DNA of 64,000 bases from an uncultured Eubacteriales bacterium (GTDB lineage: Bacteria > Bacillota > Clostridia > Lachnospirales > Lachnospiraceae). The notes under the pieces were generated by a model. It did not search any database. It saw only the letters and a list, made by a program, of their open reading frames with translations, and had not been told where the DNA came from. Position numbers and translations under genes: made by a program. This document shows positions 1-64,000 of the stretch, piece after piece. How positions within the stretch are numbered: position 1 is the first letter of the stretch; the number at the start of each line of letters is the position of its first letter. Where the stretch lies: assembly GCA_900315305.1 (NCBI GenBank), contig OMYS01000011.1:1-64000 (forward strand), given 5' to 3'.

Positions 1-375
1 CGGGTTCATGATTTCGATATCGGAATCAACCTGGATATCAGACGCGTGAACAACGCCTTCGCCTTCGTACTCAATATATGCTGTCTTAGGCTCATCAGTC
101 TCAGAGTTGTTGCGGATTGCAAGGCTCTTGAGATTCATGATGATATCGGACACATCCTCCTTGACACCCGGGATCGGGCTGAACTCATGGAGAACGCCTT
201 CAATCTTAACCTGACTAACAGCTGCGCCCGGAAGAGAAGAAAGCATAATTCTTCTCAGAGAGTTGCCGAGCGTTATGCCATAGCCTCTCTCAAGCGGTTC
301 AACGGCAAAGCGTCCAAACTTCTTATCCGGAGAAAGCTCTTCGATTGTGATCTTCGGTTTGTTAAAATCAAACAC
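1..375 (-). CDS. rpoA: RNA polymerase alpha subunit, N-terminal part (cut by window edge)
   Basis: This is the first 125 codons of the alpha subunit, which dimerises to nucleate assembly of core RNA polymerase. The start is GTG at 375 behind an AAGGAGGG Shine-Dalgarno; the protein begins [13 protein letters not shown]. The alpha N-terminal hallmarks are visible: [20 protein letters not shown] near residues 22-41 (dimerisation helix) and [15 protein letters not shown] near 60. No ATG lies in a suitable place, so GTG is favoured. It is the last gene of the alpha segment inside the window, 66 bases after rpsD; rplQ would be expected next but lies outside. Confidence 0.97.
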
Positions 376-441
376 CTAAGTCCCTCCTTGACGTTTGTAA
401 AATGAATTGAGGGTAATGATCCAAATAATCCGCTCCGCGAA

Positions 442-1044
442 TTACTTGGAATAGAGCTCGATGATCTGCATTTCGTCAACCGGAACATCGATAGCTGCTC
501 TTGCCGGAACTTCCTTGACTGTACCTTCAAGCTTCTCAGCATCAGCCTCAAGCCATTCCGGAACAGCACGTCCGCTTGTTGCAGCAAGGATGCCGTTCTC
601 AGCCTTGAATCTCGGAGAAGACTTCTTGCTCTCCTTGATCTCGATCTTATCGCCGGCCTTGACTTCATAGGACGGGATGTTGACTCTCTTGCCGTTGACA
701 AGGACAAACTTGTGATCGACAATCTGACGAGCCTCGCGTCTTGTTCTTGCGAAGCCAAGTCTGAAGATGACATTGTCAAGACGAAGCTCGAGCAGCTGCA
801 TCAGGTTCTCACCTGTCATGCCCGGCATTCTGTCTGCCTTCTCATAGTAGTTGCGGAACGGCTTCTCAAGAACGCCGTAAATGAACTTTGCCTTCTGCTT
901 CTCACGGAGCTGCAGGCCGTACTCGGAAACCTTGCGGCTTGATCTCTTCAGCTCTCTCGTGGACTTCTTATCGATGCCAAGGTATGTCGGCTCAAGGCCA
1001 AGAGATCTGCATCTCTTAAGGACCGGAACTCTGTTTACTGCCAT
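442..1044 (-). CDS. rpsD: 30S ribosomal protein S4
   Basis: Primary 16S rRNA-binding protein that nucleates 30S assembly. The 200 residues are the normal length, and the S4 RNA-binding domain is seen around residues 90-155 (ELRLDNVIFRLGFARTRREA, then GKRVNIPSYEVKAGD). The N-terminus carries only one cysteine, so this is the zinc-free form, unlike S14 and L36 in the same operon. It sits between rpsK and rpoA, an alpha-operon order. In Bacillus subtilis rpsD is a separate autoregulated gene; here the structured leader upstream of rpsM (1913-2182) is the likelier S4 target. That last point is inference. Confidence 0.98.
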   Translation of the reverse strand: MAVNRVPVLKRCRSLGLEPTYLGIDKKSTRELKRSSRKVSEYGLQLREKQKAKFIYGVLEKPFRNYYEKADRMPGMTGENLMQLLELRLDNVIFRLGFARTRREARQIVDHKFVLVNGKRVNIPSYEVKAGDKIEIKESKKSSPRFKAENGILAATSGRAVPEWLEADAEKLEGTVKEVPARAAIDVPVDEMQIIELYSK

Positions 1045-1105
1045 GTTATTTAAATCCTCCTGAATATATGGAAGTGGCTGTTAATGTAATAAATGCAATA
1101 ATCGA

Positions 1106-1507
1106 TCAGACGCGTCTGCGCTTCGGCGGGCGGCAACCGTTGTGCGGAACCGGTGTGCAGTCCTCGATGGAAAGAACCTGAAGGCCTGCTGCCTGAAGTG
1201 CACGGATTGCTGCTTCTCTTCCTGAACCCGGACCCTTTACGAAAACATCAACTGTCTTAAGGCCGTGTACAAGAGCTGCCTTTGTTGCTGTTTCTGCTGC
1301 GACCTGTGCAGCATAGGGAGTAGATTTCCTTGAACCGCGGAATCCCAGGCCACCTGCGGATGCCCATGAAAGAGCATTGCCCTGTGCATCTGTCAGTGTA
1401 ACGATTGTGTTATTGAAAGATGACTGAATGTGTGCCTGTCCATGTTCAACGTTTTTTCTGACGCGGCGCTTTGAAGCCACTTTTGTAGTTTTCTTATTTG
1501 CTGCCAT
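1106..1507 (-). CDS. rpsK: 30S ribosomal protein S11
   Basis: Component of the 30S platform, contacting 16S rRNA near the E-site mRNA exit. The 133 residues show the family signature: a basic N-terminus, then [15 protein letters not shown] and [19 protein letters not shown], and the conserved C-terminus [18 protein letters not shown]. The start lies behind a purine-rich Shine-Dalgarno, 36 bases after rpsM. It is co-transcribed with rpsM, rpsD and rpoA as in other alpha operons. Confidence 0.98.
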
Positions 1508-1543
1508 AAAAACTAACCTACTATTCCTTTCGTGTGCGATAAA

Positions 1544-1912
1544 TTACTTCTTCTTGTTTGCGACAGTACGTCTCGGTCCCTTGCGGGTTCTTGCATTGTT
1601 CTTCGTGTTCTGGCCACGAACCGGGAGTCCCTTTCTGTGACGGATTCCTCTGTAGCAGCCAATTTCCTGCAGACGCTTGATATCCATGGCAGTCTGACGG
1701 CGAAGGTCACCTTCTACAGTGCAGCTTGCATCCATAGCATCCTTGATGCGTGATACTTCATCGTCTGTAAGATCGCGGACACGTGTGTCCGGATTAACCT
1801 TTGCTTCTGCAAGAAGGCGTGTCGCTGTGCTCCTGCCGATACCATAGATATAGGTAAGACCAATTTCAACACGCTTGTCTCTCGGTAAATCAACACCAGC
1901 TAAACGAGCCAT
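1544..1912 (-). CDS. rpsM: 30S ribosomal protein S13
   Basis: Head protein of the 30S subunit that makes intersubunit bridges to L5. The 122 residues match the family: [20 protein letters not shown] at the start, the helix-two-turns-helix fold, [17 protein letters not shown] near residue 87 and a lysine-rich tail. It is translated from an AGGAGG site and is preceded by a 270-base structured non-coding stretch after rpmJ, so it opens a possibly separately regulated alpha segment. Confidence 0.98.
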
Positions 1913-2182
1913 TGTGTTTCCTCCTGATTGATATTCTTGTTTGTAGTGATACCCCGCTCTCTGGCGGGTTTCCTAATTGGGATTCCCGGGATTAGGAATC
2001 CAGCCGCGGCCCTTGCTGTCACTTTGCGGCCATCGGCCTTTCCGGTGAAATGACACACCGGTATTAAGCACTGCTATATATGAAGAAACCGGCTCGGCCA
2101 GCTGCAAAATATATAGTAAACAGTCTGTGCAGCCGCGCGTCCAGACTGTAATCGGCTTAACGAATTACGCATACCTCAGGGA
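1913..2182 (-). ncRNA. Structured leader between rpmJ and rpsM (candidate S4-responsive alpha-operon leader)
   Basis: No reading frame here looks coding. On the minus strand it holds a hairpin ACAGTCTG/CAGACTGT (2120-2149), CCGGTG/CACCGG near 2050-2065, a stem TTCCTAAT/ATTAGGAA near 1970-2000 and a short CCCGC/GCGGG hairpin near 1955-1970, followed by the rpsM Shine-Dalgarno. In bacteria, alpha operons or rpsD are commonly repressed by S4 binding an RNA structure, and rpsD is two genes downstream. The fold and the S4 link are inference; no promoter was found in the stretch with confidence. Confidence 0.45.
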
Positions 2183-2296
2183 TCAGCCCTGTCTCTGCTT
2201 GTGCTTCGGGTTAGAGCAGATAATACGAATAGAGCCTTTTCTCTTGATTACCTTGCACTTCTCGCACATCGGTTTTACCGAAGATCTGACTTTCAT
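2183..2296 (-). CDS. rpmJ: 50S ribosomal protein L36 (zinc-binding form)
   Basis: A 37-residue protein of the large subunit, beginning [20 protein letters not shown] and ending KHKQRQG. Four zinc ligands are visible: Cys11, Cys14, Cys27 and His32, so this is the zinc-dependent C+ form. ATG at 2296 follows GAAAGGAGAAAGAA, a strong ribosome binding site. It lies between infA and the rpsM leader, the usual place. Confidence 0.97.
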
Positions 2297-2416
2297 TTCT
2301 TTCTCCTTTCATTAATTATGTATAAGTATGAGCTGCTTCTCTGCATTTACGGGCACACTCGTGCCTGTGAACAGCAACATTTATAATATCACGCAGGATC
2401 AGGAAATGCAAGCACT

Positions 2417-2635
2417 TTATTTGTCTCTCCAGACAATTCTGCCCTTGTCGAGATCATACGGTGAAAGCTCAATCGTAACCTTGTCACCCGGAAGAATACG
2501 GATGAAATTCATTCTGAGCTTTCCGCTGATATGTGCAAGCACGATATGCTTGTTCTCAAGCTCCACCTTGAACATTGCGTTCGGAAGCTTCTCGAGAACC
2601 TTACCCTGTACCTCAATTGCATCTGCCTTAGACAT
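2417..2635 (-). CDS. infA: Translation initiation factor IF-1
   Basis: IF-1 binds the 30S A site during initiation. The 72 residues form a single S1/OB fold: start [20 protein letters not shown], centre [20 protein letters not shown] and end [11 protein letters not shown], all typical. The start follows an AGGAGGAAGATCTGC site. It comes directly after adk with only 38 bases between; map (methionine aminopeptidase), which usually separates adk and infA in this operon, is absent here. Confidence 0.98.
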
Positions 2636-2673
2636 GCAGATCTTCCTCCTTCTTCATCGAAACAATTTACGCC

Positions 2674-3318
2674 TCAGGCCCTGACAGCCTTGAGAATGTC
2701 ACTGAAGACTTGATCCATGGACTGCGTGCCGTCGACCGTGACGAGAATCTTCTTCTTGTCATAGTAGTCGATCAGCGGCTGCGTCTGCTCGTGATAAACA
2801 TTCAGTCTTGTCTGAACTGTCTCCGGCTTGTCGTCATCGCGAAGGACAAGCGGATGCCCGCATGTATCGCAGACGCCTTCCTTCTTCGGCGGATTGTACT
2901 GCACATGGTAAGTCGCACCGCAGTTCAGGCAGGCGCGTCTTCCGCCCATGCGTGTGATAATCGCCTCATCTGGAACGTCAATATTGACCGCGTAATCGAT
3001 CTTCGTGCCAAGAGCAAGAACCGCTTTATCAAGAGCTTCTGCCTGCGGGATTGTTCTCGGGAAGCCGTCCAGAATATATCCCTCTTTGCAGTCGTCCTTC
3101 GCGATTCTGTCCGCAACCAGATCGCACACCAGCTCATCCGGAACAAGCTTACCGGCATCCATGTAGGATTTTGCCTTCTTGCCAAGCTCCGTACCGTTCT
3201 TGATGTTTGCGCGGAAAATATCTCCTGTGGAGATATGCGGAATGTTCAGTTCTTTTGCAAGATTTGCAGCCTGCGTGCCTTTCCCTGCACCAGGAGCTCC
3301 GAGCATGATAAGTCTCAT
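2674..3318 (-). CDS. adk: Adenylate kinase, zinc-LID type
   Basis: Catalyses ATP + AMP = 2 ADP in the cytosol. From [14 protein letters not shown] at 3318 the protein has 214 residues. The P-loop GAPGAGKGT is at residues 7-15, the NMP-binding HISTGDIFR at 28-36, DGFPRT at 84-89 and the LID zinc cysteines at 130, 133, 150 and 153, the Gram-positive form. A longer upstream start in frame (3363) exists, but the ATG at 3318 has AGAGG eight bases upstream and aligns with family N-termini. It follows secY after an unusual 197-base gap. Confidence 0.97.
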
Positions 3319-3515
3319 TTGTTTTACCTCTTTTTCAGCCATTTTTGTATTCAGTACCCTCAATGAGGAATGCGAAGCACTCCAGGTCCGGGATACTGAA
3401 TAGTCACTTCTTTAGATAACGCTAGGGAACGCCCGGGATGCATCTTCATGCATCTCAGACCTTCCCTGAGCGCGGATCGCCTCAGCCCCTGCCCGGGAAC
3501 CAGGCGAACCCAAAG
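3319..3515 (-). other. Structured gap between secY and adk, containing a dispersed repeat
   Basis: There is no gene. On the minus strand the region after secY holds CCCGGG-rich stems, a palindromic GATGCAT hairpin near 3441-3460, and then the family-A repeat copy (3365-3407) enclosed by TATTCAGTA / TACTGAATA arms. In most related operons secY and adk are close together, so this reads as an insertion of structured non-coding DNA. Whether it acts on transcription or translation of adk is unknown. Confidence 0.5.
3365..3407 (-). repeat. Dispersed intergenic repeat, family A, copy 1
   Basis: On the minus strand the unit reads from a GTGACTATTCAG head through CCCGGACCT to a hairpin GGAGTGC-TTC-GCATTCC. 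Three further copies occur at 23775, 39215 and 49091. This copy has an extra outer stem, TATTCAGTA pairing with TACTGAATA just beyond it. Confidence 0.7.
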
Positions 3516-4832
3516 TTATTCACTTAAGAATCCCTTGTAGTTGCGGACAACCATCATGGACTCAATCTGTCTGACGGTCTCAAGAATGACACCGACAACG
3601 ATGATGATCGAGGTTCCACCGAAGGATACGTTCGCATTGAACACGCCATTGAAGAAAATCGGAATGACCGCCACAATAATCAGGCCGATCGCGCCGATGA
3701 AAATGACATAGTTCAAAATCTTCTGCAGGTAATCCGATGTCGGCTTGCCCGGACGGATGCCCGGAATAAAGCCGCCCTGTTTCTTCATATTATCCGCAAC
3801 TTCCAGCGGATTAAATGTGATGGACGTATAGAAATACGCAAAGAACAGGACAAGAGCAATGTAGATAGCAAGTCCGATGTTGTAAATCGGATGCGAGAAA
3901 TTGAACCAGTTGTTCTGGCTCAGAATATTCAGCAGTGTGCCAAACCAGCCGCCCGCGTTGCTCTTTCCTGCGAATGATGCGATGATACCCGGGAAGGACA
4001 TAATCGAGATCGCGAAAATGACCGGAATGACGCCCGCTGTGTTGATCTTCAGCGGAATATGCGTCGACTGGCCGCCGATTGTTCTGCGTCCGACTGTCTT
4101 CTTCGAATACTGCACCGGGATATGTCTCTGCGCGCCGTCAAGGATGACAACGAGCACAACCATACCGACAATAATAGCTGCGATGATAACAAACGCTAAC
4201 GCTCCCCTGGCAATCGTCTTGCCCTTGACAAACTGCTCGTACAGGCTTGTCAGATCCTGCGGAAGCCTTGAGAGAATGTTAATCAGAAGTACAATTGAAA
4301 TACCGTTTCCGATACCCTTCTCTGTGATCTGTTCGCCGACCCACATCAGATAGCAGGAACCTGCTGTCAGGCAGACAACTACCGTAAATGCTTTAGCAAA
4401 ATTCATATCCGGAATCAGACCCTGATTGCCGAAACCGATGGTCATTGCGATGGATTCAAAAAGCGAAAGGCCCACCGTCAGATAACGAGTAATCGCGACC
4501 ATTTTCTTTCTGCCGTCTTCGCCGTCACGCTGCATCTCCTCGAGAGCAGGGATAGCGATTGTCAGCAGCTCAATAATAATCGAGGCTGTGATATACGGCG
4601 TGATAGAAAGCGCAAGAATGGAAAAGTTCTCAAAGGAACCTCCAGTGAACGCGTTGAAGAAATTAAACGCGTCACCGGAGTTCTGAGAGAACCATTCCTT
4701 GAAATATTCGTTATTTACACCAGGTACGGGAATCTGTGACCCAATTCGGATGATGACCAGACAAAGAAGAACATAGAGCATCCTGTGACGGATGTCTTTC
4801 ACCTTGAATGCGTCAATCACCTTTTTGAACAT
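3516..4832 (-). CDS. secY: Protein translocase channel subunit SecY
   Basis: Forms the membrane channel for protein export and membrane insertion, powered by SecA (also in this window). The 438 residues hold about ten hydrophobic segments. Landmarks are RIGSQIPVPGVN near residue 30, the ITPYITASIIIELLTIAIP segment of TM2 and the cytosolic loop with PGIRPGKPTSDYL near 350. Its ATG overlaps the rplO stop by one base (TGATG), so the two are translationally coupled. Confidence 0.98.
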   Translation of the reverse strand: MFKKVIDAFKVKDIRHRMLYVLLCLVIIRIGSQIPVPGVNNEYFKEWFSQNSGDAFNFFNAFTGGSFENFSILALSITPYITASIIIELLTIAIPALEEMQRDGEDGRKKMVAITRYLTVGLSLFESIAMTIGFGNQGLIPDMNFAKAFTVVVCLTAGSCYLMWVGEQITEKGIGNGISIVLLINILSRLPQDLTSLYEQFVKGKTIARGALAFVIIAAIIVGMVVLVVILDGAQRHIPVQYSKKTVGRRTIGGQSTHIPLKINTAGVIPVIFAISIMSFPGIIASFAGKSNAGGWFGTLLNILSQNNWFNFSHPIYNIGLAIYIALVLFFAYFYTSITFNPLEVADNMKKQGGFIPGIRPGKPTSDYLQKILNYVIFIGAIGLIIVAVIPIFFNGVFNANVSFGGTSIIIVVGVILETVRQIESMMVVRNYKGFLSE

Positions 4833-5272
4833 CAGATCACCTCAACCGTTCCACCTGCTGCTTCAATCTTTGACTTAGCGCCTGCGCTGACCGCATTCAC
4901 CTTGACTGTGAGCTTCTTTGTAAGCTCGCCGCCGCCAAGGATCTTGACGCCGTCAACGATCTTGGAAACTGCACCGCTCTGAAGAAGAAGCTCCGGAGTA
5001 ACCTCCGTGCCATCCTCAAATCTGTTCAGAACATCCACGTTGATAGCTGTGATAACTGCTGCATTGCGGTTTGTGAAGCCTCTCTTCGGAAGACGTCTGT
5101 AAAGAGGCATCTGGCCGCCTTCGAAGCCCGGTCTCGGAGCTCCGGAACGTGCCTTCTGGCCCTTATGGCCCTTGCCGGCTGTCTTGCCGTTGCCTGATGC
5201 ATGACCACGGCCTCTGCGGAAGTTGTTGCTCTGTCTGGAGCCCTCAGCCGGTGATAAATTAGATAAATCCAT
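4832..5272 (-). CDS. rplO: 50S ribosomal protein L15
   Basis: Late-assembling large-subunit protein. From the second ATG (5272), [14 protein letters not shown], it has 146 residues; an ATG two codons upstream (5278) sits only one base from the AGGAGG, so the second is preferred with seven bases of spacing. The glycine/arginine-rich N-terminal half ([20 protein letters not shown]) and the C-terminal globular domain are typical. It is coupled to secY by a one-base overlap. Confidence 0.97.
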
Positions 5273-5287
5273 TGTCATACCTCCTGA

Positions 5288-5479
5288 TTATTCCTCGACT
5301 TCTTCAACCTTTACAAGATAGCCGATCTTAGCAAGCTGTCCGCGAGTAGCTGCGTTATCCGGAAGAACGACATAGGAGTTAAGCTTATGGAAGCCCATGG
5401 ACTCTACGATCTTCTTATTCTTCGGAACTGCACCGATCGTGGATTTAACCAGAGTGATCTTTAATTTCTTATCTGCCAT
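5288..5479 (-). CDS. rpmD: 50S ribosomal protein L30
   Basis: Small 63-residue large-subunit protein. The core [19 protein letters not shown] and the conserved [20 protein letters not shown] near residues 37-56 identify it. It lies between rpsE and rplO with short gaps, in the standard spc order. Confidence 0.97.
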
Positions 5480-5493
5480 TGCGCTCTTCCTCC

Positions 5494-6012
5494 TTATGCC
5501 AGAATATCTTCGACGGACTTGCCACGAAGACGTGCGACTTCCTCAGGAGTTTTGATCTGCTTCAGACCTGCAAGCGTAGCGAACACGACGTTCTGCTTGT
5601 TGTTTGATCCCAGGGACTTTGTACGGATGTTTGTGATTCCGGCAAGTTCGATGACCGCACGGGCCGGGCCGCCGGCGATAACACCAGTACCTTCGGAAGC
5701 TCTCTTGAGAAGCACTCTCGCTCCGCCGTAAGAGCCATAGTTGTCATGAGAGATGCTGCCGAACTCTGTTCTTGCGACAGTGATCATATGCTTCATAGCA
5801 TCTTCCTTGCCCTTGCGGATAGCTTCCGGAATTTCAGCAGACTTGCCGATTCCGGCGCCTACATGACCATTGCCGTCACCGACAACAACCAGAGCGGAAA
5901 AGCGCATTGTACGACCGCCCTTGACGACCTTTGTTACTCGCTTGATCGCAACGACACGGTCTTCCATGCCATTATCGTTTTCGTCTTTTCTTTTATTCTC
6001 GTTTGTTCTCAT
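5494..6012 (-). CDS. rpsE: 30S ribosomal protein S5
   Basis: 30S protein at the mRNA entry region, important for translational fidelity. The 172 residues hold the double-stranded-RNA-binding-like N-domain ([20 protein letters not shown], then [18 protein letters not shown]) and the C-domain with [17 protein letters not shown]. The first ATG (6012) gives a charged 15-residue extension rich in Asn, Lys and Asp; Met16 is an alternative start. It follows rplR by 18 bases. Confidence 0.97.
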
Positions 6013-6030
6013 GTGTATGCCCTTTCCTCT

Positions 6031-6399
6031 TTAGAACTCAAGGCCAGCTTCTCTTGCTGCGTCAGCAAGTGCCTGGATCTTGCCGTGATAGAGAAAACCG
6101 CCGCGGTCGAAGACGACATTCTTGATGCCTGCGGCGACTGCCTTCTCACCGATGACCTTGCCTACCTTTGCAGCTGCTTCGACGTTGTCTGTATACTGAA
6201 GACCGTCTCTGACATCCGCCTGGAGAGTAGATGCGGAAACAAGTGTCTTGCCCGCCACATCGTCGATAATCTGTGCATACATATGCTTGTTGCTGCGGAA
6301 AACAGCAAGTCTCGGGCACTCTGCAGTGCCGGAGAGATGTCCGCGCAGTCTGTAATGCTTCTTTTCACGAATGGCACTTCTTGAAGGTTTCGTAATCAT
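6031..6399 (-). CDS. rplR: 50S ribosomal protein L18
   Basis: Binds 5S rRNA in the central protuberance together with L5 and L25. The 122 residues show the family pattern: [20 protein letters not shown] near the N-terminus, [15 protein letters not shown] and the C-terminal [20 protein letters not shown]. It sits between rplF and rpsE in normal spc order. Confidence 0.98.
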
Positions 6400-6418
6400 T
6401 TATTATGCTCTCCTTTCT

Positions 6419-6958
6419 TTACTTTTTGCCGGTCTTACCAACCTTGCGGATAATAACCTCATCGATGTACTTGATGCCCTTGCCCTTATACGGCTCCGGA
6501 GCTCTCTTGCTTCTGATCTCAGCAGCATACTGTCCGACAGCTTCCTTGCTGATACCGGAAACGATGATCTTATTACCATCTACCTTGGACTCAAGGCCTT
6601 CCGGATCCTGCATTTCAACCGGATGGCTGTAGCCAAGTGAAAGGACGAGCTTTTTGCCCTGCTTCTGTGCCTTGTAGCCGACACCATTGACCTCGAGGGT
6701 CTTTGTGTATCCTTCCGTAACGCCGACGACCATGTTGTGGATCAGCGCACGTGTAAGGCCGTGAAGAGCCTTATTTCTCTTGATGTCGTTCGGTCTTGTT
6801 ACGATGACCTCAGAACCCTCAAGCTTGATTGTCATTGCCGGATCAAAGGTTCTTGTAAGAGTTCCCTTCGGTCCCTTGACGGTCACTTCGTTGCCGTCTT
6901 TGATGTCAACTGTGACACCGGCCGGAACTGCGACCGGAAGTCTTCCGATTCGTGACAT
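6419..6958 (-). CDS. rplF: 50S ribosomal protein L6
   Basis: Large-subunit protein near the sarcin-ricin loop. From [15 protein letters not shown] at 6958 it has 179 residues with the two repeated L6 folds and the conserved C-terminal [17 protein letters not shown] longer in-frame start at 7072 would translate the structured gap upstream and is rejected: the ATG at 6958 has GGAGG eight bases upstream. The 210-base gap to rpsH is unusual for this operon. Confidence 0.97.
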
Positions 6959-7168
6959 AAATACTTCCTCCTGACTTAGATTGTCGGACGGGAATCGCAC
7001 CCGTCTGTTTTCAGCCTCGGACCCCGGCACCGTTTCCGGCACCCGGATCTTCTTCTGTTTCCGTGCGTACATTCGCCGTCCTCATGACGGTCGGGGCATG
7101 TACGTACGCGTCCGTAATGCCGCATGCACGGCATTGTGGGACCGTATATGTAAAAGCCCGAGGGCATT
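6959..7168 (-). ncRNA. Structured non-coding island between rpsH and rplF
   Basis: No convincing gene is present. Reading the minus strand from the rpsH stop: hairpin GTAAAA-T-GCCC/GGGC-TTTTAC over the stop codon; AATGCCG/CGGCATT; a long arm GTACGTACAT pairing with ATGTACGCAC around CCGTC/GACGG; a 12-pair stem GATCC..GGTGCCG capped by a GAAA tetraloop; and GACGGG/CCCGTC around a seven-base TGCGATT loop. Five consecutive hairpins inside a ribosomal operon suggest a regulatory or processed RNA. Its role is unknown; the last hairpin resembles a tRNA T-arm, but no tRNA body is present. Confidence 0.5.
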
Positions 7169-7573
7169 TTACCAGATATAAGCGAGAACTTCTCCGCCGA
7201 TCTTTCTCTTTCTTGCTTCCTTGTCAGTCATAACACCCTGGGAAGTAGAGATGATCGCAATGCCGAGGCCACCGAGAACTCTCGGAAGATTCTCAGCATC
7301 AGCGTAGATACGAAGACCCGGCTTGGAGATTCTCTTCAGACCGGAGATGATCTTCTCGTTCTTGTCTGCGCCGTACTTAAGTGTTACATGGATATTCTTG
7401 TTTACGCCCTCGCCTGTGAGGTCATACTTCGCAATATAGCCCTCATCGACCAGAATGTCCGCGATCGAAAGCTTCATCTTGGACGCCGGGATATCGACTG
7501 TATCGTGCTTTGAAGTATTTGCGTTACGAATTCTCGTAAGCATATCTGCGATAGGATCGTTCGTCGTAGTCAT
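7169..7573 (-). CDS. rpsH: 30S ribosomal protein S8
   Basis: Binds helix 21 of 16S rRNA early in 30S assembly. The 134 residues match the family: [20 protein letters not shown] at the start, [20 protein letters not shown] centrally and the C-terminal [20 protein letters not shown]. In gamma-proteobacteria S8 represses the spc operon through an mRNA mimic; here the structured island immediately downstream (6959-7168) is a possible site for similar control, which is speculative. Confidence 0.98.
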
Positions 7574-7597
7574 GTCAATGACTCTCCTTTCTTCTAA

Positions 7598-7783
7598 TTA
7601 CCAGGATGCCTTCTTAACGCCCGGGATCTCTCCCTTGTAAGCCAGTTCGCGGAAGCAGATACGGCAGATGCCATACTTCTTCAGAACGGAATGCGGACGT
7701 CCGCAGATTCTGCAGCGTGTATACTCTCTGGTAGAGAACTTCGGCTTTTTGGCCTGCTTTAACTTCATTGACTTCTTAGCCAT
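7598..7783 (-). CDS. rpsN: 30S ribosomal protein S14, zinc type
   Basis: Zinc-binding short S14 of 61 residues. Two Cys pairs, CRIC (24-27) and CRIC (39-42 region), form the zinc site; the C-terminus ends [11 protein letters not shown] as in the Gram-positive type-Z proteins. It follows rplE by 15 bases and precedes rpsH. Confidence 0.97.
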
Positions 7784-7798
7784 ATATTAATCTCCTTC

Positions 7799-8338
7799 TC
7801 ACTTTGCAAACGGCATGTTGAACAGGCGGAGAAGCTCACGTGCCTCTTCATCCGTCTTCGCTGTCGTAACGAAGATGATATCCATTCCGCGGACCTTGTC
7901 GACCTTGTCGTACTCAATTTCCGGGAAGATCAGCTGCTCTTTGATTGCAAGCGCGTAATTTCCTCTTCCGTCGAAGGAATTCGGATTTACGCCGTGGAAG
8001 TCGCGGACACGCGGAAGTGCAAGATTGATCAGGCGGTCAGCGAACTCATACATTCTCTCGCCTCTGAGTGTAACCTTGCATCCGATCGGCATACCCTCAC
8101 GGATCTTGAAGTTAGCGATGGACTTCTTAGCCTTCGTGCGGATTGCGTGCTGGCCTGTGATTGTCTCCATATCCTGAACAGCAGCGTCCAGAAGCTTTGC
8201 ATTTTCCTTTGCCTCGCCGACACCCATGTTGACAACGATCTTGACGAGCTTCGGGATTTCCATCGGATTCTTGTATTCGAATTTCTTCTGCATTGCAGCT
8301 GCGATTTCGTTATCGTACTGCTCTTTAAGTCTACTCAA
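7799..8338 (-). CDS. rplE: 50S ribosomal protein L5
   Basis: Binds 5S rRNA in the central protuberance and contacts S13. The 179 residues have the family pattern: [20 protein letters not shown] near 25, [20 protein letters not shown] and the C-terminal [19 protein letters not shown]. Normal length and position. Confidence 0.98.
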
Positions 8339-8356
8339 ATCTAATTACCTCCTCTC

Positions 8357-8668
8357 TCAGTCGATCGTTTCGCCGGTCTTCTTGGCTACGCGCACTTTTT
8401 TATCTCCGTCGAACTTGAAGCCGATTCTTGTCGGCTGGCCCTTGTGGAGATACATGACGTTGGAAATCTGGATCGGAGCTTCCTTATTGATGATACCGCC
8501 GTCCTGATTTGCCGCTGTCGGCTTCTGATGCTTTGTGACCATGTTGACGCCTTCAACTACGACGGTGTTCTTCTTAACGTTGACAGAAAGAACCTTGCCT
8601 TCCTTGTCCTTATCCTTGCCGGCGATAACCTTTACGGTATCACCCTTCTTGATTTTTAAAGATGCCAT
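8357..8668 (-). CDS. rplX: 50S ribosomal protein L24
   Basis: Assembly-initiating 23S rRNA-binding protein. The 103 residues start with the KOW motif ([20 protein letters not shown]), followed by [17 protein letters not shown]. Position between rplN and rplE is standard. Confidence 0.98.
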
Positions 8669-8685
8669 ATCCTAAAGGTTCCTCC

Positions 8686-9054
8686 TTACAGTACTTCCGG
8701 TGCGAGGGAGACGATCTTCATGAACTGCTTCTCACGGAGCTCACGGGCAACCGGTCCAAAGATACGTGTTCCTCTCGGTGTGTTGTCATCCTTGATGATG
8801 ACAGCAGCGTTCTCATCGAACTTGATGTAGGAACCGTCTTTTCTGCGTGCGCCCTTCTTTGTACGGACAACAACGGCTCTGACAACATCACCCTTCTTTA
8901 CAACGCCGCCGGGTGTTGCTTCTTTGACCGCAGCAACAATCACGTCGCCGATGTTGGCATATCTATGTGTGGAACCACCGCTGACACGGATGCACAGGAG
9001 TTCTCTTGCACCGGTATTGTCGGCGACTCTAAGTCTTGTTTCCTGCTGAACCAT
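8686..9054 (-). CDS. rplN: 50S ribosomal protein L14
   Basis: Large-subunit protein at the 30S interface. The 122 residues show [20 protein letters not shown], the [15 protein letters not shown] loop and the C-terminal [12 protein letters not shown]. It has an AGGAGG site and lies directly after rpsQ. Confidence 0.98.
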
Positions 9055-9070
9055 TCCATTATCCTCCTAC

Positions 9071-9328
9071 TTACTTAACCTTCTCGACAATTTCGACGAG
9101 TCTCCATCTCTTGTCCTTGGAGAGCGGTCTGGTTTCCATTACGCGGACTGTATCGCCGATGTTGCACTCATTGTTCTCATCATGAGCCTTGAGCTTGTAA
9201 GTCTTCTTGACGATCTTCTTATAGAGCGGATGCTGAACATGGTCTTCAATAGCGACGACAATCGTCTTGTCCATCTTGTTGCTGATGACCTTGCCGACAC
9301 GTGTTTTTCTGAGGTTTCTTTCTTCCAT
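9071..9328 (-). CDS. rpsQ: 30S ribosomal protein S17
   Basis: Early 16S-binding protein. The 85 residues carry [20 protein letters not shown], the [19 protein letters not shown] loop and [20 protein letters not shown], all diagnostic. Only three bases separate it from rpmC, suggesting coupled translation. Confidence 0.98.
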
Positions 9329-9331
9329 CGA

Positions 9332-9547
9332 TTAGGCCTCCTTCTCAGCAGCCGCCTGAGCGATGACTGTCTGAATTCTGGCGATGTTCCTGCGGACATC
9401 CTTGATTCTTGATGTATTGTCAAGCTGATTTGTCGCATTCTGGAATCTGAGGTTGAACAGCTCCTTCTTTGCTGCAACCAGCTCTTCGTTTAATTCTGCT
9501 GCGGACTTGGATCTTAAGTCCTCTACATACTTTGCGTTCTTTGTCAT
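9332..9547 (-). CDS. rpmC: 50S ribosomal protein L29
   Basis: Two-helix protein near the polypeptide exit tunnel. The 71 residues include [20 protein letters not shown] and the [16 protein letters not shown] helix; the alanine-rich tail is slightly long. It overlaps the rplP stop by four bases (ATGA). Confidence 0.97.
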
Positions 9548-9990
9548 GCCTGTTCACCGCCCTCTTCAGACTGGCCATTCAGCTGTTCCCTGGATACAAT
9601 CTTGCATGTGCAGGGAAGCTTGTGCATTGCAAGACGAAGTGCCTCTCTCGCGTCAGCTTCCGGTACACCGCCGATCTCAAACAGCACACGGCCCGGTTTT
9701 ACTACAGCTACCCAATAATCAACGGAGCCCTTGCCGGATCCCATTCGTGTCTCAGCCGGCTGCGCTGTAACAGGCTTGTCCGGGAAAACATCGATCCATA
9801 CCTTGCCGCCACGCTTGTTGTAACGCGTCATAGCGACACGGGCCGCCTCAATCTGATTGGACTTGAGCCAGCACGGCTCTGTGGCAACGAGACCATACTC
9901 ACCATAGGTGATCTTTGTGCCTCTCGACAGCTTACCTCTCATTGAACCACGCATCTGCTTTCTATGTTTAACTCTCTTCGGCATTAACAT
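9544..9990 (-). CDS. rplP: 50S ribosomal protein L16
   Basis: Binds 23S rRNA near the A-site tRNA elbow. The core begins [20 protein letters not shown]; two ATGs three codons apart (9990 and 9984) are possible. The first has better spacing to the GGTGA in the end of rpsC, the second matches the usual family N-terminus. The region [20 protein letters not shown] and the length of about 146-148 residues are normal. Confidence 0.97.
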
Positions 9991-9992
9991 GA

Positions 9993-10649
9993 TTATCTGT
10001 CACCGCCTTCCTTTTTCTTCTGTGTCGGAAGTACCTCACCGTTGTAGACCCACGCCTTGACGCCGACCTTGCCGTACTGTGTATCAGCCTCTGCAAAGCC
10101 GTAGTCGATATCCGCGCGCAGTGTCTGAAGCGGAATTGTGCCTTCACTGTAGGTTTCCTTGCGAGCCATATCTGCGCCGCCGAGACGTCCTGAGCAGGAT
10201 GTCTTGATGCCCTTGGCGCCAGCGCGTAAGGTTCTCTGCATTGTGGACTTCATGGCACGACGGAAGGAGATACGGTTCTCCAGCTGAAGTGCGATATTCT
10301 CAGCAACGAGCTGTGCATCACGGTCCGGACGCTTGACTTCCTTGATCTCAACAAGAATCTTCTTGCCGATCTCCTTCTGAAGATCAGCCTTGAGCTTCTC
10401 GATCTCAGAACCGCCCTTGCCGATGACAAGACCCGGCTTAGCTGTGTAGATGGTCACCTTGATGCGATCAGAGGCACGCTCGATCTCAATCTTGGACACA
10501 CCTGTGCTGTATAATCTCTTCTTCAGATACTCTCTGATCTTGTGGTCTTCAACGAGGTAGTCTGCGAAATCCTTCTCAGCGTACCACTTGGAGCTCCAAT
10601 CCTTGATAACACCGACTCTGAGGCCGTGCGGATTAACTTTCTGACCCAT
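9993..10649 (-). CDS. rpsC: 30S ribosomal protein S3
   Basis: Head protein with mRNA helicase-site residues. The 218 residues begin [17 protein letters not shown] after Met and include the KH-domain GXXG ([13 protein letters not shown] near 75) and the C-terminal domain [15 protein letters not shown]-like segment ([20 protein letters not shown]). It stops two bases before the rplP start. Confidence 0.98.
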
Positions 10650-10663
10650 TGTGTCCTCCCTTA

Positions 10664-11053
10664 TTATTTCTCATCCAGAACAATCGTGATGTGGCAGTTG
10701 CGCTTTAAAATGCGATACGCACGGCCCTGAGCTCTCGGCTGAATTCTCTTCATCGTTGTTGCTCTGCCTGCGTAGCACTCGGCAATATAGAGGTTGCCGC
10801 GGCTCATACCATTGTTGTTCTCTGCGTTTGCGACTGCAGACTCGAGAAGTTTCTTAATAACAGAGGAGGCATATCTCGGATTGTATGTCAGAATACCGAT
10901 AGCTGTCTCAACATCCTTGCCACGGATCGCGTCCAGTACGAAGCAGGCCTTCTGGACTGACATTCTTGCGTTGGAAAGACGGGCAGACGGTCTGGTCTCT
11001 CTCTGTGTTTCGTTTCTCTCCCGCTTGTACTGGGATCTATGTCCTTTTGCCAT
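10664..11053 (-). CDS. rplV: 50S ribosomal protein L22
   Basis: Lines the exit tunnel with its long beta-hairpin. The 129 residues include the hairpin tip [20 protein letters not shown] and the conserved helix [21 protein letters not shown] roughly 15-residue basic extension precedes the core. It lies between rpsS and rpsC as usual. Confidence 0.97.
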
Positions 11054-11076
11054 TATAAATCTCCTTTCAAACAGGC

Positions 11077-11358
11077 TTATCTCGCCGACGTCTTAGCTTC
11101 TGCCTTCACATGGCCTCTGTAAGTACGCGTGGCTACGAACTCACCCAGCTTATGTCCGACCATATCTTCTGTAACGTATACCGGTACATGCTTTCTTCCA
11201 TCATGTACTGCAAATGTATGTCCCACAAAGCTCGGGAAGATCGTGGAACGGCGGGACCATGTCTTGATGACTGCCTTCTCACCGGCAGCATTAAGCGCAT
11301 CGACCTTCTTCATCAGGCTTGCGTCTGCGAACGGTCCTTTCTTTAATGAACGTGCCAT
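11077..11358 (-). CDS. rpsS: 30S ribosomal protein S19
   Basis: Head protein forming a complex with S13. The 93 residues carry [40 protein letters not shown] and [16 protein letters not shown], all signature segments. Eleven bases separate it from rplB. Confidence 0.98.
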
Positions 11359-11369
11359 ACCTTACCTCC

Positions 11370-12221
11370 TTAATTTGCGGAAGAACCCTTACCGTTTCTT
11401 CTTCTGACAATGAATTTATTGGACTGTTTCTTATGCTTTCTTGTCTTATAACCAAGAGCAGGCTTGCCCCACGGTGTGCACGGACCCGGACGACCTACCG
11501 GAGCCTTGCCTTCGCCGCCGCCGTGCGGATGGTCATTCGGGTTCATGACAGAACCACGGACATGCGGACGAATTCCCATATGTCTCTTGCGTCCAGCCTT
11601 GCCGATGTTGACCAGGTTGTGCTCGCCGTTGCCGACGACACCGATCGTTGCACGGCAGATAATCGGGACCATTCTCATCTCACCGGACGGGAGACGAAGG
11701 GTTGCATATTTGCCTTCCTTAGCCATCAGCTGTGCGGAGTTGCCGGCAGCTCTGACCATCTGGCCGCCGCGGCCCGGCTGAAGCTCAACGTTGTGAACAA
11801 GAGAACCGACCGGAATCATTGTGAACGGAAGGCAGTTGCCGACACGGACTTCTGCTTCCTCACCGCTCATGACCGTCTGGCCAACCTTGAGGCCTTCCGG
11901 AGCGAGGATGTATGCCTTCTCACCGTCCTCATAGCAGATCAGCGCGATGTTTGCTGTTCTGTTCGGATCGTACTCAACGGAGACAACCTTCGCAGCAACG
12001 CCATCCTTGCTGTTTCTCTTGAAGTCGATGATTCTGTACTTTCTGCGGTTTCCGCCGCCGCGATGACGGCTTGTGATCTTACCCTGGTTATTGCGGCCAG
12101 CGTTCTTCTTGAGGCTTTCCGTCAGAGATTTCTCCGGCTTTCTCGATGTGATCTCGGAGAAGTCAGAGCCAGTCATGTTTCTTCTCGACGGTGTATAAGG
12201 CTTGTATGTCTTAATACCCAT
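11370..12221 (-). CDS. rplB: 50S ribosomal protein L2
   Basis: Core large-subunit protein needed for subunit association and the peptidyl transferase centre. The 283 residues include [20 protein letters not shown] near 40-60 and the C-terminal block [20 protein letters not shown], with the essential histidine. Normal length; the long plus-strand frame over it is only an antisense shadow. Confidence 0.98.
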
Positions 12222-12283
12222 GATATTTTATCCTTTCATTTGTTATCGCGCTTATCTTGCGCATATTCAGGTCTCGTCAGAAA

Positions 12284-12583
12284 TCAAAGTCCATTGAAGA
12301 TCTCAATGTCCTTGCTGTCCTCTGTCAGGAAGACGACAGCCTTCTTCTTCTTTGCTGTCTCGCCGATTGTGTAACCTCTGCGGCGCTGCTTGCCGTTCAG
12401 GTTCATCGTCTTGACAGAAGCGACCTTTGCTCCGTCGAACATCTTCTCGACGGCTTCCTTGATCTGAGCCTTATTTGCATCCGGATTCACAAGGAATGTA
12501 TATTTCTTGTCGGACATCATGTCCATGCTCTTCTCTGTAACGACCGGCTTAAGAATGACGTCGTAATATTTCAGATCTGCCAT
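12284..12583 (-). CDS. rplW: 50S ribosomal protein L23
   Basis: Exit-tunnel protein, docking site for trigger factor and SRP. The 99 residues show DVILKPVVTEKSMDMMSDKK and VKTMNLNGKQRRRGYTIG. Its ATG shares a base with the rplD stop (TAATG), a coupled junction. Confidence 0.98.
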   Translation of the reverse strand: MADLKYYDVILKPVVTEKSMDMMSDKKYTFLVNPDANKAQIKEAVEKMFDGAKVASVKTMNLNGKQRRRGYTIGETAKKKKAVVFLTEDSKDIEIFNGL

Positions 12584-13203
12584 TATGCAAATACCTCCTC
12601 GATCGTCTTGACTGCGTCCTGCGTGAGGACAAGCTTCTTGTATTTCAGGATGTCGTACACGCTGAGAGCGCCTGCTGTTGTCAGTCTGACATCCGGAAGA
12701 TTTCTTGTGGAAAGGAATACATTCTTGTCAGCGCCCTGAAGAACAACATACGCATTTTCCGCGTCCAGAGCCTTTGTGACCTTGACCATGTTCTTTGTCT
12801 TGATGTCGTCAAATGTAAGCTTGTCGACCACGATCAGGTTGTTCTCTGCAAGCTTGGATGTCAGAGCGGACTTAAGAGCTGCTCTTCTCTCCTTCTTGTT
12901 CATCTTGAATGTATAGGATCTCGGGACCGGAGCGAAAACAACGCCGCCGTGTCTCCACTGCGGAGATCTCGTTGATCCCTGTCTTGCATGGCCCGTGCCC
13001 TTCTGTCTCCACGGCTTGATTCCGCCGCCGGAAACTTCGGAGCGTGTCTTGGCCTTCTGTGTGCCCTGTCTCATGTTTGCGAGATGAAGCACGACCGCCT
13101 GATGTACCAGGTTCTCTTTAACCTCGACGCCGAAGATCTCATCGCTGAGCTCCATCGTGCCGACTTCCTGGCCATCCATATTATATACAGATACGTTAGC
13201 CAT
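12583..13203 (-). CDS. rplD: 50S ribosomal protein L4
   Basis: Tunnel-constriction protein with an extended loop. The 206 residues include MRQGTQKAKTRSEVSGGGIK and WRQKGTGHARQGSTRSPQWR, the tunnel loop. In E. coli L4 represses the S10 operon through its leader; the 226-base structured leader upstream of rpsJ could be an analogous target here, but that is inference. Confidence 0.98.
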   Translation of the reverse strand: MANVSVYNMDGQEVGTMELSDEIFGVEVKENLVHQAVVLHLANMRQGTQKAKTRSEVSGGGIKPWRQKGTGHARQGSTRSPQWRHGGVVFAPVPRSYTFKMNKKERRAALKSALTSKLAENNLIVVDKLTFDDIKTKNMVKVTKALDAENAYVVLQGADKNVFLSTRNLPDVRLTTAGALSVYDILKYKKLVLTQDAVKTIEEVFA

Positions 13204-13222
13204 CTTGTTTCGTCCTCCTTAA

Positions 13223-13858
13223 TTACTGATTCGACTTGACTGTCTCCTTGATTGTAACAAGGGATTTCTTTGCGCCCGGAACGGCACCCTTGACAAGGAG
13301 AAGGTTGTTTTCTGCGTCTACGCGCACAACTTCAAGATTCTGAATTGTGATGCGCTCGCTGCCCATATGTCCCGGCATTCCCTTGCCCGGATATACGCGG
13401 CTCGGATCAGAAGAAGTACCGTTGGAACCCTGATGTCTGTGGAACTTTGAGCCGTGGCCCATAGGTCCTCTGGACTGGCCCAGACGATGGATGGCACCCT
13501 GATAGCCCTTGCCCTTGGAAATAGCTGTAGCATCGACATGATCGCCTGCAGCGAAGATGTCCGCCTTGATGACATCGCCAAGCTTGTAATCAGCGGCGTT
13601 GTCAAACTTGAACTCGCGGAGATAGCGCTTTGTTGTCGTGCCGGCCTTCTCGAAGATGCCTCTCTGCGGCTTGTTCACGATTGTCTCTCTCTTCTCATCG
13701 AAGCCGACCTGAACAGCCTCATAGCCGTCATTCTCATTTGTCTTGACCTGTGTGACAACGCACGGGCCCGCTTCGAGGACGGTTACCGGTGTCAGAGTTC
13801 CGTCTTCTGCGAAGATCTGTGTCATACCGACCTTCTTGCAGAGAATCGCTTTTTTCAT
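13223..13858 (-). CDS. rplC: 50S ribosomal protein L3
   Basis: Initiator of 50S assembly. From [20 protein letters not shown] at 13858 it has 211 residues, with [20 protein letters not shown] and [20 protein letters not shown] near the centre. A longer in-frame start at 13900 runs into the intergenic ribosome binding site and is rejected; AGGAGG precedes the ATG at 13858. Confidence 0.98.
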
Positions 13859-13918
13859 TCCTGTTTTCCTCCTTACAGCGGATTGCGGATCATTCCACAA
13901 TCATTCTAAAGTGATGCA

Positions 13919-14236
13919 TTACTTGTTCTTCATTTTGATGTCGATGTAGACACCAGCCGGCATCTCCAGATGGGACAGTGCATCAACTGTCTTCTGGTTC
14001 GGCGTAATGATATCGATAAGTCTCTTGTGTGTTCTCTGCTCGAACTGCTCACGAGAGTCCTTATACTTATGAACCGCACGAAGGATTGTCACAACCTCCT
14101 TCTTCGTCGGAAGCGGTACCGGTCCGCTCACCGTCGCTCCGCTCTTCTTTACAGTTTCGATGATCTTCTGAGCAGAAGCATCTACCAGAGTGTGATCATA
14201 AGCCTTAAGTGTGATTCTCATTACCTGACTTGCCAT
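13919..14236 (-). CDS. rpsJ: 30S ribosomal protein S10
   Basis: Head protein and NusE antitermination factor, first gene of the superoperon. The 105 residues show [20 protein letters not shown] and [20 protein letters not shown]. The ATG follows GAGGAGGCGAC and seven T residues. The S10/str link (tuf upstream) seen in many bacteria is absent: a SipW-like gene lies upstream instead. Confidence 0.98.
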
Positions 14237-14462
14237 AAAAAAAGTCGCCTCCTCTTCGCACTTTTACGAGTACGACAAGCGGTGACTGTACACATGCCCG
14301 GGTGTGTCGTTATTTTTAAGACCACCTTTGGGCTCCTCCGTCTTCCTGACGGTTATTCCTGCACAGTGACTTGTCGCCAGTATCCTTACATGACATTCGC
14401 TCCACGGAGAACCTGCAACGATGTGCAGCAACTTCACGCTTCATAGCTATCATGTCACAGCA
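14237..14462 (-). promoter_or_regulatory. Long structured 5' leader of the ribosomal superoperon
   Basis: Between the predicted transcription start (about 14462) and rpsJ there are about 226 untranslated bases with no coding frame. Minus-strand stems include CTGCA/TGCAG, CCGTC/GACGG, TGACAT/ATGTCA and GACAAG/CTTGTC pairings, the last spanning nearly 100 bases. A leader of this size fits autogenous control by a ribosomal protein, but no known motif was recognised. Confidence 0.45.
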
Positions 14463-14468
14463 AGATCC

Positions 14469-14497
14469 AGTATACAAAAATCCCCCTGCATGTGCAA
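14469..14497 (-). promoter_or_regulatory. Predicted promoter of the S10-spc-alpha superoperon
   Basis: Minus strand: -35 TTGCAC (14497-14492), 17-base spacer, -10 TATACT (14474-14469). The -35 and the spacer lie within the 3' half of the terminator hairpin of the upstream gene, so terminator and promoter share sequence. Confidence 0.75.
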
Positions 14498-14509
14498 GGG
14501 GATTTTTGT
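14474..14509 (-). terminator. Intrinsic terminator after the SipW-like gene
   Basis: Perfect 12-bp stem ACAAAAATCCCC / GGGGATTTTTGT with a 12-base loop; symmetrical A/T tracts make it potentially bidirectional. It lies about 40 bases past the stop of the 14549-15997 gene and overlaps the superoperon promoter. Confidence 0.85.
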
Positions 14510-14548
14510 AATTGGCGAAACTTTTTATGTTCTTTTTTCGATACAATA

Positions 14549-15997
14549 TCAGATAACCTTCGAATAGTCGACAGTCGTGATTCCTGTCGCCTCATCCTCC
14601 CGGACCTCCGGCTCATCGCCGTTGTTCTCGGCCTGCTCCAGCAGCTCATCCAGTGTCAGGCGGCTGACCGGAACGAAGTGGTCGGGGTCGTACGGTCTCT
14701 CGGTCGGCATGTCCCTGAACTCGACCTTCTTGGTTCTGTCCTGCTGTTCATTCGCTGCTTCCGCTTTGCTGTCAGCCGATACCGGCTCACTGGCTGCAGC
14801 CTCTGCAAAGCCATTATTATAGGAAGAGTCTGCTCCGGACTCCTGCGCGGAGTCATTGCTCTTCAGCGCCGCTCCGAGGTTCGCAATGAACTCCTGCGTG
14901 TCGCCGGTCACCGCGCTCTTCTTCTCAGGAGCAGGTTCTGCGGAGCTGACAGCCGCTTTGCTCTCCTGCTCACTGTCCTCACGGCCTGCATTCTTCCGGC
15001 GGGCCTTCTTCTGTGCCCGGCGTTCCTTCCAGCTCAGCTTCTTCGCGCCAGTGTCCTGCTCTTCCTCGCCCGGGATGGACGGATCTGTCGCCGTGTCATT
15101 CGCGCTTCCATCCTCAAGGATCATCCTGCGGACGTCCTCCGATGACAGGTCACTGTCCTCCGGGGCCGGGCCGGACTCCTGAGCAGTTTCAGCAGCTGCA
15201 GACTCGTGATCCATCTTGGTCTCTGTACCCTTGTCCTCCTCGGGAGCCGTCTGCTCTTCTTCCGCCGGAATATCCGAAGCTTCCTCTACGGCCGCTTCTT
15301 CTGCAGCAGGCTCTTCGTCCGCTTCAGAAGAAGCATTCTCTGCCTTCTGGTCAAATGACGCGGCAATCAGCTCATCCGGTGACGGGTTCGCATACTCGCT
15401 GTTGTTCTCATTGACGGCCTGGCGAATGACATCTGTGTCAATTCCATTGTGATCATCCACCGGGACGACAGGCTCCGCCGGCTCATCCGGCTCCTCATTT
15501 TCCTTCTTCGCAGGCTCCTCCTCTGTTCTCGGTCTCCAGAGAACAGACAGGATGAACAGAATGATATTGAGGATCACAATGAGAATAAGAATCAGAATTC
15601 CCTCTGTGCTCTGCAGGGCCACCATGACGTAACCGATATACGGAACGACAGCGGCGACCTTCTGAACAGATCCACTGAGCGTGATCTTCTGCGTGCTTCC
15701 GTTCTGATCTGTCGCGCTCACGACCTTAAACGAGCCGGTGGACGCATTCCCGGACTTGATCACATATGCATATGTGGAATCCGAGTCCTCTTTCAGTACC
15801 TCGTCCCCTTCCTTCAGCGTTGAGGCATCAACGCTTCTCGAGTAGGTAATCGACCCGAACGGAAGATTCGTATTCATGGACGCCGAGTCCACATATGTCG
15901 TGCTGACGCCGGCCAGCGGCGGCACAAGCATTGCGGCTGCGATCAGGATTGCGGCTATCAGAAATACATTGACAAGAAACCTGAAAAATTTCGACAT
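14549..15997 (-). CDS. SipW/S26-like membrane protein with a long acidic tail, probably catalytically degenerate
   Basis: The 482 residues begin with a membrane segment (about 5-27), then VDSASMNTNLPFGSI (37-50), which resembles the SGSM(E/x)P motif of type I signal peptidases with Ser40 in the nucleophile place, then LKEGDEVL and TYAYVI where SipW-like enzymes carry a His (HRIV). A second membrane segment lies at about 133-153. The remaining 325 residues are acidic, Ala/Glu/Ser-rich and probably disordered, ending in a more conserved-looking block (RPYDPDHFVPVSRLTLDELL). The basic partner (Lys or His) is not obvious, so catalysis is doubtful. It lies alone between a terminator and the GNAT gene pair. 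Function unknown. Confidence 0.7.
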   Translation of the reverse strand: MSKFFRFLVNVFLIAAILIAAAMLVPPLAGVSTTYVDSASMNTNLPFGSITYSRSVDASTLKEGDEVLKEDSDSTYAYVIKSGNASTGSFKVVSATDQNGSTQKITLSGSVQKVAAVVPYIGYVMVALQSTEGILILILIVILNIILFILSVLWRPRTEEEPAKKENEEPDEPAEPVVPVDDHNGIDTDVIRQAVNENNSEYANPSPDELIAASFDQKAENASSEADEEPAAEEAAVEEASDIPAEEEQTAPEEDKGTETKMDHESAAAETAQESGPAPEDSDLSSEDVRRMILEDGSANDTATDPSIPGEEEQDTGAKKLSWKERRAQKKARRKNAGREDSEQESKAAVSSAEPAPEKKSAVTGDTQEFIANLGAALKSNDSAQESGADSSYNNGFAEAAASEPVSADSKAEAANEQQDRTKKVEFRDMPTERPYDPDHFVPVSRLTLDELLEQAENNGDEPEVREDEATGITTVDYSKVI

Positions 15998-16099
15998 AGC
16001 TTTCTCCTTATATATAATCCTCCTTATTTTATCATTTCCTTCCGTTCCTGTACACCGCCTTTTTCCGATTCGAACCAGGGACGGCCAGGTACTCCATTC

Positions 16100-16128
16100 T
16101 TGCCATACACAGCGAAAGCAGTTATAAT
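16100..16128 (+). promoter_or_regulatory. Promoter of the GNAT-PAP2 pair, seven bases from the start codon
   Basis: -35 TTGCCA (16100-16105), 17-base spacer, -10 TATAAT (16123-16128). The ATG at 16136 begins eight bases after the -10, so the transcript should start at or one base before the start codon. Confidence 0.75.
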
Positions 16129-16135
16129 ACTGGTT

Positions 16136-16894
16136 ATGAAAGAGAATATCAAGCAGATTGAAGATCTCTCACTGAACGCATGGCCCTCCTGGCAGATGCA
16201 GGTTTACGACGGATGGATTCTGCGCTATTCCTGCTTCTACACACATCGGACGAACTGTGTTGAGCAGATCGGCTTTTCAAGCCTCCCTCTCTGTGAGAAG
16301 ATTCCCTATTGTGAAAGCATTTACAGACGCTGGCAGACGCCGTGCATTTTCAAGATCAGCCCGATCGGCGATCCTGCACTGGATGCTCTGCTTGAACAGC
16401 GCGGATATGAGATCCAGCATCATACAACGGTTATGACGCGGGATCTTTCGGATATAAAACTGAATTACGAAACCATTGACGGAATCCCTGTCTTTCTGGA
16501 AAACAGAGTGAGCTATGCCTGGATGGAAGGCCTGTTTACCCTGAAACGGATGACAGATATTACATTTCGTCATATTGTCCCGTCTATGTACGACGCTATC
16601 CCGAAGGATGAAATCGCTGTATCGATCCGGATGGACGGCCGCATTGTCGCGACCGGTCTCGGTATTCTTGATCGTGATTATATCGGCGTTTATGCCATCC
16701 ACGTCGACGAGAGCTATCGCAGACGCGGCTTTGCCTCTGCCATTGTGAAGACTATTCTCCGCGAGGGGAAGCGCCAGGGCGCCCGCCGTGCTTATCTGCA
16801 GGTTGTCACAGACAACGCTCCGGCGAAGGCTGTCTACCGCGGGCTTGGTTTCCGTGCATTTTATCAGTATTACTTCCGCGTGAAGGAGGTATGA
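16136..16894 (+). CDS. GNAT-family N-acetyltransferase
   Basis: Transfers an acetyl group from acetyl-CoA to an unknown amine. From MKENIKQIEDLSLNAWPSWQ it has 252 residues. The C-terminal half is a clear GNAT fold: VYAIHVDESYRRRGFASAIV carries the (Q/R)xxGx(G/A) pyrophosphate loop, followed by QVVTDNAPAKAVYRGLGF. The N-terminal half, with AWPSWQMQVYDGWILRYS, matches a family often seen beside other GNAT genes. There is no Shine-Dalgarno before the ATG and the -10 box ends seven bases upstream, so translation may be leaderless. A frame extending to 16100 would begin within the -35 and is rejected. The downstream PAP2 gene starts two bases after the stop. Confidence 0.88.
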   Translation: MKENIKQIEDLSLNAWPSWQMQVYDGWILRYSCFYTHRTNCVEQIGFSSLPLCEKIPYCESIYRRWQTPCIFKISPIGDPALDALLEQRGYEIQHHTTVMTRDLSDIKLNYETIDGIPVFLENRVSYAWMEGLFTLKRMTDITFRHIVPSMYDAIPKDEIAVSIRMDGRIVATGLGILDRDYIGVYAIHVDESYRRRGFASAIVKTILREGKRQGARRAYLQVVTDNAPAKAVYRGLGFRAFYQYYFRVKEV

Positions 16895-16895
16895 T

Positions 16896-17792
16896 TTGGA
16901 AATTCTTCGCCTGCTGGCCGGTATCAGGAACCCGTTTCTGAATGTCCTGATGCTGTGTTTCAGTTATCTCAGTGAACAGTTTTTTATTCTGGTCATTGTC
17001 GACTGGATCTATCTGAATACAGACAAACGCAAGGCCCGCGGAATCGGGATCGCATTTTTCCTTTCCGCACTGCTCTGTCAGGGCATCCGCATTGTCACCC
17101 GGGTTCCCCGTCCATGGAATGTCGATACTTCGTTCCGGCCTCTGATTACTTCTGATATGGCCTCAGCCGGCTATTCATTTCCAAGCATGCACATGCAGGC
17201 CATCACTTCGTTCTGTCTGTCCCTCTTTTATTTATATAAGAACAAAGTGCTGCGCACGGTCATGATTATCCTGATCGCCATGGTCGCGCTGTCGAGGCTT
17301 TATCTCGGACTCCATCTTCCATCCGCCGTGATCGCCGGTTTTCTGTTTGCAGCGGTCCTGACGCTTTTCCTGTGGTTCCGCTGGACGCACCAGAAGAAGC
17401 GCAATGCAAAGGCTGAATATGGAATTCATGATTTCTTCATGATCGGCTTTGCTTTGATTCTTCTGGCACTGTCGCTAGCGCTCTATCAAAATGCAGCCAT
17501 CGACCTCGTAAACGCAAGGGACAGCTTCAGCATTGCCGGAATGACGCTTGGTTTTGCGCTCGGCTCCATGTTCGAGCACGGATGTGTGCATTTTTCTTCA
17601 AAGGGATCTCTGATCCAGAAGATCGGCCGCTATTTTATCTCTCTCGGCGTCACTCTGCTGATCGAATATGCGCTGGTCCTGACAGATGCGACCATGCTCG
17701 AGACGGCGCTTCTCTGGATGCTCATGACATTCTGGATGGTCGGCCTTGCACCGTGGCTGTTCACGAAGATTCACCTCTGTTCCAGAGAGTAA
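16896..17792 (+). CDS. PAP2-superfamily membrane phosphatase
   Basis: Likely a lipid phosphatase or phosphotransferase acting on prenyl or phosphatidyl phosphates at the membrane. The start is TTG at 16896, six bases after GGAGG at the end of the GNAT gene; an ATG at 16891 is out of frame. The 298 residues hold all three PAP2 motifs: RIVTRVPRPW (about 66-75), YSFPSMHMQ (92-100) and SRLYLGLHLPSAVIAG (about 131-146), giving the catalytic His pair. Six or more membrane segments follow the usual pattern, plus an extra C-terminal block of four segments. Substrate unknown. Confidence 0.88.
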   Translation: MEILRLLAGIRNPFLNVLMLCFSYLSEQFFILVIVDWIYLNTDKRKARGIGIAFFLSALLCQGIRIVTRVPRPWNVDTSFRPLITSDMASAGYSFPSMHMQAITSFCLSLFYLYKNKVLRTVMIILIAMVALSRLYLGLHLPSAVIAGFLFAAVLTLFLWFRWTHQKKRNAKAEYGIHDFFMIGFALILLALSLALYQNAAIDLVNARDSFSIAGMTLGFALGSMFEHGCVHFSSKGSLIQKIGRYFISLGVTLLIEYALVLTDATMLETALLWMLMTFWMVGLAPWLFTKIHLCSRE

Positions 17793-17860
17793 AGAACATA
17801 GGTATTCAGCCCGGACTCGGAATGCTTCTCGTTCCCCGTTGTGCTGAAGAATGCAAAAAA

Positions 17861-17895
17861 ACAGGAAGCTCCCAATTCGGAGCTTCCTGTTTTTC
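17861..17895. terminator. Bidirectional intrinsic terminator
   Basis: Stem ACAGGAAGCTCC / GGAGCTTCCTGT with loop CAATTC, flanked by A7 and T4CT4 tracts. It separates the plus-strand PAP2 gene from the minus-strand whiA cluster and can serve both. Confidence 0.9.
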
Positions 17896-17925
17896 TTTTG
17901 CATATTTCTATATCCGCGCTGTATA

Positions 17926-18186
17926 TCAGATCGCCTGCTTGGTCAGATACGCCTCGATCTGGTCCATAGCTTCCTTCTCGTCACTGCCGTTCGTGGAGAT
18001 TGTCACCTCCGTGCCCGGATCAAGGCCAAGCGTCATCATTCCCATGATGCTCTTAGCATTGACGCGTCTGTTCTCGGACTCAATGTAGACCTCGCTCTCA
18101 AACTGGCTGGCCATCTGCACCAGCAGCGCCACAGGTCTTGTCTCAAGACCGCTGTCCAGTCTGACTACTACATCCTTCTTTGTCAT
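17926..18186 (-). CDS. crh: Crh-like HPr-family protein with Glu at position 15
   Basis: An 86-residue HPr fold. In HPr the PEP-dependent phosphorylation site is His15 in GxHARP; here residues 13-18 read GLETRP, so Glu replaces His15 and PTS phosphotransfer is not possible. Ser46, the HPr kinase target, is kept in NAKSIMGMMTLGL (43-55). Loss of His15 with Ser46 kept is the hallmark of Crh, a catabolite-repression cofactor of CcpA, whose gene also follows whiA in Bacillus. It starts 44 bases inside the end of whiA behind AAAGGAGG. The regulatory role is inferred from family and synteny. Confidence 0.88.
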   Translation of the reverse strand: MTKKDVVVRLDSGLETRPVALLVQMASQFESEVYIESENRRVNAKSIMGMMTLGLDPGTEVTISTNGSDEKEAMDQIEAYLTKQAI

Positions 18187-19111
18187 AATAATCTTCCTCC
18201 TTTAATCGCTCCAATTCACGGATATGCTCCGCTATCTCGCTCAGCTTTCGCAGCCTGTGATTCACACCTGACTTCCCGATCTTCGGGTCCAGGAGATTTC
18301 CCAGTTCGCCGAGCGGCATATCCGGATTCTCAAGCCTGACCTCCGCCATCTCTCGCAGTGCCGGAGTGAGCCCTGAAAATCCTGCCTTTTCCTGTATCAG
18401 CCGGATATCCTCACACTGTCGGACCGATGATTTCACAGTCTTATTCAGGTTAGCTGTCTCGCAGTTCACCTTCCTGTTGACTGTTTCCTTCATTTCCTTG
18501 ACGACGCGCGCATTCTCAAATGCGAGATAAGATCTGGCCGCGCCCATTTCACCGAGCATGGTCACGATCTGATCGCCTTCCTTGAGATATACGACATAGT
18601 CATTCTTGCGAAGGACCGTTTTCGCCGTAAATCCAAGAGAATTGCAGACATTCTGCACCTCGCCCGCGGCTCCCTCGCCCGAACAGCTGATCTCCAGATG
18701 ATAGGATTTTTCCGGCGCGCTGACCGAGCCTGCCGCCAGAAATGCACCCCGGAGAAAGGCCCGCCTGCAGCAGGGCAGATTCAGCACTGTCGCATGCCGG
18801 ATTGCCTTCAGCATGGCATCAGCGCCCGGACCGCCCGCCCGTATCTCATATACGTCGCGATGACCTCCCGGTCTTCCTCCTGTCCTTTGGACAACAACAT
18901 CCATATTAAATGTTTTTTTCATTAAAGTAAAGAGCTTTCGTCCTGCCGTCTGGCTCTCTGTTCGGAAGACCAGGGTTCTTCTCCCGTCCGGCTCTGTGAT
19001 GCTCCTTGACCCCAGAACATCGACAATCGCGCGCAGCTCCGCAATTCTGCAGTGACGTGCCTCCGGTATGATTTCCGCGAGCTCTCCTCTGACCTCTCCG
19101 GAAAATGACAT
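18143..19111 (-). CDS. whiA: WhiA-family DNA-binding protein
   Basis: WhiA combines an N-terminal LAGLIDADG homing-endonuclease-like fold without nuclease activity with a C-terminal helix-turn-helix; in Firmicutes it affects division and chromosome segregation. The 322 residues fit the family: MSFSGEVRGELAEIIPEARH at the start, CRRAFLRGAFLAAGSVSAPE near 114-133 and LGNLLDPKIGKSGVNHRLRK in the C-terminal HTH. It lies nine bases after rapZ and overlaps the Crh-like gene. glmR (yvcK), which separates rapZ and whiA in Bacillus, is absent. Confidence 0.96.
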   Translation of the reverse strand: MSFSGEVRGELAEIIPEARHCRIAELRAIVDVLGSRSITEPDGRRTLVFRTESQTAGRKLFTLMKKTFNMDVVVQRTGGRPGGHRDVYEIRAGGPGADAMLKAIRHATVLNLPCCRRAFLRGAFLAAGSVSAPEKSYHLEISCSGEGAAGEVQNVCNSLGFTAKTVLRKNDYVVYLKEGDQIVTMLGEMGAARSYLAFENARVVKEMKETVNRKVNCETANLNKTVKSSVRQCEDIRLIQEKAGFSGLTPALREMAEVRLENPDMPLGELGNLLDPKIGKSGVNHRLRKLSEIAEHIRELERLKEEDYYDKEGCSSQTGQRS

Positions 19112-19120
19112 GCCCGCTCC

Positions 19121-20002
19121 TTACGCCTTTGTGACAGGATCCATGCCGATATCCCTGTGCTCGATACGGACCCCGTACTCCGTATTCTGCGCGAGAATAC
19201 GGTAAATTTCATTTGCAAGTACCACTGATCTGTGACGGCCGCCTGTGCAGCCAACCGAAATCACAAGCTGGTTCTTTCCCTCCGCGATATAGTTCGGAAT
19301 AAGGAAACTGAGCAGCTCCGTGTATCTCTTCAGAAATTCTCCTGTCTGCTTCTGGGACAGGACATAGTCGATGATCGGCTTGTCATTTCCCGTGAGAGGC
19401 TTCAGCTCCGGCACATAGTACGGGTTCGGAAGAAAGCGGACATCCACGACGAGGTCTGAGTCCACGGGAATTCCGTACTTGAAGCCGAATGACTGGACTG
19501 TAATATAGAGGCTCTTGTAGCTCTTATCCTCCACGAAAATGCGGACAACCTCTTTCTTCAGCTCTCTGGTCAGAAGCTTCGACGTGTTGATGATATAATC
19601 CGCGCGCTCCCGCATAAACCGGATCTGCTGCCGCTCAAGACAGATTCCCTCCTCGATGCTTCCGGTCCTACCCGCGAGCGGATGAGTCCGTCTCGTCTCC
19701 TTGTAGCGTCTTATAATGACGTCGTCTCCGGCGTCCAGAAAAAGGATCTCATAGCGGATACCGGCCTGGTCCAGAAACGCGAGTGCGTCCTTCATCTCGC
19801 CGTCCGTCAGTCCGCTCCTGATATCAATACCGAGCGCAATCTTCGAATAGATATCCGGCGAGCCGGCCGACGCAATCCGGATAAACGGCACCATCAGCTG
19901 AATCGGCAGATTATCAACACAGTAATAATCCGCATCCTCCAGATAATGAAGCACTGTTGTTTTTCCTGCGCCGGACATTCCGGTCACTATGACTAATCGC
20001 AT
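19121..20002 (-). CDS. rapZ: RapZ-family nucleotide-binding protein (RNase adapter homologue)
   Basis: In E. coli RapZ senses glucosamine-6-phosphate and guides RNase E to GlmZ; in Firmicutes the homologue (YvcJ) binds and hydrolyses nucleotides and its target is less clear. The start chosen is ATG 20002 (MRLVIVTGMSGAGKTT), with GGAG eight bases upstream and five bases past the murB stop; a GTG at 20011 is an alternative. The 293 residues show Walker A GMSGAGKTT (residues 8-16) and the C-terminal SVGCTGGRHRSVVLANEI block typical of the family. Confidence 0.95.
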   Translation of the reverse strand: MRLVIVTGMSGAGKTTVLHYLEDADYYCVDNLPIQLMVPFIRIASAGSPDIYSKIALGIDIRSGLTDGEMKDALAFLDQAGIRYEILFLDAGDDVIIRRYKETRRTHPLAGRTGSIEEGICLERQQIRFMRERADYIINTSKLLTRELKKEVVRIFVEDKSYKSLYITVQSFGFKYGIPVDSDLVVDVRFLPNPYYVPELKPLTGNDKPIIDYVLSQKQTGEFLKRYTELLSFLIPNYIAEGKNQLVISVGCTGGRHRSVVLANEIYRILAQNTEYGVRIEHRDIGMDPVTKA

Positions 20003-20007
20003 ATTTC

Positions 20008-20937
20008 TCACTCCGTTTTCTCCGGTATATCTCCGAGGAACCGCACCTCGGGCTCAAGCCTGACTCCCGACTGCTGGTAGACGCGCGCCTGTACGTCACG
20101 GATCAGCTGAAGCACGTCCGCGGCTGTCGCGCCGCCCTTATTCACAACGAACCCACAGTGCTTCTCCGACACCTGCGCGCCGCCAACCGTGTATCCCCGA
20201 AGGCCCGCATCCATAATCAGCTTGCCGGCAAAATACCCCTCCGGCCGCTTGAACGTGCTTCCCGCACTCGGCATCTCGAGGGGCTGCTTTGATTTTCTCC
20301 TCTGCATGAGGTCATCCATCTTCGCGCGGATTTCGGAGCGGATGCCGGGTTTGAGCGAGATCTCTGCGGAGAGAACGATCTCTCCATTTGCGCTGAACCT
20401 GCTGTGTCTGTAGCCGAAATCAAGCTCGTCCGCCGGAATCACTCTGACTTCCCCGTCAGCCGTCAGGCAGGTGACAGAAGAGACAACCTGCTTCATTTCA
20501 CCCCCGTAGGCTCCGGCGTTCATAATACATGCGCCGCCGAGTGTCCCCGGGATTCCGCCTGCAAATTCAAAGCCCGTAAGCGACGCATCCGCCGCTGCCG
20601 CTGCAATCTTTGAAAGACGGGCCCCCGCCTCCGCGTGGACCGTCGTGCCGTCAACCTTTACATCACTCATGCCGCGTCCGAACTGAATCACAACGCCCCT
20701 GAAGCCCGCATCGGACACCAGAAGGTCACTGCCGTTTCCCATGATGAAGAAAGCGATCCCGTCTCTCCGGAGCGCACGAACCAGCGCTGCCGTCTCATCG
20801 ATTGTCCGCGGCGTGACAAACCAGTCCGCCGGACCTCCGATCCGAAATGTCGTGTGCCTCGCCATCGGTTCGTCCTGCAGGACGCAGCCCGCTCCGACAA
20901 TCTTCTCAAAAAAATTTCTGTCAAGCTCCGCCATCAT
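20008..20937 (-). CDS. murB: UDP-N-acetylenolpyruvoylglucosamine reductase
   Basis: FAD enzyme that reduces UDP-GlcNAc-enolpyruvate to UDP-MurNAc with NADPH, the second committed step of peptidoglycan synthesis. The 309 residues show the FAD-binding GNGSDLLVSDAGFRG (about 67-81), EFAGGIPGTLGGACIMNAGA (about 123-142) and the catalytic SAGSTFKRP (about 226-234). Two adjacent ATGs compete; the second (20934) has better spacing from GGGAG. Its start overlaps the stop of the TPR gene, consistent with one operon. Confidence 0.97.
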   Translation of the reverse strand: MMAELDRNFFEKIVGAGCVLQDEPMARHTTFRIGGPADWFVTPRTIDETAALVRALRRDGIAFFIMGNGSDLLVSDAGFRGVVIQFGRGMSDVKVDGTTVHAEAGARLSKIAAAAADASLTGFEFAGGIPGTLGGACIMNAGAYGGEMKQVVSSVTCLTADGEVRVIPADELDFGYRHSRFSANGEIVLSAEISLKPGIRSEIRAKMDDLMQRRKSKQPLEMPSAGSTFKRPEGYFAGKLIMDAGLRGYTVGGAQVSEKHCGFVVNKGGATAADVLQLIRDVQARVYQQSGVRLEPEVRFLGDIPEKTE

Positions 20938-22181
20938 CAGTCTCCCGTCGCGGTAGTGTCCGCATTTTCCGTATTGGCCGTCGTATCTGCCTCTGTCGTC
21001 TTCGTATCTGCAGTTGTGCTTCCGGACGACGCCGTACCTCCGGTCGTGTCATAGGACAGACGATCCGCAAGGTCTGTGTAGACGCCCTTCGCGTCCGCCC
21101 CGAGAAGAGACGCATCGACCTGGGCGATGATTGTTTTCGCCGTGGCTGTATCACCATTCTCATAGTAATTCAGCGCCGCAAGCAGAGTCGTAATAGCCCC
21201 AACCTTGTTGTTGGCGTCTGTCGCCGTCGAATTGGCTGCGGCCGCCTCAGACTGGGCCGCCGTCGTCTGGGCGGTCAGAGACGCGATCTGCGCGCTGTAG
21301 TCTGCCGCAGTTGACGAATACTCCGTGACCTTCTTGTTTGCCGCCTGATTGATCGCACGCGTGCGGGCAGGTATAAAGATAAACCAGACAGCCGCCGCAC
21401 CGACCAGGAGCCCCACGATCAGATTCATGACAGACAGATGATGGGCTCCCTGGCGGTAGGCCGCCACCTGCGCGCGTTTTTTCTGCTCCTCGCTCTCGCT
21501 GTCTGCATTTCCTGCCGCGCGGCGGCTTCCGAGCAGAGACCAGTGCGATTCAAACGTTGTCGGCACCCCGGTCTGCTCATCCACCTCACGCAGAAAACGA
21601 AGCGTCGTCGTATTGGTCTTGTCGATCCGGATCGCCTTCTTCAGAAGGCGGCGTGCCTTCTCATACTCCCCCTGATGAATATAAAGAAGTGAGAGGAGGT
21701 GATATCCCTTGATCAGCTTTGGGTTCTGGGCAAGAATCTTCTTCAGCTGGATGACAGCGACATCCTCATTGCCGTCGAGACAGCTCTGCAGTGCGAAATT
21801 ATATTTCTTGATCGTCTGGTTAATGACATCCAGCCTGTTGGAATCCTGCTGCAGATTGCGGATATAGTCCGCCGCAATATTGTTCTCCGGCTGGATATTC
21901 TTGGAAATGACCCACTCCGAGAGCGCCGCCACAACCTCTCCCGTCTCAAAATAGACGAGTCCCAGCAGATTTCTTGCGTCGATATTCAGCTTGTTGAATT
22001 TCAGGCTCCGCTTGAGCTGGTCCGTAGCGCCGGAGAGGTCTCTCACCTGCGCCTTCTCAAGTCCCTGATTATAATAGAGGCCGGACAGGACAATCGCCTG
22101 CTTCTGCACTGACACGTCACACCCGCAGTTCGGGCAGTACGCCGAATCAGTCAGCTCGGCTCCGCAGTTCATGCATTTCAT
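20937..22181 (-). CDS. Zinc-ribbon and TPR membrane protein of unknown function
   Basis: The 414 residues start with a zinc ribbon, MKCMNCGAELTDSAYCPNCG (Cys3/6 and Cys16/19), followed by several tetratricopeptide repeats (about 30-200; for example GYHLLSLLYIHQGEYEKARR), one membrane segment (about 252-275: LIVGLLVGAAAVWFIFIP), a predicted coiled coil (about 283-345) and a Thr/Ala-rich C-terminus. Topology suggests a cytosolic ribbon and TPR with an external coiled coil. It sits between the 50-residue gene and murB, with a one-base overlap to murB, so a role connected to the wall is plausible but unproven. Confidence 0.85.
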   Translation of the reverse strand: MKCMNCGAELTDSAYCPNCGCDVSVQKQAIVLSGLYYNQGLEKAQVRDLSGATDQLKRSLKFNKLNIDARNLLGLVYFETGEVVAALSEWVISKNIQPENNIAADYIRNLQQDSNRLDVINQTIKKYNFALQSCLDGNEDVAVIQLKKILAQNPKLIKGYHLLSLLYIHQGEYEKARRLLKKAIRIDKTNTTTLRFLREVDEQTGVPTTFESHWSLLGSRRAAGNADSESEEQKKRAQVAAYRQGAHHLSVMNLIVGLLVGAAAVWFIFIPARTRAINQAANKKVTEYSSTAADYSAQIASLTAQTTAAQSEAAAANSTATDANNKVGAITTLLAALNYYENGDTATAKTIIAQVDASLLGADAKGVYTDLADRLSYDTTGGTASSGSTTADTKTTEADTTANTENADTTATGD

Positions 22182-22185
22182 TGCG

Positions 22186-22338
22186 TCACCTGTCCTTTTC
22201 TTTCTCTGATGTTTCCTTCAGCATCTCCTTCAGAATGTCTATGACATCTGTGAGATCCCTCGAATAAATAGCTCCCTCCGCCTCATCGACATCGAGAGAC
22301 GGCTTGAATTTCTTCAATTCTTCCTCATAATTAATCAT
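22186..22338 (-). CDS. Small acidic protein of unknown function (50 residues)
   Basis: From ATG 22338 (MINYEEELKKFKPSLDVDEA), behind GAGGAGATTATAC, the frame encodes 50 highly charged residues. It overlaps the folC stop by eight bases and stops four bases before the TPR gene, which argues for a real coupled gene. Two amphipathic helices are likely. No family is recognised. A longer in-frame start inside folC (22440) has no ribosome binding site. Confidence 0.7.
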   Translation of the reverse strand: MINYEEELKKFKPSLDVDEAEGAIYSRDLTDVIDILKEMLKETSEKEKDR

Positions 22339-23635
22339 GTATAATCTCCTCAATTTCACCGGCCAGATAAAGGCTTCCGCAAATGAATAAATAACCGCTG
22401 CCCTGAAGAGCCCTTCCTCTTCTGTACGCGTCCCTGACATCCGGAACGACCTCCATGTCAGAGGCGCCGTCCTCCGTGAACAGAGCCGCGAGCGCGTCCG
22501 GATCGGTTTGCCGGCTCCCGCTGATCCGGGTAATAATGATATGGCTGAAAATCCCCGACCGGGCGATTTCTCCGATCATGTCCCCATAATCCTTGTCGCT
22601 CACAACGGCAAATACAAGCACTGCGGGCCCTCCCGCGGCAATATGACCGGCAGCTTCAAGGAACCTTGCGATTCCGTCCTCATTGTGGGCGCCGTCCAGA
22701 TATACCTTCGGCCGAATCTGATCCATCCTTGCCGGCCAGTGTGTCTCCGTCAGGGCTTCACGGACAAGCTCCGCCGTCAGATCATCGTATGTTCCCGGAT
22801 ACAAGTCCCGCAGGGCCTTCAGCGCAAGCACGCTGAGCGCCGCGTTCTGGACCTGATAGGGAGCCTCTGAACGGACTGTAAAATGTTCAGCTCCATCATA
22901 GCGAAACGAGGTGCAAAAATCAATGCTTCCGGGCCTGTACGCCTCTGTCCGGTAATCATCCGGGCGAAGCGCGTATGCGGGCGACTTCATTTCACTCGCG
23001 CGTGCAGCTATGACCCGTGCCGCCTCCGCGTCAGCCGCGTCATAGACGCACGGCACACCCTCTCCGATAATCCCCGCCTTTTCGCCTGCGATCGCGGTGA
23101 TTGTATGTCCGAGATACTGCATGTGATCGAAGCTGATCGATGTAATGACGGCGAGGACCGGATTCTCAAGCGCATTCGTCGCATCGAGACGTCCACCGAG
23201 GCCGGTCTCGATGACCGCTATATCCACCTGCTTTCTCGCAAAAAAGACCATGGCCATCAGAAACAGAAATTCAAAATAAGACGGATGCGGAAGATCCTCC
23301 TCTTCCTTCATTCTGCGGCAGGCACGCTCCGTCTCCTCATAGACCGAGACAAATTCTTCGTCGCTGATATTCTCGCCGTCCACACTCATCCGCTCATTGA
23401 TCCGCATGAGATGCGGCGATATAAAGAGGGCCGTCCTCCGCCCGCTCTTCCGCATACACATCGAGAGGTACGCGCAGACGCTCCCCTTGCCGTTCGTGCC
23501 GGCGACATGAATCGATGGAAATTTTCTGTCCGGCCGGCCGAGATACGAAAGGGCACGCCTGGTGTGTTCATTTGAATTTTTGACTGAGAATCTGCCGATC
23601 TTCTCGATCGCCTCACAGGCTTCCTGATATGTCAT
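22331..23635 (-). CDS. folC: Folylpolyglutamate synthase / dihydrofolate synthase
   Basis: Mur-ligase-fold enzyme adding glutamates to (dihydro)folate with ATP. The 434 residues show the P-loop VAGTNGKGSVCAYLS near 44-58, the family signature GLGGRLDATNALENPVLAVI (about 143-162) and SFDHMQYLGHT, followed by AGEKAGII. Length is normal. It stands before the small gene, TPR, murB, rapZ, whiA and Crh-like genes on the same strand, and after a long structured gap. Confidence 0.95.
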   Translation of the reverse strand: MTYQEACEAIEKIGRFSVKNSNEHTRRALSYLGRPDRKFPSIHVAGTNGKGSVCAYLSMCMRKSGRRTALFISPHLMRINERMSVDGENISDEEFVSVYEETERACRRMKEEEDLPHPSYFEFLFLMAMVFFARKQVDIAVIETGLGGRLDATNALENPVLAVITSISFDHMQYLGHTITAIAGEKAGIIGEGVPCVYDAADAEAARVIAARASEMKSPAYALRPDDYRTEAYRPGSIDFCTSFRYDGAEHFTVRSEAPYQVQNAALSVLALKALRDLYPGTYDDLTAELVREALTETHWPARMDQIRPKVYLDGAHNEDGIARFLEAAGHIAAGGPAVLVFAVVSDKDYGDMIGEIARSGIFSHIIITRISGSRQTDPDALAALFTEDGASDMEVVPDVRDAYRRGRALQGSGYLFICGSLYLAGEIEEIIHD

Positions 23636-23774
23636 ATTCCTCCCTGCTTCCTGTTATGTAATCAGCACCCATCAGAAAACTGATGGAATCCGGACGGAGA
23701 GCACGCTCGCCGGACGGTTTCAGAAGTTTTCTGATGAGCGGACAAGCAGTAAAACCGCTCTGTCCGCTCACAAC

Positions 23775-23817
23775 GAGGAACACAAAGCGTTCCGAGTCTG
23801 GGGTGCTGAATAGTTAC
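23775..23817 (-). repeat. Dispersed intergenic repeat, family A, copy 2
   Basis: Minus strand: GTAACTATTCAGCACCCC head, AGACTC link and the hairpin GGAACGC-TTT-GTGTTCC. Compared with copy 1, the fifth stem pair changes from T-A to C-G, a compensatory change. Confidence 0.7.
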
Positions 23818-23911
23818 CCCGTTATAAGGTAATGTCTCTCCGCTTTTTCGCAAGACACGCAGCGATGCTGTTGTATAAGTCCCTGCACTGCAGAAGAGGC
23901 TTATACAACAA

Positions 23912-23944
23912 CATACAGACATATGGATTCCATATGTCTGTATG
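23912..23944 (-). terminator. Terminator-like perfect hairpin after the LTA-synthase-like gene
   Basis: Stem of 15 bp, CATACAGACATATGG pairing with CCATATGTCTGTATG around a three-base loop, seven bases past the stop codon at 23952. On the minus strand it is followed by TTGTTGT, a weak U-tract. Confidence 0.6.
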
Positions 23945-23951
23945 CCTTATG

Positions 23952-26306
23952 TCACGCGGCAGGCGTTGCGCCTGTTTCCGTGGATGACGATGTATCTGAC
24001 TCACTCGCTGACGAGGTGGAGCTGTCCGTTCCGTCCGCAGTGAGGTCTGTCAGTTTCCCGACGCCGTACACAAGTGTATTTGATGTGCTGAAGATCGCCT
24101 TCGAAGACGAGTTGCTCTGCACGGCGACATTGACCCAGTCTCCCTTTGAGAGCGTCACCCCCTTCACCAGAAGGGTATTGCCATCGATAAAGGTCGTATC
24201 CTGAAGCTCGCCGTTCACCTCAAACACACACGACTGCGTAAAGTTGTCGCCGTAAATGTAATACGAGCCGTCCGGCGATACCTTCTGAATACTGCTGATC
24301 GTGACCGGCTCGACGCCCATCGAGAGCACCGACTTCGAGAACGGGTTCGATCCGCCGTACACATAGCGGTTGCCATAAAGAATATCGTACTGCAGGACCT
24401 GCATATCATAGAGGTAATCCTCCTTGCCCTGCATGGTCTGCTGGAAGCGGAACATCGTCCCCGTGTGAATATTCAGCCGGTTCGTGAGATCTGCAGCCGC
24501 CTGATAGGCCGCAATTGTTCCCGTCTGCCGTTCAAGTCCGATATTGTCCCAGATCAGATAGTTGGTCTCATAAATCGAGCCCTCGTTCAAATCCGAGTCC
24601 TGCAGGCCCATCGTCGGCAGATGATCGCCATAGAACAGGACCACTGTGGGCTCTCCGCGCTTGTTCAGCGTGTCGATCAGATCCGATACAAACTGGTCCT
24701 CTTCGTGAAGCTGGTTGACGTAATACTCCCACGCCGCATTCGCGCCGTCCGTGGATGTCCCGCTGACTGTAATCGTCGGGTCCTCGATGACGTGCTCCGT
24801 CGGATATGATCCGTGTGGCTGAACCGAGACCGTCATAATAAAGTCCTGATTTTCATCCGAGTCGAGGGCCTGCGTAATATACTTGATCAGGTTCTCATCG
24901 CGCATCCAGCCGTTCTCGTTGACATCATCCTGTGTGTCCATGTACTCGCCGGATGTAAATGTATCGAACCCGAGGTTCGCGTACACCTTTCTCCGGCCGT
25001 AGAAATTCGCCTCGTTGTCGTGAATCGCGTGGGTGCTGTAACCGAGCTCCGCGAGGTCATAGGCAAGACTCTCACAGGTATTCTTACGTAGAATTGATTC
25101 CTTGTACGGATACTCGCCCGGCCCGAAGAACCGGAGGCTCATGCCCGTCAGCGTCTCAAACTCCGTGTTGACAGTTCCCGCACCGACAACCGGCACTGTA
25201 TAGAGACCCGAGGAATACTCCTTGCAGAGCTTATGCCAGTTCGGAACCGGGTCCTCATTGAATTTCAGCCACCTCACGCGTGTCGGATCAAAGAATGTCT
25301 CGAGCTGGACGACGATGATATTCGGCTTCTGCACATCGTCCGCCGTCTCCGGAAGATTGCCCTCCTCAGCGATCACGCTGTTTACCAGATCCTCCGAGTA
25401 ATTGTTCGGCTCATTGATGCCCGTATTAAAGACCGTCACGCCGAGGCAGTACACATATCCGTAATCCAGATATGAGTTCGCGATATTACTGAAATAGGAC
25501 GACAACTGCCTTGCGTCCAGCATCCACTGTGTCAGTCCGACAAATGCAACAATTGCTGCGGCGAAGCCGGCAAGATTTCTCCAGAAATGGAGCTTTCCCT
25601 TATGCTTCGGCGACTTGAAGAAGTAGCGGATCAGGCACAGAATGCCGAATACCGCTGCGACGACAAGGACCGTTGTAAACCACGCAGGAAAATATTTATT
25701 CGACACGCGGATCGCATCGTCAATGTTCTTCAGGTCCGGTCCCGTGAACGGCGTGACGCGGTTTGCGAGCAGAACGCCGTTCACCGCACCGAGCACCAGC
25801 CAGAGCGCGCCGATCAGAGTAAACCAGAACTTCCGTCTGCGCATGAGGAATCCCGGCAGCGTCATCAGAAAAATGATGAACGTGTTATAGAGGTATACCT
25901 TCGTTCTGGTGTGAAGATAGCTGAACGCCGCGATCGCCGAGTGCCTGGACATCGTCTCCACAATAAAGTAGAGAATAAAGCACAGAATGAAGTCGATCAG
26001 AAGCGGGAACTTGTCCGCAATCTTTTTGAGCTTCTTCTGTCTTTCAGTCAGCGGCTTCTCAGGTGCCGGCACGAGCAGCCATGTCAGAAATCTTCGCGGA
26101 AGCGACGGCTTCCTGTTCGGATCTCTCGCCGCCTCCGCCTCCTTCTTCGCCTCTTCCTTCGCCTCGCGCTTCATTTCCTTCGCGCGCGCCTTCGCCTCTT
26201 TTACCTTGCTCTTCGCCTCGCGGACTGCCTGCTTCGCCTCGCGGGCCTCCTCTTTGACTGAACCTGCCAGCTTTTCGTCATTTACCTGCTTTTTCGTATC
26301 TTTCAA
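23952..26306 (-). CDS. Lipoteichoic-acid-synthase-like sulfatase-family membrane protein
   Basis: Probably a phosphoglycerol-type transferase that builds or decorates an envelope polymer. The 784 residues start at TTG 26306, inside the end of valS (29-base overlap), behind GAGGAACAGC. Layout: an Ala/Lys/Glu coiled-coil of about 55 residues in the cytosol, five membrane segments (about 95-300), and an external alkaline-phosphatase-fold domain with NIIVVQLETFFDP and GAGTVNTEFETLTG (Thr nucleophile) and VLFYGDHLP. After about residue 690 an IPT-like beta domain (ISSIQKVSPDGSYYIYGDNF) and a Ser/Thr-rich tail follow, additions not usual for LtaS. Exact substrate unknown. Confidence 0.87.
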   Translation of the reverse strand: MKDTKKQVNDEKLAGSVKEEAREAKQAVREAKSKVKEAKARAKEMKREAKEEAKKEAEAARDPNRKPSLPRRFLTWLLVPAPEKPLTERQKKLKKIADKFPLLIDFILCFILYFIVETMSRHSAIAAFSYLHTRTKVYLYNTFIIFLMTLPGFLMRRRKFWFTLIGALWLVLGAVNGVLLANRVTPFTGPDLKNIDDAIRVSNKYFPAWFTTVLVVAAVFGILCLIRYFFKSPKHKGKLHFWRNLAGFAAAIVAFVGLTQWMLDARQLSSYFSNIANSYLDYGYVYCLGVTVFNTGINEPNNYSEDLVNSVIAEEGNLPETADDVQKPNIIVVQLETFFDPTRVRWLKFNEDPVPNWHKLCKEYSSGLYTVPVVGAGTVNTEFETLTGMSLRFFGPGEYPYKESILRKNTCESLAYDLAELGYSTHAIHDNEANFYGRRKVYANLGFDTFTSGEYMDTQDDVNENGWMRDENLIKYITQALDSDENQDFIMTVSVQPHGSYPTEHVIEDPTITVSGTSTDGANAAWEYYVNQLHEEDQFVSDLIDTLNKRGEPTVVLFYGDHLPTMGLQDSDLNEGSIYETNYLIWDNIGLERQTGTIAAYQAAADLTNRLNIHTGTMFRFQQTMQGKEDYLYDMQVLQYDILYGNRYVYGGSNPFSKSVLSMGVEPVTISSIQKVSPDGSYYIYGDNFTQSCVFEVNGELQDTTFIDGNTLLVKGVTLSKGDWVNVAVQSNSSSKAIFSTSNTLVYGVGKLTDLTADGTDSSTSSASESDTSSSTETGATPAA

Positions 26307-28944
26307 GCTGTTCCTCGATCTGCTGTTTCATCGCCTTGTACTTGGCGAGCTTGGTCCGCTCTTCCTCGACCTTTGCCTCAGGTGCCTTGCTGACGAACTT
26401 AGGATTATTCAGCATGCCGTTCGAGCGGGCAATTTCCTTGTCCATCTTTGCATTTTCGGCCTTCAGACGGGCAATTTCCTTCTCCTTGTCCACGAGCTCC
26501 TCGAGCGGGATATACGCGGTCGCGCGGCTCGTCACAACAGATACGGCGTCTTCACCGATTCCGGTCTTGTTATCCTGAACATGAATAACGGTTGCAAATA
26601 CCATTCGGTTCATATCACCGAGAGTCGACTGCAGGGTCCGGAAATCCTCCGTTCCCGCGGCGTCCTTGCCGACGATAAAGAGCTCTGTCCGCTTCTTGTT
26701 CGGAATGTTCATCTCCGTGCGGACATTTCGGATTCCCTTCACCAGCTCCATGTACTCGTTCATGAGTCTGACATCCTCCGGGAAATCGAGCTCATCCCTT
26801 CTGACCGGCCATTCGGCAGTCATGATCGTCTCCGCCTCCGGATAGAGCGTGCAGTAAATCTCCTCCGTGATGAACGGCATGAAGGGGTGAAGCAGCTTCA
26901 TCGACTGGCCGAGTACGTTCTTCAGCGTCCACAGAGCCGCGTTCTTTGACTTCGGATCTGCGTCCTCGCCGAATCTCAGCTTGGCGAGCTCGATGTACCA
27001 GTCGCAAAACTCATCCCAGAGGAAATCATGGATCTTCTGAACTGCAATTCCGAGCTCATAGTGGTCCATGTTCTCCGTGACTTCTCCTGTCACCGTATTG
27101 ATTCTCGAGAGAATCCAGCGGTCAGCCGGCGTGAAATCCGCCTTGTCCGGCTTCTCCACGTCTCCGTCCGGGAGATTCATCATAACAAACCGGCTCGCGT
27201 TCCAGATCTTGTTCGCGAAGTTCCGGCTCGCCTCGACCTGCTCCCAGTAGAAGCGCATGTCATTTCCCGGGGCATTGCCTGTCACAAGCGTGAGACGCAG
27301 TGCGTCCGCGCCGTACTTGTCGATTACCTCGAGCGGATCGATGCCGTTGCCGAGTGACTTCGACATCTTCCGGCCCTGGCTGTCGCGGACGAGTCCGTGG
27401 ATCAGCACGTGGTGGAACGGGACCTTGCCGGTCTGCTCGATTCCCGAGAAGACCATCCGGATGACCCAGAAGAAGATGATATCATAGCCGGTGACCAGCA
27501 CGTCTGTCGGATAGAAGTACTTGTACTCCGGCGTCTCCTTCGGCCAGCCGAGCGTGGAGAAAGGCCACAGTGCGGAGCTGAACCAGGTATCAAGCGTCTC
27601 CGGATCCTGTTCGAATTCTGTTCCGCCGCAGTCCGGGCAGGTGTCCGGCATTTCCTTCGCGACGATCATCTTCCCGCAGTGCTTGCAGTAGTACGCCGGA
27701 ATTCTGTGGCCCCACCACAGCTGACGGGAAATGCACCAGTCGTGGATATTCTCGAGCCAGTGCAGATAGATCTTGTTGAAGCGCTCCGGAACGAAGGTCA
27801 GCGACCCGTTCTTGACCGCCTCGATCGCCGGCTTTGCCATCTCGTCCATGCGGACGAACCACTGCTGCTTGATCATCGGCTCGACAGTCGTGCCGCAGCG
27901 GTCATGTGTTCCGACCGCGTGGCGGATCGGCTCGACGCGGACGAGCAGGCCCTGCTCCTTCAGCTCCTCGACCATGAGCTTTCTCGCCTCGTAGCGGTCC
28001 ATGCCCGCGTACTTTCCGCACTTGTCGTTCATCGTCGCGTCGTCGTTCAGGATATTGATCTCCTCGAGGTGATGGCGCTTGCCGACCTCGAAGTCGTTCG
28101 GATCGTGGGCCGGCGTAATCTTGACGCAGCCGGTTCCGAACTCCATGTCGACGTAATCATCGGCGATGACCGGAATCTCGCGGTCCGTGAGCGGAAGCTT
28201 CAGCATCTTTCCGACAATGTCCTTGTACCGCTCGTCCTTCGGGTTGACTGCGACGGCCGTATCGCCGAGCAGTGTCTCCGGTCTCGTCGTCGCGATCTCG
28301 ACGAACTTTCCTTCCTCTCCGACAATCGGATAGAGGATGTGCCAGAAATGACCGTCCTGATCAACGTGCTCGACCTCCGCGTCGGAAATGGTCGTCTGGC
28401 ACTTCGGGCACCAGTTGACGATCTTCGAGCCCTTGTAGATATATCCCTTCTTATAGAGATTCATGAAGGTCTCGAGAACCGCATCGGAGCATCCCTTGTC
28501 CATTGTGAAGCGCTCTCTGTCCCAGTCTGCGGAGGAGCCCATCTTGTGGAGCTGATTGATGATCCTTGTGCCGTATTCCTTTCTCCAGTCCCAGCAGTAC
28601 TCGAGGAATTTCTCGCGGCCGATCTTGTTCTTGTCGATGCCCTTCTCCCGCAGCGCATTCGTGACCTTGACCTCCGTCGCGATCGCGGCGTGGTCCGTTC
28701 CCGGCTGCCAGAGCGCCTCATAGCCCTGCATTCTCTTCCAGCGGATCAGGATATCCTGCAGCGTGTTGTCGAGCGCATGGCCCATGTGCAGCTGCCCCGT
28801 GATATTTGGAGGCGGCATGATGATGGTAAATGGTTTTTTATTTTTATTCACCTCTGCGTGGAAGTATCCGCCGTCCATCCATTTCTGATAAAGGCGGTCC
28901 TCCAGGCCCTTCGGATCGTATGTCTTCGCAAGTTCTTTCTTCAT
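26278..28944 (-). CDS. valS: Valyl-tRNA synthetase
   Basis: Charges tRNA-Val with valine; two tRNA-Val genes lie later in the window. The 888 residues show class I signatures: PPPNITGQLHMGHALDN (HIGH-type motif near 45) and GRKMSKSLGNG (KMSKS near 530), the CP1 editing domain between, the anticodon-binding domain and a C-terminal coiled coil (EKEIARLKAENAKMDKEIAR). Only 51 bases separate it from telA, leaving no room for the T-box leader that often controls valS in Firmicutes. Confidence 0.98.
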   Translation of the reverse strand: MKKELAKTYDPKGLEDRLYQKWMDGGYFHAEVNKNKKPFTIIMPPPNITGQLHMGHALDNTLQDILIRWKRMQGYEALWQPGTDHAAIATEVKVTNALREKGIDKNKIGREKFLEYCWDWRKEYGTRIINQLHKMGSSADWDRERFTMDKGCSDAVLETFMNLYKKGYIYKGSKIVNWCPKCQTTISDAEVEHVDQDGHFWHILYPIVGEEGKFVEIATTRPETLLGDTAVAVNPKDERYKDIVGKMLKLPLTDREIPVIADDYVDMEFGTGCVKITPAHDPNDFEVGKRHHLEEINILNDDATMNDKCGKYAGMDRYEARKLMVEELKEQGLLVRVEPIRHAVGTHDRCGTTVEPMIKQQWFVRMDEMAKPAIEAVKNGSLTFVPERFNKIYLHWLENIHDWCISRQLWWGHRIPAYYCKHCGKMIVAKEMPDTCPDCGGTEFEQDPETLDTWFSSALWPFSTLGWPKETPEYKYFYPTDVLVTGYDIIFFWVIRMVFSGIEQTGKVPFHHVLIHGLVRDSQGRKMSKSLGNGIDPLEVIDKYGADALRLTLVTGNAPGNDMRFYWEQVEASRNFANKIWNASRFVMMNLPDGDVEKPDKADFTPADRWILSRINTVTGEVTENMDHYELGIAVQKIHDFLWDEFCDWYIELAKLRFGEDADPKSKNAALWTLKNVLGQSMKLLHPFMPFITEEIYCTLYPEAETIMTAEWPVRRDELDFPEDVRLMNEYMELVKGIRNVRTEMNIPNKKRTELFIVGKDAAGTEDFRTLQSTLGDMNRMVFATVIHVQDNKTGIGEDAVSVVTSRATAYIPLEELVDKEKEIARLKAENAKMDKEIARSNGMLNNPKFVSKAPEAKVEEERTKLAKYKAMKQQIEEQLERYEKAGK

Positions 28945-28995
28945 AATCCTCCGACTGCTCCTGTTAACGTTTTGTAAAATGTCATGTTCTGTGTT

Positions 28996-30165
28996 TTACT
29001 GCTGATAGGACGGCTTGTCAAGAGCTCCCGACTGCATTGACAGCAATTTCTCCTTCAGCTGGTTCTCCATCTGCTGAAGCTCATTTTCCGCCTCGGCGCG
29101 CTTCTGCCGGCCCTCACTCTGGATCTTCGCGACCTCATCGAGTGTGGAAATGAGAGACTGGTTCGTCTCCTTCAGCGTCTCGATATCGACAACACCTCTC
29201 TCGGAGGCCTTCGCGGTCTCGATCGTCGTCTGCTTCAGCTTCGCCGCGTTCTGACGCAGCAGCTGGTTCGTCATGTTGTTGACCTCATTTTCCGCATGGG
29301 CCGCGACGAGAGAATCATTCAGGCCGAGAGCAAGGACCATCTGATTCTTCCAGAGCGGGATTGTGTTGACGATTGTGGACTGGATCTTCTCCACCATCAT
29401 CGTGTCATTGTTCTGGATCATGCGAATCTGGGGAGCCGTCTGCAGCGCAACCGCGCGCGTGAGCTCAAGGTCGTAGATCTTCTTTTCGAAGCGCGTGAGC
29501 TGGTCCTCGAGGTCCTTCGCGGCCTGCGCGTCCTCGGCGAGACCGGAGGCCTGCGCCTTTGCCTTCGCCGCAGGCAGATCGTTCAGTTTCACGTCGCTGA
29601 TCTTCTGCTTTCCGGCCGCGATGTACATGGTCAGCTGCTTGTAATATTCAAGGTTCGACGCATACATCTTATCCAGCATGTCGACGTCCTTCAGAAGCTT
29701 GATCTCCTGCTGCTGAAGTGCGCTTGACACCTTGTCGACATTGACCGAAGCGCGGTCATAGCCGGCCTTCAGCTCCTCAATCTTCCGGCTCTGCTTTCGG
29801 AAGAGGCCGAGGAACCCTCCCTTCTTCTCCTCCTCGTCCGGATTGAAGCTCTTCAGGTCGAGCATGACATCAGAAAGCATGCCGCCGACCTCACCGAGAT
29901 CCTTTGTCCGGACATTCTGAAGGACAGACTCGGAAAAGTCAGCCATCTTCTTCTGAACACCGCTGCCGTACCCGATCACGCCCTGCGTGTTCCGGATATC
30001 GATCTGCTTCGAAAAATCGAGGATCTGCTTTTTCTCCTCCTCCGTGAACGGAGTTCCGTCCAGGTTCATGAGCTGCTCCTGCTGCGGCTGCTCCGCTGCC
30101 ACAGGGGTCGGGGCCGGCTGTGCCGCAGCCGGTTCCGGCTCCGCTCCAAATACTAATTCTGCCAT
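28996..30165 (-). CDS. telA: TelA/KlaA-family protein (toxic-anion resistance family)
   Basis: The 389 residues match the family named for tellurite resistance: an Ala/Pro-rich start, then DFSESVLQNVRTKDLGEVGG, a long helical core, and the conserved QIRMIQNNDTMMVEKIQSTI with NTIPLWKNQMVLALGL. Biochemical function in Firmicutes is unsettled; homologues (YaaN) are linked to envelope stress. It follows xpaC, the usual partner, across a gap with a tandem duplication of the xpaC end. Start from ATG after AAGGAGGAACAGATT. Confidence 0.9.
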   Translation of the reverse strand: MAELVFGAEPEPAAAQPAPTPVAAEQPQQEQLMNLDGTPFTEEEKKQILDFSKQIDIRNTQGVIGYGSGVQKKMADFSESVLQNVRTKDLGEVGGMLSDVMLDLKSFNPDEEEKKGGFLGLFRKQSRKIEELKAGYDRASVNVDKVSSALQQQEIKLLKDVDMLDKMYASNLEYYKQLTMYIAAGKQKISDVKLNDLPAAKAKAQASGLAEDAQAAKDLEDQLTRFEKKIYDLELTRAVALQTAPQIRMIQNNDTMMVEKIQSTIVNTIPLWKNQMVLALGLNDSLVAAHAENEVNNMTNQLLRQNAAKLKQTTIETAKASERGVVDIETLKETNQSLISTLDEVAKIQSEGRQKRAEAENELQQMENQLKEKLLSMQSGALDKPSYQQ

Positions 30166-30247
30166 AATCTGTTCCTCCTTGATGAACGCCTGTCTTATTC
30201 TTCCCTTATATGAAGAGCGCGCACCTTTTCCGCTCTTCCCGGCTTTA

Positions 30248-30360
30248 TCAGTGCGCTGCCATCTGCTGCCTACGCCGCTCCGTCAGACTTCCTCAGTGCG
30301 CTGTCATCTGCTGCCTACGCCGCTCCGTCAGTCTTCCTCAGTGCGCTGCTATCTGATGCT
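30248..30360 (-). repeat. Tandem 45-bp repeat: duplicated 3' end of xpaC
   Basis: Units begin at 30248, 30293 and 30338 with a 45-base period. The third merges with the end of the xpaC gene, and each earlier unit contains a near copy of its last six codons plus TGA (encoding HQIAAH in the gene, QQMTAH in copies). The gap therefore arose by in-place duplication of the gene terminus. Confidence 0.85.
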
Positions 30361-31531
30361 CCGCCGCGTCCCTTCCGGCACGTCCGACCGCACTCAGATC
30401 ATCCTCAGTCAGGCCCTGCTGCTTCATCATCGTCTTCATGACGCTGATGTCGCTTGCAACATCGACCGCCGTGTCCGCAAAGAAGCTGTCCAGAAGGTTT
30501 TCATACGCGTCATTGATCGTACCGAGTGAATCCGCGATCTCCTTCTGAGACGTGACGATATTGTCTCCTCTGACCGGCTGATTCTCCATGTCGGCGTACG
30601 CCTTCACGAGCTTCACGCTGGTCGGCAGATAATATGTCATGAACATCGCAAGCTTCGGCGCGAGTTCCGGCCGCTTCTGCACCTCCTCGAGAATCTTCCG
30701 GATGACCTCCTCCATGCGAAGCACATTGCCGCGCACGCTCTCATCTCTGATCTTATCGTCTGCGCTGTCAAGCTCCGCAAGGAACGCATGTCCCTTGTCC
30801 AGCATGTCCCGGACCTCCGGAGCGATGGCACTCTCGGCCTGCTCCCGCGCGTACTGCTTCTTCTTCTCCTCCGTCTCTCTGCGGGCGAGCGTCTGATACT
30901 GCGCATAGAGCTCATCGGACGCGATGATGCACGTTCTGTTCTCATCGAAGTGGCCCTGCCGGATGGACCCGTCCGCAATCCAGTTCCCGAGCTCGCGGAC
31001 CGTCTCCTCCTCGCTGATTCCGACATTCTTTGCAATCTCGGAGACATTCATGTAGAGCCGCGGAAAGAGCATCCGCCGATACGCATTGTAGCGGTCGGTC
31101 CGCTTCGCCTTCCGGAAGCCCCAGAGGACCGCCATGACATTGCAGGCCGTAATCACGCCGGCAGTAATGGCCGTAGCCACCATAATGGAGCCCCCGTGAA
31201 ATGCTGCGAGCACCGCACCGATGGTCGTCAGCCCGAAAAGAAATGCACCCGCTGCCCCGATAACAGCGGCAATCTTCGGCCCGATCGAGCTTTTTTCGGG
31301 TGCAAAATAATCATTGATATTGAGGGCCGGCCTCCCTGCGTCCTGCCGCTCTTCATTTCCCGCAAAGCCCTCGGCGAAGCCGCGCACAGCGCCCTTTGCC
31401 CCGTCCGTCGCCGATTTCACGGCGCGGCCGACAGATTCTCCGAGGTCCTGAAAATTTTTGCTGTTTAGCGCGTCATCGACGAGGTCCGAGACCTTGTCGA
31501 GCGCGGAGGACAGATAATCCGTATCAGACAT
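30338..31531 (-). CDS. xpaC: XpaC-family membrane-associated protein
   Basis: Matches the family named for 5-bromo-4-chloroindolyl phosphate hydrolysis, usually beside telA; true activity is unknown. The chosen start is ATG 31531 (MSDTDYLSSALDK) with GAGAGG five bases upstream; a GTG two codons earlier is less likely. Of 397 residues, 1-80 are helical and soluble, two membrane segments lie near 85-135 (KIAAVIGAAGAFLFGLTTIG and the next), and the rest is a helical domain with FPRLYMNVSEIAKNVGIS and the Pro-rich PELAPKLAMFMTYYLPTSVK. The 3' end is tandemly duplicated downstream. Confidence 0.85.
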   Translation of the reverse strand: MSDTDYLSSALDKVSDLVDDALNSKNFQDLGESVGRAVKSATDGAKGAVRGFAEGFAGNEERQDAGRPALNINDYFAPEKSSIGPKIAAVIGAAGAFLFGLTTIGAVLAAFHGGSIMVATAITAGVITACNVMAVLWGFRKAKRTDRYNAYRRMLFPRLYMNVSEIAKNVGISEEETVRELGNWIADGSIRQGHFDENRTCIIASDELYAQYQTLARRETEEKKKQYAREQAESAIAPEVRDMLDKGHAFLAELDSADDKIRDESVRGNVLRMEEVIRKILEEVQKRPELAPKLAMFMTYYLPTSVKLVKAYADMENQPVRGDNIVTSQKEIADSLGTINDAYENLLDSFFADTAVDVASDISVMKTMMKQQGLTEDDLSAVGRAGRDAAEHQIAAH

Positions 31532-31545
31532 ACGCACCTCTCATG

Positions 31546-31899
31546 TTACGCAAGATTGAAAATGATAATCCCGGCAATGATGAGGATATTGCCGAGCACT
31601 TTTTTCTTCGTGATCGGCTCCCTGAAAAAGAGCCAGCTTAAAATGACAACCCAGACGTTCCCGAGCGTCTCCATCATGGACCCGCTCTTTACCTCGACGC
31701 CATGGCCGTAACCGACGACGCCGAGCAGCATGCCGGCGAACATCATTCCGTAGCCGATAATGACCTTCCAGTTGAGATACTGGGAGAGAACATTTTTGTG
31801 TTCCTCCATCGCGCTCTTCTTGAGCAGCATCTGCGCGAACGCCGCGATCGTGCAGGAAATGAGGAACATGAAAACCCATGGATTAAAACTACTTTGCAT
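31546..31899 (-). CDS. EamA/SMR-like half transporter, subunit B
   Basis: A 117-residue protein with four hydrophobic helices, the size of a small multidrug resistance or ArnE/F-type subunit. The C-terminal EPITKKKVLGNILIIAGIII is the EamA-type ending (EPxxxxxxxGxxLIxxGI). ATG 31899 has GGTG seven bases upstream; an ATG two codons earlier is also possible. It overlaps the end of subunit A by 11 bases, so the two should be made together and probably form a heterodimer. Substrate unknown. Confidence 0.78.
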   Translation of the reverse strand: MQSSFNPWVFMFLISCTIAAFAQMLLKKSAMEEHKNVLSQYLNWKVIIGYGMMFAGMLLGVVGYGHGVEVKSGSMMETLGNVWVVILSWLFFREPITKKKVLGNILIIAGIIIFNLA

Positions 31900-32302
31900 C
31901 AGCATTCACCAGCATAATTCCGACGAGAACGATCAGCACTCCGACGATGTTGAGCGGCTTTATGTGTTCTCCGAAGAGAAGCACGCTCCAAAGCATGGTC
32001 CAGCAGACCGCAAACGCCCTGTTTGCATACACGACAGACAGATCAAAATGCTTGATGATCTGCTGCCACAGGATCGCGTAGAGACCGAGGCAGCACAGCT
32101 CGAGGAAGAGCCATCCGAAGCCGGCCCAGGTGAGCCCGTGCAGGGTGTGCCCGAAGAGCTCAATCGTCCCCTTGTGCCCCGACGCGATCTTCGAGCAGAC
32201 GCTCGAACCCGTATAGACAATAACCGAAGCCTGAATCAGAATAATGGACAGAAATGTCAGCTTCTTTTTTTCCGGCTTCGCGGATTTTGTTTCCGCGTCC
32301 AA
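31889..32302 (-). CDS. EamA/SMR-like half transporter, subunit A
   Basis: About 137 residues from a TTG start at 32302 (LDAETKSAKPEKKK) behind GGAGGAAAGGA; the first in-frame ATG (32347) has no ribosome binding site. Four membrane segments are seen, with DLSVVYANRAFAVCWTMLWS and the EamA ending GEHIKPLNIVGVLIVLVGIM. Together with subunit B it resembles paired DMT transporters. It is divergent from the S1 gene. Confidence 0.75.
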   Translation of the reverse strand: MDAETKSAKPEKKKLTFLSIILIQASVIVYTGSSVCSKIASGHKGTIELFGHTLHGLTWAGFGWLFLELCCLGLYAILWQQIIKHFDLSVVYANRAFAVCWTMLWSVLLFGEHIKPLNIVGVLIVLVGIMLVNADAK

Positions 32303-32347
32303 TATACATTCCTTTCCTCCGTCAGAGCAGACGGATCTTCTTAGCAT

Positions 32348-32514
32348 ACTACGTTAGAATATACCATACTTTTATAAAAAAGAAAATTCCCTGCTCTCAC
32401 GTTTGGAAAATATGATACACTGAAAGAAATGCCGGAGTTACTGCGGATTTTCCGGACATGCATTTTATGTCCCGGGACGCACATCCGGCGCAATAAGGAG
32501 GGAAACCACATATA
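32348..32514. promoter_or_regulatory. Divergent gap between EamA pair and S1 gene
   Basis: Plus strand carries a TATGAT -10-like box near 32409 with a weak -35, then a leader with the hairpin GGACAT/ATGTCC (32454-32472) before the AAGGAGGG site of the S1 gene. The minus-strand promoter is unclear; TATATTC near 32355 is a candidate -10. No gene is seen. Confidence 0.4.
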
Positions 32515-33438
32515 ATGGCAGAAGAAAATGAAGTAAAAACAGAAACCATGGATGATTTCGCGAAGGAGCTCGATCACTCCATGCGTGAAATCCATGTCGG
32601 CGACATCATTGACGGAACCGTCACGGGCGTCACGGACAGTGAGGTCATGGTCGACCTTCAGTATTACGCGCCGGGCGTGATCCGCGCGCAGGATTACTCC
32701 GCGGATCCTCATTTTTCACTGAAGACGGACGTTCATCCGGGCGATGCGGTCAAGGCAACCGTTCTCCGCATGGACGACGGCAAGGGCAATCTCCTGCTCT
32801 CCCGCCGCGAGGCAATCGCAGATCTCGTCTGGGATGAGTTCAAGAAGATGATGGATGAGAAGACAGAGACAGAGCTCAAGGTCACAGAGGCTGTCAAGGC
32901 CGGTGTCGTCGGCTATCTGAATGGTGTCCGCGCATTTGTCCCGGCATCCCAGCTGTCCCTGTCCTATGTTGAGAACCTCGAGGACTTCGTCGGAAAGACG
33001 ATTCCGGTTCGCGTCATCACAGCCGACAAGGAAAATGACCGTCTGGTCGTCGGCTCTCGCGATCTGCTCCGCGAGAAGCGCGATGCCGAGAGAGCTGAGC
33101 GTATCTCCAACATCAAGCCGGGTCTCGTCACAGAGGGCACAGTCCAGTCGCTGCAGAGCTACGGCGCATTTGTCTCCCTCGGCGACGGTGTGGACGGTCT
33201 CGTTCATATCTCCCGAATCACAAATAAGAAGCGCCTGAAGCATCCGAAGGAAGTCCTCTCCGTCGGTGACAAGGTGAAGGTCAAGGTCATCGCTGTCAAG
33301 GACGGCAAGATCTCACTCTCCATGAAGGACCTGGAGGAGGATGAGGCAAAGCCGGTCGAGGAAGAGAAGGTCACGCTTCCGAAGAGCGAGGAGCTCACAA
33401 CAAACCTCGGCTCTCTGCTTAAGAACATCAAGCTGTAA
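32515..33438 (+). CDS. S1 RNA-binding-domain protein (short ribosomal protein S1 homologue)
   Basis: The 307 residues contain three S1 domains: about 27-97 (VGDIIDGTVTGVTDSEVMVD), 112-182 (less typical, GYLNGVRAFVPASQLSLSYV) and 196-272 (VTEGTVQSLQSYGAFVSLGD, VDGLVHISRI). An acidic linker and a short tail follow. Short Firmicutes S1 homologues help mRNA binding but differ from the six-domain E. coli S1. ATG 32515 follows AAGGAGGG with about 11-base spacing. It is a single-gene unit closed by a strong terminator. Confidence 0.9.
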   Translation: MAEENEVKTETMDDFAKELDHSMREIHVGDIIDGTVTGVTDSEVMVDLQYYAPGVIRAQDYSADPHFSLKTDVHPGDAVKATVLRMDDGKGNLLLSRREAIADLVWDEFKKMMDEKTETELKVTEAVKAGVVGYLNGVRAFVPASQLSLSYVENLEDFVGKTIPVRVITADKENDRLVVGSRDLLREKRDAERAERISNIKPGLVTEGTVQSLQSYGAFVSLGDGVDGLVHISRITNKKRLKHPKEVLSVGDKVKVKVIAVKDGKISLSMKDLEEDEAKPVEEEKVTLPKSEELTTNLGSLLKNIKL

Positions 33439-33454
33439 TGATAGCTGCATACAA

Positions 33455-33518
33455 GAACCGCCCCGTGCGGCAGTGTCAGTCGGATAAACCGACACTGTCC
33501 GCCGGGGCGGCTCTTTTT
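33455..33518 (+). terminator. Intrinsic terminator after the S1 gene
   Basis: Long GC-rich hairpin: ACCGCCCCG...CAGTGTC pairing with GACACTG...CGGGGCGGCT, followed by T5GTG. Confidence 0.92.
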
Positions 33519-33529
33519 GTGTTCTCAGA

Positions 33530-33572
33530 TACAAACAGGTCTCCCCGGAGCACGCAGCTTCAGGGAGACCTG
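33530..33572 (-). terminator. Intrinsic terminator after secA
   Basis: Minus strand stem CAGGTCTCCC / GGGAGACCTG with a 17-base loop, followed by TTTGT; about 30 bases past the secA stop. Confidence 0.75.
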
Positions 33573-33601
33573 CTTCACATCATTCTGTTTCGAAGACAGC
33601 T

Positions 33602-36217
33602 TCAGTCATCTTCATATCCCGGAAGCGGGGCTGAGCCCGGTCTTCCGTGGCAGTTCTTGTATTTCTTTCCGCTTCCGCACGGGCACGGATCGTTCGGATA
33701 AATCTTCTTGTGCTTCTTCGTGACCGGCTTCTTCACATTTTCTTCCTCGTCGCGGTTTGTGCTCATCTGTCTCGCGGCGGGCTCACGCTCAACCTTCTCC
33801 TGCAGTCTCACGTGGTAGAGAACGCGGAGCGTCTCCTCCTGGATTGCGTCTGTCATTTCCTCGAACATCTGGAAACCGATCATACGGTACTGGACCTTCG
33901 GGTCCTGCTGCGCGAAGCCGACAAGGCCAATGCCCTGACGGAGCTGCTCCATATCATCGATCTGGTTCATCCAGCGCGCGTCGATGACCTTCAGGAGAAC
34001 GACACGCTCGAGCTCACGCATGCGGTCCTCACCCGGGAAAACCTCCTCGAACTCGGCCTCCTTCGCCTCGTAGAGCTTGCCGGCCTCCTCCTTCAGCGCC
34101 TGCTTCAGCGCGTCGCGGTTCTTCATGCCGGCGACCGCTTCCTTCGTGACCGTTTTGACCGGGATGATCGGCTGCAGCGCCTGGTTCAGAGAATCAAGAT
34201 CGAACTCCTCCGCCGACTGGTCCTCGCCGATCGTCGTGTCGACCTTCCGGTCGACGACAGCCGCCATCATGCCGAAGATATAGTCGCGCATGTTCTCGCC
34301 GTCGAGCACCTTCCGTCTCTGCGCGTAAATGATCTCACGCTGGTCGTTGTTGACCTGGTCGTACTCAAGAAGATTCTTTCTGATACCGAAGTTGTTGCTC
34401 TCGATCTTCTTCTGCGCCTTCTCGATCGCGGAGCTCAGCATCTTGTGCTCGATCTGCTCGCCCTCCGGGACACCGAGCGCCTCAAAGGTCTTGATCAACT
34501 TCTCAGAGCCGAACAGACGCATGAGATCATCCTCCAGGGAAATGTAGAACCTGGACTCGCCCGGATCTCCCTGACGGCCTGCACGGCCGCGCAGCTGATT
34601 ATCGATACGTCTCGACTCGTGGCGCTCCGTGCCGATGATCTTGAGGCCGCCGGCCGCTCTCGCCTCGTCGTCAAGCTTGATATCCGTACCACGGCCGGCC
34701 ATGTTCGTCGCGATGGTGACGGCGCCCGCGCGGCCCGCCTGTGCGATGATCTCAGCTTCCTTCTCGTGGAACTTCGCATTGAGGACGTTGTGTTCGATGC
34801 CCTCGCGGCTCAGCATTCTCGAAATATGCTCGGATACGTCGATCGTGATTGTACCGACAAGGACCGGCTGACGCTTTGCGTGCGCCTCCTTGACGGCCTC
34901 GACGACCGCGTGGTATTTCTCCTTCTTCGTCTTGAAGACGGCATCGTTGTAATCGATACGGGCGATCGGCTTGTTCGTCGGGATCGTGACGACATCCATT
35001 CCGTAGATATCACGGAACTCCTGCTCCTCGGTCGCCGCCGTACCGGTCATACCGCATTTCTTGTCGAACTTGTTGAAGAAGTTCTGGAACGTGATGGTCG
35101 CGAGCGTCTTTGACTCCTGCTTGACCTTGACGTGCTCCTTCGCCTCGATGGCCTGATGAAGGCCGTCCGAGTAGCGGCGGCCCGGCATGATACGGCCCGT
35201 GAAATCGTCGACGATGAGGACCTGATCGTCCTTGACGACGTAGTCCTGGTCCTTGTGCATCAGATAGTTTGCGCGGAGCGCGAGATCGATGCCGTGCTGA
35301 ATCTCCAGGTTGTTCGCATCGGACAGGTTGTCGATGTGGAAGAATTCCTCCGCCTTCTTGACGCCCTGCTCTGTCAGCGTGACGATCTTATCCTTCTCAT
35401 TGACGATGAAATCACCTGTCTCCTTGATTTCCTCGCCCATGATGGCAGTCATCTTCGTCATCTCGCCGGAGGCCTCGCCCTGCTGCAGCTGCTTTGCGAG
35501 AATGTCGCAGACCTCGTAGATCTTCGTGGATTTTCCGCTCTGTCCGGAAATGATAAGCGGCGTGCGCGCCTCATCGATCAGGACCGAGTCGACCTCATCG
35601 ATGATGCAGTAGTGCAGGCCGCGCTGTACGAGCTGCTCCTTGTAAATGACCATGTTGTCACGGAGATAATCGAAGCCGAGCTCGTTGTTTGTGATATAAG
35701 TAATGTCGCAGTTATAGGCTGCGCGGCGCTCATCCGGCTTCATGCCCTGCAGGACACAGCCGACTGTGAGACCCAGGAAGCGGTGGACACCGCCCATCCA
35801 CTCGGCATCGCGGTGTGCCAGGTAATCGTTGACGGTGACAACGCAGACGCCCTTGCCTTCCAGCGCGTTCAGATAAGCGGGGAGTGTACAGACGAGCGTC
35901 TTGCCTTCGCCTGTCCTCATTTCCGCGATACGGCCCTGATGAAGGATCACACCGCCGAGCAGCTGCACATGGAAATGCTCCATGCCGAGCACGCGTCTTG
36001 CTGCCTCTCTGACGACCGCGTAGGCCTCCGGAAGGAGATCGTCGAGCGTCTCGCCCTCCGCGAGACGCTTCTTGAATTCCGGAGTCTTGGCCTTCAGCTC
36101 ATCGTCACTCAGAGCTACCATCTCGTCGCGGTAGGACTCTATCTTCTGTACAATCGGCTTGATCCGCTTCAGCTCGTGATCGCTGTGCGTGCCGAAAACT
36201 TTCGAAAATACGCTCAT
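33602..36217 (-). CDS. secA: Preprotein translocase ATPase SecA
   Basis: ATP-driven motor that pushes proteins through SecYEG. From [20 protein letters not shown] at 36217 (GGGAG seven bases upstream) it has 871 residues; an upstream ATG at 36274 is rejected. Motifs: [20 protein letters not shown] (Walker A), [19 protein letters not shown] (Walker B), GTDIKLDD and the [20 protein letters not shown] helicase motif VI. The C-terminal zinc motif [13 protein letters not shown] binds SecB or ribosome. Length is normal. Confidence 0.98.
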
Positions 36218-36264
36218 GAAAATTCTCCCAACTGCTCTTTTCCTGATTAAAGCTAAACATAGGT

Positions 36265-36293
36265 ATAATAACACGCGCGAAAAGACAAAACAA
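36265..36293 (-). promoter_or_regulatory. Predicted secA promoter, nested in the hpf terminator
   Basis: Minus strand -35 TTGTTT (36293-36288), 17-base spacer, -10 TATTAT (36270-36265). The -35 is the U-tract of the preceding terminator. Confidence 0.65.
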
Positions 36294-36317
36294 GAGCCGG
36301 GACCCCCGTCCCGGCCC
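36286..36317 (-). terminator. Intrinsic terminator after hpf
   Basis: Minus strand stem GCCGGGAC / GTCCCGGC with a GGGG loop, then TCTTGTTTTG. About 36 bases past the hpf stop; its tail doubles as the secA -35 region. Confidence 0.85.
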
Positions 36318-36352
36318 TTAAAGTTTTATAAAGAAACCTGTGTCTCCCGGAT

Positions 36353-36883
36353 TTAATCCTCCGGCTCAATCAGTCCGTAGGTGCCGCCCTTTCTTCTGTA
36401 GACGACGTTCGTCTCTCCTGTCTCCGCGTTGCGGAAGACGAAGAAATTGTGTCCCAGCAGCTCCATCTGTACGCATGCATCCTCCGGATACATCGGCTTG
36501 ATGTCGAACTTCTTCGTGCGGATGATCTTGATCTCATTTTCCTCCTGCTCGAAGTCGCGGTCGATGAATTCCTGCTGGAAATTAGCGGCCTCCTGCTGCT
36601 TGTCGATCAGCTTCTTCTTGTATCTGCGAAGCTGTCTCTCGATCACTTCCTCGACAAGGTCGATCGACACATACATATCGTTGCTGACCTGCTCGGAGCG
36701 GATGATGCTTCCCTTGACGGGTATTGTGACCTCGATCTTCTGGCGATCCTTCTCAACCGACAGAGTCGCGATGATTTTCGTGTCCGGTGTAAAGTAACGC
36801 TCCAGCTTTCCCAGTTTTTCCTCGACGGAACGTCTGAGCCCGTCTGTAATTTCGATGTTCTTGCCGCTGATCATAAAATTCAT
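36353..36883 (-). CDS. hpf: Ribosome hibernation promoting factor, long form
   Basis: Binds the 30S decoding centre and dimerises ribosomes into 100S particles in stationary phase. From MNFMISGKNIEITDGLRRSV (36883) it has 176 residues: N-terminal S30AE domain (1-100), linker, and the C-terminal dimerisation domain with MELLGHNFFVFRNAETGETN and VVYRRKGGTYGLIEP. An upstream ATG at 36925 with an AAAGG site would add 14 residues, so the start is not settled. Long HPF is the Firmicutes form. Confidence 0.95.
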   Translation of the reverse strand: MNFMISGKNIEITDGLRRSVEEKLGKLERYFTPDTKIIATLSVEKDRQKIEVTIPVKGSIIRSEQVSNDMYVSIDLVEEVIERQLRRYKKKLIDKQQEAANFQQEFIDRDFEQEENEIKIIRTKKFDIKPMYPEDACVQMELLGHNFFVFRNAETGETNVVYRRKGGTYGLIEPED

Positions 36884-37013
36884 ACGCGTCACATCCTTTG
36901 CTGTTTTTTTGAACAGGCCTCGCATTTTTCCGGCCTTTCCATATCTCGATTATACTGAAATGAGAGGCGCATTTCAAGCTGGCAGGAGGCCCCGGGGTCA
37001 CTTCATAGAAGTT

Positions 37014-37799
37014 TCATTTTTTCCCGAAGTCCCGGGCGAGTGCTTCATAGGAGAGGCTGCCGCCATAGATATCAAGCGCCGATCCGACTGTAAAGTCGAT
37101 CCGGCCGCCTCCGATCCGGTCAAGAAGCGCGATGTCATCTGCGCTGCGGATGCCTCCCGCGTATGTCACCGGGAAGTCCGTCTCCTCCGCAAGGAGCCGG
37201 ACCAGACGCTCATCAATGCCCTGTCCCTTGCCCTCGACATCGACCGCGTGGACCAGAAACTCGTCGCAGTATGACTTCAGATACTCCATCAGCTCCTTCG
37301 TAAGCGGTGTCCTCGTCCGCTTCTGCCAGCGGTCGGTCATGATATAGTAGTGGCCCTCCTCCGGATAGTACCGGCAGGACAGGTCGAGCACGACGTGCTC
37401 TCTCCCGACCGCATGCACCAGCTTCCCAAGGTTTTCTCCGACGATTTCGCCGTTCCGAAAGACAAATGAAGTGACGATCACGTGGCTCGCGCCCTCTTCG
37501 ATATAGCGCTCTGCATTTTCGTCCGTGATGCCGCCGCCGATCTGCATGCCGCCGGGGAAGGCCCTGAGCGCGCCCAGCGCCTGCGCGCGCGTCGCCTCAA
37601 AATGCGGGGAATCCTTCTTATTGAGAAGAATGATATGGCCGCCGGTGAGACCATCTCTCCGGAACATGGCCGCAAATTCGGCCCCGGACTTCTGCGCGAC
37701 AAAGTTCTCCACCGCCTGATCGCCGCTGTCGCGGAGCGAGCTCCCGATGATCTGCTTGACCGCCCCGTTGTGGATATCAATACATGGTCTGAATTTCAT
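37014..37799 (-). CDS. hisA: HisA-family isomerase of the eukaryotic (HIS6) type
   Basis: Predicted to isomerise ProFAR to PRFAR in histidine synthesis on a TIM barrel. The 261 residues match yeast HIS6-type proteins better than bacterial HisA: MKFRPCIDIHNGAVKQIIGS at the start (Asp8 as acid/base), GGHIILLNKK, GGMQIGGGITDENAERYIEE and YAGGIRSADDIALLDRIGGG. No other his gene is near; it follows dapB after five bases (shared transcript) and precedes hpf. Function is inferred; an alternative is a related isomerase. Confidence 0.85.
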   Translation of the reverse strand: MKFRPCIDIHNGAVKQIIGSSLRDSGDQAVENFVAQKSGAEFAAMFRRDGLTGGHIILLNKKDSPHFEATRAQALGALRAFPGGMQIGGGITDENAERYIEEGASHVIVTSFVFRNGEIVGENLGKLVHAVGREHVVLDLSCRYYPEEGHYYIMTDRWQKRTRTPLTKELMEYLKSYCDEFLVHAVDVEGKGQGIDERLVRLLAEETDFPVTYAGGIRSADDIALLDRIGGGRIDFTVGSALDIYGGSLSYEALARDFGKK

Positions 37800-37804
37800 A
37801 AGCC

Positions 37805-38578
37805 TTATTCCGCCATTGCGTCGATGACATTGGACATATCGTAGAGACCCGGCTTTGCTCCCGCGAGGAACTTCGACGCGGAGACAGCTCCCTTTGCGAA
37901 AATAGCGCGCGAATAAGCGGTGTGCTTGATCTCGATGACCTCGTCCTGTCCGGCGAAGATCACGTCGTGGACGCCAACAATCGTGCCGCCGCGGACAGAT
38001 GAGATGCCGATTTCCTTCTGCGGTCTCTGCTCTCTTCTGTCGCTTCTCCCATATACATAGGTGTAATCACCGCCGCCCGCCTCATTGATGCTGTCGGCCA
38101 GCATGACCGCCGTGCCGCTCGGGGCGTCGAGCTTCCGTCTGTGGTGCTCCTCGACGATCTCCGGGTCAAAGCCGTTCGGAAGAAGCGTCTGAGACGCCGT
38201 CTTCAGAAGCTTGAGGAGCAGGTTGATGCCAAGTGACATATTGCCCGAGCGCAGAACAGCCACCTGGCCGGACGCCTTCTTAATTGCTTCAATCTGCCCG
38301 TCGGAAAGGCCTGTCGTGCAGATGACCATCGGAATCTTCTTCTCAACGCCAAAACGGACGACATCATCGACTGCCTTTGCCGTTGAGAAATCGATGATGA
38401 CATCGGCCGGAACCGTGCACTCACCAATCGAGCGGAACAGCGGAAAATCACTGTACGCGTCTCCGAACGCATCGACTCCCGCGACAATCCTTGCGTCCTT
38501 ATCCTGGGACGCGATCTCGCTGACCACGCGGCCCATGTGGCCGCAGGCACCATTCAGTATAATTCTTGTCTCTGCCAT
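37805..38578 (-). CDS. dapB: 4-hydroxy-tetrahydrodipicolinate reductase
   Basis: NAD(P)H enzyme of the lysine/meso-diaminopimelate pathway, feeding peptidoglycan. The 257 residues show GACGHMGRVVSEIASQD (nucleotide loop, about 10-26), the catalytic EEHHRRKLDAPSGTAVMLAD (about 138-157) and AYSRAIFAKGAVSASKFL. Good AGGAGG site. dapA is not adjacent. Confidence 0.96.
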   Translation of the reverse strand: MAETRIILNGACGHMGRVVSEIASQDKDARIVAGVDAFGDAYSDFPLFRSIGECTVPADVIIDFSTAKAVDDVVRFGVEKKIPMVICTTGLSDGQIEAIKKASGQVAVLRSGNMSLGINLLLKLLKTASQTLLPNGFDPEIVEEHHRRKLDAPSGTAVMLADSINEAGGGDYTYVYGRSDRREQRPQKEIGISSVRGGTIVGVHDVIFAGQDEVIEIKHTAYSRAIFAKGAVSASKFLAGAKPGLYDMSNVIDAMAE

Positions 38579-38677
38579 CTCTTATCCTCCTTAATTCTTT
38601 CGCAGCGGACAAGCATAATCCGCCCGATTCTTGTCTCTATTTCCGAATCCACGCCGCCGCGTGGCCCGTAACATGCT

Positions 38678-39166
38678 TTACGCTGTGATATCCGCGACAG
38701 TCGCGCCCGTGACGCGGATCAGGTCCGCCGTCTTCAGCCGCACCGTCGAGCCGATACGTCCTCCGGACACATAGATCCTCTCGTACTGCTCAGCCTCCTT
38801 CGCGAGGACTGTCGGAAATTCCTTCTTCATGCCGATCGGACTGCAGCCGCCGCGCACATAGCCCGTCACAGCTGTGATGTCCTTCACATGAATCATTTCA
38901 ACCGACTTCTCATGGACGGCAGCCGCCGCGGCCTTGAGGTCGACCTCCTTCTCGATCGGCAGCACATAGACATAGTACTGACCGCTCTTTCCTCTCATGA
39001 CGAGCGTCTTGAATGACTCGTCATGGGATACGCCCTCGATGTCCGCGACCTGCGAACCGTCCTCAAATTCCGGGACCTCGTATGTCAGCACCTCGTAGTT
39101 AACCTTCTGTCTGTCAAGAATGCGCATGACATTAGTCTTGACATCCTTTTCCTTCTTTTTACTCAT
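38678..39166 (-). CDS. ybaK: YbaK/EbsC-type Cys-tRNA(Pro) deacylase
   Basis: Hydrolyses Cys mischarged on tRNA-Pro. From MSKKKEKDVKTNVMRILDRQ (39166; AAAGGA upstream) it has 162 residues. Family marks are NYEVLTYEVPE, ESFKTLVMRGKSGQYYVYVL and YVRGGCSPIGMKKEFPTV, which holds the GGxSP(I/V)G motif. An upstream extension to 39292 crosses a repeat and is rejected. Confidence 0.93.
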   Translation of the reverse strand: MSKKKEKDVKTNVMRILDRQKVNYEVLTYEVPEFEDGSQVADIEGVSHDESFKTLVMRGKSGQYYVYVLPIEKEVDLKAAAAAVHEKSVEMIHVKDITAVTGYVRGGCSPIGMKKEFPTVLAKEAEQYERIYVSGGRIGSTVRLKTADLIRVTGATVADITA

Positions 39167-39214
39167 GCAGATCCTTTCCGGACGCTTCAGGCATATAATG
39201 ATCCGGCGCCCCTC

Positions 39215-39250
39215 GGAGAACGTAAAACACTCCGGGTCCGGGGCTGAATC
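39215..39250 (-). repeat. Dispersed intergenic repeat, family A, copy 3
   Basis: Minus strand: ATTCAGCCCCGGACCC head and a hairpin GGAGTGT-TTT-ACG(TT)CTCC with a two-base bulge. It lies just upstream of ybaK. The first part is more diverged than in copies 1, 2 and 4. Confidence 0.6.
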
Positions 39251-39311
39251 GCTGCCGGACGTCCATTCTCCTGCTTCGCATGGCCCCGTCAACTATATAA
39301 GCCCTGCGAAA

Positions 39312-39346
39312 AAGCCGGCCGGCGCACATATGCGCCGACCGGCCGT
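39312..39346 (-). terminator. Intrinsic terminator after typA
   Basis: Minus strand hairpin GGCCGGTCGGCGCA / TGCGCCGGCCGGC followed by T5, beginning ten bases past the typA stop. Confidence 0.88.
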
Positions 39347-39354
39347 ATATCTCT

Positions 39355-41187
39355 TTATTTCTTAAAGCCCGCGCGCTTTCTCATTCTCGAGTCAAGGATC
39401 TTCTTGCGGATCCGGAGTGACTTCGGTGTGACCTCAAGAAGCTCGTCCGTATCGATGAAATCCATCGCCTGCTCGAGAGACATGATCTTCGGCGGCGTCA
39501 GCGTCAGTGCCTCGTCAGAGCTCGAGGTACGTGTGTTGGTCAGATGCTTTGTCTTGCACACATTGATCTCGACGTCCTCCGGCTTCGGGCTCTCGCCGAT
39601 GACCATGCCTGCATAGACCTTCGTGCCGGGTCCGATGAACAGAGCGCCGCGCTCCTGCGCCGCGAACAGACCGTAGGTGACAGCCTCGCCGTCCTCAAAT
39701 GCGATGAGCGAGCCGTTCTTACGATAGCTGAAATCTCCCTTGTACGGGCCATAGCCGTCAAACTGCGTGTTGATGACGCCTGTTCCCTTTGTGGCCGTGA
39801 GGAACGGTCCGTGGAAGCCGATGAGGCCGCGGGACGGAATCTTGAACTCCAGACGCTGTGTGCCGTCAGAGAGCGTGTCCATGCCCTGCAGCTCGCCCTT
39901 GCGCTCGGAAAGCATGCTGATGACCGTTCCGGAGAATTCCTGCGGGACATCGACATAGGCTGTCTCCATCGGCTCGAGCTTCTTGCCGTTCTCATCCTTC
40001 TTCATGATGACCTCGGCCTTGGAAACCGCGAACTCAAAGCCCTCGCGTCTCATTTTCTCGATGAGGACGGACAGATGCAGCTCGCCGCGGCCCGCGACGC
40101 GGAATGTATCCGTGCTGTCTGTATCATGGACGCGGAGCGAGACATCTGTGTTCAGCTCGCGCATCAGTCTCTCGCGGATCTGGCGGGACGTGCAGTACTT
40201 GCCCTCGCGGCCCGCAAGCGGGCTGTCGTTGACGATGAAGTTCATCGCGATCGTCGGCTCCGTGATCTTCTGGAACGGGATCGGCTCATCGTCGCCCGGT
40301 GTGCAGATCGTGTCGCCGATCTGCAGATCAGCGATACCGGAGATAGCGACAATCGCGCCGATATCCGCCTTCTGGACATCAACCTTGTTGAGGCCGTCGA
40401 ACTCATAGAGCTTCGTGACCTTTGTCTGCTCATGGATATCCGGGTTGTGATAGTTCACGCGCATGATCGTCTGGCCGACGGCGATTGATCCGTTGTCGAC
40501 CTTGCCGATACCGATTCTTCCGACATACTCGTTGTAGTCAATTGTGGAAATGAGGACCTGCGTGCCCTTGTCCGGATCACCTGTCGGAGCCGGGATGTAA
40601 TCAAGGATCGTGTCAAACAGCGGCTTTAAGTCCTTCTTCTCATCATTCAGGTCCTTCACAGCGTATCCGTCTCTCGCGGAAGCATAGAGGAACGGGCACT
40701 CCAGCTGCTCATCCGAGGCATCGAGGTCCATGAGGAGCTCGAGCGTCTCATCGACGACCTCTGTCGGTCTCGCCTCCGGGCGGTCGATCTTGTTGATGCA
40801 GCAGATGACCGGAAGATTGAGGGCAAGAGCCTTCTTCAGAACGAACTTTGTCTGCGGCATTGTTCCCTCGAACGCGTCGACGAGAAGAATGACGCCGTTG
40901 ACCATCTTGAGAACTCGCTCGACCTCACCGCCGAAGTCCGCATGCCCCGGTGTATCGATGATATTGATCTTGACTCCTTTATACGTAATAGCTGTGTTCT
41001 TGCTGAGGATTGTGATTCCTCTCTCACGCTCGATATCGCCGGAGTCCATGACACGCTCCTGAACCTCCTGGTTCGCACGGAACGCACCGCTCTGGCGGAG
41101 CATCGCATCGACCAGCGTCGTCTTGCCGTGATCGACGTGAGCAATGATCGCTATGTTTCTGATATCCTCTCTTGTAATTACACTCAT
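39355..41187 (-). CDS. typA: Translational GTPase TypA/BipA
   Basis: Ribosome-associated GTPase involved in 50S assembly and stress growth. The 610 residues show G1 AHVDHGKTTLVDAML (about 16-30), the DTPGHADFGGEVERVL G3, CINKIDRPEARPTE G4, domain II/III elongation-factor folds and the C-terminal domain with LTPPKIMSLEQAMDFIDTDE. AGAGGAAG precedes the ATG. Single-gene unit with its own terminator. Confidence 0.98.
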   Translation of the reverse strand: MSVITREDIRNIAIIAHVDHGKTTLVDAMLRQSGAFRANQEVQERVMDSGDIERERGITILSKNTAITYKGVKINIIDTPGHADFGGEVERVLKMVNGVILLVDAFEGTMPQTKFVLKKALALNLPVICCINKIDRPEARPTEVVDETLELLMDLDASDEQLECPFLYASARDGYAVKDLNDEKKDLKPLFDTILDYIPAPTGDPDKGTQVLISTIDYNEYVGRIGIGKVDNGSIAVGQTIMRVNYHNPDIHEQTKVTKLYEFDGLNKVDVQKADIGAIVAISGIADLQIGDTICTPGDDEPIPFQKITEPTIAMNFIVNDSPLAGREGKYCTSRQIRERLMRELNTDVSLRVHDTDSTDTFRVAGRGELHLSVLIEKMRREGFEFAVSKAEVIMKKDENGKKLEPMETAYVDVPQEFSGTVISMLSERKGELQGMDTLSDGTQRLEFKIPSRGLIGFHGPFLTATKGTGVINTQFDGYGPYKGDFSYRKNGSLIAFEDGEAVTYGLFAAQERGALFIGPGTKVYAGMVIGESPKPEDVEINVCKTKHLTNTRTSSSDEALTLTPPKIMSLEQAMDFIDTDELLEVTPKSLRIRKKILDSRMRKRAGFKK

Positions 41188-41267
41188 TTTTTCTTCCTCT
41201 GAAATCTTGTCACGTTAACCAGCCTACTATAGCACGAAATGCCCGCGATAACAAGAAAAATGCCATT

Positions 41268-42404
41268 TTACGAGCCTCCGAGCGTTCCTCCGCCGGCAAG
41301 TGCGGCCTCTGCCGCGGCCTTCGTGTAGTTCGCGGAGCTCTTGTCCGGATAGAAGCTGTAGTAGATGCCGCCGTTCTCCATGCTGTAGCCGTACGCATCG
41401 GCGAGCTCGCTCACGGTCACAGCCTTATACCCTTGGCTCTGAAGATCAGCCAGGAGCGTCTTCAGTGCCTCCGGCGTATCTGAGTACATGTCGTGCATCA
41501 GAACGACGGAGCCGTCCTGCACGGAGCTCTCGACCTTCTGCACAATCGTCTGCGCCTCAGCCTCTCCATCACCGTCACCTGCGTCCACGTCCCAGAGAAC
41601 AATCGGCGTGTCAGAATTGTCAACCATCGTGAGGTCAACCAGTCCGTCCGTCGGCCGCATGAGCTTCGGCGTCGCATTGACGTACTCTGCGATCGTCTTC
41701 ACGTTCTGGTCGAGGGCCTCGAGAAGGTCCGACGCGGAGAGCCCGACCATCGTCGTGTGCGCGTACGAGTGGCTCGCGATCTCCATGCCGTCATCATATT
41801 CGCGCTGCAGCTGCGCCGTGTAATATTCCGCCTGCTGCCCGACGACGAAAAATGTCGCCTTGTCGCCATACTCCTCGAGCAGGTCGAGGACGCTGTCTGT
41901 ATTTGCCGACGGGCCGTCGTCGAAGGTGAGCGCGATAAACTTCTGCACCGCCGACGGCTGGTAAATGCCGTCCGTCCCGAAGTACTGGTCCCGGATTCCG
42001 TCACCCGTATTGTACCAGCCGGTCGCCATGTAGCCGTCATCCTTAAAATAGTACCGCTGCCCGTCGATGGTCTTCCATCCTGACGCGTACATATATCCGT
42101 CATCGGTCATGAACCACCAGCCGCTGCTGTCGATATTCCAGCCTGCGCGCCCGGCCATATTTTCTCCCGGCGCAATCTTCTTTGCCGTGTCCGATGCGGC
42201 CGCCGCGTCCTCATCATCCGCATCTGCCTCCGTAGACGATGCGCTCTCCGCATCAGCGGATGCCGTCCCGGAGCCTCCGGCCGTCTTTATCTTCGGAACA
42301 ATCATAAAAAGAACAAGGAGGACAGCCACGAGGGCTCCTCCGGCCGCAAGCATGCGTCTTCTCTTCTTCTGCCTTCTCCACTCGATCAACTGATTTCTGG
42401 TCAT
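41268..42404 (-). CDS. Membrane-anchored polysaccharide deacetylase with cell-wall-binding repeats
   Basis: Predicted to remove acetyl groups from an extracellular polymer such as peptidoglycan GlcNAc. From ATG 42404 (AGAGG nine bases upstream) it has 378 residues; GTG 42422 is less likely. Layout: basic cytosolic start, one membrane anchor (about 20-36), acidic linker, two choline-binding-like repeats (GWWFMTDDGYMYASGWKTID and the next), then the NodB domain: ALTFDDGPSANTDS, IASHSYAHTTM and VVLMHDMYSD. The usual RPPYG motif is RPTDG, so activity may be altered. Confidence 0.88.
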   Translation of the reverse strand: MTRNQLIEWRRQKKRRRMLAAGGALVAVLLVLFMIVPKIKTAGGSGTASADAESASSTEADADDEDAAAASDTAKKIAPGENMAGRAGWNIDSSGWWFMTDDGYMYASGWKTIDGQRYYFKDDGYMATGWYNTGDGIRDQYFGTDGIYQPSAVQKFIALTFDDGPSANTDSVLDLLEEYGDKATFFVVGQQAEYYTAQLQREYDDGMEIASHSYAHTTMVGLSASDLLEALDQNVKTIAEYVNATPKLMRPTDGLVDLTMVDNSDTPIVLWDVDAGDGDGEAEAQTIVQKVESSVQDGSVVLMHDMYSDTPEALKTLLADLQSQGYKAVTVSELADAYGYSMENGGIYYSFYPDKSSANYTKAAAEAALAGGGTLGGS

Positions 42405-42489
42405 AAAATGAAACCTCTGCACATTTTCTACCAGTTATCATACCGTTAACAGTCCGCGGAATCAAGCGTCACTCCCAGAGCTCAGCCAG

Positions 42490-42671
42490 GGTTACGGTTC
42501 ACACGCCATCCAGAGTCGCATGCGGTCGCGAATATCAGGGCGGTATCGGGCAGACTCCGTCCTCCTCAGCTTCCCTTCGCCGCTGACACAGCGGCTCAGG
42601 GTGATAACGCCCTCACCGCTCCTGATATCGCTGACCGTTCACCGAGGTCTGGTGGCGTGTGAATCGTAACC
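42490..42671. repeat. Imperfect inverted repeat, about 180 bp
   Basis: Outer arms GGTTACGGTTCACACGCCA and TGGCGTGTGAATCGTAACC pair with one mismatch; inner arms pair over a further 16 or so positions. A fragment (42607-42637) shares motifs with 55912-55975. Confidence 0.75.
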
Positions 42672-42676
42672 TGCCA

Positions 42677-42708
42677 GGTGTATAAGTCCCGTCGGATTGC
42701 TCCGCTGC
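42677..42708 (-). repeat. Dispersed 32-bp intergenic repeat, family B, copy 1
   Basis: On the minus strand GCAGCGGAGCAATCCGACGG continues into GACTTATACACC. It is identical at 31 of 32 positions to 59424-59455 on the plus strand. Confidence 0.85.
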
Positions 42709-42715
42709 TCCCTAC

Positions 42716-42750
42716 ACAAAAAAGGACCGCCACCAAAAGGTGACGGTCCT
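42716..42750 (-). terminator. Intrinsic terminator after the NlpC/P60 gene
   Basis: Minus strand stem AGGACCGTCACC / GGTGGCGGTCCT with TTTT loop, followed by T6GTG, about 27 bases past the stop at 42777. Confidence 0.9.
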
Positions 42751-42776
42751 GATATTTCTCTTTGAAGCTTTGAAGC

Positions 42777-44419
42777 TTATACGAAACGTCTGATTGCGAC
42801 GATCGGAGCGTGGTCCGCGGAGCGGTCATGTGTGATGCCGTATGCAGAGCCCTTCGCCTCGACGATTCCGCCGTTGCCGTCGTAGATCGCGACATGGCCG
42901 GAGTAGACGATGATGTCGCCTGCCTGTGCCTGAGCCAGGGAAGCAACTGCTGTTCCGCGGCTTGCCCAGTTGCCGGATGTTGTGTATCCGCCGGAGTAGC
43001 CGATCGTATCTCTCAGAACAAGCCATACAAAGTGTGAGCAGTCAACGCCGTTCGTCAGAGAAGAACCGCCCCATACGTACGGGTTGCCGACGAACTGCTC
43101 TGCATAAGAGACAATCGCCGCGCCGCTGCCGGAGTTCGAAGATGTTGATGTAGAAGCTGCTGCCGCCTGCTGTGCCTGCTTTGTTGCCGCCTCAGCCTGA
43201 GCCTGTGCCGCCGCTGCCTGCTCTGCGCTGCCGCCTGCTCAGCTGCTGCCTGTGCCTGCTGCTGTGCCGCTGCTGCTGCCGCCTCAGCCTGTGCCTGTGC
43301 TGCTGCCTGTGCATCAGCCTCGGCCTTGGCCTGTGCCGCTGCCTGCTGTGCTGCCTCAGCTGCCGCCTGAGCCTGTGCCTGTGCCTCGGCATCTGCCTGA
43401 GCCTGTGCCTGAGCCGCTGCTTCCTCAGCCGCCTGCTGTGCTGCCGCTGCCTGCTGTGCCGCCTGAGCTGCTGCCTGAGCTGCCTGAGCCTGTGCCTGTG
43501 CCGCCGCTGTCTGTGTCTGCTCAGCCGTCTCCTGTGCCTGCTGTGCTGCCTGCTGTGCTGTATCAGCTGCTGCCTGTGCGTCAGATGCAGTCGTTGCTGT
43601 CTGTGCCTGGGCTGCTGCCTGATCAGCTGCCGCCCGTGCAGCTGCCGCCTGCTTCTCATTCTCGATCTCAGCGAGTCTCTGATCTAACTGATTGATGGTA
43701 TCATTCAGCTGATCTGCAAGACTCTGTGCGTCTGCGATCTTCTGCTGATAATCTGCATCCTGTGCCTGCAGAGCATCCTTTTCAGCCTGCAGCTGGCTCT
43801 GCTGGTCCGCAAGACCCTGCTGTGTTTTCTCAAGCTGATTCTTTGAATCCTCGAGAGAAGCCTGCTGATTCTCGAGCTGGGACTTCAGCGTGGAAATTTC
43901 AGTAACCGTATCTTCCAGCTTCTGCTGCATCTCCTGATCGGTCTCCGTGAGGTCCATCGCGTAGCTGACCTTGTTCAAGAATGAAGAAAGATCAGATGTC
44001 GAGAGGAGCTGCTGAAGGACGCCGCCGGACTGCTGGTCCTCGTAGTTTTTCTGAATACGAAGCTTCAGCTGCTGATACTGCTCATCGCGATCGGACTCAG
44101 CCTGTGCGAGCTTCGCCTGTGTATCTGCAATCTGGGACTTCGTCGTATCGATCTGAGACTGTACATCATTGATCTGACTCTTCGTCTGATCAATCTGCAT
44201 CATCAGATCAACCAGATTTGCATTTGCGTCATTGATCTGTGCCTGCAGCTGGCCTCTCTTTTCACCAAGAGCTTCAGCCTCAGACTGTGCGTCAGAGAGC
44301 TGACTCTCGGCCGCTGCCTTCTGAGCCTCTACGTCGCTCTGCTCATCAGCAGCAACCGGCATAGCTGTTCCGACGATCATAACGGATGCAAGAAGTAAAC
44401 TGAGGATTCTTTTTTTCAT
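42777..44419 (-). pseudogene. PcsB/CwlO-like NlpC/P60 peptidoglycan hydrolase, interrupted by a frameshift
   Basis: Starting at ATG 44419 (MKKRILSLLLASVMIVGTAM, a signal peptide ending near VAADE), the protein has a long coiled coil (about 30-240), an Ala/Gln-rich linker and, in another frame, a complete NlpC/P60 domain: NPYVWGGSSLTNGVDCSHFV with the catalytic Cys, SGHVAIYDGNGG with the His, ending IVAIRRFV. One base is missing in an Ala-rich repeat near 43225-43231, so the first frame ends at 43055. Adding one base gives a 547-residue protein, so the event is a one-base loss. It could be a sequencing error in low-complexity DNA, a real mutation or slippage. Confidence 0.85.
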
Positions 44420-44506
44420 ATCGCAATAATTCTCCCTTAAATGTTTCGCGTAATGTTTCACGTTTCAGGTTGAAATGACGTTCGAATAAACTACTTAACG
44501 GGTGCC

Positions 44507-44535
44507 AGTATAGCATTGCCTTTGCAAGAAATCAA
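44507..44535 (-). promoter_or_regulatory. Promoter of the NlpC/P60 gene
   Basis: Minus strand -35 TTGATT (44535-44530), 17-base spacer, -10 TATACT (44512-44507). Downstream, in the leader, two near-identical GTGAAACATTAC / GCGAAACATTTA units follow each other at a 12-base distance. Confidence 0.7.
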
Positions 44536-44622
44536 GTTTTTTTTACGAATTATTACATTTCTGTTAATTTCTTCAAAGCCAGGCCCCGCCTTTTTCCGTT
44601 CCCGAATCCCGGAAAACTGTGA

Positions 44623-44647
44623 TATAATCTCCATACAAAGCAAGGAG
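44623..44647 (+). promoter_or_regulatory. Likely -10 box and ribosome binding site of the TetR gene
   Basis: TATAAT at 44623-44628 and AAGGAG at 44642-44647 before ATG 44652. The -35 is weak, as often for regulated promoters. Confidence 0.55.
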
Positions 44648-44651
44648 TCGT

Positions 44652-45227
44652 ATGGATAATAAGAAGGATTTGACAAAGGAGCTTCTGGCAGACTGCTTTC
44701 ACTCTCTGATGATGAAAATGCCGTTCGACAAGATCACGATCAAGATGATCACGGACAGCGCCGGACTGATCCGCCCGACATTTTACAAGCATTTTCAGGA
44801 TAAATATGAAGTTCTGGAGTGGATTTTTAAAAATGAAGTCACGGACAGCGTGGACCTGATGCTGAGCAATCACATGGAGCTCGACGCGATCGTGATGTTC
44901 TGCCGCTGCCTCGAAAAGGACCGGAAATTTTACAAAAGAGCATATCAGATGGACCCGGGCCCGAACTCATTCGAACAGGTCCTGACAAACTATGTCTACC
45001 ATACGTTCCTGAAGCTCGCGGACAGATTTTCTCTGAAGGCTGATCCGGAGCACAAATTCCTGACAAAGGAAATCATCGCCACCTACTATACATACGGTCT
45101 CGTCAACACAATTCGGGACTGGATCATGGACGACAAGGACACCGTCTCCGCGGACGATGTGGCGGAAGGCTATAAGTATCTGCTCTCCCATTCTGTGCTC
45201 GATCTGATCACACTGACCGGCGAATGA
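44652..45227 (+). CDS. TetR/AcrR-family transcriptional regulator
   Basis: A 191-residue regulator with an N-terminal helix-turn-helix (about 8-55: FHSLMMKMPFDKITIKMITD and GLIRPTFYKHFQDKYEVLEW), typical for TetR proteins, and a helical ligand domain resembling the DhaS-type C-terminal family. The gene is alone, between the divergent NlpC/P60 gene and the convergent MntP-like gene; its target is not obvious. The divergent NlpC/P60 promoter region is one possibility. Confidence 0.88.
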   Translation: MDNKKDLTKELLADCFHSLMMKMPFDKITIKMITDSAGLIRPTFYKHFQDKYEVLEWIFKNEVTDSVDLMLSNHMELDAIVMFCRCLEKDRKFYKRAYQMDPGPNSFEQVLTNYVYHTFLKLADRFSLKADPEHKFLTKEIIATYYTYGLVNTIRDWIMDDKDTVSADDVAEGYKYLLSHSVLDLITLTGE

Positions 45228-45305
45228 TGCTTTGTAACACTTTTTTAACCTTTTGAAATTGTTTTTTAATTAGTGCAATTATATGTAAACAGCACACGCG
45301 TCAGC

Positions 45306-45350
45306 AAAGGCGGCGGCTTTTCCCTTGAAGAAGGAAGAGCCGCCGCCTTT
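45306..45350. terminator. Bidirectional terminator between TetR and MntP-like genes
   Basis: 13-bp stem AAAGGCGGCGGCT / AGCCGCCGCCTTT plus inner TTCC/GGAA pairing; it ends eight bases before the stop of the convergent gene. Confidence 0.88.
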
Positions 45351-45357
45351 ACTGAAT

Positions 45358-45954
45358 TCAAACCATTCCGGTAATACAGTTCACCAGCAGGTCAACCGCG
45401 CCGACGAGAACCATGCAGCCGCCGATGGCGATCAGCCGGTTCATCGGTCCGCAGCCGAGCCTATAGCCGCACACAAGTCCGACGATCGCACTCGCGGCCG
45501 TGATGACCGCAATGAGCAGTGCCATGCCGATCAGCCGCAGCCCCAGGAAGCCGAAGCCGACGCCCGCGATCAGCGCATCGATCGAAGCGAGAAACGCCCA
45601 GAACACAATCACCTTAAAATAATATTCATCCTGTTTCTTTTCTTCGATTTTCTGCTTGTTCTTTGTGAACGACTTCACGATCATGATGATTCCGATCAGA
45701 AAGAAGAGGCACACCGCGAGGAACGTCCAGAACCTTCCGAACGGTCTGTAATCGCGGGCCATCGCAGGAATCCTCGTGATTCCGCAGCCGACGATCATCA
45801 TACCGGCCTGAAAACCGGTAAAAATCGCAGTCATTTTTGTCATATTCGGTATATCAACCGTCGAGATCATCGCGCCCTTGTAGAGACAGTACGCGAACAC
45901 ATCAAGTGAGAGACCGACGGAAATCAGCAGGATCTGCCAAAGCGCCATTACCAT
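45358..45954 (-). CDS. mntP: MntP-like six-helix membrane exporter
   Basis: The 198 residues form two three-helix repeats, each starting with a conserved acidic motif: GLSLDVFAYCLYKG near 13-26 and LASIDALIAGVGFGFLG near 121-137. This is the pattern of MntP manganese efflux pumps and related LysE-superfamily exporters. The metal is not proven: MntP of Enterobacteria is under a yybP riboswitch, but none is seen upstream here. The start follows AAAGGTGG. Confidence 0.75.
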   Translation of the reverse strand: MVMALWQILLISVGLSLDVFAYCLYKGAMISTVDIPNMTKMTAIFTGFQAGMMIVGCGITRIPAMARDYRPFGRFWTFLAVCLFFLIGIIMIVKSFTKNKQKIEEKKQDEYYFKVIVFWAFLASIDALIAGVGFGFLGLRLIGMALLIAVITAASAIVGLVCGYRLGCGPMNRLIAIGGCMVLVGAVDLLVNCITGMV

Positions 45955-46015
45955 TCATTTACCACCTTTCACAAGTGACTATTATAGTGAAAAGCGGCAT
46001 ACTTTGTGAAGCAGA

Positions 46016-46060
46016 AAATACCGGGAAATGTACCACGTATAGATACATTTCCCGGTATTT
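46016..46060 (-). terminator. Terminator hairpin after rpiB
   Basis: Perfect 17-bp stem AAATACCGGGAAATGTA / TACATTTCCCGGTATTT with an 11-base loop, A/T-rich at the base, so it may act on both strands. Confidence 0.85.
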
Positions 46061-46112
46061 GTAGCCTTTACAGCCGGTCTCTCCGAAAGAACCGCAGGTC
46101 TGACAGGGCCTG

Positions 46113-46571
46113 TCAGGCCTTCCCGTAGTCCTTCTCGATCTGGCTGATCATATCGACGCGCTTCTGGTGACGTCCGCCCAGGAATTCCTGGCCGAAGAAG
46201 GTCTCCACGATCATCTTCGCCTCCTCGCGTCCGACAACGCGCGCGCCCATCGCGATAATCTGGCAGTTGTTGTGGGCCGCCGCCATCTTTGCGCTGTACG
46301 GCTCGCTGCAGACAGCCGCGCGGATGCCGGGAACCTTGTTGGCCGCAAGAGAGATGCCGATGCCCGTCCCGCAGATCAGAACGCCCTTCTCGACCTCGCC
46401 GTTTCTGATCGCCTCCGCGACCTTTCTTCCCGGGACCGGGTAATCATCGCCGCGGTCGTTCGGATCATAATTGCCATAGTCCACGCATTCATACCCCTTT
46501 TCCTTCAGGAACTCCATCAGCGTGAGCTTGAGCTCAATTCCCGCGTGATCGCTGCCAAATCCTACTTTCAT
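46113..46571 (-). CDS. rpiB: Ribose-5-phosphate isomerase B
   Basis: Interconverts ribose-5-phosphate and ribulose-5-phosphate; the family also has sugar-phosphate isomerases such as LacAB and allose-6-P isomerase. From MKVGFGSDHAGIELKLTLME (46571; AAGGAGG seven bases upstream) it has 152 residues, with the active-site LICGTGIGISLAANKVPGIR (Cys) and the conserved AHNNCQIIAMGARVVG. A frame extending to 46640 is rejected. Confidence 0.95.
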   Translation of the reverse strand: MKVGFGSDHAGIELKLTLMEFLKEKGYECVDYGNYDPNDRGDDYPVPGRKVAEAIRNGEVEKGVLICGTGIGISLAANKVPGIRAAVCSEPYSAKMAAAHNNCQIIAMGARVVGREEAKMIVETFFGQEFLGGRHQKRVDMISQIEKDYGKA

Positions 46572-46631
46572 GTCTGTCCTCCTTGAAAAATGAGCTTCCC
46601 GCAGGGTATCCGGTACGCGCTGAAAAAGATG

Positions 46632-46660
46632 TTGCACCATCCATCCCGCAGTGCTATAAT
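46632..46660 (+). promoter_or_regulatory. Promoter of tRNA-Val(CAC)
   Basis: -35 TTGCAC (46632-46637), 17-base spacer, -10 TATAAT (46655-46660). The tRNA begins eight bases downstream. Confidence 0.85.
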
Positions 46661-46667
46661 GCTTCTC

Positions 46668-46739
46668 GGACGGTTAGCTCAACGGGAGAGCACTCGCTTC
46701 ACGTGTGAGGGGTTGCAGGTTCGAACCCTGTACCGTCCA
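46668..46739 (+). tRNA. tRNA-Val, anticodon CAC
   Basis: Acceptor GGACGGT pairs with ACCGTCC; D-arm GCTC/GAGC; anticodon stem CTCGC/GTGAG with loop TTCACGT, anticodon CAC; T-arm CAGGG-type stem with loop TTCGAAC. 72 bases including discriminator A. CCA is not encoded (TTT follows). It is a single-tRNA transcription unit with promoter and terminator. Confidence 0.95.
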
Positions 46740-46752
46740 TTTTTATTGTCTG

Positions 46753-46776
46753 AAACCGCCGGCGGGCGGTTTTTTC
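46753..46776 (+). terminator. Terminator of tRNA-Val(CAC)
   Basis: Stem AAACCGCC / GGCGGTTT with GGCG loop and T6, 13 bases past the tRNA. Confidence 0.85.
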
Positions 46777-46815
46777 ATTTGCCGGAAGTGTCAGCGCACG
46801 CTCCGGCAGAACAAC

Positions 46816-46850
46816 AAAAGGGGGACTGCGGTCAGGCAGTCCCCCTTTCG
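46816..46850. terminator. Terminator after the PAP2 gene
   Basis: Perfect 13-bp stem AAAGGGGGACTGC / GCAGTCCCCCTTT; eight bases past the stop on the minus strand, with TTTTGTTGTT following. Possibly bidirectional. Confidence 0.85.
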
Positions 46851-46857
46851 CGCTCTA

Positions 46858-47634
46858 TCAGTATAGCGCTTTCTTCCTCTTTTTAGGAGAGGTTTTTTTT
46901 TCAGCATTTTCTCCGACAAACCATCCCGGTTTTCTAAGAACAACAAATTCCTTGTAGCTCTTCAGCCAGAATACACGGCCGTAGCCGTAGGTATAGACAA
47001 AGCAGCACAGCGCGAGCAGTGCGCCTCCGATGACATCGACAACTGAGTGCTGCTTGACGAACACCGTCGAGAGAATGATCAGTGCCGCCCAGATAATGAT
47101 TCCCGCGCTCAGCCACGCAGGCTTCTTCTTTCTGCAGTTGCTGCGCACAAGTCCCATCGCGACGCTGATCGAGTTGAAGACGTGAATGCTCGGCCAGACA
47201 TTCGTCGGTGTGTCCGAGCTCCAGACGAACTCAACCAGCCTGCAGAAGACATTGTCCCGCGGCAGCTTCGCGAGCCGCAGATTCAGGCGGTTCGGAAAGA
47301 GCGTGCTCACCACAAGGAAGAATGTCATGCCGATGACGAGAACCGTCATCAGCTTGTCATACTCATCCCTGTCGCGAATATACAGGTAGATGCCCCCGAT
47401 CGCGACAAATACGAACCACGACAGATACAGCACGATGAAATACTCGCAGAACGGAATCATCCGGTCGATCTTCAGACCGATCTCGATATAATGCCTTCTG
47501 GGAATAACCTCCAGGATATGAAACCAGATAAGATAAGCCACAAGAAACATAAGCATCGGAAAGCAGTGCACAAAATCGTGCCGGAAGGCCCACGCCTTGA
47601 ACCGCTCCCACTTCGATCCGTTTTTCGTCTCCAT
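46858..47634 (-). CDS. PAP2-type membrane phosphotransferase/phosphatase
   Basis: The 258 residues have six membrane segments and a PAP2 core with NVWPSIHVFNSISVAMG (about 149-165) and VFVKQHSVVDVIGGALLALC (about 192-211), the two catalytic His. The overall pattern resembles inositolphosphotransferase-like PAP2 proteins rather than the earlier PAP2 protein (16896). A basic C-terminus ends KKRKKALY. It follows the GDPD-acylphosphatase gene after five bases, so both may work on glycerolipids or their head groups; this is inference. Confidence 0.87.
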   Translation of the reverse strand: METKNGSKWERFKAWAFRHDFVHCFPMLMFLVAYLIWFHILEVIPRRHYIEIGLKIDRMIPFCEYFIVLYLSWFVFVAIGGIYLYIRDRDEYDKLMTVLVIGMTFFLVVSTLFPNRLNLRLAKLPRDNVFCRLVEFVWSSDTPTNVWPSIHVFNSISVAMGLVRSNCRKKKPAWLSAGIIIWAALIILSTVFVKQHSVVDVIGGALLALCCFVYTYGYGRVFWLKSYKEFVVLRKPGWFVGENAEKKTSPKKRKKALY

Positions 47635-47639
47635 ACGTA

Positions 47640-48797
47640 TCAGTACCTGACCTTAAACTCATACTCGTGAGGATCCACCGGAATGATCTCCTCGTCAATG
47701 TTGTCAATCTCAATAAACCGCTGCTCGCCGAGGTTCTTCATCATCAGCTCAAGCCGCTCCCGAGGTCCCTGAATCTCCATCTCGACGCGGCCGTCGTCCA
47801 TATTCCGCACCCAGCCCGTGACACCGAGGTCCTGTGCGATATAGGTCGCCCTGTACCGGAAGCCAACGGCCTGCACCATGCCGCTGACAATCAGGTGCTT
47901 TCTTATATAGCTTTCCATTTTCTTCTTCTCCCGCAGAACATCCGCCGCTCTCTGCGGCGCCTTCTCTGCCTTCTGTGCCGGCTCAAAGCCCTCGAAAATG
48001 AACAGATCAAAGTCCGGCTTCGCCCTGTCGAGCTCCTCCTGGCTGCGAATCGTCCACCCCGCTGTCGTCGCGTGGTACAGATCTCTGAGAATCCTGAACC
48101 GGATGAGCGACGTGCATTTGCAATTATAGGCGATGAAATCCGGCTTCGTAAGAAAATTCAGGCAGCAGGAGCTCAAGAAGAAGGAGCCGAACGATGCTTT
48201 CTTTGACTTAAGCCCCGTAAAGCGGTCAGAGAGCTGGCCCCGGAGCATCTGCGGCCGGTTCTTCCGGAACCAGCGGAGAACGCCCGGATCAAAGGACTCA
48301 ATGCAGAGCCGCCCCTGATAGGAATCCAGATAAAATGCAACTGCCTCGCAGATTCTGGAAATGTTCTTTCTGTCCTTTATGCGGATCTTGATTTCAAGAA
48401 CAACAGGAACGCGTCCGCCGATCGTCTCGAGCGCATCGCCGAGCCGCGGGATTGTTTCATTTGTCCCGAACAGGTGAAGCCTGCTCACCTCGGCAAATGA
48501 AAGGTCCTCGACGTCGCAGTCAAGGCCCGCCACCCGCTTCAGACAACTGTCGTGGACAACCACCAGCGCCTCATCACTTGTCTCATGAACATCAAGCTCA
48601 ACGCCGTAGCCCTTCTCTGCGGCGAGTCGGAATGACGCGAGAGAATTCTCCGGCGCCGGGCCCTTATTGTCATGGAAGCCGCGATGGGCTATGTAGACTG
48701 TCTCGAAATCCCGCATCCGCTCCGGCCTGCCCCTTCCGGGCCAGACCATAAAGAGCCACAAGAATACGAGGATAAATACTAAGTATGTGATAATCAT
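47640..48797 (-). CDS. Glycerophosphodiester phosphodiesterase fused to acylphosphatase
   Basis: From ATG 48797 the protein has 385 residues: a membrane anchor (about 2-20), a GDPD domain (about 34-270) with IAHRGFHDNKGPAPENSLAS (His38, Arg39, Glu50), VELDVHETSDEALVVVHDS (Glu67, Asp69, His82), and a complete acylphosphatase domain (294-385) with VSGMVQAVGFRYRATYIAQD and GVTGWVRNMDDGRVEMEIQG (Arg and Asn catalytic). GDPD frees glycerol-3-phosphate from glycerophosphodiesters; acylphosphatase hydrolyses acyl phosphates. The fusion is unusual. An ATG at 47918, preceded by GGGAG at nine bases, could also make the acylphosphatase alone. A TATAGT -10 ends seven bases before the ATG, suggesting a leaderless mRNA. 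Confidence 0.88.
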   Translation of the reverse strand: MIITYLVFILVFLWLFMVWPGRGRPERMRDFETVYIAHRGFHDNKGPAPENSLASFRLAAEKGYGVELDVHETSDEALVVVHDSCLKRVAGLDCDVEDLSFAEVSRLHLFGTNETIPRLGDALETIGGRVPVVLEIKIRIKDRKNISRICEAVAFYLDSYQGRLCIESFDPGVLRWFRKNRPQMLRGQLSDRFTGLKSKKASFGSFFLSSCCLNFLTKPDFIAYNCKCTSLIRFRILRDLYHATTAGWTIRSQEELDRAKPDFDLFIFEGFEPAQKAEKAPQRAADVLREKKKMESYIRKHLIVSGMVQAVGFRYRATYIAQDLGVTGWVRNMDDGRVEMEIQGPRERLELMMKNLGEQRFIEIDNIDEEIIPVDPHEYEFKVRY

Positions 48798-48803
48798 CAA
48801 GGA

Positions 48804-48831
48804 TACTATATCACAGAATGCCGAAAAAGCA
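48804..48831 (-). promoter_or_regulatory. Candidate extended -10 promoter abutting the GDPD start
   Basis: Minus strand: TTGCTT, 16-base spacer, TG-A-TATAGT ending seven bases before the ATG at 48797. No Shine-Dalgarno is present. Confidence 0.55.
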
Positions 48832-48871
48832 ATTTCCTCCGTCCGTTTCTGTTCACTCCGCCTGGAAAGGC

Positions 48872-48901
48872 AAAAAAATAGGTCCTGCATCTGCAGAACC
48901 T
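48872..48901 (-). terminator. Terminator of tRNA-Val(GAC)
   Basis: Minus strand AGGTTCTGC / GCAGGACCT followed by A and T7, ten bases past the tRNA. Confidence 0.85.
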
Positions 48902-48910
48902 CTAATCGAA

Positions 48911-48983
48911 TGGACGGTACAGGACTCGAACCTGTGACCTTTCACACGTCAAGCGAATGCTCTCCCAGCTGAGCTAACCGTCC
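48911..48983 (-). tRNA. tRNA-Val, anticodon GAC
   Basis: Acceptor GGACGGT/ACCGTCC, D-arm GCTC AGCTGGGA GAGC, anticodon stem TTCGC/GTGAA with loop TTGACGT (GAC), T-arm ACAGG/CCTGT with TTCGAGT. 73 bases, no encoded CCA. It shares acceptor and much of the body with the tRNA-Val(CAC) at 46668, in opposite orientation. Confidence 0.95.
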
Positions 48984-49022
48984 GTATTTCTTGTTTTCGG
49001 CGCATCGCCGTCAACAAAAAGG

Positions 49023-49051
49023 AGTATATCACGGGATGCGCGGTCTGTCTA
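49023..49051 (-). promoter_or_regulatory. Promoter of tRNA-Val(GAC)
   Basis: Minus strand -35 TAGACA (49051-49046), 17-base spacer, -10 TATACT (49028-49023), about 33 bases before the mature tRNA, so a 5' leader would be removed by RNase P. Confidence 0.6.
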
Positions 49052-49090
49052 CACCTTTTTTCAAAATTTGACAATATTTGTTTTTCTCCC

Positions 49091-49115
49091 TCCGAGTCCG
49101 GGTGCTGAATAGTTC
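49091..49115 (-). repeat. Dispersed intergenic repeat, family A, copy 4 (head only)
   Basis: Minus strand GGAACTATTCAGCACCCGG then ACTCGGA. The head matches copy 2 closely, but the hairpin part is missing, replaced by T/C-rich DNA. It lies between tRNA-Val(GAC) and asnA. Confidence 0.65.
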
Positions 49116-49124
49116 CGCGCATCC

Positions 49125-49156
49125 CTTGCGCAACGCTTCTGATATGGAGTATGATA
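49125..49156 (+). promoter_or_regulatory. Candidate asnA promoter
   Basis: TTGCGC (49127-49132), 18-base spacer, TATGAT (49151-49156). The leader of about 105 bases to asnA shows no T-box motif. Confidence 0.45.
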
Positions 49157-49268
49157 GGTTTTGCTTTTAATATAGTTCAGTGAGTCCTTCGGTGTTCTTG
49201 TTTTTATACAATCAAGGCAAATGCACCCCTGCAGACTCCCGAGAACACATCATAAGGAGGGTATACGC

Positions 49269-50276
49269 ATGGAGCTGATTCTCCCGGACAATTACGATCC
49301 ACACATGACCGTCCGCGAGACGGAGCAGGCGATCAAATTCATCCGCGATCTGTTTCAGAGTGAATTCGGCCGGGAAATGAACCTCGACCGCATCTCCGCC
49401 CCGCTGTTTGTGTCCCAGTCCTCCGGTCTCAACGACAACCTGAACGGTGTCGAGCGGCCGGTCGCCTTCGACATCAAGGCTGTGCCGGGCGAGACCTTCG
49501 AGGTCGTCCAGTCTCTCGCCAAATGGAAGCGCTGGGCGCTCGGCCATTACGGCTTCAAGCCCGGTGAAGGACTGTACACGAATATGAACGCGATCCGCCG
49601 GGATGAGGACCTCGACAATCTTCACTCCTGCTACGTCGACCAGTGGGACTGGGAGCGCGTGATCACGCGTGAGCAGCGCACCCGCGAGTATCTCCACGAG
49701 GTCGTCCGCAGAATCTTCAAGGTCATCAAGCACATGGAGCACGAGGTCTGGTACAAGTATCCGGAGGCAGTCTATCATCTGCCCGATGACATTTCATTTG
49801 TCACGACAGAGGAGCTCGAGGAGAGATGGCCGGACAAGACGCGCAAGGAGCGCGAGAACCTGATCACAAAGGAGCACGGCGCTGTCTTCATCGAGAAGAT
49901 CGGCTGGAACCTCGCGGACGGAAAGCCGCATGACGGCCGCGCGCCGGACTACGACGACTGGAACCTGAACGGCGACATCATTTTCTGGTTCGAGCCTCTG
50001 CAGATGGCCCTCGAGGTCTCAAGCATGGGCATCCGCGTCGACGCAGAATCGATGGCAAAGCAGCTGGCAGCCGCAAACTGCGAGTACCGCACGGCGCTTC
50101 CGTACCACAAGGCTGTCCTCGCTGACAAGCTTCCGCTCACGATCGGCGGCGGCATCGGCCAGTCCCGCCTGTGCATGCTTCTGCTCGGACGCGTGCATGT
50201 CGGTGAGGTGCAGGCATCCGTGTGGCCGGACGACGTCCGGGATACGTGCAGGGAGCACAATATTTATCTGCTCTGA
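49269..50276 (+). CDS. asnA: Aspartate-ammonia ligase (asparagine synthetase A)
   Basis: Makes asparagine from aspartate, ammonia and ATP; class II aminoacyl-tRNA-synthetase fold. From [20 protein letters not shown] (49269; AAGGAGGGT upstream) it has 335 residues; 16 extra upstream codons are rejected. Landmarks: [40 protein letters not shown] and the C-terminal [17 protein letters not shown] (class II motif 3). Single-gene unit ending in a strong terminator. Confidence 0.97.
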
Positions 50277-50340
50277 GACAGGACACACGGTTCTGATCGA
50301 TGTCAGCGGGCCGTGAGTTCGCCTAAGTTGTCTGCAGGAA

Positions 50341-50403
50341 AGAAGGCAGGCACCGTCCGCACTCTCTTTCGGGGAGAGCGCGGCGGCGCCTGCCTTCTTC
50401 TGT
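50341..50403. terminator. Terminator between asnA and the metallopeptidase gene
   Basis: Long stem AGAAGGCAGGC / GCCTGCCTTCT with an inner CCGTCCGC...GCGGCGG and CTCTC/GAGAG pairing; T-rich on the plus side. Convergent genes on both sides, so it likely serves both. Confidence 0.85.
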
Positions 50404-50408
50404 TGTAT

Positions 50409-51479
50409 TTATGACTTCTCTTTCTCGTACGAGACGATCAGGTCGACGACTCTGTTGTAGGACTGCGTGCCGTCGGAGACGCCTGCCTGCTTCAGATAGG
50501 AATTATTGGCCTTTTGCGCTGTCTTTGCCACCTTCCCCCTGTAGGCCTTCCAGAACGCGGTATTGTCGTCGATGTCCGCGTCGACGGACGGCGCGAGCGT
50601 CGATGCGACTGCCTTCCAGCGGCTGTAATCTCTCTTGTAGAGCTCATTTCCGCAGTAAATCCAGCCCGAGACCGCGCCGCCGTAGCGTATATCCGCGTCG
50701 TCCGACTGCATGCACGCGAGATACGCCACGAAGTTGGCTTCATTTTCCAGAAGGACACCCTTCAGATGCGCGAGCTCGTGGCTCATCGTGAATGGCTTGT
50801 TGTAGTCAGGCATGTCGCGGTTGTAATTCGCCTCCATCGTCGGCGCCGTGAACATGCCGGAGAAGTCCATTTTCGACATAAACCAGGAAATGAAGACCGG
50901 CTTCGGCTCCGGGTACCAGCCGCCGAGCATCGGATAGGTCTCTCCGAGCTCTGTCATATTGGCGGACACGCGCCGCCCGAGATCAGCCGACGCGACCATA
51001 TAGCCATCCGAATCCCGCTCCACCTGATCCGCGTACTCATTACACAGGTTCGCAAGCTTCATACAGACCTTCTCAAGGTCGTCGGTTGAGTAGGACCCGT
51101 TTCCGAAGCCGTACGTCTCCGCAAAGGTTGTCCGGAAGAAATAGGAATCCTCGCCGGCCTCATAGAGAAAGAAAATGAGACTGGCCAGCGTCACCGCAAA
51201 GAGTGCGCCGCGCCCGACATACCGCGCCGTCCCGCGCTTTCTCCCAAGCAGCCTCACAAGGAGGACAATCAGAAATACAGCCACCGCGAGAATTATCGCG
51301 TAGATGGCCATTTCTGCAAATGAAAACGGAAAGAGATTAAAAAGCCTTCCGAGTGTATTCACCCAGAAGGCATTCATGTGCGAGGCGTACGCGTCCGCGA
51401 ATCCCCGCACATGTCTCGATCCGAACCTGAGTACCAGTCCCAGAGCCGCACATACGGCGGGAAATATCAGCTTCTTCAC
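50409..51479 (-). CDS. DUF3810-type membrane zinc metallopeptidase
   Basis: Predicted membrane-bound gluzincin-like protease. Start taken at GTG 51479 (AAAGGA six bases upstream); the ATG at 51494 has no ribosome binding site. Of 356 residues, three hydrophobic segments lie in the first 115, followed by an extracellular domain with FTMSHELAHLKGVLLENEAN (HExxH plus a downstream Glu that could complete the zinc site), as in the DUF3810 family. Substrate unknown. The gene follows the giant acidic protein after a short gap and may share its transcript. Confidence 0.82.
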   Translation of the reverse strand: MKKLIFPAVCAALGLVLRFGSRHVRGFADAYASHMNAFWVNTLGRLFNLFPFSFAEMAIYAIILAVAVFLIVLLVRLLGRKRGTARYVGRGALFAVTLASLIFFLYEAGEDSYFFRTTFAETYGFGNGSYSTDDLEKVCMKLANLCNEYADQVERDSDGYMVASADLGRRVSANMTELGETYPMLGGWYPEPKPVFISWFMSKMDFSGMFTAPTMEANYNRDMPDYNKPFTMSHELAHLKGVLLENEANFVAYLACMQSDDADIRYGGAVSGWIYCGNELYKRDYSRWKAVASTLAPSVDADIDDNTAFWKAYRGKVAKTAQKANNSYLKQAGVSDGTQSYNRVVDLIVSYEKEKS

Positions 51480-51502
51480 GCGTATTCCTTTCATTCAGAG
51501 CT

Positions 51503-54500
51503 TTATCTGCGATGCTTCTTCTTTCTTCTCCTGCCGCCGGATGCTTTTCCTGATACGTCAACGGTATGCCCCGAGCCGCGGGCCTCCCGGACAGCCGCAT
51601 CGATCGCCGCGTTCTTCGCCTCGCGCTCTCTGCGCTCTTCTCCGGAATCATGGACAGCCAGATCATCCTTGAAGTCCTGCGCACGCGTATGCCTGTGCGC
51701 AGCCGTATTCCGCTTCATCATAAATTCCGGAATATCAGGTCCGGCGGACGTCCGTCTCGGCTCATCGGACGGCGCGCTCGTGTGGCTTCCCGTCAGCTCC
51801 GACATATCGTGAGACGCGTAGTAGCTGCCGTTTCCGGCGCTTCTGCTGCCATAGACGTCCTCGCTCTGCGCTGCAGCTTCCGCTCCATACGGCTGGCCAG
51901 CCGCGGTGCTTGTATCCGCGGACGCATCATCCCCCTGTTCCGGTTCGGAATATGATGCGTTCCCGGCGTCTTCATCAGACGAAGCCGGCGTGACATCCGC
52001 GTCCTCGGCCGGGGCATCATTCATATTCTCGACGACTTCATCTTCCGGATATTGATCGGAATCCTGATCCTCCTCGTACGGCTCTTCGTCCACACTGAAG
52101 TCAAAGACTGCCTCGACTCCGTCAGGTGCCGTGCCGCCTTCATCCTCATCTCCGGTCTCTTCAGCGTCTGTATCCGCCTCATCTGCATCATTCACAACCT
52201 CCTCTTCGTCGGCTGTGATATGCTCCTCTGATTCACCGTCCCTTGTTTGAGCGGCAGGCTCCTCCGGGGAAAGCGCCTCAGCGGAGGCGTCGTCTGTCGC
52301 ATCTGCCCGCTGATCATGTCCATCCTGTGAGTCACCGCTGTCTGCCTTGCCCTGATCTGCGGCATTCTCCTCAGGAGACACCTCGCGCATATCATCTGCT
52401 GAAGCATTTTCCTCACCGGCCGTCTCGCGTTCCTTGTCCTTCTCCTTATCGGCCGCAATGCGCTCCTCAACCTTTCTGCCTACATTTCTCAGAAATGAAG
52501 GCAGTGCGGTCTCCCCGTGCTTTTTCTCTTCCTTTCCGTGATCGAGCATTCTGGCATAGCGGGCATCCACATCATCCGACTCAAGAACTGCCTCGTCATC
52601 TCTGACACCCGGACCGCTCTTTTTGCTGATTTCCTCCTCGAATTCCTCATCCTCTTCGTCGCCGAAATCATCATCCAGATCGTCCAGATCATCATCCAGG
52701 TCGTCATCGTCCAGGTCATCATCCGGATGATTGTTCACTGCGGCCCTGCGCGAGGTCATGCCGTGAAAAACGCTTCTCTTCTTTTCGGGTTTCTTCTTTT
52801 CAGCTTCCTTCTTCTCAGGCTCCTTCTTTTCAGGTTCCTTGTCCTTCTCTTCTTCCTTTTCTTCCTCAGAGTGCGCCTCAGACTTCACTGCCTTCTCCGT
52901 GCGCTCACTGCGGCTGCTCTTCACCGCCTCGCTGCCCGGCTTCTGTCCGAAGCTGAAATCATCCTCGTCATCTTCCTCATCGTCGTCCTCGTCATCCTCT
53001 GAGGTATCCTCCTCATCGACGCTGAGGAAGGTCCCGATCGTGTGACCGAGCCGGCTGAGGAAGCTCCCGTTCTTCTCCTTCGGCTGTTTTCTCGCAGGCT
53101 TTGCCTCCCTGCGTTCTTCGGCAGCCTCTGGTTTGTCTGTCTCCTCCGCCGCGGCTTCACGGACTGTCTCTTCAGCGGCTTCTTCCGGTGAGACAGCGGC
53201 CTCCTCCGCAGAGCCCTCATTTTCATCAGACAAAGCAGACTCCGCGCCGGATGGTGTTTCATGTTCCGGGGTATTCACATCAGGCGCATTCTTCTCATCC
53301 TTCTCATAGAAGCTGTACGTCCTGCGGCCCTCGGCATCCTTCGGCTCCGCACTATCCTCCGAAGCTTCGTCCTCGTCATCATCGTCGTCATCATCGAAGT
53401 CCTCAAACCAGGACTTAAGCCGGCTTCCCACCGACTCTCCGGACTTCTTCCTGTCCTTCTTCTTTTCGCGCCGCTCCTCTCTCTCTTCATCGAGGCTGCG
53501 CTTCTGGCTGATCCGCGAGAGCAGGCTCTTCTTTGCGCTCAGGTCATCCTCGTCATACTCAGAAGAATCTGCCCCGTCTTCCCCGGACTTCTCTGCGCCG
53601 GGAACAAGGCCGTCTATGACGCTCATGTCGAGGACCGGAAGACCGTCTGTATCCGTTTTAGCCTCCGCCTCACGCTTCAGATCAGAGCCGTCCTCCGCGG
53701 CGGCTGTCTCCTTCCGGATCGCCTCCTCGGCGTCAGAGGCCTGCCGCGCGACATCCCCTTCTGCCTCAAGAAAGGCGTCGCTGTCCTCGTCTGTCTCCTC
53801 ATTCTGATCAGAAGCAGACGCATCTGCGGAGGCCTGGTTTTCCTCAGAAGCCTCCGGCTCCTCTCCCGCCTTTGCCGGCTCTGTCACAGAAGATGCCTGC
53901 CATGTCTCAGACGCTTCACTCTCTTCAGGTGCATGTGCCGCCTTCTCCGGCTCAGCGCCTGTCTGCTCATTCTCCGAGACGCCGGAGTACTGATTCTCAG
54001 ACTCATCGGCTGCCTGCTCACTCTCAGAGAAGCCAGAATAACGATTGTCAGGCTCAGTGTCTGTCTGTCCGGCCTCCAAGAAGCCGGAGTAACGCTTGTC
54101 AGATCCTGCAGGTGTCTCTTCAGTCTCAGAGAAATTGTCAGCAGCCTCCTCCGCTGCTTCTTCCTGAGGCCCCTGACCCGACGTGTCCCCTGCCGGATAT
54201 GCCGCATCTGCCTGGAAGGACGGCGATGCAGTATCCGCTGCCTTCAGATTCTCCACTCTGCCGGAAACAGCCTTATTTCCTGCGGCTGTCGCGTGCTCGG
54301 CGTACAGTGCGCCTGCCTCCCAGTTCTCGCGCAGGAAATCAGTCTCCATGATCTGCTTTGCGTCGTAGCCGTCGCGGACAAATGCAGAGTCCGTAAACTC
54401 ATAGCTGTACGGCGTGATCCGGACGACAAAGAGCTTCACCGGCATCGCCGCCAGAGAATCGGCCGTGATCTCCTTCTGCTCAAGGACCGTGAAATATTCG

Positions 54501-55183
54501 ACAGAATCATCCGCAACGAGCTCTGCATTTCCCATGATCTGCAGGCCCCTCACGTCCTCCGTCGACACATACGGATCAAAAATCGCCGCCGAAATCTGTC
54601 CGTTGCCGAAAATGCCGCGGAACTTGTTGCCGCCCTCCGTGATGATATACAGCCTGTGCTCAAGGAAAATATACTCGAGCGGCGTGCAGCGCACATAGCC
54701 CTCATCCGCCGTCGCGAGGCAGAGCGTATTGTGCTCGATAATAAAGTCATCGATTGCCCGCTCCAGCTGTACCTCCGGCATGACATTGACCGGGGCGCGC
54801 ATCATCTTTCCGATCTCGTAGCCCGTCCGCGGCGTGTCGCTCTCCGAGGAAATGAAATACCCCGCGATGCCTGCGATTCCGGCCGCCGTCTCCGTGTCCG
54901 ACACATACTTCGCGTAGCCGATATCCGAGAAGCCGATTCCGACAAATGCAATTCTCTTCTCCGCGAGCACGTCCCTGTGCCCTGTGAGAAATGCTCTCGT
55001 CCTGCCTGCGGTGACCGCTCCGTAAAAATTAAAGACAAAGCAGTACCCGTCATAATCTGCAAAGTTCTGCGGTACATCAGAGATCTCCGCGGCGTTGCTG
55101 TTGCCGATCAGGCAGCACAGCGTCTGCGCGATTCTCTCCGCAGAGCTCATTTTTCCATCGTACAGCAAAAGCGTTCTGCTCAT
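51503..55183 (-). CDS. Giant flavodoxin/PNPOx-like protein with a 900-residue acidic disordered tail
   Basis: The 1226 residues split in two. The first 300 are folded: a flavodoxin-like domain (MSRTLLLYDGKMSSAERIAQ; RIAFVGIGFSDIGYAKYV; 1-140) and a pyridoxamine-phosphate-oxidase-like FMN barrel (about 150-290: DDFIIEHNTLCLATADEGYV; KFRGIFGNGQISAAIFDP). The remaining 900 are Glu/Asp/Ser/Ala-rich, with three copies of an RYSGF-type repeat (about 365-410), long Asp runs, Lys/Glu runs and a very basic end, GGRRRKKKHRR. No signal peptide or membrane segment is seen. The combination is unfamiliar; function is unknown, but a flavin-binding redox head on a charged tether is the sequence-based reading. 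Confidence 0.85.
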   Translation of the reverse strand: MSRTLLLYDGKMSSAERIAQTLCCLIGNSNAAEISDVPQNFADYDGYCFVFNFYGAVTAGRTRAFLTGHRDVLAEKRIAFVGIGFSDIGYAKYVSDTETAAGIAGIAGYFISSESDTPRTGYEIGKMMRAPVNVMPEVQLERAIDDFIIEHNTLCLATADEGYVRCTPLEYIFLEHRLYIITEGGNKFRGIFGNGQISAAIFDPYVSTEDVRGLQIMGNAELVADDSVEYFTVLEQKEITADSLAAMPVKLFVVRITPYSYEFTDSAFVRDGYDAKQIMETDFLRENWEAGALYAEHATAAGNKAVSGRVENLKAADTASPSFQADAAYPAGDTSGQGPQEEAAEEAADNFSETEETPAGSDKRYSGFLEAGQTDTEPDNRYSGFSESEQAADESENQYSGVSENEQTGAEPEKAAHAPEESEASETWQASSVTEPAKAGEEPEASEENQASADASASDQNEETDEDSDAFLEAEGDVARQASDAEEAIRKETAAAEDGSDLKREAEAKTDTDGLPVLDMSVIDGLVPGAEKSGEDGADSSEYDEDDLSAKKSLLSRISQKRSLDEEREERREKKKDRKKSGESVGSRLKSWFEDFDDDDDDDEDEASEDSAEPKDAEGRRTYSFYEKDEKNAPDVNTPEHETPSGAESALSDENEGSAEEAAVSPEEAAEETVREAAAEETDKPEAAEERREAKPARKQPKEKNGSFLSRLGHTIGTFLSVDEEDTSEDDEDDDEEDDEDDFSFGQKPGSEAVKSSRSERTEKAVKSEAHSEEEKEEEKDKEPEKKEPEKKEAEKKKPEKKRSVFHGMTSRRAAVNNHPDDDLDDDDLDDDLDDLDDDFGDEEDEEFEEEISKKSGPGVRDDEAVLESDDVDARYARMLDHGKEEKKHGETALPSFLRNVGRKVEERIAADKEKDKERETAGEENASADDMREVSPEENAADQGKADSGDSQDGHDQRADATDDASAEALSPEEPAAQTRDGESEEHITADEEEVVNDADEADTDAEETGDEDEGGTAPDGVEAVFDFSVDEEPYEEDQDSDQYPEDEVVENMNDAPAEDADVTPASSDEDAGNASYSEPEQGDDASADTSTAAGQPYGAEAAAQSEDVYGSRSAGNGSYYASHDMSELTGSHTSAPSDEPRRTSAGPDIPEFMMKRNTAAHRHTRAQDFKDDLAVHDSGEERREREAKNAAIDAAVREARGSGHTVDVSGKASGGRRRKKKHRR

Positions 55184-55248
55184 ATCATAACCCCTTTAAT
55201 CGTAGTCAATATTATCCATGTCCCGGACTCCGCCATCCCCGGAACACC

Positions 55249-55839
55249 TTATTCCTTCTTGGCGACCGCGCACTCCCGGTCCCCGCTCACTTCCACCGTC
55301 ACATTACAGAAGCCGGCCTCCGTCAGCTTTTTCTGAAGCTCCCCGCTGTCCGGAATCCGTCTCCCGGAGGAGCTTCCGCGGACCTCCCTCCTGCCCGCGT
55401 CTGTTCCGAGCGCAATCAGCACGGTTCCTCCATACTGCAGGACCCTGCGGATCTCCATGAGTCCCCGCTCGGGGTGATGCCAGTACTGATAGGTATCGAT
55501 CGCGATGACCGTATGCAGGCACTGATCATCAAATGGAAGATGAGACACCGACGCCTTGTAGAATCTCATTTTCCCGGACCTCACGGACGCTATGTTCTTC
55601 CGGCGCGATGCGGCAAGCGCCGCCTCGGAAATGTCAACTCCGTAGCATCTGCCTCCGGGATTCTCCCTGCTGATGACGTAAAGGGCATCTCCTCCGCCGC
55701 ATCCGACGTCCAGGATGTGGTCGTCAGGCTCAATGACCAGCTGGCTGAGCGCCCATTCCGTCAGCCTCCGGGAACGCAGTCTCTCCCTGAAAGTCTGTGA
55801 GCATCCGCTGCCTTCCCTGCCTGATCCGAAACCGAACAA
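55249..55839 (-). CDS. Class I SAM-dependent methyltransferase
   Basis: The 196 residues show a Rossmann methyltransferase: motif I DHILDVGCGGGDALYVISRE (about 40-59), GVDISEAALAASRRKN (acidic loop), LPFDDQCLHTVIAIDTYQYW and EIRRVLQYGGTVLIALG. Starts with TTG at 55839; the ribosome binding site (AGGT) is weak. Substrate unknown. It lies upstream of the giant acidic gene, 65 bases away on the same strand. Confidence 0.85.
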   Translation of the reverse strand: MFGFGSGREGSGCSQTFRERLRSRRLTEWALSQLVIEPDDHILDVGCGGGDALYVISRENPGGRCYGVDISEAALAASRRKNIASVRSGKMRFYKASVSHLPFDDQCLHTVIAIDTYQYWHHPERGLMEIRRVLQYGGTVLIALGTDAGRREVRGSSSGRRIPDSGELQKKLTEAGFCNVTVEVSGDRECAVAKKE

Positions 55840-55894
55840 CCGTCTACCTGCCTTTCTCCATGGGTGCCAGTCTGAGGATATTATACCATTATCA

Positions 55895-55961
55895 AAGATT
55901 TAAGAAAAGAAGCGGTGAGGGCGTAATTCGGGCTCCTCCGAACCACACCCACGCCGCTTCT
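55895..55961 (-). terminator. Terminator after pheA, with a repeated motif
   Basis: Minus strand AGAAGCGG / CCGCTTCT stem with a 38-base, partly self-paired loop, then TTTCTT. The sequences at 55912-55924 and 55955-55975 recur in the 42607-42637 segment. Confidence 0.7.
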
Positions 55962-55998
55962 GATATTACTGACCGCCCCAAAATTCCGGCAAATGCAG

Positions 55999-56940
55999 TC
56001 ACTGTCCGGCATTTACCTCCTCATAATTTCCGAGAAATGTAAAGCCGGGGCACTCCTCCTTTAATTTTTCCAGAATCTGCCGCACATGCTTGTCCCTGAC
56101 CGATGCCTCAATATCGATATAAAATGAAAACTCAAAGTCACGGCCCGGGATCGGCGCGCTCTCCAGCTTGAGCAGGTTGATGCCGGCTCCCGCGAAGAGG
56201 TCAAGGACATGCGCGAGCGCCCCCGGCTTATGCTGCAGGTTCAGAATCAGGGAAATGCGGTTCGCACCCGGATAGACGTCCGGCTCCCGCGCAACGACAA
56301 GAAAACGCGTGTAATTCCGGTCGCTGTCCGCGATATGCTTCTTCACGATATCAAGCCCGTAGAGCTCCGCACACTCCGGAGCGGAGATGCACGCGATCCC
56401 CGGATCATCTGACTCCGAGACAAGGCGCGCAGCGACGGCCGTGTTGAGGCAGGCCTCCTCCTCAACCTTGTCACCGAGCGAATGTAGAAATTCCGAGCAC
56501 TGCCCGAGGGCCTGCTCATGGGAAATGACCTTCCTGATCATGCCCGGTTTTCCGCCCTTCTTCATCAGAAGAACATGTGTGATTTTCTGCGGCATGGAAC
56601 GGACGATCGAAACCTCCCGTCTGCCCAAAATCCGGTAGACATTCTTGACCGACCCGTACGTGTTGTTTTCGATCGGCAGCACGCCGAACCGGCACATGCC
56701 CTCCGACACAGCCCTTGCGACGGCACCGAAATTCTTAAAATACATGATCCTTCCCTGCGGAAACAAGGCAGTCGCCGCGAGCTGCGAATTCGCGCCGCGC
56801 ACTCCCTGGCAGGCGATGATCCCGCCGTCCGGGAACACCGTCTCCTCCGGAAGAATCCGGTAACCTTCCGTGAGCACAAGGTCCGCCTGCTCTGCAGGCT
56901 CCCCGCCTTCCTTCTTTCTGATCGTATCTCCTGTAATCAT
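55999..56940 (-). CDS. pheA: Prephenate dehydratase with C-terminal ACT domain
   Basis: Converts prephenate to phenylpyruvate, the committed step to phenylalanine. Start ATG 56940 (MITGDTIRKKEGGEPAEQAD), five bases after GGAGG; an upstream ATG (57003) has none. Of 313 residues, an N-terminal linker (1-40) comes first, then the dehydratase domain (ACQGVRGANSQLAATALFPQ; VLPIENNTYGSVKNVY; DSDRNYTRFLVVAREPD with the TRF motif), then the ACT domain (about 225-305: SLILNLQHKPGALAHVLDLF; KLESAPIPGRDFEFSFYIDI, a variant of the ESRP Phe-binding motif). No chorismate mutase domain. It follows aroF under the Phe leader. Confidence 0.94.
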   Translation of the reverse strand: MITGDTIRKKEGGEPAEQADLVLTEGYRILPEETVFPDGGIIACQGVRGANSQLAATALFPQGRIMYFKNFGAVARAVSEGMCRFGVLPIENNTYGSVKNVYRILGRREVSIVRSMPQKITHVLLMKKGGKPGMIRKVISHEQALGQCSEFLHSLGDKVEEEACLNTAVAARLVSESDDPGIACISAPECAELYGLDIVKKHIADSDRNYTRFLVVAREPDVYPGANRISLILNLQHKPGALAHVLDLFAGAGINLLKLESAPIPGRDFEFSFYIDIEASVRDKHVRQILEKLKEECPGFTFLGNYEEVNAGQ

Positions 56941-57030
56941 CTGATCCTCCGTTTCATCCGGGACATTGCAGCTTTCCCGGCCGCCCATGCATATCCAGCC
57001 CACTTCAGCCCTTATCCGGCGCCATTTCTC

Positions 57031-58059
57031 TTATTTAATGACAACCGGCTTCCGGTCATCGTCGACAACCTCCTTGATCTGGAACAGGTTCTTCGCCAGC
57101 CGGTCGAAGACCGCCGGTGTCAGTGACTGCGCGCCGTCGCATTTTGCGTGCGGCGGATCGTTGTGGACCTCAATGATAAGGCCGTCCGCTCCCGCCGCAA
57201 CTGCCGCGCGGGCCATAGAAGGAACAAGCGCAGATTTTCCCGTCGCGTGAGACGGATCAATAATAACCGGGAGATGCGTCAGTGTCTTTAAGGATGGGAT
57301 GCACGCAAGGTCCAGCGTGTTCCGCGTGTAGGTCTCAAAGGTGCGGATGCCGCGCTCACAGAGAATGACGTTCGGATTGCCGCCGGCCAGAATATACTCG
57401 GCGCTCATCAGAAGGTCCTGATAGCTCGCCGCCATGCCGCGCTTTAAAAGAATCGGCTTTCTTGTCTTGCCGAGTGCCTTGAGAAGAGAAAAGTTCTGCA
57501 TATTGCGCGCACCGACCTGAAGGATATCAATGTCCTCGAAGAGCGGAAGCTGCGACGCGTCCATAATCTCCGTGCAGATCGGAAGGCCGGTCGCCTCCTT
57601 CGCTTTCAGCAGAAGACGGATGCCGTCGATCTGCATGCCCTGGAAGGAATAGGGCGACGTGCGCGGCTTGAAGGCGCCGCCGCGGAGAACGGTTGCGCCC
57701 GATGCCTTGACAGCCTTCGCGATGCCGACGATCTGCTCCTCGGACTCAACCGAGCAGGGCCCCGCGATCAGCGTCAGATTTCCGCCGCCGATCGTGACGT
57801 CACCGACCTTCACGACCGTGTCATCGGGGTGGAATTTGCGGTTCGCATTTTTGTACGGCTCCTGCACGCGCTTGACGTCCTCGACAATGTCGAGTGACGC
57901 GATCAGATCCATATCGAGCGACGAAGTGTCGCCGATCAGTCCCAGAATCGTCTGTCTTGAGCCGACTGTCGGATGCACATCAATATTCTGCTCCTTGAGC
58001 CATTTCATCAGGCCGTCTAACTGCTCCTTGTCCGGATTGTCCTTCAGTATTACAATCAT
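57031..58059 (-). CDS. aroF: 3-deoxy-7-phosphoheptulonate (DAHP) synthase, type I-beta
   Basis: First step of aromatic synthesis: PEP + erythrose-4-P to DAHP. The 342 residues start with a small regulatory domain (about 1-75: MIVILKDNPDKEQLDGLMKW) of the type found in Thermotoga-like enzymes, then the barrel: LIAGPCSVESEEQIVGIAKA, GGAFKPRTSPYSFQGM, ILLKRGMAASYQDLLMSAEY and PVIIDPSHATGKSALVP, with Cys, His, Glu and Asp metal ligands. It is transcribed behind a Phe-rich leader peptide and a terminator, so expression should respond to charged tRNA-Phe. Confidence 0.96.
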   Translation of the reverse strand: MIVILKDNPDKEQLDGLMKWLKEQNIDVHPTVGSRQTILGLIGDTSSLDMDLIASLDIVEDVKRVQEPYKNANRKFHPDDTVVKVGDVTIGGGNLTLIAGPCSVESEEQIVGIAKAVKASGATVLRGGAFKPRTSPYSFQGMQIDGIRLLLKAKEATGLPICTEIMDASQLPLFEDIDILQVGARNMQNFSLLKALGKTRKPILLKRGMAASYQDLLMSAEYILAGGNPNVILCERGIRTFETYTRNTLDLACIPSLKTLTHLPVIIDPSHATGKSALVPSMARAAVAAGADGLIIEVHNDPPHAKCDGAQSLTPAVFDRLAKNLFQIKEVVDDDRKPVVIK

Positions 58060-58093
58060 TTCTCTTCTCCTCTCCGTCTGTGCGGTCCTGATC

Positions 58094-58129
58094 CGAAAAA
58101 AAGCCCTGCAGTCGATGGACTGCAGGGCT
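58094..58129 (-). terminator. Attenuator terminator in the aroF-pheA leader
   Basis: Minus strand perfect 12-bp stem AGCCCTGCAGTC / GACTGCAGGGCT, four-base loop CATC, then T7. It stands between the leader peptide stop and aroF, so transcripts reaching aroF must read through it. Confidence 0.9.
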
Positions 58130-58154
58130 TACATATGTCTCCTCTTCCCCTTTT

Positions 58155-58241
58155 TCAGTCACACCGACAAGACCTTACCGTGCAAAAGGTAAAGCCTGTA
58201 AATGCGAAAAAGAAAAAGTTGAAGAAACGATTCTGTGTCAA
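58155..58241 (-). CDS. Phenylalanine-rich leader peptide of the aroF-pheA operon
   Basis: A 28-residue peptide, MTQNRFFNFFFFAFTGFTFC and CTVRSCRCD-type end, with nine phenylalanines in residues 6-19. The start is TTG at 58241, eight bases after GGGAG; TGA is at 58155. It is followed by alternative stems (CTTTACC/GGTAAGG at its end, then the terminator at 58094-58129). This is the classical arrangement of pheA attenuation as in E. coli pheL, where ribosome stalling at Phe codons prevents the terminator. Not too short to ignore: the context makes it convincing. Confidence 0.85.
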   Translation of the reverse strand: MTQNRFFNFFFFAFTGFTFCTVRSCRCD

Positions 58242-58272
58242 TGGATGCTCTCCCGCTTTAAATAATATCTAA

Positions 58273-58301
58273 AACTTATCACCGTCATACTGCATTGTCA
58301 A
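58273..58301 (-). promoter_or_regulatory. Promoter of the aroF-pheA operon
   Basis: Minus strand -35 TTGACA (58301-58296), 17-base spacer ending TGA, -10 TAAGTT (58278-58273), an extended -10. Start of transcription near 58266, about 25 bases before the leader peptide. Confidence 0.75.
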
Positions 58302-58322
58302 GGCACTCCGCACAACAAAGGC

Positions 58323-58361
58323 TTGAAATGAAGTTCTTCAAAGTGTACAATCTCCTTGTAC
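58323..58361 (+). promoter_or_regulatory. ldh promoter with an overlapping inverted repeat
   Basis: -35 TTGAAA (58323-58328), 17-base spacer, -10 TACAAT (58346-58351). The inverted repeat GTACAA-N5-TTGTAC covers the -10 and the predicted start (58345-58361), a plausible operator. Confidence 0.65.
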
Positions 58362-58398
58362 TAGATTACTGGAAAGTAGTACGCATATGGAGGAAGCT

Positions 58399-59343
58399 AT
58401 GAACAAAGGAGTTAAAATCAGTGTTATCGGTGCAGGAAGAGTAGGATCTGCAGTTGCCCATACAATCGCAGTTCAGTCTCTTGCATCAAAGATTGTCATT
58501 GTTGATATCTTCAAGGAGAAGGCGCAGGGCGAGGCGCTTGATATCCGCCAGGGTACATCCGTCCTTGAATTTGCGACAGAGTGCGTCGCCGGCGAGTACG
58601 CTGACACAGCGGATTCGGACATCATCATCTTCACACTCGGTGCTGCCCGCAAGCCCGGCCAGTCCCGTCTTGATCTCGCGAAGGGCAACGTCACGATCAT
58701 CGAGAGTGTAATCCCGCAGATCGCTTCTCTGTCCCCGAACGCGAAGTACGTTATCGTATCGAACCCGGTCGATATCGTCACATACACAATCATGAAGCTT
58801 TCCGGCATCCCGGAGAACCAGATCATCGGCACAGGCTGCCTGCTTGATACAGCCCGTCTCAGAGATGAGGTCTCCACATACGCTGGTGTCAGCCCGAAGA
58901 ACATTCATATGAACGTCTTCGGTGAGCACGGCGCAACAGCGATGATCCCGTGGTCACTCTGCTCCATCTACGGCGAGAACTTCGACAAGTACATTGCAGC
59001 TCGTCCGGAGCTCCATATGCCGTCTCACGAGGAGCTTCTCTCCGACGTTCACGGCGCCGGCGGCAGAGTCATCAAGCTGAAGGGCGCGACATTCTATGCC
59101 GTATCCATTATTACGGCCTATGTCTGCAGCTGCATCCTTCATGACGCGAAGGCAGTCCTTCCGCTCTCGACCATGATGCACGGCCAGTTCGGACTTGAGG
59201 ATGTCTGTCTGTCTCTTCCGTGCGTACTCGGCGCGGATGGCATCGAGCGTGTCAACCAGCCGGCTATGAACGACGAGGAGATCGCAGAATTCGTCAAGAG
59301 CGGCAACTCCCTTAAGGAGATCACAGCCGGTCTCAACATCTGA
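58399..59343 (+). CDS. ldh: L-lactate/malate dehydrogenase family protein
   Basis: NAD-dependent 2-hydroxyacid dehydrogenase of the LDH/MDH fold. From MNKGVKISVIGAGRVGSAVA (58399; GGAGG five bases upstream) it has 314 residues. Landmarks: GAGRVGSA (NAD loop), VIVDIF, the substrate loop GAARKPGQSRLDL, NPVDIVTY, TGCLLDTARLRDEVS and MNVFGEHGATAMIPWS with the catalytic His. At the specificity position (Gln102 in standard lactate dehydrogenases, AxQKPGETR) there is Arg, the residue typical of malate dehydrogenases, so the substrate should be tested. Single-gene unit with terminator. Confidence 0.88.
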   Translation: MNKGVKISVIGAGRVGSAVAHTIAVQSLASKIVIVDIFKEKAQGEALDIRQGTSVLEFATECVAGEYADTADSDIIIFTLGAARKPGQSRLDLAKGNVTIIESVIPQIASLSPNAKYVIVSNPVDIVTYTIMKLSGIPENQIIGTGCLLDTARLRDEVSTYAGVSPKNIHMNVFGEHGATAMIPWSLCSIYGENFDKYIAARPELHMPSHEELLSDVHGAGGRVIKLKGATFYAVSIITAYVCSCILHDAKAVLPLSTMMHGQFGLEDVCLSLPCVLGADGIERVNQPAMNDEEIAEFVKSGNSLKEITAGLNI

Positions 59344-59370
59344 TCAGCAGATCATAAATAAGCAGCCCGG

Positions 59371-59416
59371 AGCGGGACGGAAACCGATCAGTCGGTTTCC
59401 GTCCCGCTCTATTTTT
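59371..59416 (+). terminator. Terminator after ldh
   Basis: Perfect 17-bp stem AGCGGGACGGAAACCGA / TCGGTTTCCGTCCCGCT with TCAG loop, then CTATTTTT. Confidence 0.92.
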
Positions 59417-59423
59417 ACGCGAA

Positions 59424-59455
59424 GCAGCGGAGCAATCCGTCGGGACTTATACACC
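59424..59455 (+). repeat. Dispersed 32-bp intergenic repeat, family B, copy 2
   Basis: GCAGCGGAGCAATCCGTCGG followed by GACTTATACACC, next to the ldh terminator. One difference from copy 1 at 42677-42708. A shorter GGGACTTATACA match lies at 23871-23883 on the minus strand. Confidence 0.85.
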
Positions 59456-59509
59456 GTTATACACCCGGCGAAGTCCCGGTCGCAGTACGCAGGCCAATAG
59501 CCATGCACA

Positions 59510-60502
59510 CTAGCGACGACAACAGGTATAAGCCTTCTCAAGAACCTTCCGCATGTCCTCCGGCAGCGGCGCGGTGAGCTCGATTCTTTCTCCGGAAAAT
59601 GGCTGACAGAAGACGGCCTGATACGCGTGAAGCGCTGCACGCCCCAAGTCATTTTGCTCTGCCTGACGTCCATAGATCGGGTCTCCCAGTAGCGGATGGC
59701 CGATCCAGCCCATATGCACGCGGATCTGGTGCGTGCGGCCCGTCGCAATCGTAACGCGGACGAGCGCGAACGTATCGAACTGCCGGAGGACCCTGTATCG
59801 GGTCAGCGCGAAGTCGCCATCGCAGCGGACGACGCGCTTTATCTTCTCGACATATTCGCGGGAGATCGGGGCACAGATCTCACCCCGCACCTCTCCCTCC
59901 GCATCTCTGGCCGCCCTGTGATACGCCTCACGGGCTCCCGGCATCAGCACGGTCTGCCTGTCCTCTTCGCGAAAAATACCCAAAGCGAGTGCAAGGTAAA
60001 CCTTCTCTCTGATCCCGCTCTCCGCCTGCTCCGTGAGATGTGCGCACGCAGTCCGGCTCTTTCCAAACAGAATCACACCGGACGTGTCCTTGTCGAGCCG
60101 GCCGACGCTCCGCACCTCGTGCGGCTCTCCCCGCTTGATATAGTAATCCGCAAGAAAATTCGAGAGCGTGTCCGAGAAATGCCCGTGCGACGGATGAACG
60201 ACAAGCCCCGCCGGCTTATTCAGGGCGATCACGTCCTCATCCTCGTAGAGAATGGCAAGCTCTCCCGGAACCGGCACGATCTTCCCCGGCTCTCCGTCCA
60301 CCAGCTTCACGCGGACGACATCGCCGGCCTCAAGCACACGGTTCACCAACGCATCCTCCCCGTTCACCGTGATGCCGTGCTCCGTCCTGTACTTCGCCGC
60401 GGCGATATCATGCGCAACCATGCGGAAGTCATGCCGGATCACATCCCGCACGGCCCTACCCTCGTCCGCATGTCCCGCTGTATATGTAAGAATTCTGCTC
60501 AT
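59510..60502 (-). CDS. RluA-family pseudouridine synthase
   Basis: Converts uridine to pseudouridine in rRNA or tRNA. From MSRILTYTAGHADEGRAVRD (60502; AAAGGA 11 bases upstream) it has 330 residues: an N-terminal S4-like domain (RMVAHDIAAAKYRTEHGITV; VNGEDALVNRVLEAGDVV), then the catalytic domain with ALNKPAGLVVHPSHGHF, VGRLDKDTSGVILFGKS (catalytic Asp) and TGRTHQIRVHMGWIGHPLLG. The longer frame to 60628 has no ribosome binding site. RNA target not identifiable. Confidence 0.93.
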   Translation of the reverse strand: MSRILTYTAGHADEGRAVRDVIRHDFRMVAHDIAAAKYRTEHGITVNGEDALVNRVLEAGDVVRVKLVDGEPGKIVPVPGELAILYEDEDVIALNKPAGLVVHPSHGHFSDTLSNFLADYYIKRGEPHEVRSVGRLDKDTSGVILFGKSRTACAHLTEQAESGIREKVYLALALGIFREEDRQTVLMPGAREAYHRAARDAEGEVRGEICAPISREYVEKIKRVVRCDGDFALTRYRVLRQFDTFALVRVTIATGRTHQIRVHMGWIGHPLLGDPIYGRQAEQNDLGRAALHAYQAVFCQPFSGERIELTAPLPEDMRKVLEKAYTCCRR

Positions 60503-60535
60503 CCGTCTGCTGTTCCTTTCCCGCTGCCGTGATTT

Positions 60536-60564
60536 TTGCATTTTCATTGAAGTTCGTGTAAGAT
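60536..60564 (+). promoter_or_regulatory. Candidate promoter for the small gene at 60690
   Basis: -35 TTGCAT (60536-60541), 17-base spacer, -10 TAAGAT (60559-60564). It would leave a leader of about 118 bases, A/T-rich and without clear structure. Confidence 0.4.
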
Positions 60565-60689
60565 AATGGTAATCTTTCTGACCATCTCTTGTAAACATAT
60601 AGGTGTATAAAGAACATGGAAATTTCACAGAGCAATGCTAGAGTATAAGCAGGTTAATAAAGGGTTTTATAGTAAGAAGGGGATTATGA

Positions 60690-60956
60690 ATGAGACTGAA
60701 GAACTGGACAATTCAGGATGACACGATCAGCGGCTACATCTATAACAGCAGACGCTATCCTGACGGCACCTATGTGCGGACCTCGCGTATCATCGCGGCA
60801 GCTTATGACGGGGAGATGCTGCTCGTGCACACGCAGAATTCCGTGTATGAATGCCATGAATCAGACTACAAGGGTGATCCGGAGAAGCTGCTGGCCTTCA
60901 TCCGCACAATGGCGGATGATGACGGCGGGACGACTCAGGTCATGTTCCACCACTGA
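60690..60956 (+). CDS. Small protein of unknown function (88 residues)
   Basis: Begins MRLKNWTIQDDTISGYIYNS behind AAGGGGATTATGA (seven-base spacing). Predicted mixed alpha/beta, with aromatic residues and no membrane segment: YVRTSRIIAAAYDGEMLLVH then ECHESDYKGDPEKLLAFIRT. It ends in QVMFHH. It has its own terminator and no operon partner. No family recognised. Confidence 0.7.
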   Translation: MRLKNWTIQDDTISGYIYNSRRYPDGTYVRTSRIIAAAYDGEMLLVHTQNSVYECHESDYKGDPEKLLAFIRTMADDDGGTTQVMFHH

Positions 60957-60961
60957 AAATG

Positions 60962-61039
60962 AAGGGTGCCGCCGTCCGGCAGCACCGGACTGGCCTCCGG
61001 GCATAAAAAAAGAGACTGCAGAAAACAGCCTCTTTTTTT
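60962..61039. terminator. Terminator region between the small gene and the ABC genes
   Basis: Two hairpins: GGTGCCGCCGTCCGGCAGCACC-type stem (60965-60986) and a run A7GAG-ACTG / CAG-CCTCT7 (61004-61039), the second symmetrical and able to act in both directions. Confidence 0.8.
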
Positions 61040-61066
61040 CTATGTCCGGATCTTATTTCCTTTATC

Positions 61067-61864
61067 TTATCCGAGAATCGCCTGGTCATTCGAGAATTCC
61101 TTGCCGGATACCTTCTCGAACTGGTGAAGGAGGTCCTCCACCGTGAGCGACTTCTTTTTCTCTCCGCGGATGTCCAGAATGATCTGGCCCTCGTTCATCA
61201 TGATCAGACGGTTGCCATGCGCAATCGCATCGCGCATATTGTGCGTGACCATCAGCGTCGTCAGATGGTCTCTCGCGACGATCTTCTCTGTCGTCGAAAG
61301 GACCTTTTCCGCCGTCTTCGGGTCGAGCGCCGCCGTGTGCTCATCAAGGAGAAGAATCTTCGGCTTCTGCAGCGTCGCCATGAGAAGCGTGAGCGCCTGT
61401 CTCTGTCCGCCGGACAGGAGACCGACCTTTGCGGTCAGCCGGTCCTCGAGACCGAGATCGAGAATCTTGAGCTTCTCCTTGTACTCCATCCGCTCCTTGC
61501 TCGTGACGCCCCAGCGGAGCGTGCGGCGCTTCCCGCGTCTGTCCGCGAGCGCCATATTCTCATCGATCTGCATATCGCCGGCCGTGCCCGTCATCGGGTC
61601 CTGGAAGACGCGTCCGAGATAGACGGCGCGCTTGTGCTCACTGAGACCGGATACGTCCTGCCCATCGATGATGATCGAGCCCGAATCAACCGGCCACACG
61701 CCCGCAATCGCGTTCATGATCGTCGACTTGCCGGCTCCATTTCCTCCGATGACCGTGCAGAAATCGCCGTCCTCCAGCGCGAGGCTGACATCGATCAGCG
61801 CACGCTTCTCATTAATCGTCCCTGCATTAAAGGTCTTATAAATGTGCTTTAACTCGAGCATCAC
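61067..61864 (-). CDS. ABC transporter ATP-binding protein (TrpZ-like)
   Basis: Powers the importer encoded with the next two genes. The 265 residues carry Walker A GGNGAGKST (about 40-48), Q-loop FQDPMTGTAG, signature LSGGQRQAL (about 148-156), Walker B ILLLDEHTAALD (about 171-182) and the H-loop MVTHNM. The four-base overlap with the permease (61861-61864) supports coupled translation. The class (with TrpX-type binding protein) resembles tryptophan/aromatic import systems; the ligand is not proven. Confidence 0.9.
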   Translation of the reverse strand: MMLELKHIYKTFNAGTINEKRALIDVSLALEDGDFCTVIGGNGAGKSTIMNAIAGVWPVDSGSIIIDGQDVSGLSEHKRAVYLGRVFQDPMTGTAGDMQIDENMALADRRGKRRTLRWGVTSKERMEYKEKLKILDLGLEDRLTAKVGLLSGGQRQALTLLMATLQKPKILLLDEHTAALDPKTAEKVLSTTEKIVARDHLTTLMVTHNMRDAIAHGNRLIMMNEGQIILDIRGEKKKSLTVEDLLHQFEKVSGKEFSNDQAILG

Positions 61865-62841
61865 TCCGCCTCCTTATTCTGCGCCGCTCTTGCCGCCTTC
61901 GCGTTGCGCCGCGCAAGACCGCGGAACGAATTCTTCCTGTGCTCCCTGTAGTTCGGGACCGCAAGGAACAGCGCGACGACGATAGCCGTCAGGAGCTTCA
62001 TGTCGTCCGCCGGGAACTTGAGCCAGAGGACCAGTACGTAGACGAAATAGTAGACAATACCGCCGATCACCGTGAAGGTCAGCCGCAAAATGAAATTCAG
62101 TCTCTTGCCGAGGATGGCCTCCGCAAGCACCTCGCCGATGATGACAGCCGCAAGACCGATGACGATCGAGCCCTGGCCCATCTTGACGTCCGCGAAGCCC
62201 TGGTACTGGGAGATCATTGCCCCGGAGACAGCGATCATGCCGTTGCTGACCGCGAGCGCGACAACCTTCATCAGCTTTGTGTTGATGCCCTGCGCGCTCG
62301 ACATATGCGCGTTGATGCCGGTCGCGCGGACCGCGCTTCCGATCTCGGTTCCGAGGAACCAGTACAAAATTCCGATGATCGCCGCGTCAAAAATGAACGT
62401 CAGCGTGATCGTCTGGCCGAGCATCGTGATGTTCGATGTGAACGGCATCTGATGCGTGCCGACCGGAATAGCCTGGTTGGCCTTGCCCATGATGTTCAGG
62501 TTGATCGAATACAGCGCGATCTGTGTCAGAATTCCGGCCAGAATGTCCGGAATCCCCATCACTGTGTGAAGAATGCCTGTCACAAGTCCCGCTATGACGC
62601 CGCAGACAAATGCAATAAGAAGCGCCACAAACGGATTGACTCCCCTGATAATCATCATGGCGCAGACACAGCCGCCGAGTGCGAACGAGCCGTCGCAGGT
62701 CATATCCGCGAAGTTCAGGATGCGGAATGTCAGGTACACACCGAGTGCCATGATGCCCCAGATCAGGCCCTGTGCCAGGCCTCCCGGCATGGCGTTCCAG
62801 AGCGCTACAGGACTCAGGGATGAAAAATAAGCTGCTAGCAT
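61861..62841 (-). CDS. ABC transporter permease (TrpY-like)
   Basis: Membrane channel of the same importer. The 326 residues contain about eight to nine hydrophobic segments; GGLAQGLIWGIMALGVYLTF at the start, the segment TCDGSFALGGCVCAMMIIRG and LILGKRLNFILRLTF-type region near the C-terminus fit the branched-chain/BMP/TrpY permease family. The C-terminal tail is basic (HRKNSFRGLARRNAKAARAA). GGGAGG lies six bases before the ATG. Gap to the binding protein is 17 bases. Confidence 0.9.
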   Translation of the reverse strand: MLAAYFSSLSPVALWNAMPGGLAQGLIWGIMALGVYLTFRILNFADMTCDGSFALGGCVCAMMIIRGVNPFVALLIAFVCGVIAGLVTGILHTVMGIPDILAGILTQIALYSINLNIMGKANQAIPVGTHQMPFTSNITMLGQTITLTFIFDAAIIGILYWFLGTEIGSAVRATGINAHMSSAQGINTKLMKVVALAVSNGMIAVSGAMISQYQGFADVKMGQGSIVIGLAAVIIGEVLAEAILGKRLNFILRLTFTVIGGIVYYFVYVLVLWLKFPADDMKLLTAIVVALFLAVPNYREHRKNSFRGLARRNAKAARAAQNKEAE

Positions 62842-62858
62842 TGAAAGCCTCCCGTCAC

Positions 62859-63899
62859 TCAGGACTCTGTCGAGCTCGCGGAGGAGTCGTCAGATCCGAT
62901 TGCCGTGTAGCCGTCCGGCATTGTGAAGCCGATCGCCTTGGCGTAATCTGCATTGTATTCCTTTGTCGTCGCAGATGCGTACTGAATAGCCATTGTCGAC
63001 GGGTCCGTGCCGTTCTCGAGGATGTCGATCGCCATCTTGCCTGTCTGGTAGCCAAGGTCATAGTAGCTGATAGACAGCGTCGCGAGACCACCGGCCTTGC
63101 ACATATTCTCCTCGCCACAGATAACCGGGATCTTCGCCGGCTCCGTGATGTTCTTGACAAGTGTCATATTGGAGGCCGCCGTGTTGTCGGTCGGGATGTA
63201 CATAGCGTCGCAGTCAGACACCGCGGACTGAACGACAGACTGAATATCGTTGGAATCTGCAAATGTGTACTCCTGATATGCGATTCCGTCGTCCTTGAGG
63301 TAGCCCTCGATCTTCTGCGCCTGGAACTCGGAGTTCGCCTCCGCGGAGCAGTAGACAATCGCAACCTTCTTTACATTCGGGACAAGCTCCTTGATCATAG
63401 CCTCCTGCTGATCGAGCGGAGCCAGATCGGATGTACCGGAGACATTGAGACCCGTTGTTCCGGAGAAATTGTCCATGGAAAGAGCCGTGCCGTAATCTGT
63501 GACCGATGTGCCGAGGATCGGAATCGTCGATGTCGCGGATACAGCTGCCTGAAGAGCCGGCGTTGCATTTGCCATAATCAGATCATAGTTATTGGAGACG
63601 AAGCCGTTGACGATCGTCGCGCATGTCGTGGAGTCGCCCTGCGCGTTCTGCAGATCGATCTTGACGTTGTCGCCGAATTCCTTCGTCAGGGCGTCCTCAA
63701 AGCCCTGTGTCGCGGCATCGAGCGCGTTGTGCTGAACCAGCTGGCAGATACCGATCTTGTAGGTCTTGCCGGATGCGCCGGAAGCTGCCGACGTCGCATT
63801 TGCCGATGACGAAGCCGTCGATGAAGAGCTGCCGCATGCCGCAAGTCCGACTGCCATCGCGGCTGAGACAGCCGCTGCCATAAATCTTCTCATTTTCAT
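62859..63899 (-). CDS. ABC transporter substrate-binding lipoprotein (TrpX-like)
   Basis: From MKMRRFMAAAVSAAMAVGLA (63899; GGAGGGG seven bases upstream) it has 346 residues. The lipobox LAAC (about 19-22) marks a lipoprotein anchored outside the membrane; a Ser/Ala-rich linker follows, then the periplasmic-binding-protein-type domain typical of the TrpX/ABC_sub_bind family: KIGICQLVQHNALDAATQGF, TIPILGTSVTDYGTALSMDN, YIPTDNTAASNMTLVKNITE and YYDLGYQTGKMAIDILENGT. A longer frame starting at 63983 ignores the signal peptide and is rejected. Ligand unknown; tryptophan or another aromatic is the family-based guess. Confidence 0.9.
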   Translation of the reverse strand: MKMRRFMAAAVSAAMAVGLAACGSSSSTASSSANATSAASGASGKTYKIGICQLVQHNALDAATQGFEDALTKEFGDNVKIDLQNAQGDSTTCATIVNGFVSNNYDLIMANATPALQAAVSATSTIPILGTSVTDYGTALSMDNFSGTTGLNVSGTSDLAPLDQQEAMIKELVPNVKKVAIVYCSAEANSEFQAQKIEGYLKDDGIAYQEYTFADSNDIQSVVQSAVSDCDAMYIPTDNTAASNMTLVKNITEPAKIPVICGEENMCKAGGLATLSISYYDLGYQTGKMAIDILENGTDPSTMAIQYASATTKEYNADYAKAIGFTMPDGYTAIGSDDSSASSTES

Positions 63900-64000
63900 A
63901 AACAAACCCCTCCTTTTTTGCCGGGCGGGCGCGCCCTCGGACCCTCCGTCCGCTCTGACCGCCGCGCAGCTTCGCAAATGCAATGCTTTAAAGTGTACTG
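63900..64000 (-). promoter_or_regulatory. Start of the ABC operon leader (cut by window edge)
   Basis: GC-rich minus-strand DNA with GGGCGCGCCC and CGGAC/GTCCG type self-pairing before the ribosome binding site. No T-box consensus is seen in the 100 available bases; the promoter is probably outside the window. Confidence 0.35.

Follow-up and report, generated by a model that had tools for sequence, protein, structure and literature searches.

Internal in-frame starts are already established. Cas11b is reported to be made inside cas8b from such a start (PMC11899642), RpnS is made likewise inside rpnL (PMC10327210), and endolysins of two polypeptides arise in the same way (PMC9430671); short forms of CcmM and CheA are cited as internal-start products in a further report, according to which proteoforms can differ in localisation (PMC11005335). 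The gene described here, from a 64,000-nucleotide stretch of DNA (the window) of an uncultured Eubacteriales bacterium, would be a further case. It shares with all five one frame, a common stop and an internal Met from which the C-terminal part alone would be made. Unlike in Cas11b, RpnS and the endolysins, what lies at the C-terminus is an entire enzyme, of a family that usually has its own gene, joined to a membrane-anchored partner from a different family; this gene also differs in being known from sequence alone.

The fusion has the fold and catalytic residues of glycerophosphodiester phosphodiesterases (GDPDs; PF03009; 4oec, 2pz0 and 1o1z), but differs from them in its N-terminal membrane helix and C-terminal acylphosphatase (AcP). 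Its AcP part resembles acylphosphatases (PF00708; 1v3z and 2fhm) in profile match and in its Arg and Asn but, unlike 1v3z and 2fhm, sits behind a GDPD, with its start codon inside another gene. HypF, a carbamoyltransferase, also has an AcP domain within a larger protein, but there it is N-terminal with a GFRP motif, and HypF is a separate gene in the window's genome. We found no paper on a GDPD–AcP fusion in the open-licence literature, and nothing useful there on acylphosphatase function.

The fusion gene and its neighbours

The gene occupies 47640–48797 of the minus strand (385 aa plus stop). An N-terminal membrane helix (48738–48797; residues 2–18 in the model) and an Arg-rich stretch after it lead into the GDPD domain (residues 34–273; 47979–48698), followed by a hypervariable linker (residues 274–293; 47919–47978) and the AcP domain. 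Pfam profiles match both enzymes well above cut-off: PF03009 at residues 38–194 (E = 1e-19; 72 bits versus a curated 23.6; profile positions 1–171 of 244) and PF00708 at residues 301–382 (E = 7e-19; 68.3 bits versus 22.5). In a 28-sequence alignment, H38, E67, D69, H82, E135 and K137 of the GDPD were invariant; the HR, ExD and H residues among them (H38, E67, D69 and H82) we take to be catalytic. R314 and N332, read off the sequence, are the counterparts of the classical AcP Arg and Asn, presumably the active-site pair with its catalytic role.

An AlphaFold2 model (28 sequences) had a mean pLDDT of 82, with middling confidence for the AcP part and values below 50 at linker residues 279–292. 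Its strands run to about residue 268, beyond the Pfam end at 194, so that the GDPD domain looks complete in the model. The top PDB matches of the model by Foldseek were the GDPDs 4oec (TM 0.73 by target length) and 2pz0, in line with a TIM barrel, while a sequence search matched 1v3z, 2fhm and other solved acylphosphatases to the C-terminal part. By profile and residues the protein is a GDPD plus an AcP, with both activities predicted; the first-pass annotation, which had read an anchor, a GDPD and an AcP with its Arg and Asn in one frame and called for a domain search, is borne out by Pfam, alignment and model alike. Positive charges flank the cytosolic end of a membrane helix (the positive-inside rule), and an N-out/C-in orientation is expected. 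The net charge after the helix is 0 to +4 across 21 orthologs, and the Arg-rich residues suggest that GDPD and AcP face the cytosol, which suits an AcP.

A PAP2-family gene (46858–47634, minus strand) begins 5 nt past the fusion stop. This neighbour, to which the first-pass annotation had drawn attention, is conserved: it lies downstream on the same strand in 17 of the 20 fused loci with downstream sequence and at all five unfused orthologs, mostly within about 70 nt (116–400 nt in three). The G011/G032/G062 branch showed no PAP2 gene downstream of the fusion. Of 16 outgroup loci, six have one about 1–2.3 kb away on the opposite strand. Since PAP2 is kept at unfused loci, the association is with the GDPD, not the AcP, and its conservation makes a phospholipid or phosphate context plausible. 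None of our results points towards PlsX/PlsY acyl phosphates, the further link that the first-pass annotation had suggested.

Several other features of the region may be recorded. Two tRNA-Val genes (anticodons cac, gac), at 46668–46739 (plus strand) and 48911–48983 (minus strand), flank the GDPD–AcP/PAP2 pair, and a terminator-like hairpin could be seen by eye between the upstream one (48911–48983) and the fusion. The gene at 43055–44461 (minus strand) encodes a coiled-coil protein that looks secreted and whose long tail is rich in Ala and Gln; several overlapping frames are open there, and a related gene is present in 11 neighbourhoods. A 1226-aa protein at 51503–55183 (minus strand) has, by eye, a flavodoxin/FMN-binding-like N-terminal part; its very long tail is acidic and of low complexity.

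Spread and origin of the fusion

We used the fusion protein as a query in 61 genomes and in eight more (three of these already covered), and searched the AcP profile (Pfam) in 42 genomes of the genus. The complete fusion was present in 20 of these 42, and in one more (G018) the contig breaks off just within the AcP; five genomes (G023, G024, G029, G031 and G065) had an orthologous GDPD without AcP, and the ortholog in G004 was cut before the point that tells fused from unfused. Among 39 loci six were fused, and the fusion relatives named are rumen or gut MAGs labelled ‘Lachnospiraceae’, ‘Clostridiales’ or ‘Clostridia’. All 20 complete orthologs read through the domain border without a stop, so a frameshift there was rejected. 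One fusion (G027) has a much longer linker (frame of 471 aa) with the same internal Met and Shine–Dalgarno (SD) sequence. A GDPD relative in G026 (locus L128, 7560–8448) consists of two overlapping frames, likely through a frameshift or assembly error.

No further fusion was confirmed in samples of the order (295 genomes) and the class (391), which leave room for rare fusions elsewhere. The only frames there of fusion size with a full AcP match, in G104 and G186 (335 aa), both lie near contig ends in the order sample; the 413-aa frame of G104 was rejected as a fusion for its HypF-like GFRPF motif. The fusion is thus conserved within one genus, and the survey across Clostridia that the first-pass annotation had proposed did not extend it to the order and class samples.

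In a GDPD tree (16 of 33 unfused loci used; partial G031, G010 and G026 left out), the fused copies form one clade with G023/G024/G029 and G004 (support 100/99). The unfused G023/G024/G029 are nested inside it as sister of the fused G007 (100/99), which indicates loss of the AcP. G065 also fell among the fused copies in a second tree (five fewer rows, G065 added), its exact place being without strong support. The AcP domains of 20 fused copies (G018, being cut, and six HypF or damaged rows left out) form one clade (96/95) versus 27 free-standing AcPs and the genome's own HypF. A single origin of the fusion is therefore likely, and the clade speaks against several independent fusions, each with its own Met. 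A single gain followed by one or two losses is the most economical account, though tallies of changes by themselves cannot separate gain from loss. The free-standing AcP of G023 was rejected as a fission product, as it looks like the genus's other free-standing genes and its frame is cut or shifted; its profile match (L161, contig C22, about 945–1100) stops at 47 of 85, perhaps through a frameshift.

A candidate start codon inside the gene

At the AcP border the first-pass annotation had picked out an ATG at 47918 nine bases after GGGAG. That ATG is codon M294, with the SD sequence at 47928–47932 (minus strand) and a spacer of 9 nt; it opens an internal frame (47640–47918, minus strand; 92 aa plus stop) for a putative free acylphosphatase. 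Of 21 fused orthologs, 20 have ATG here and G020 has GTG. In 19 of the 20 orthologs that reach the VGFRY motif the Met stands 15–17 residues ahead of it, and in the cut G018 it holds the same place, ahead of the RRH strand. We picked 16 representatives of the 21 by eye, one per near-identical group (15, without G018, for the profile and mRNA-structure tests). The Met is present in 15 of the 16, whereas at the 14 preceding positions no residue occurs in more than 7 of 16, and their 18-residue linkers hold only two Met in 288 residues. It is kept in proteins down to about 45% identity, and its distance to the motif shifts by one residue either way, which is more in keeping with a start codon than with a structural residue. 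On this evidence the gene appears to have a conserved in-frame start with an SD, kept amid a hypervariable linker.

Pairing energy with the 16S tail was taken in a −18 to −5 window. At the junction the mean anti-SD energy is −9.0 kcal/mol (n = 21), whereas 191 further in-frame Met codons in these genes average −3.3 (P = 3e-11, or 9e-9 for the 16 representatives alone; all P values are approximate, because orthologs share ancestry). As yardsticks, 87 gene starts from 21 loci (the window and L101–L120) average −7.5 and 1226 internal ATGs of other genes −2.7; by this measure the internal start pairs as well as genuine gene starts do. The window's own gene has a stronger SD at the internal start (−7.6) than at the presumed first one (−3.5), and the averages over 21 genes are equal (−9.3 for the best candidate first start, −9.5 for the internal start). 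Weak internal SDs were seen in G012 (−4.8) and G020 (−3.4). Since 4.8% of the 1226 other internal in-frame ATGs in the genus pair as strongly as M294, the single sequence is only mildly unusual, and it is conservation across relatives that makes the start significant.

The anti-SD profile along the linker peaks at the internal Met codon, where pairing exceeds that in the rest of the linker (P = 3e-4; combined P = 1e-4 when codons are permuted). A synonymous-codon control gave a combined P of 0.002, with only one of 21 genes individually below 0.05; the window's own gene had P = 0.46 (synonymous) and 0.27 (codon permutation). The synonymous controls already average about −6.8, so most of the SD strength is dictated by the protein sequence of a linker rich in Lys, Arg, Glu and Gly; combined over genes, most of which show no significance singly, both controls indicate that codon choice and order additionally favour an SD at the internal start. 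Around the junction the mRNA is less structured (P = 1.5e-4), a measure that is not independent, as purine-rich sequence is unstructured anyway.

Only the fusion gene and HypF match AcP in the window's genome, which is 98.8% complete. A free-standing AcP is absent from nine of ten fused genomes that are at least 90% complete and from 17 of 21 overall; an 86-aa match in G009 was rejected as one, being a cut HypF. G020, in which the ATG is lost, has a separate AcP gene. A need for free AcP could plausibly be why the start was kept, but G012, G016 and G017 retain the ATG despite having a free-standing AcP, so the lack of another AcP does not account for every case.

Candidate products of the gene

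Comparison among relatives supports the fusion, its likely single origin and the conserved start with its SD. From these we infer the making of both products, their location and why both would be needed. One mRNA would give a membrane-tethered GDPD–AcP and a free 92-residue AcP, a dual output that the first-pass annotation had suggested and to which the comparison now lends a probability of roughly 0.77. The fusion would have arisen once near the base of the genus, when AcP coding sequence was joined to an existing anchored GDPD upstream of PAP2. Initiation at the 5′ end would yield the membrane-anchored form with cytosolic catalytic domains, and ribosome entry at the linker SD would allow a start at M294 and so a soluble acylphosphatase; the AcP's own start would have been retained because most fused genomes are without another free acylphosphatase. 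More tentatively, and at somewhat under even odds, the internal ribosome entry site may be kept by selection in a disposable linker as a means of splitting the AcP between a membrane-tethered pool, adjoining the GDPD and perhaps the PAP2 enzyme, and a free cytosolic pool, the internal SD setting the ratio. The free AcP may associate with the tethered copy.

Measured from the first strand, many free-standing AcPs begin at roughly this position, as would be expected if the Met and SD were left over from the pre-fusion AcP gene and now purposeless. Such a relic seems unlikely to us, given that the surrounding linker has lost conservation (at most 7 of 16 share a residue in any preceding column), yet the Met stays in 15 of 16 and down to about 45% identity, with SD strength positioned at the Met. 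The purine-rich stretch might instead serve the protein or the ribosome, as a flexible charged linker or a translation pause between domains, and mimic an SD; the K, R, E and G content of the linker, whose amino acids fix much of the pairing energy, fits this, but it leaves the conserved Met unexplained and codon choice and placement add to the pairing, making it decidedly improbable. Slightly less probable still is that free AcP comes mainly from proteolysis of the linker, predicted to be disordered and hence cleavable, or from a separate short transcript, with internal initiation on the long mRNA minor: proteolysis does not account for a Met plus SD, and a short transcript would still use the same start.

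Fused genes are generally taken to be bound to joint action; the present case suggests that a fusion can outlast deep divergence while the free enzyme is kept, via a start signal in the linker. Annotation pipelines would count one protein here. Together, the five orthologs without AcP and the 21 with it, among them one whose start is weakened, form a compact natural series for testing the purpose of tethering. To our knowledge the bacterial role of acylphosphatase is poorly understood, and the fusion places an AcP beside phospholipid-type enzymes.

Follow-up and report, generated by a model that had tools for sequence, protein, structure and literature searches.

A pheL-like attenuator predicted in front of aroF-pheA in a Lachnospiraceae genome, and aromatic leader peptides before related clostridial DAHP synthase genes

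Attenuation at pheL-pheA is a textbook mechanism. In Firmicutes, the regulation of aromatic amino acid synthesis is generally attributed to T-boxes, TRAP or feedback. T-box leaders (RF00230) resemble the element described here in measuring tRNA charging and acting by antitermination, and they are found near some distant clostridial aroF genes, but they bind tRNA directly and need no leader peptide. Classical ribosome-mediated attenuation in Gram-positive bacteria is known for other pathways. His-leader attenuators occur in bacilli, Eubacteriales and Erysipelotrichales, in lineages that lack the usual regulator; they concern histidine genes, and few genomes have been reported, 17 of them in PMC9413887 (PMC2965389, PMC9413887). 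The Leu-rich ilv-leu attenuator of Staphylococcus aureus is likewise a Gram-positive leader-peptide system, supported by mutants, but it serves branched-chain amino acids and is unrelated in sequence (PMC5794164).

The closest published case found is the uORFC-13-1 motif before Acholeplasma aroF, which has a predicted leader frame with one or more Phe codons and a terminator, and for which attenuation has likewise been proposed (PMC8632094). The motif comprises 24 sequences, from Acholeplasma and unassigned environmental DNA only, with "at least one" Phe codon; compared by description, it differs from the leaders considered here in having neither clostridial members nor a match of Tyr and Phe codons to operon content (PMC8632094). 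We found no paper on aromatic leader peptides before clostridial aroF in the open-access literature, and an earlier mention may exist.

We analyzed a stretch of 64,000 nucleotides (the window) from an uncultured Lachnospiraceae bacterium, which carries the following features around its aroF-pheA genes.

58387-59343, plus strand: lactate dehydrogenase gene, the divergent neighbour on the other side of the leader region
58273..58301, minus strand: predicted sigma-70-type promoter TTGACA-N17-TAAGTT, read in the sequence, with the same promoter in a congener (locus L004)
58250..58254, minus strand: ribosome-binding site GGGAG of the leader frame, read in the sequence 8 nt before the TTG at 58241
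58155..58241, minus strand: leader peptide frame with a TTG start, 28 codons, 9 Phe, 0 Tyr and 0 Trp, with similar leaders in relatives
58185..58226, minus strand: Phe codon cluster (codons 6-19), read in the sequence, part of attenuator region 1, where modelled stalling opens region 2
58173..58194, minus strand: conserved leader hairpin CTTTACC-N8-GGTAAGG, covarying in the alignment of leaders (helix 1, 93.8% of cells paired)
58156..58165, minus strand: region 2, GGTGTGACTG, the antiterminator strand, which overlaps the leader stop and is predicted by stall folding and the cognate pairing test at 65 loci
58114..58122, minus strand: region 3, CAGTCCATC, terminator 5' arm plus loop, predicted to pair with region 2 from folding and compensating changes in the congener L004
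58096..58130, minus strand: intrinsic terminator with a 13-bp stem, a CATC loop and a T run, read in the sequence, its stem covarying in relatives
57031..58059, minus strand: aroF, DAHP synthase with an N-terminal ferredoxin-like domain, 342 aa (PF00793 2.5e-76, PF18152 2e-21; NF006421 above cut-off)
55999..57003, minus strand: pheA, prephenate dehydratase with an ACT domain, start codon uncertain (PF00800 1.9e-49, PF01842 6.3e-9)

We consider it very probable that this element is a classical ribosome-mediated transcription attenuator, which senses how much Phe-tRNA(Phe) is available and adjusts aroF-pheA expression accordingly. It has the Phe-rich leader peptide, 1:2 hairpin, 2:3 antiterminator, 3:4 terminator and pheA-containing operon of the enterobacterial pheL-pheA system (RF01859, Phe_leader). 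The differences are that DAHP synthase shares the operon, that the leader starts with TTG and that relatives mix in Tyr and sometimes Trp codons. The layout of the pheL type is found in the window part by part: a promoter followed by a short frame with a ribosome-binding site (sequence), clustered codons for an amino acid made by the operon (9 Phe in 28 codons; aroF-pheA), a 1:2 protector or pause hairpin (folding, covariation), an antiterminator exclusive with the terminator (masked folding, cognate pairing in the family) and an intrinsic terminator between the leader and the first gene. The RF01859 model aligns to the element over its whole length, but the score of 29 bits is below the gathering score of 55, and therefore we do not file the element as a Phe_leader member and speak of a likeness of layout. 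Membership of any Rfam family was rejected: no family fitted at gathering or relaxed thresholds, Phe_leader reaching no more than 29 bits.

The earlier note on this DNA had claimed the minus-strand promoter and a 28-codon frame with nine Phe codons, starting at TTG behind GGGAG, and both are read directly in the sequence. The promoter hexamers are TTGACA (58301-58296) and TAAGTT (58278-58273), separated by a 17-nt spacer; a simple promoter scanner did not list this promoter because TAAGTT is a poor fit to TATAAT. The congener G209 (locus L004) has an identical TTGACA-N17-TAAGTT in the same place, and a strict TTGAC[AT]-N16-18-TANNNT motif lies no more than 120 nt from 47 of 91 related leaders. 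The leader codons are TTG ACA CAG AAT CGT TTC TTC AAC TTT TTC TTT TTC GCA TTT ACA GGC TTT ACC TTT TGC ACG GTA AGG TCT TGT CGG TGT GAC TGA, with Phe at codons 6, 7, 9-12, 14, 17 and 19 and the stop at 58157-58155; the predicted peptide is (M)TQNRFFNFFFFAFTGFTFCTVRSCRCD. Eight Phe in 12 codons are reached by this frame alone among the 1184 small frames of the window, the runner-up having 5. The leader RNA folds far more stably than its shuffles (z = -6.2), and the hairpin at 58173-58194 is probably the pause/protector hairpin, the apex of the 1:2 structure.

The terminator hairpin, AAGCCCTGCAGTC-CATC-GACTGCAGGGCTT, occupies 58130-58101 and its T run reaches 58096. The earlier description of a perfect 12-bp hairpin holds for the hairpin with a T run before aroF; the stem has 13 bp counting A-T pairs and 11 bp without them, so that 12 falls in between. 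The sequence GACTG at 58160-58156 is complementary to CAGTC at 58122-58118, as had been proposed for the antiterminator, and the pairing is longer than was stated: it extends to GGTG-(T)-GACTG (58165-58156) with CAGTCCATC (58122-58114), and compensatory changes maintain it across the family. The corresponding strands in G209, whose AroF is 86% identical, are GGC-(G)-TGACC and GGTCAGCC, and the changes from T-A to C-G at two positions indicate that the region 2:3 pairing is kept by compensation.

Folding with a masked ribosome, in line with the earlier suggestion to fold the leader in alternative windows, separated the stalled ribosome from the ribosome at the stop. In a ribosome-free transcript reaching to the terminator loop, a long hairpin formed with the leader coding region holds region 2 closed. 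If the masked ribosome has its A site on Phe codons 9-12, the freed region 2 pairs with region 3; a ribosome at the stop codon instead covers region 2, and nothing then competes with the terminator. Full-equilibrium folding lets the terminator win in every modelled state, and therefore the switch would depend on co-transcriptional timing. The window's own 2:3 pairing is not better than that of shuffles of the same upstream sequence (-15.1 vs -14.0, p = 0.30), and for this reason the family-wide permutation was used; the support for the predicted pairing in the window comes from the family.

We infer promoter use, leader translation, stalling and the direction of the response from this arrangement, as follows. 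Transcription from the promoter at 58301-58273 would start downstream of it, and translation of the leader would begin at the TTG at 58241. With plentiful Phe-tRNA the ribosome would reach the stop at 58157 and cover region 2 (58165-58156), and the terminator at 58130-58096 would form. Under scarce Phe-tRNA the ribosome would stall on codons 6-14, breaking the region 1:2 structure and leaving region 2 free; region 2 would then pair with region 3 (58122-58114) before the 3' arm of the terminator is made, giving read-through into aroF and pheA.

Sampling of aroF loci covered 250 genomes of the window's family, 80 genome-collection loci and 349 genomes of the phylum. A leader frame was defined by at least 6 aromatic codons in 12, and a terminator by -8 kcal/mol or better. 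The genome-collection aroF loci have a leader frame in 60/80 cases and a frame with a terminator in 49/80, whereas the control, the remaining genes of these loci that have an upstream gap, gave 7/319 and 3/319; together with covariation and cognate pairing, this comparison supports the earlier proposal of classical ribosome-mediated attenuation. Most close relatives have a short frame rich in Phe and Tyr codons, whose start usually lies 140-280 nt upstream of aroF; one example is MKRNLFAAEYFYFNFAYFFGKAFSRLADNRF. Seven aromatic codons in 12 were observed in 42%, against 1% of shuffles. The enrichment is specific to Phe/Tyr/Trp, with no such excess for other residue groups, and to the frame (27% vs 11% and 16% in the other two frames). 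A terminator follows 65/77 leaders compared with 15/154 shuffles, the remaining 12/77 leaders having none by the rule used.

The leader and terminator together follow AroF identity: they occur in 12/12 loci at an identity of at least 70% (window included), in 22/34 at 65-70%, in 38/72 at 60-65%, in 15/26 at 55-60% and in 4/17 below that. Relatives that keep the hairpin and lack the Phe-rich frame had been named as evidence against attenuation, and the 12/12 loci are the opposite of that pattern. Distant Lachnospiraceae aroF genes are mostly without the leader, and 3 of 20 of their upstream stretches tested have a T-box match, which agrees with the earlier remark that T-boxes often control such operons in Firmicutes. 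The earlier note had also called attenuation with a non-ATG start notable. ATG was chosen in 75 of 77 leaders and the TTG start is peculiar to the window's genome; the arrangement itself is no isolated oddity, being common before clostridial aroF.

Three MAGs titled Lentisphaerae, Kiritimatiellae and Planctomycetaceae (L068, L080, L112) have a clostridial-type aroF with an aromatic leader, although binned outside Firmicutes; this may reflect gene transfer together with the leader, or a binning error. The leaders of L100, L101, L102, L108, L206 and L217 (Pelosinus, Clostridium and others) add Trp codons in a recurrent W-G-Y/F-F-S-A-G-Y-F-like pattern, and this subgroup possibly senses three aromatic amino acids.

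An alignment of 18 leaders showed structural conservation in the stems of the terminator and of the leader hairpin, which in the window is CTTTACC/GGTAAGG. In this alignment 94% of cells are paired and 13 of 19 pairs are changed on both sides. The covariation score is 0.49, where shuffles give 0.21 and sliding gives no more than 0.12; 0 of 500 shuffles reach the observed value. The antiterminator was examined over 65 loci: cognate pairing of region 2 with region 3 has a mean of -15.4 kcal/mol against -11.3 between loci, a mean advantage of 4.1 kcal/mol (z = -13.3) that none of 20000 permutations reach. This between-locus permutation is the covariation test; dinucleotide shuffles, against which the 2:3 pairing has a mean z of -1.9, answer a different question.

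Modelling of 65 leaders gave a median of about 12 expected 2:3 pairs with a stall in the aromatic cluster, 0 with the ribosome at the stop codon and 1.6 with no ribosome. The ribosome at the stop removes the modelled antiterminator, relative to the stalled ribosome, in 92% of loci; because region 2 was picked by pairing, the stall folding illustrates the mechanism more than it provides independent proof. The median distance from the last aromatic codon of the cluster to the start of region 2 is 16 nt (quartiles 14-24), a gap of about one ribosome footprint, as would be covered by a stalled ribosome. A search of 349 whole genomes of the phylum with a covariance model made from 13 leaders produced 4 matches, 4/4 directly upstream of aroF, in the window's genome and in G314, G338 and G400, the latter three not used in model building. 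The model finds the subgroup with the CTTTACC/GGTAAGG hairpin only, and thus does not measure how widely the whole family is spread.

Leader codon mix and operon content match. The mean Tyr share of the aromatic cluster is 0.14 where only pheA follows aroF (11 loci), 0.54 where tyrA comes first after aroF (56 loci) and 0.34 where aroB/aroA come first (13 loci); pheA-only and tyrA-first operons differ at p = 9e-7. In the phylum sample, taken later, 3 of 5 pheA-only leaders have 0 Tyr in the cluster and the other two have shares of 0.33 and 0.43, compared with 0.33-0.67 in tyrA leaders (n=17). The Tyr share of a pheA-only leader is below the mean of its three nearest tyrA relatives in 11/11 comparisons, which are not fully independent. 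The operon type changes about 9-10 times on the AroF tree; well supported branches give 3 strict independent pairs, of which about 2 agree and 0 oppose, too few for a sign test. In genome G096, which has two aroF copies, the aroF-tyrA leader has 7 Tyr and 0 Phe and the aroF-aroBA leader has 9 Phe and 3 Tyr; the copies (L007 / L182 and L041 / L113) form a natural pair for leader specificity. On balance we favour the view that the window belongs to an uncatalogued, widespread family of clostridial aromatic leaders that precede DAHP synthase genes and whose Phe:Tyr(:Trp) mix changes in step with the operon. On this view operons ending in pheA would listen to Phe, operons with tyrA would respond to Phe combined with Tyr, and the leader of a second aroF copy can be tuned differently.

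In the window's genome tyrA sits elsewhere (G000:C44), apart from aroF-pheA, and has neither a leader peptide nor a T-box upstream; the second DAHP synthase gene (G000:C89) is likewise without a leader or T-box. The substrate-binding protein of an ABC transporter operon at 61067-63899 on the minus strand is TrpX-like, scoring 255.7 bits where the curated cut-off is 390; this operon also lacks a leader peptide and a T-box upstream. Other observations in and beside the window are a 1226-aa protein at 51503-55183 on the minus strand, whose N-terminus is short and probably folded, whose very long remainder is acidic and of low complexity, and which has no NCBIfam match; ribosomal protein leaders S10-Clostridia (14371-14452) and S4-Clostridia (1972-2042), both on the minus strand; and two tandem Clostridiales-1 RNAs of about 105 bits each just past the window end (L233:2755-2923 and 2940-3104).

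Other explanations of the element were weighed against attenuation. The Phe-rich frame could be incidental: the RNA would require a U-rich strand as pairing partner for the purine-rich segment just past the leader stop, and control of the terminator would lie with a protein or a small molecule instead. The window's minimum-energy fold, in which the Phe codons pair with GAAAAAGGGGAAGAGGAG, speaks for this, but relatives use Tyr as well as Phe codons, in frame (27% vs 11 and 16%) and matched to the operon, while other T-rich residues are without enrichment and a riboswitch or protein-binding RNA family is absent at Rfam thresholds; we regard an incidental frame as very improbable. Less probable still is a TnaC-like arrest, in which the nascent leader peptide would stop the ribosome on sensing free Phe or Tyr. 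Some relatives do share peptide stretches near the leader end, such as FGKAYFGLA and FFCC; these coincide at least partly with the covarying hairpin AGCTTTACC/GGTAAGGCT, and therefore RNA pairing explains them. Moreover, the C-terminal peptide of the window differs from that of the congener, and the sign of the regulation would be wrong for a biosynthetic operon.

That the leader is a decayed relic before an ordinary terminator, with aroF-pheA read from an unnoticed downstream promoter, would accord with the TTG start and with a peptide diverged from those of relatives. Decay is hardly compatible with antiterminator partners that stay complementary in both genus members through the T-A to C-G changes at two positions, or with the retention of leader and terminator in all twelve loci closest in AroF, and we give this reading very little credence. 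The lowest standing of all, next to negligible, falls to a T-box or another tRNA-binding leader controlling the operon. T-boxes are widespread in Firmicutes and occur near some of the more distant Lachnospiraceae aroF genes, but the covariance search contradicts this reading: the RF00230 model has no match in the window region nor in 16/17 relatives scanned, and the single match, in L102, is on the opposite strand at 3186-3447.

Ribosome-mediated attenuation is the preferred reading, and in kind the element is a classical pheL-like attenuator, the new parts being the breadth in Clostridia and the codon-operon match. Among the loci tested, no Rfam 15 family recognises the elements, and current annotation therefore probably overlooks them. 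A large part of Clostridia, many gut lineages included, probably uses proteobacterial-style leader-peptide attenuation at the first enzyme of the pathway. The leader codon mix can be read as a record of the end product that an operon serves and gives direct predictions for unannotated operons, and the family offers natural replicates for how codon choice sets attenuator sensitivity.
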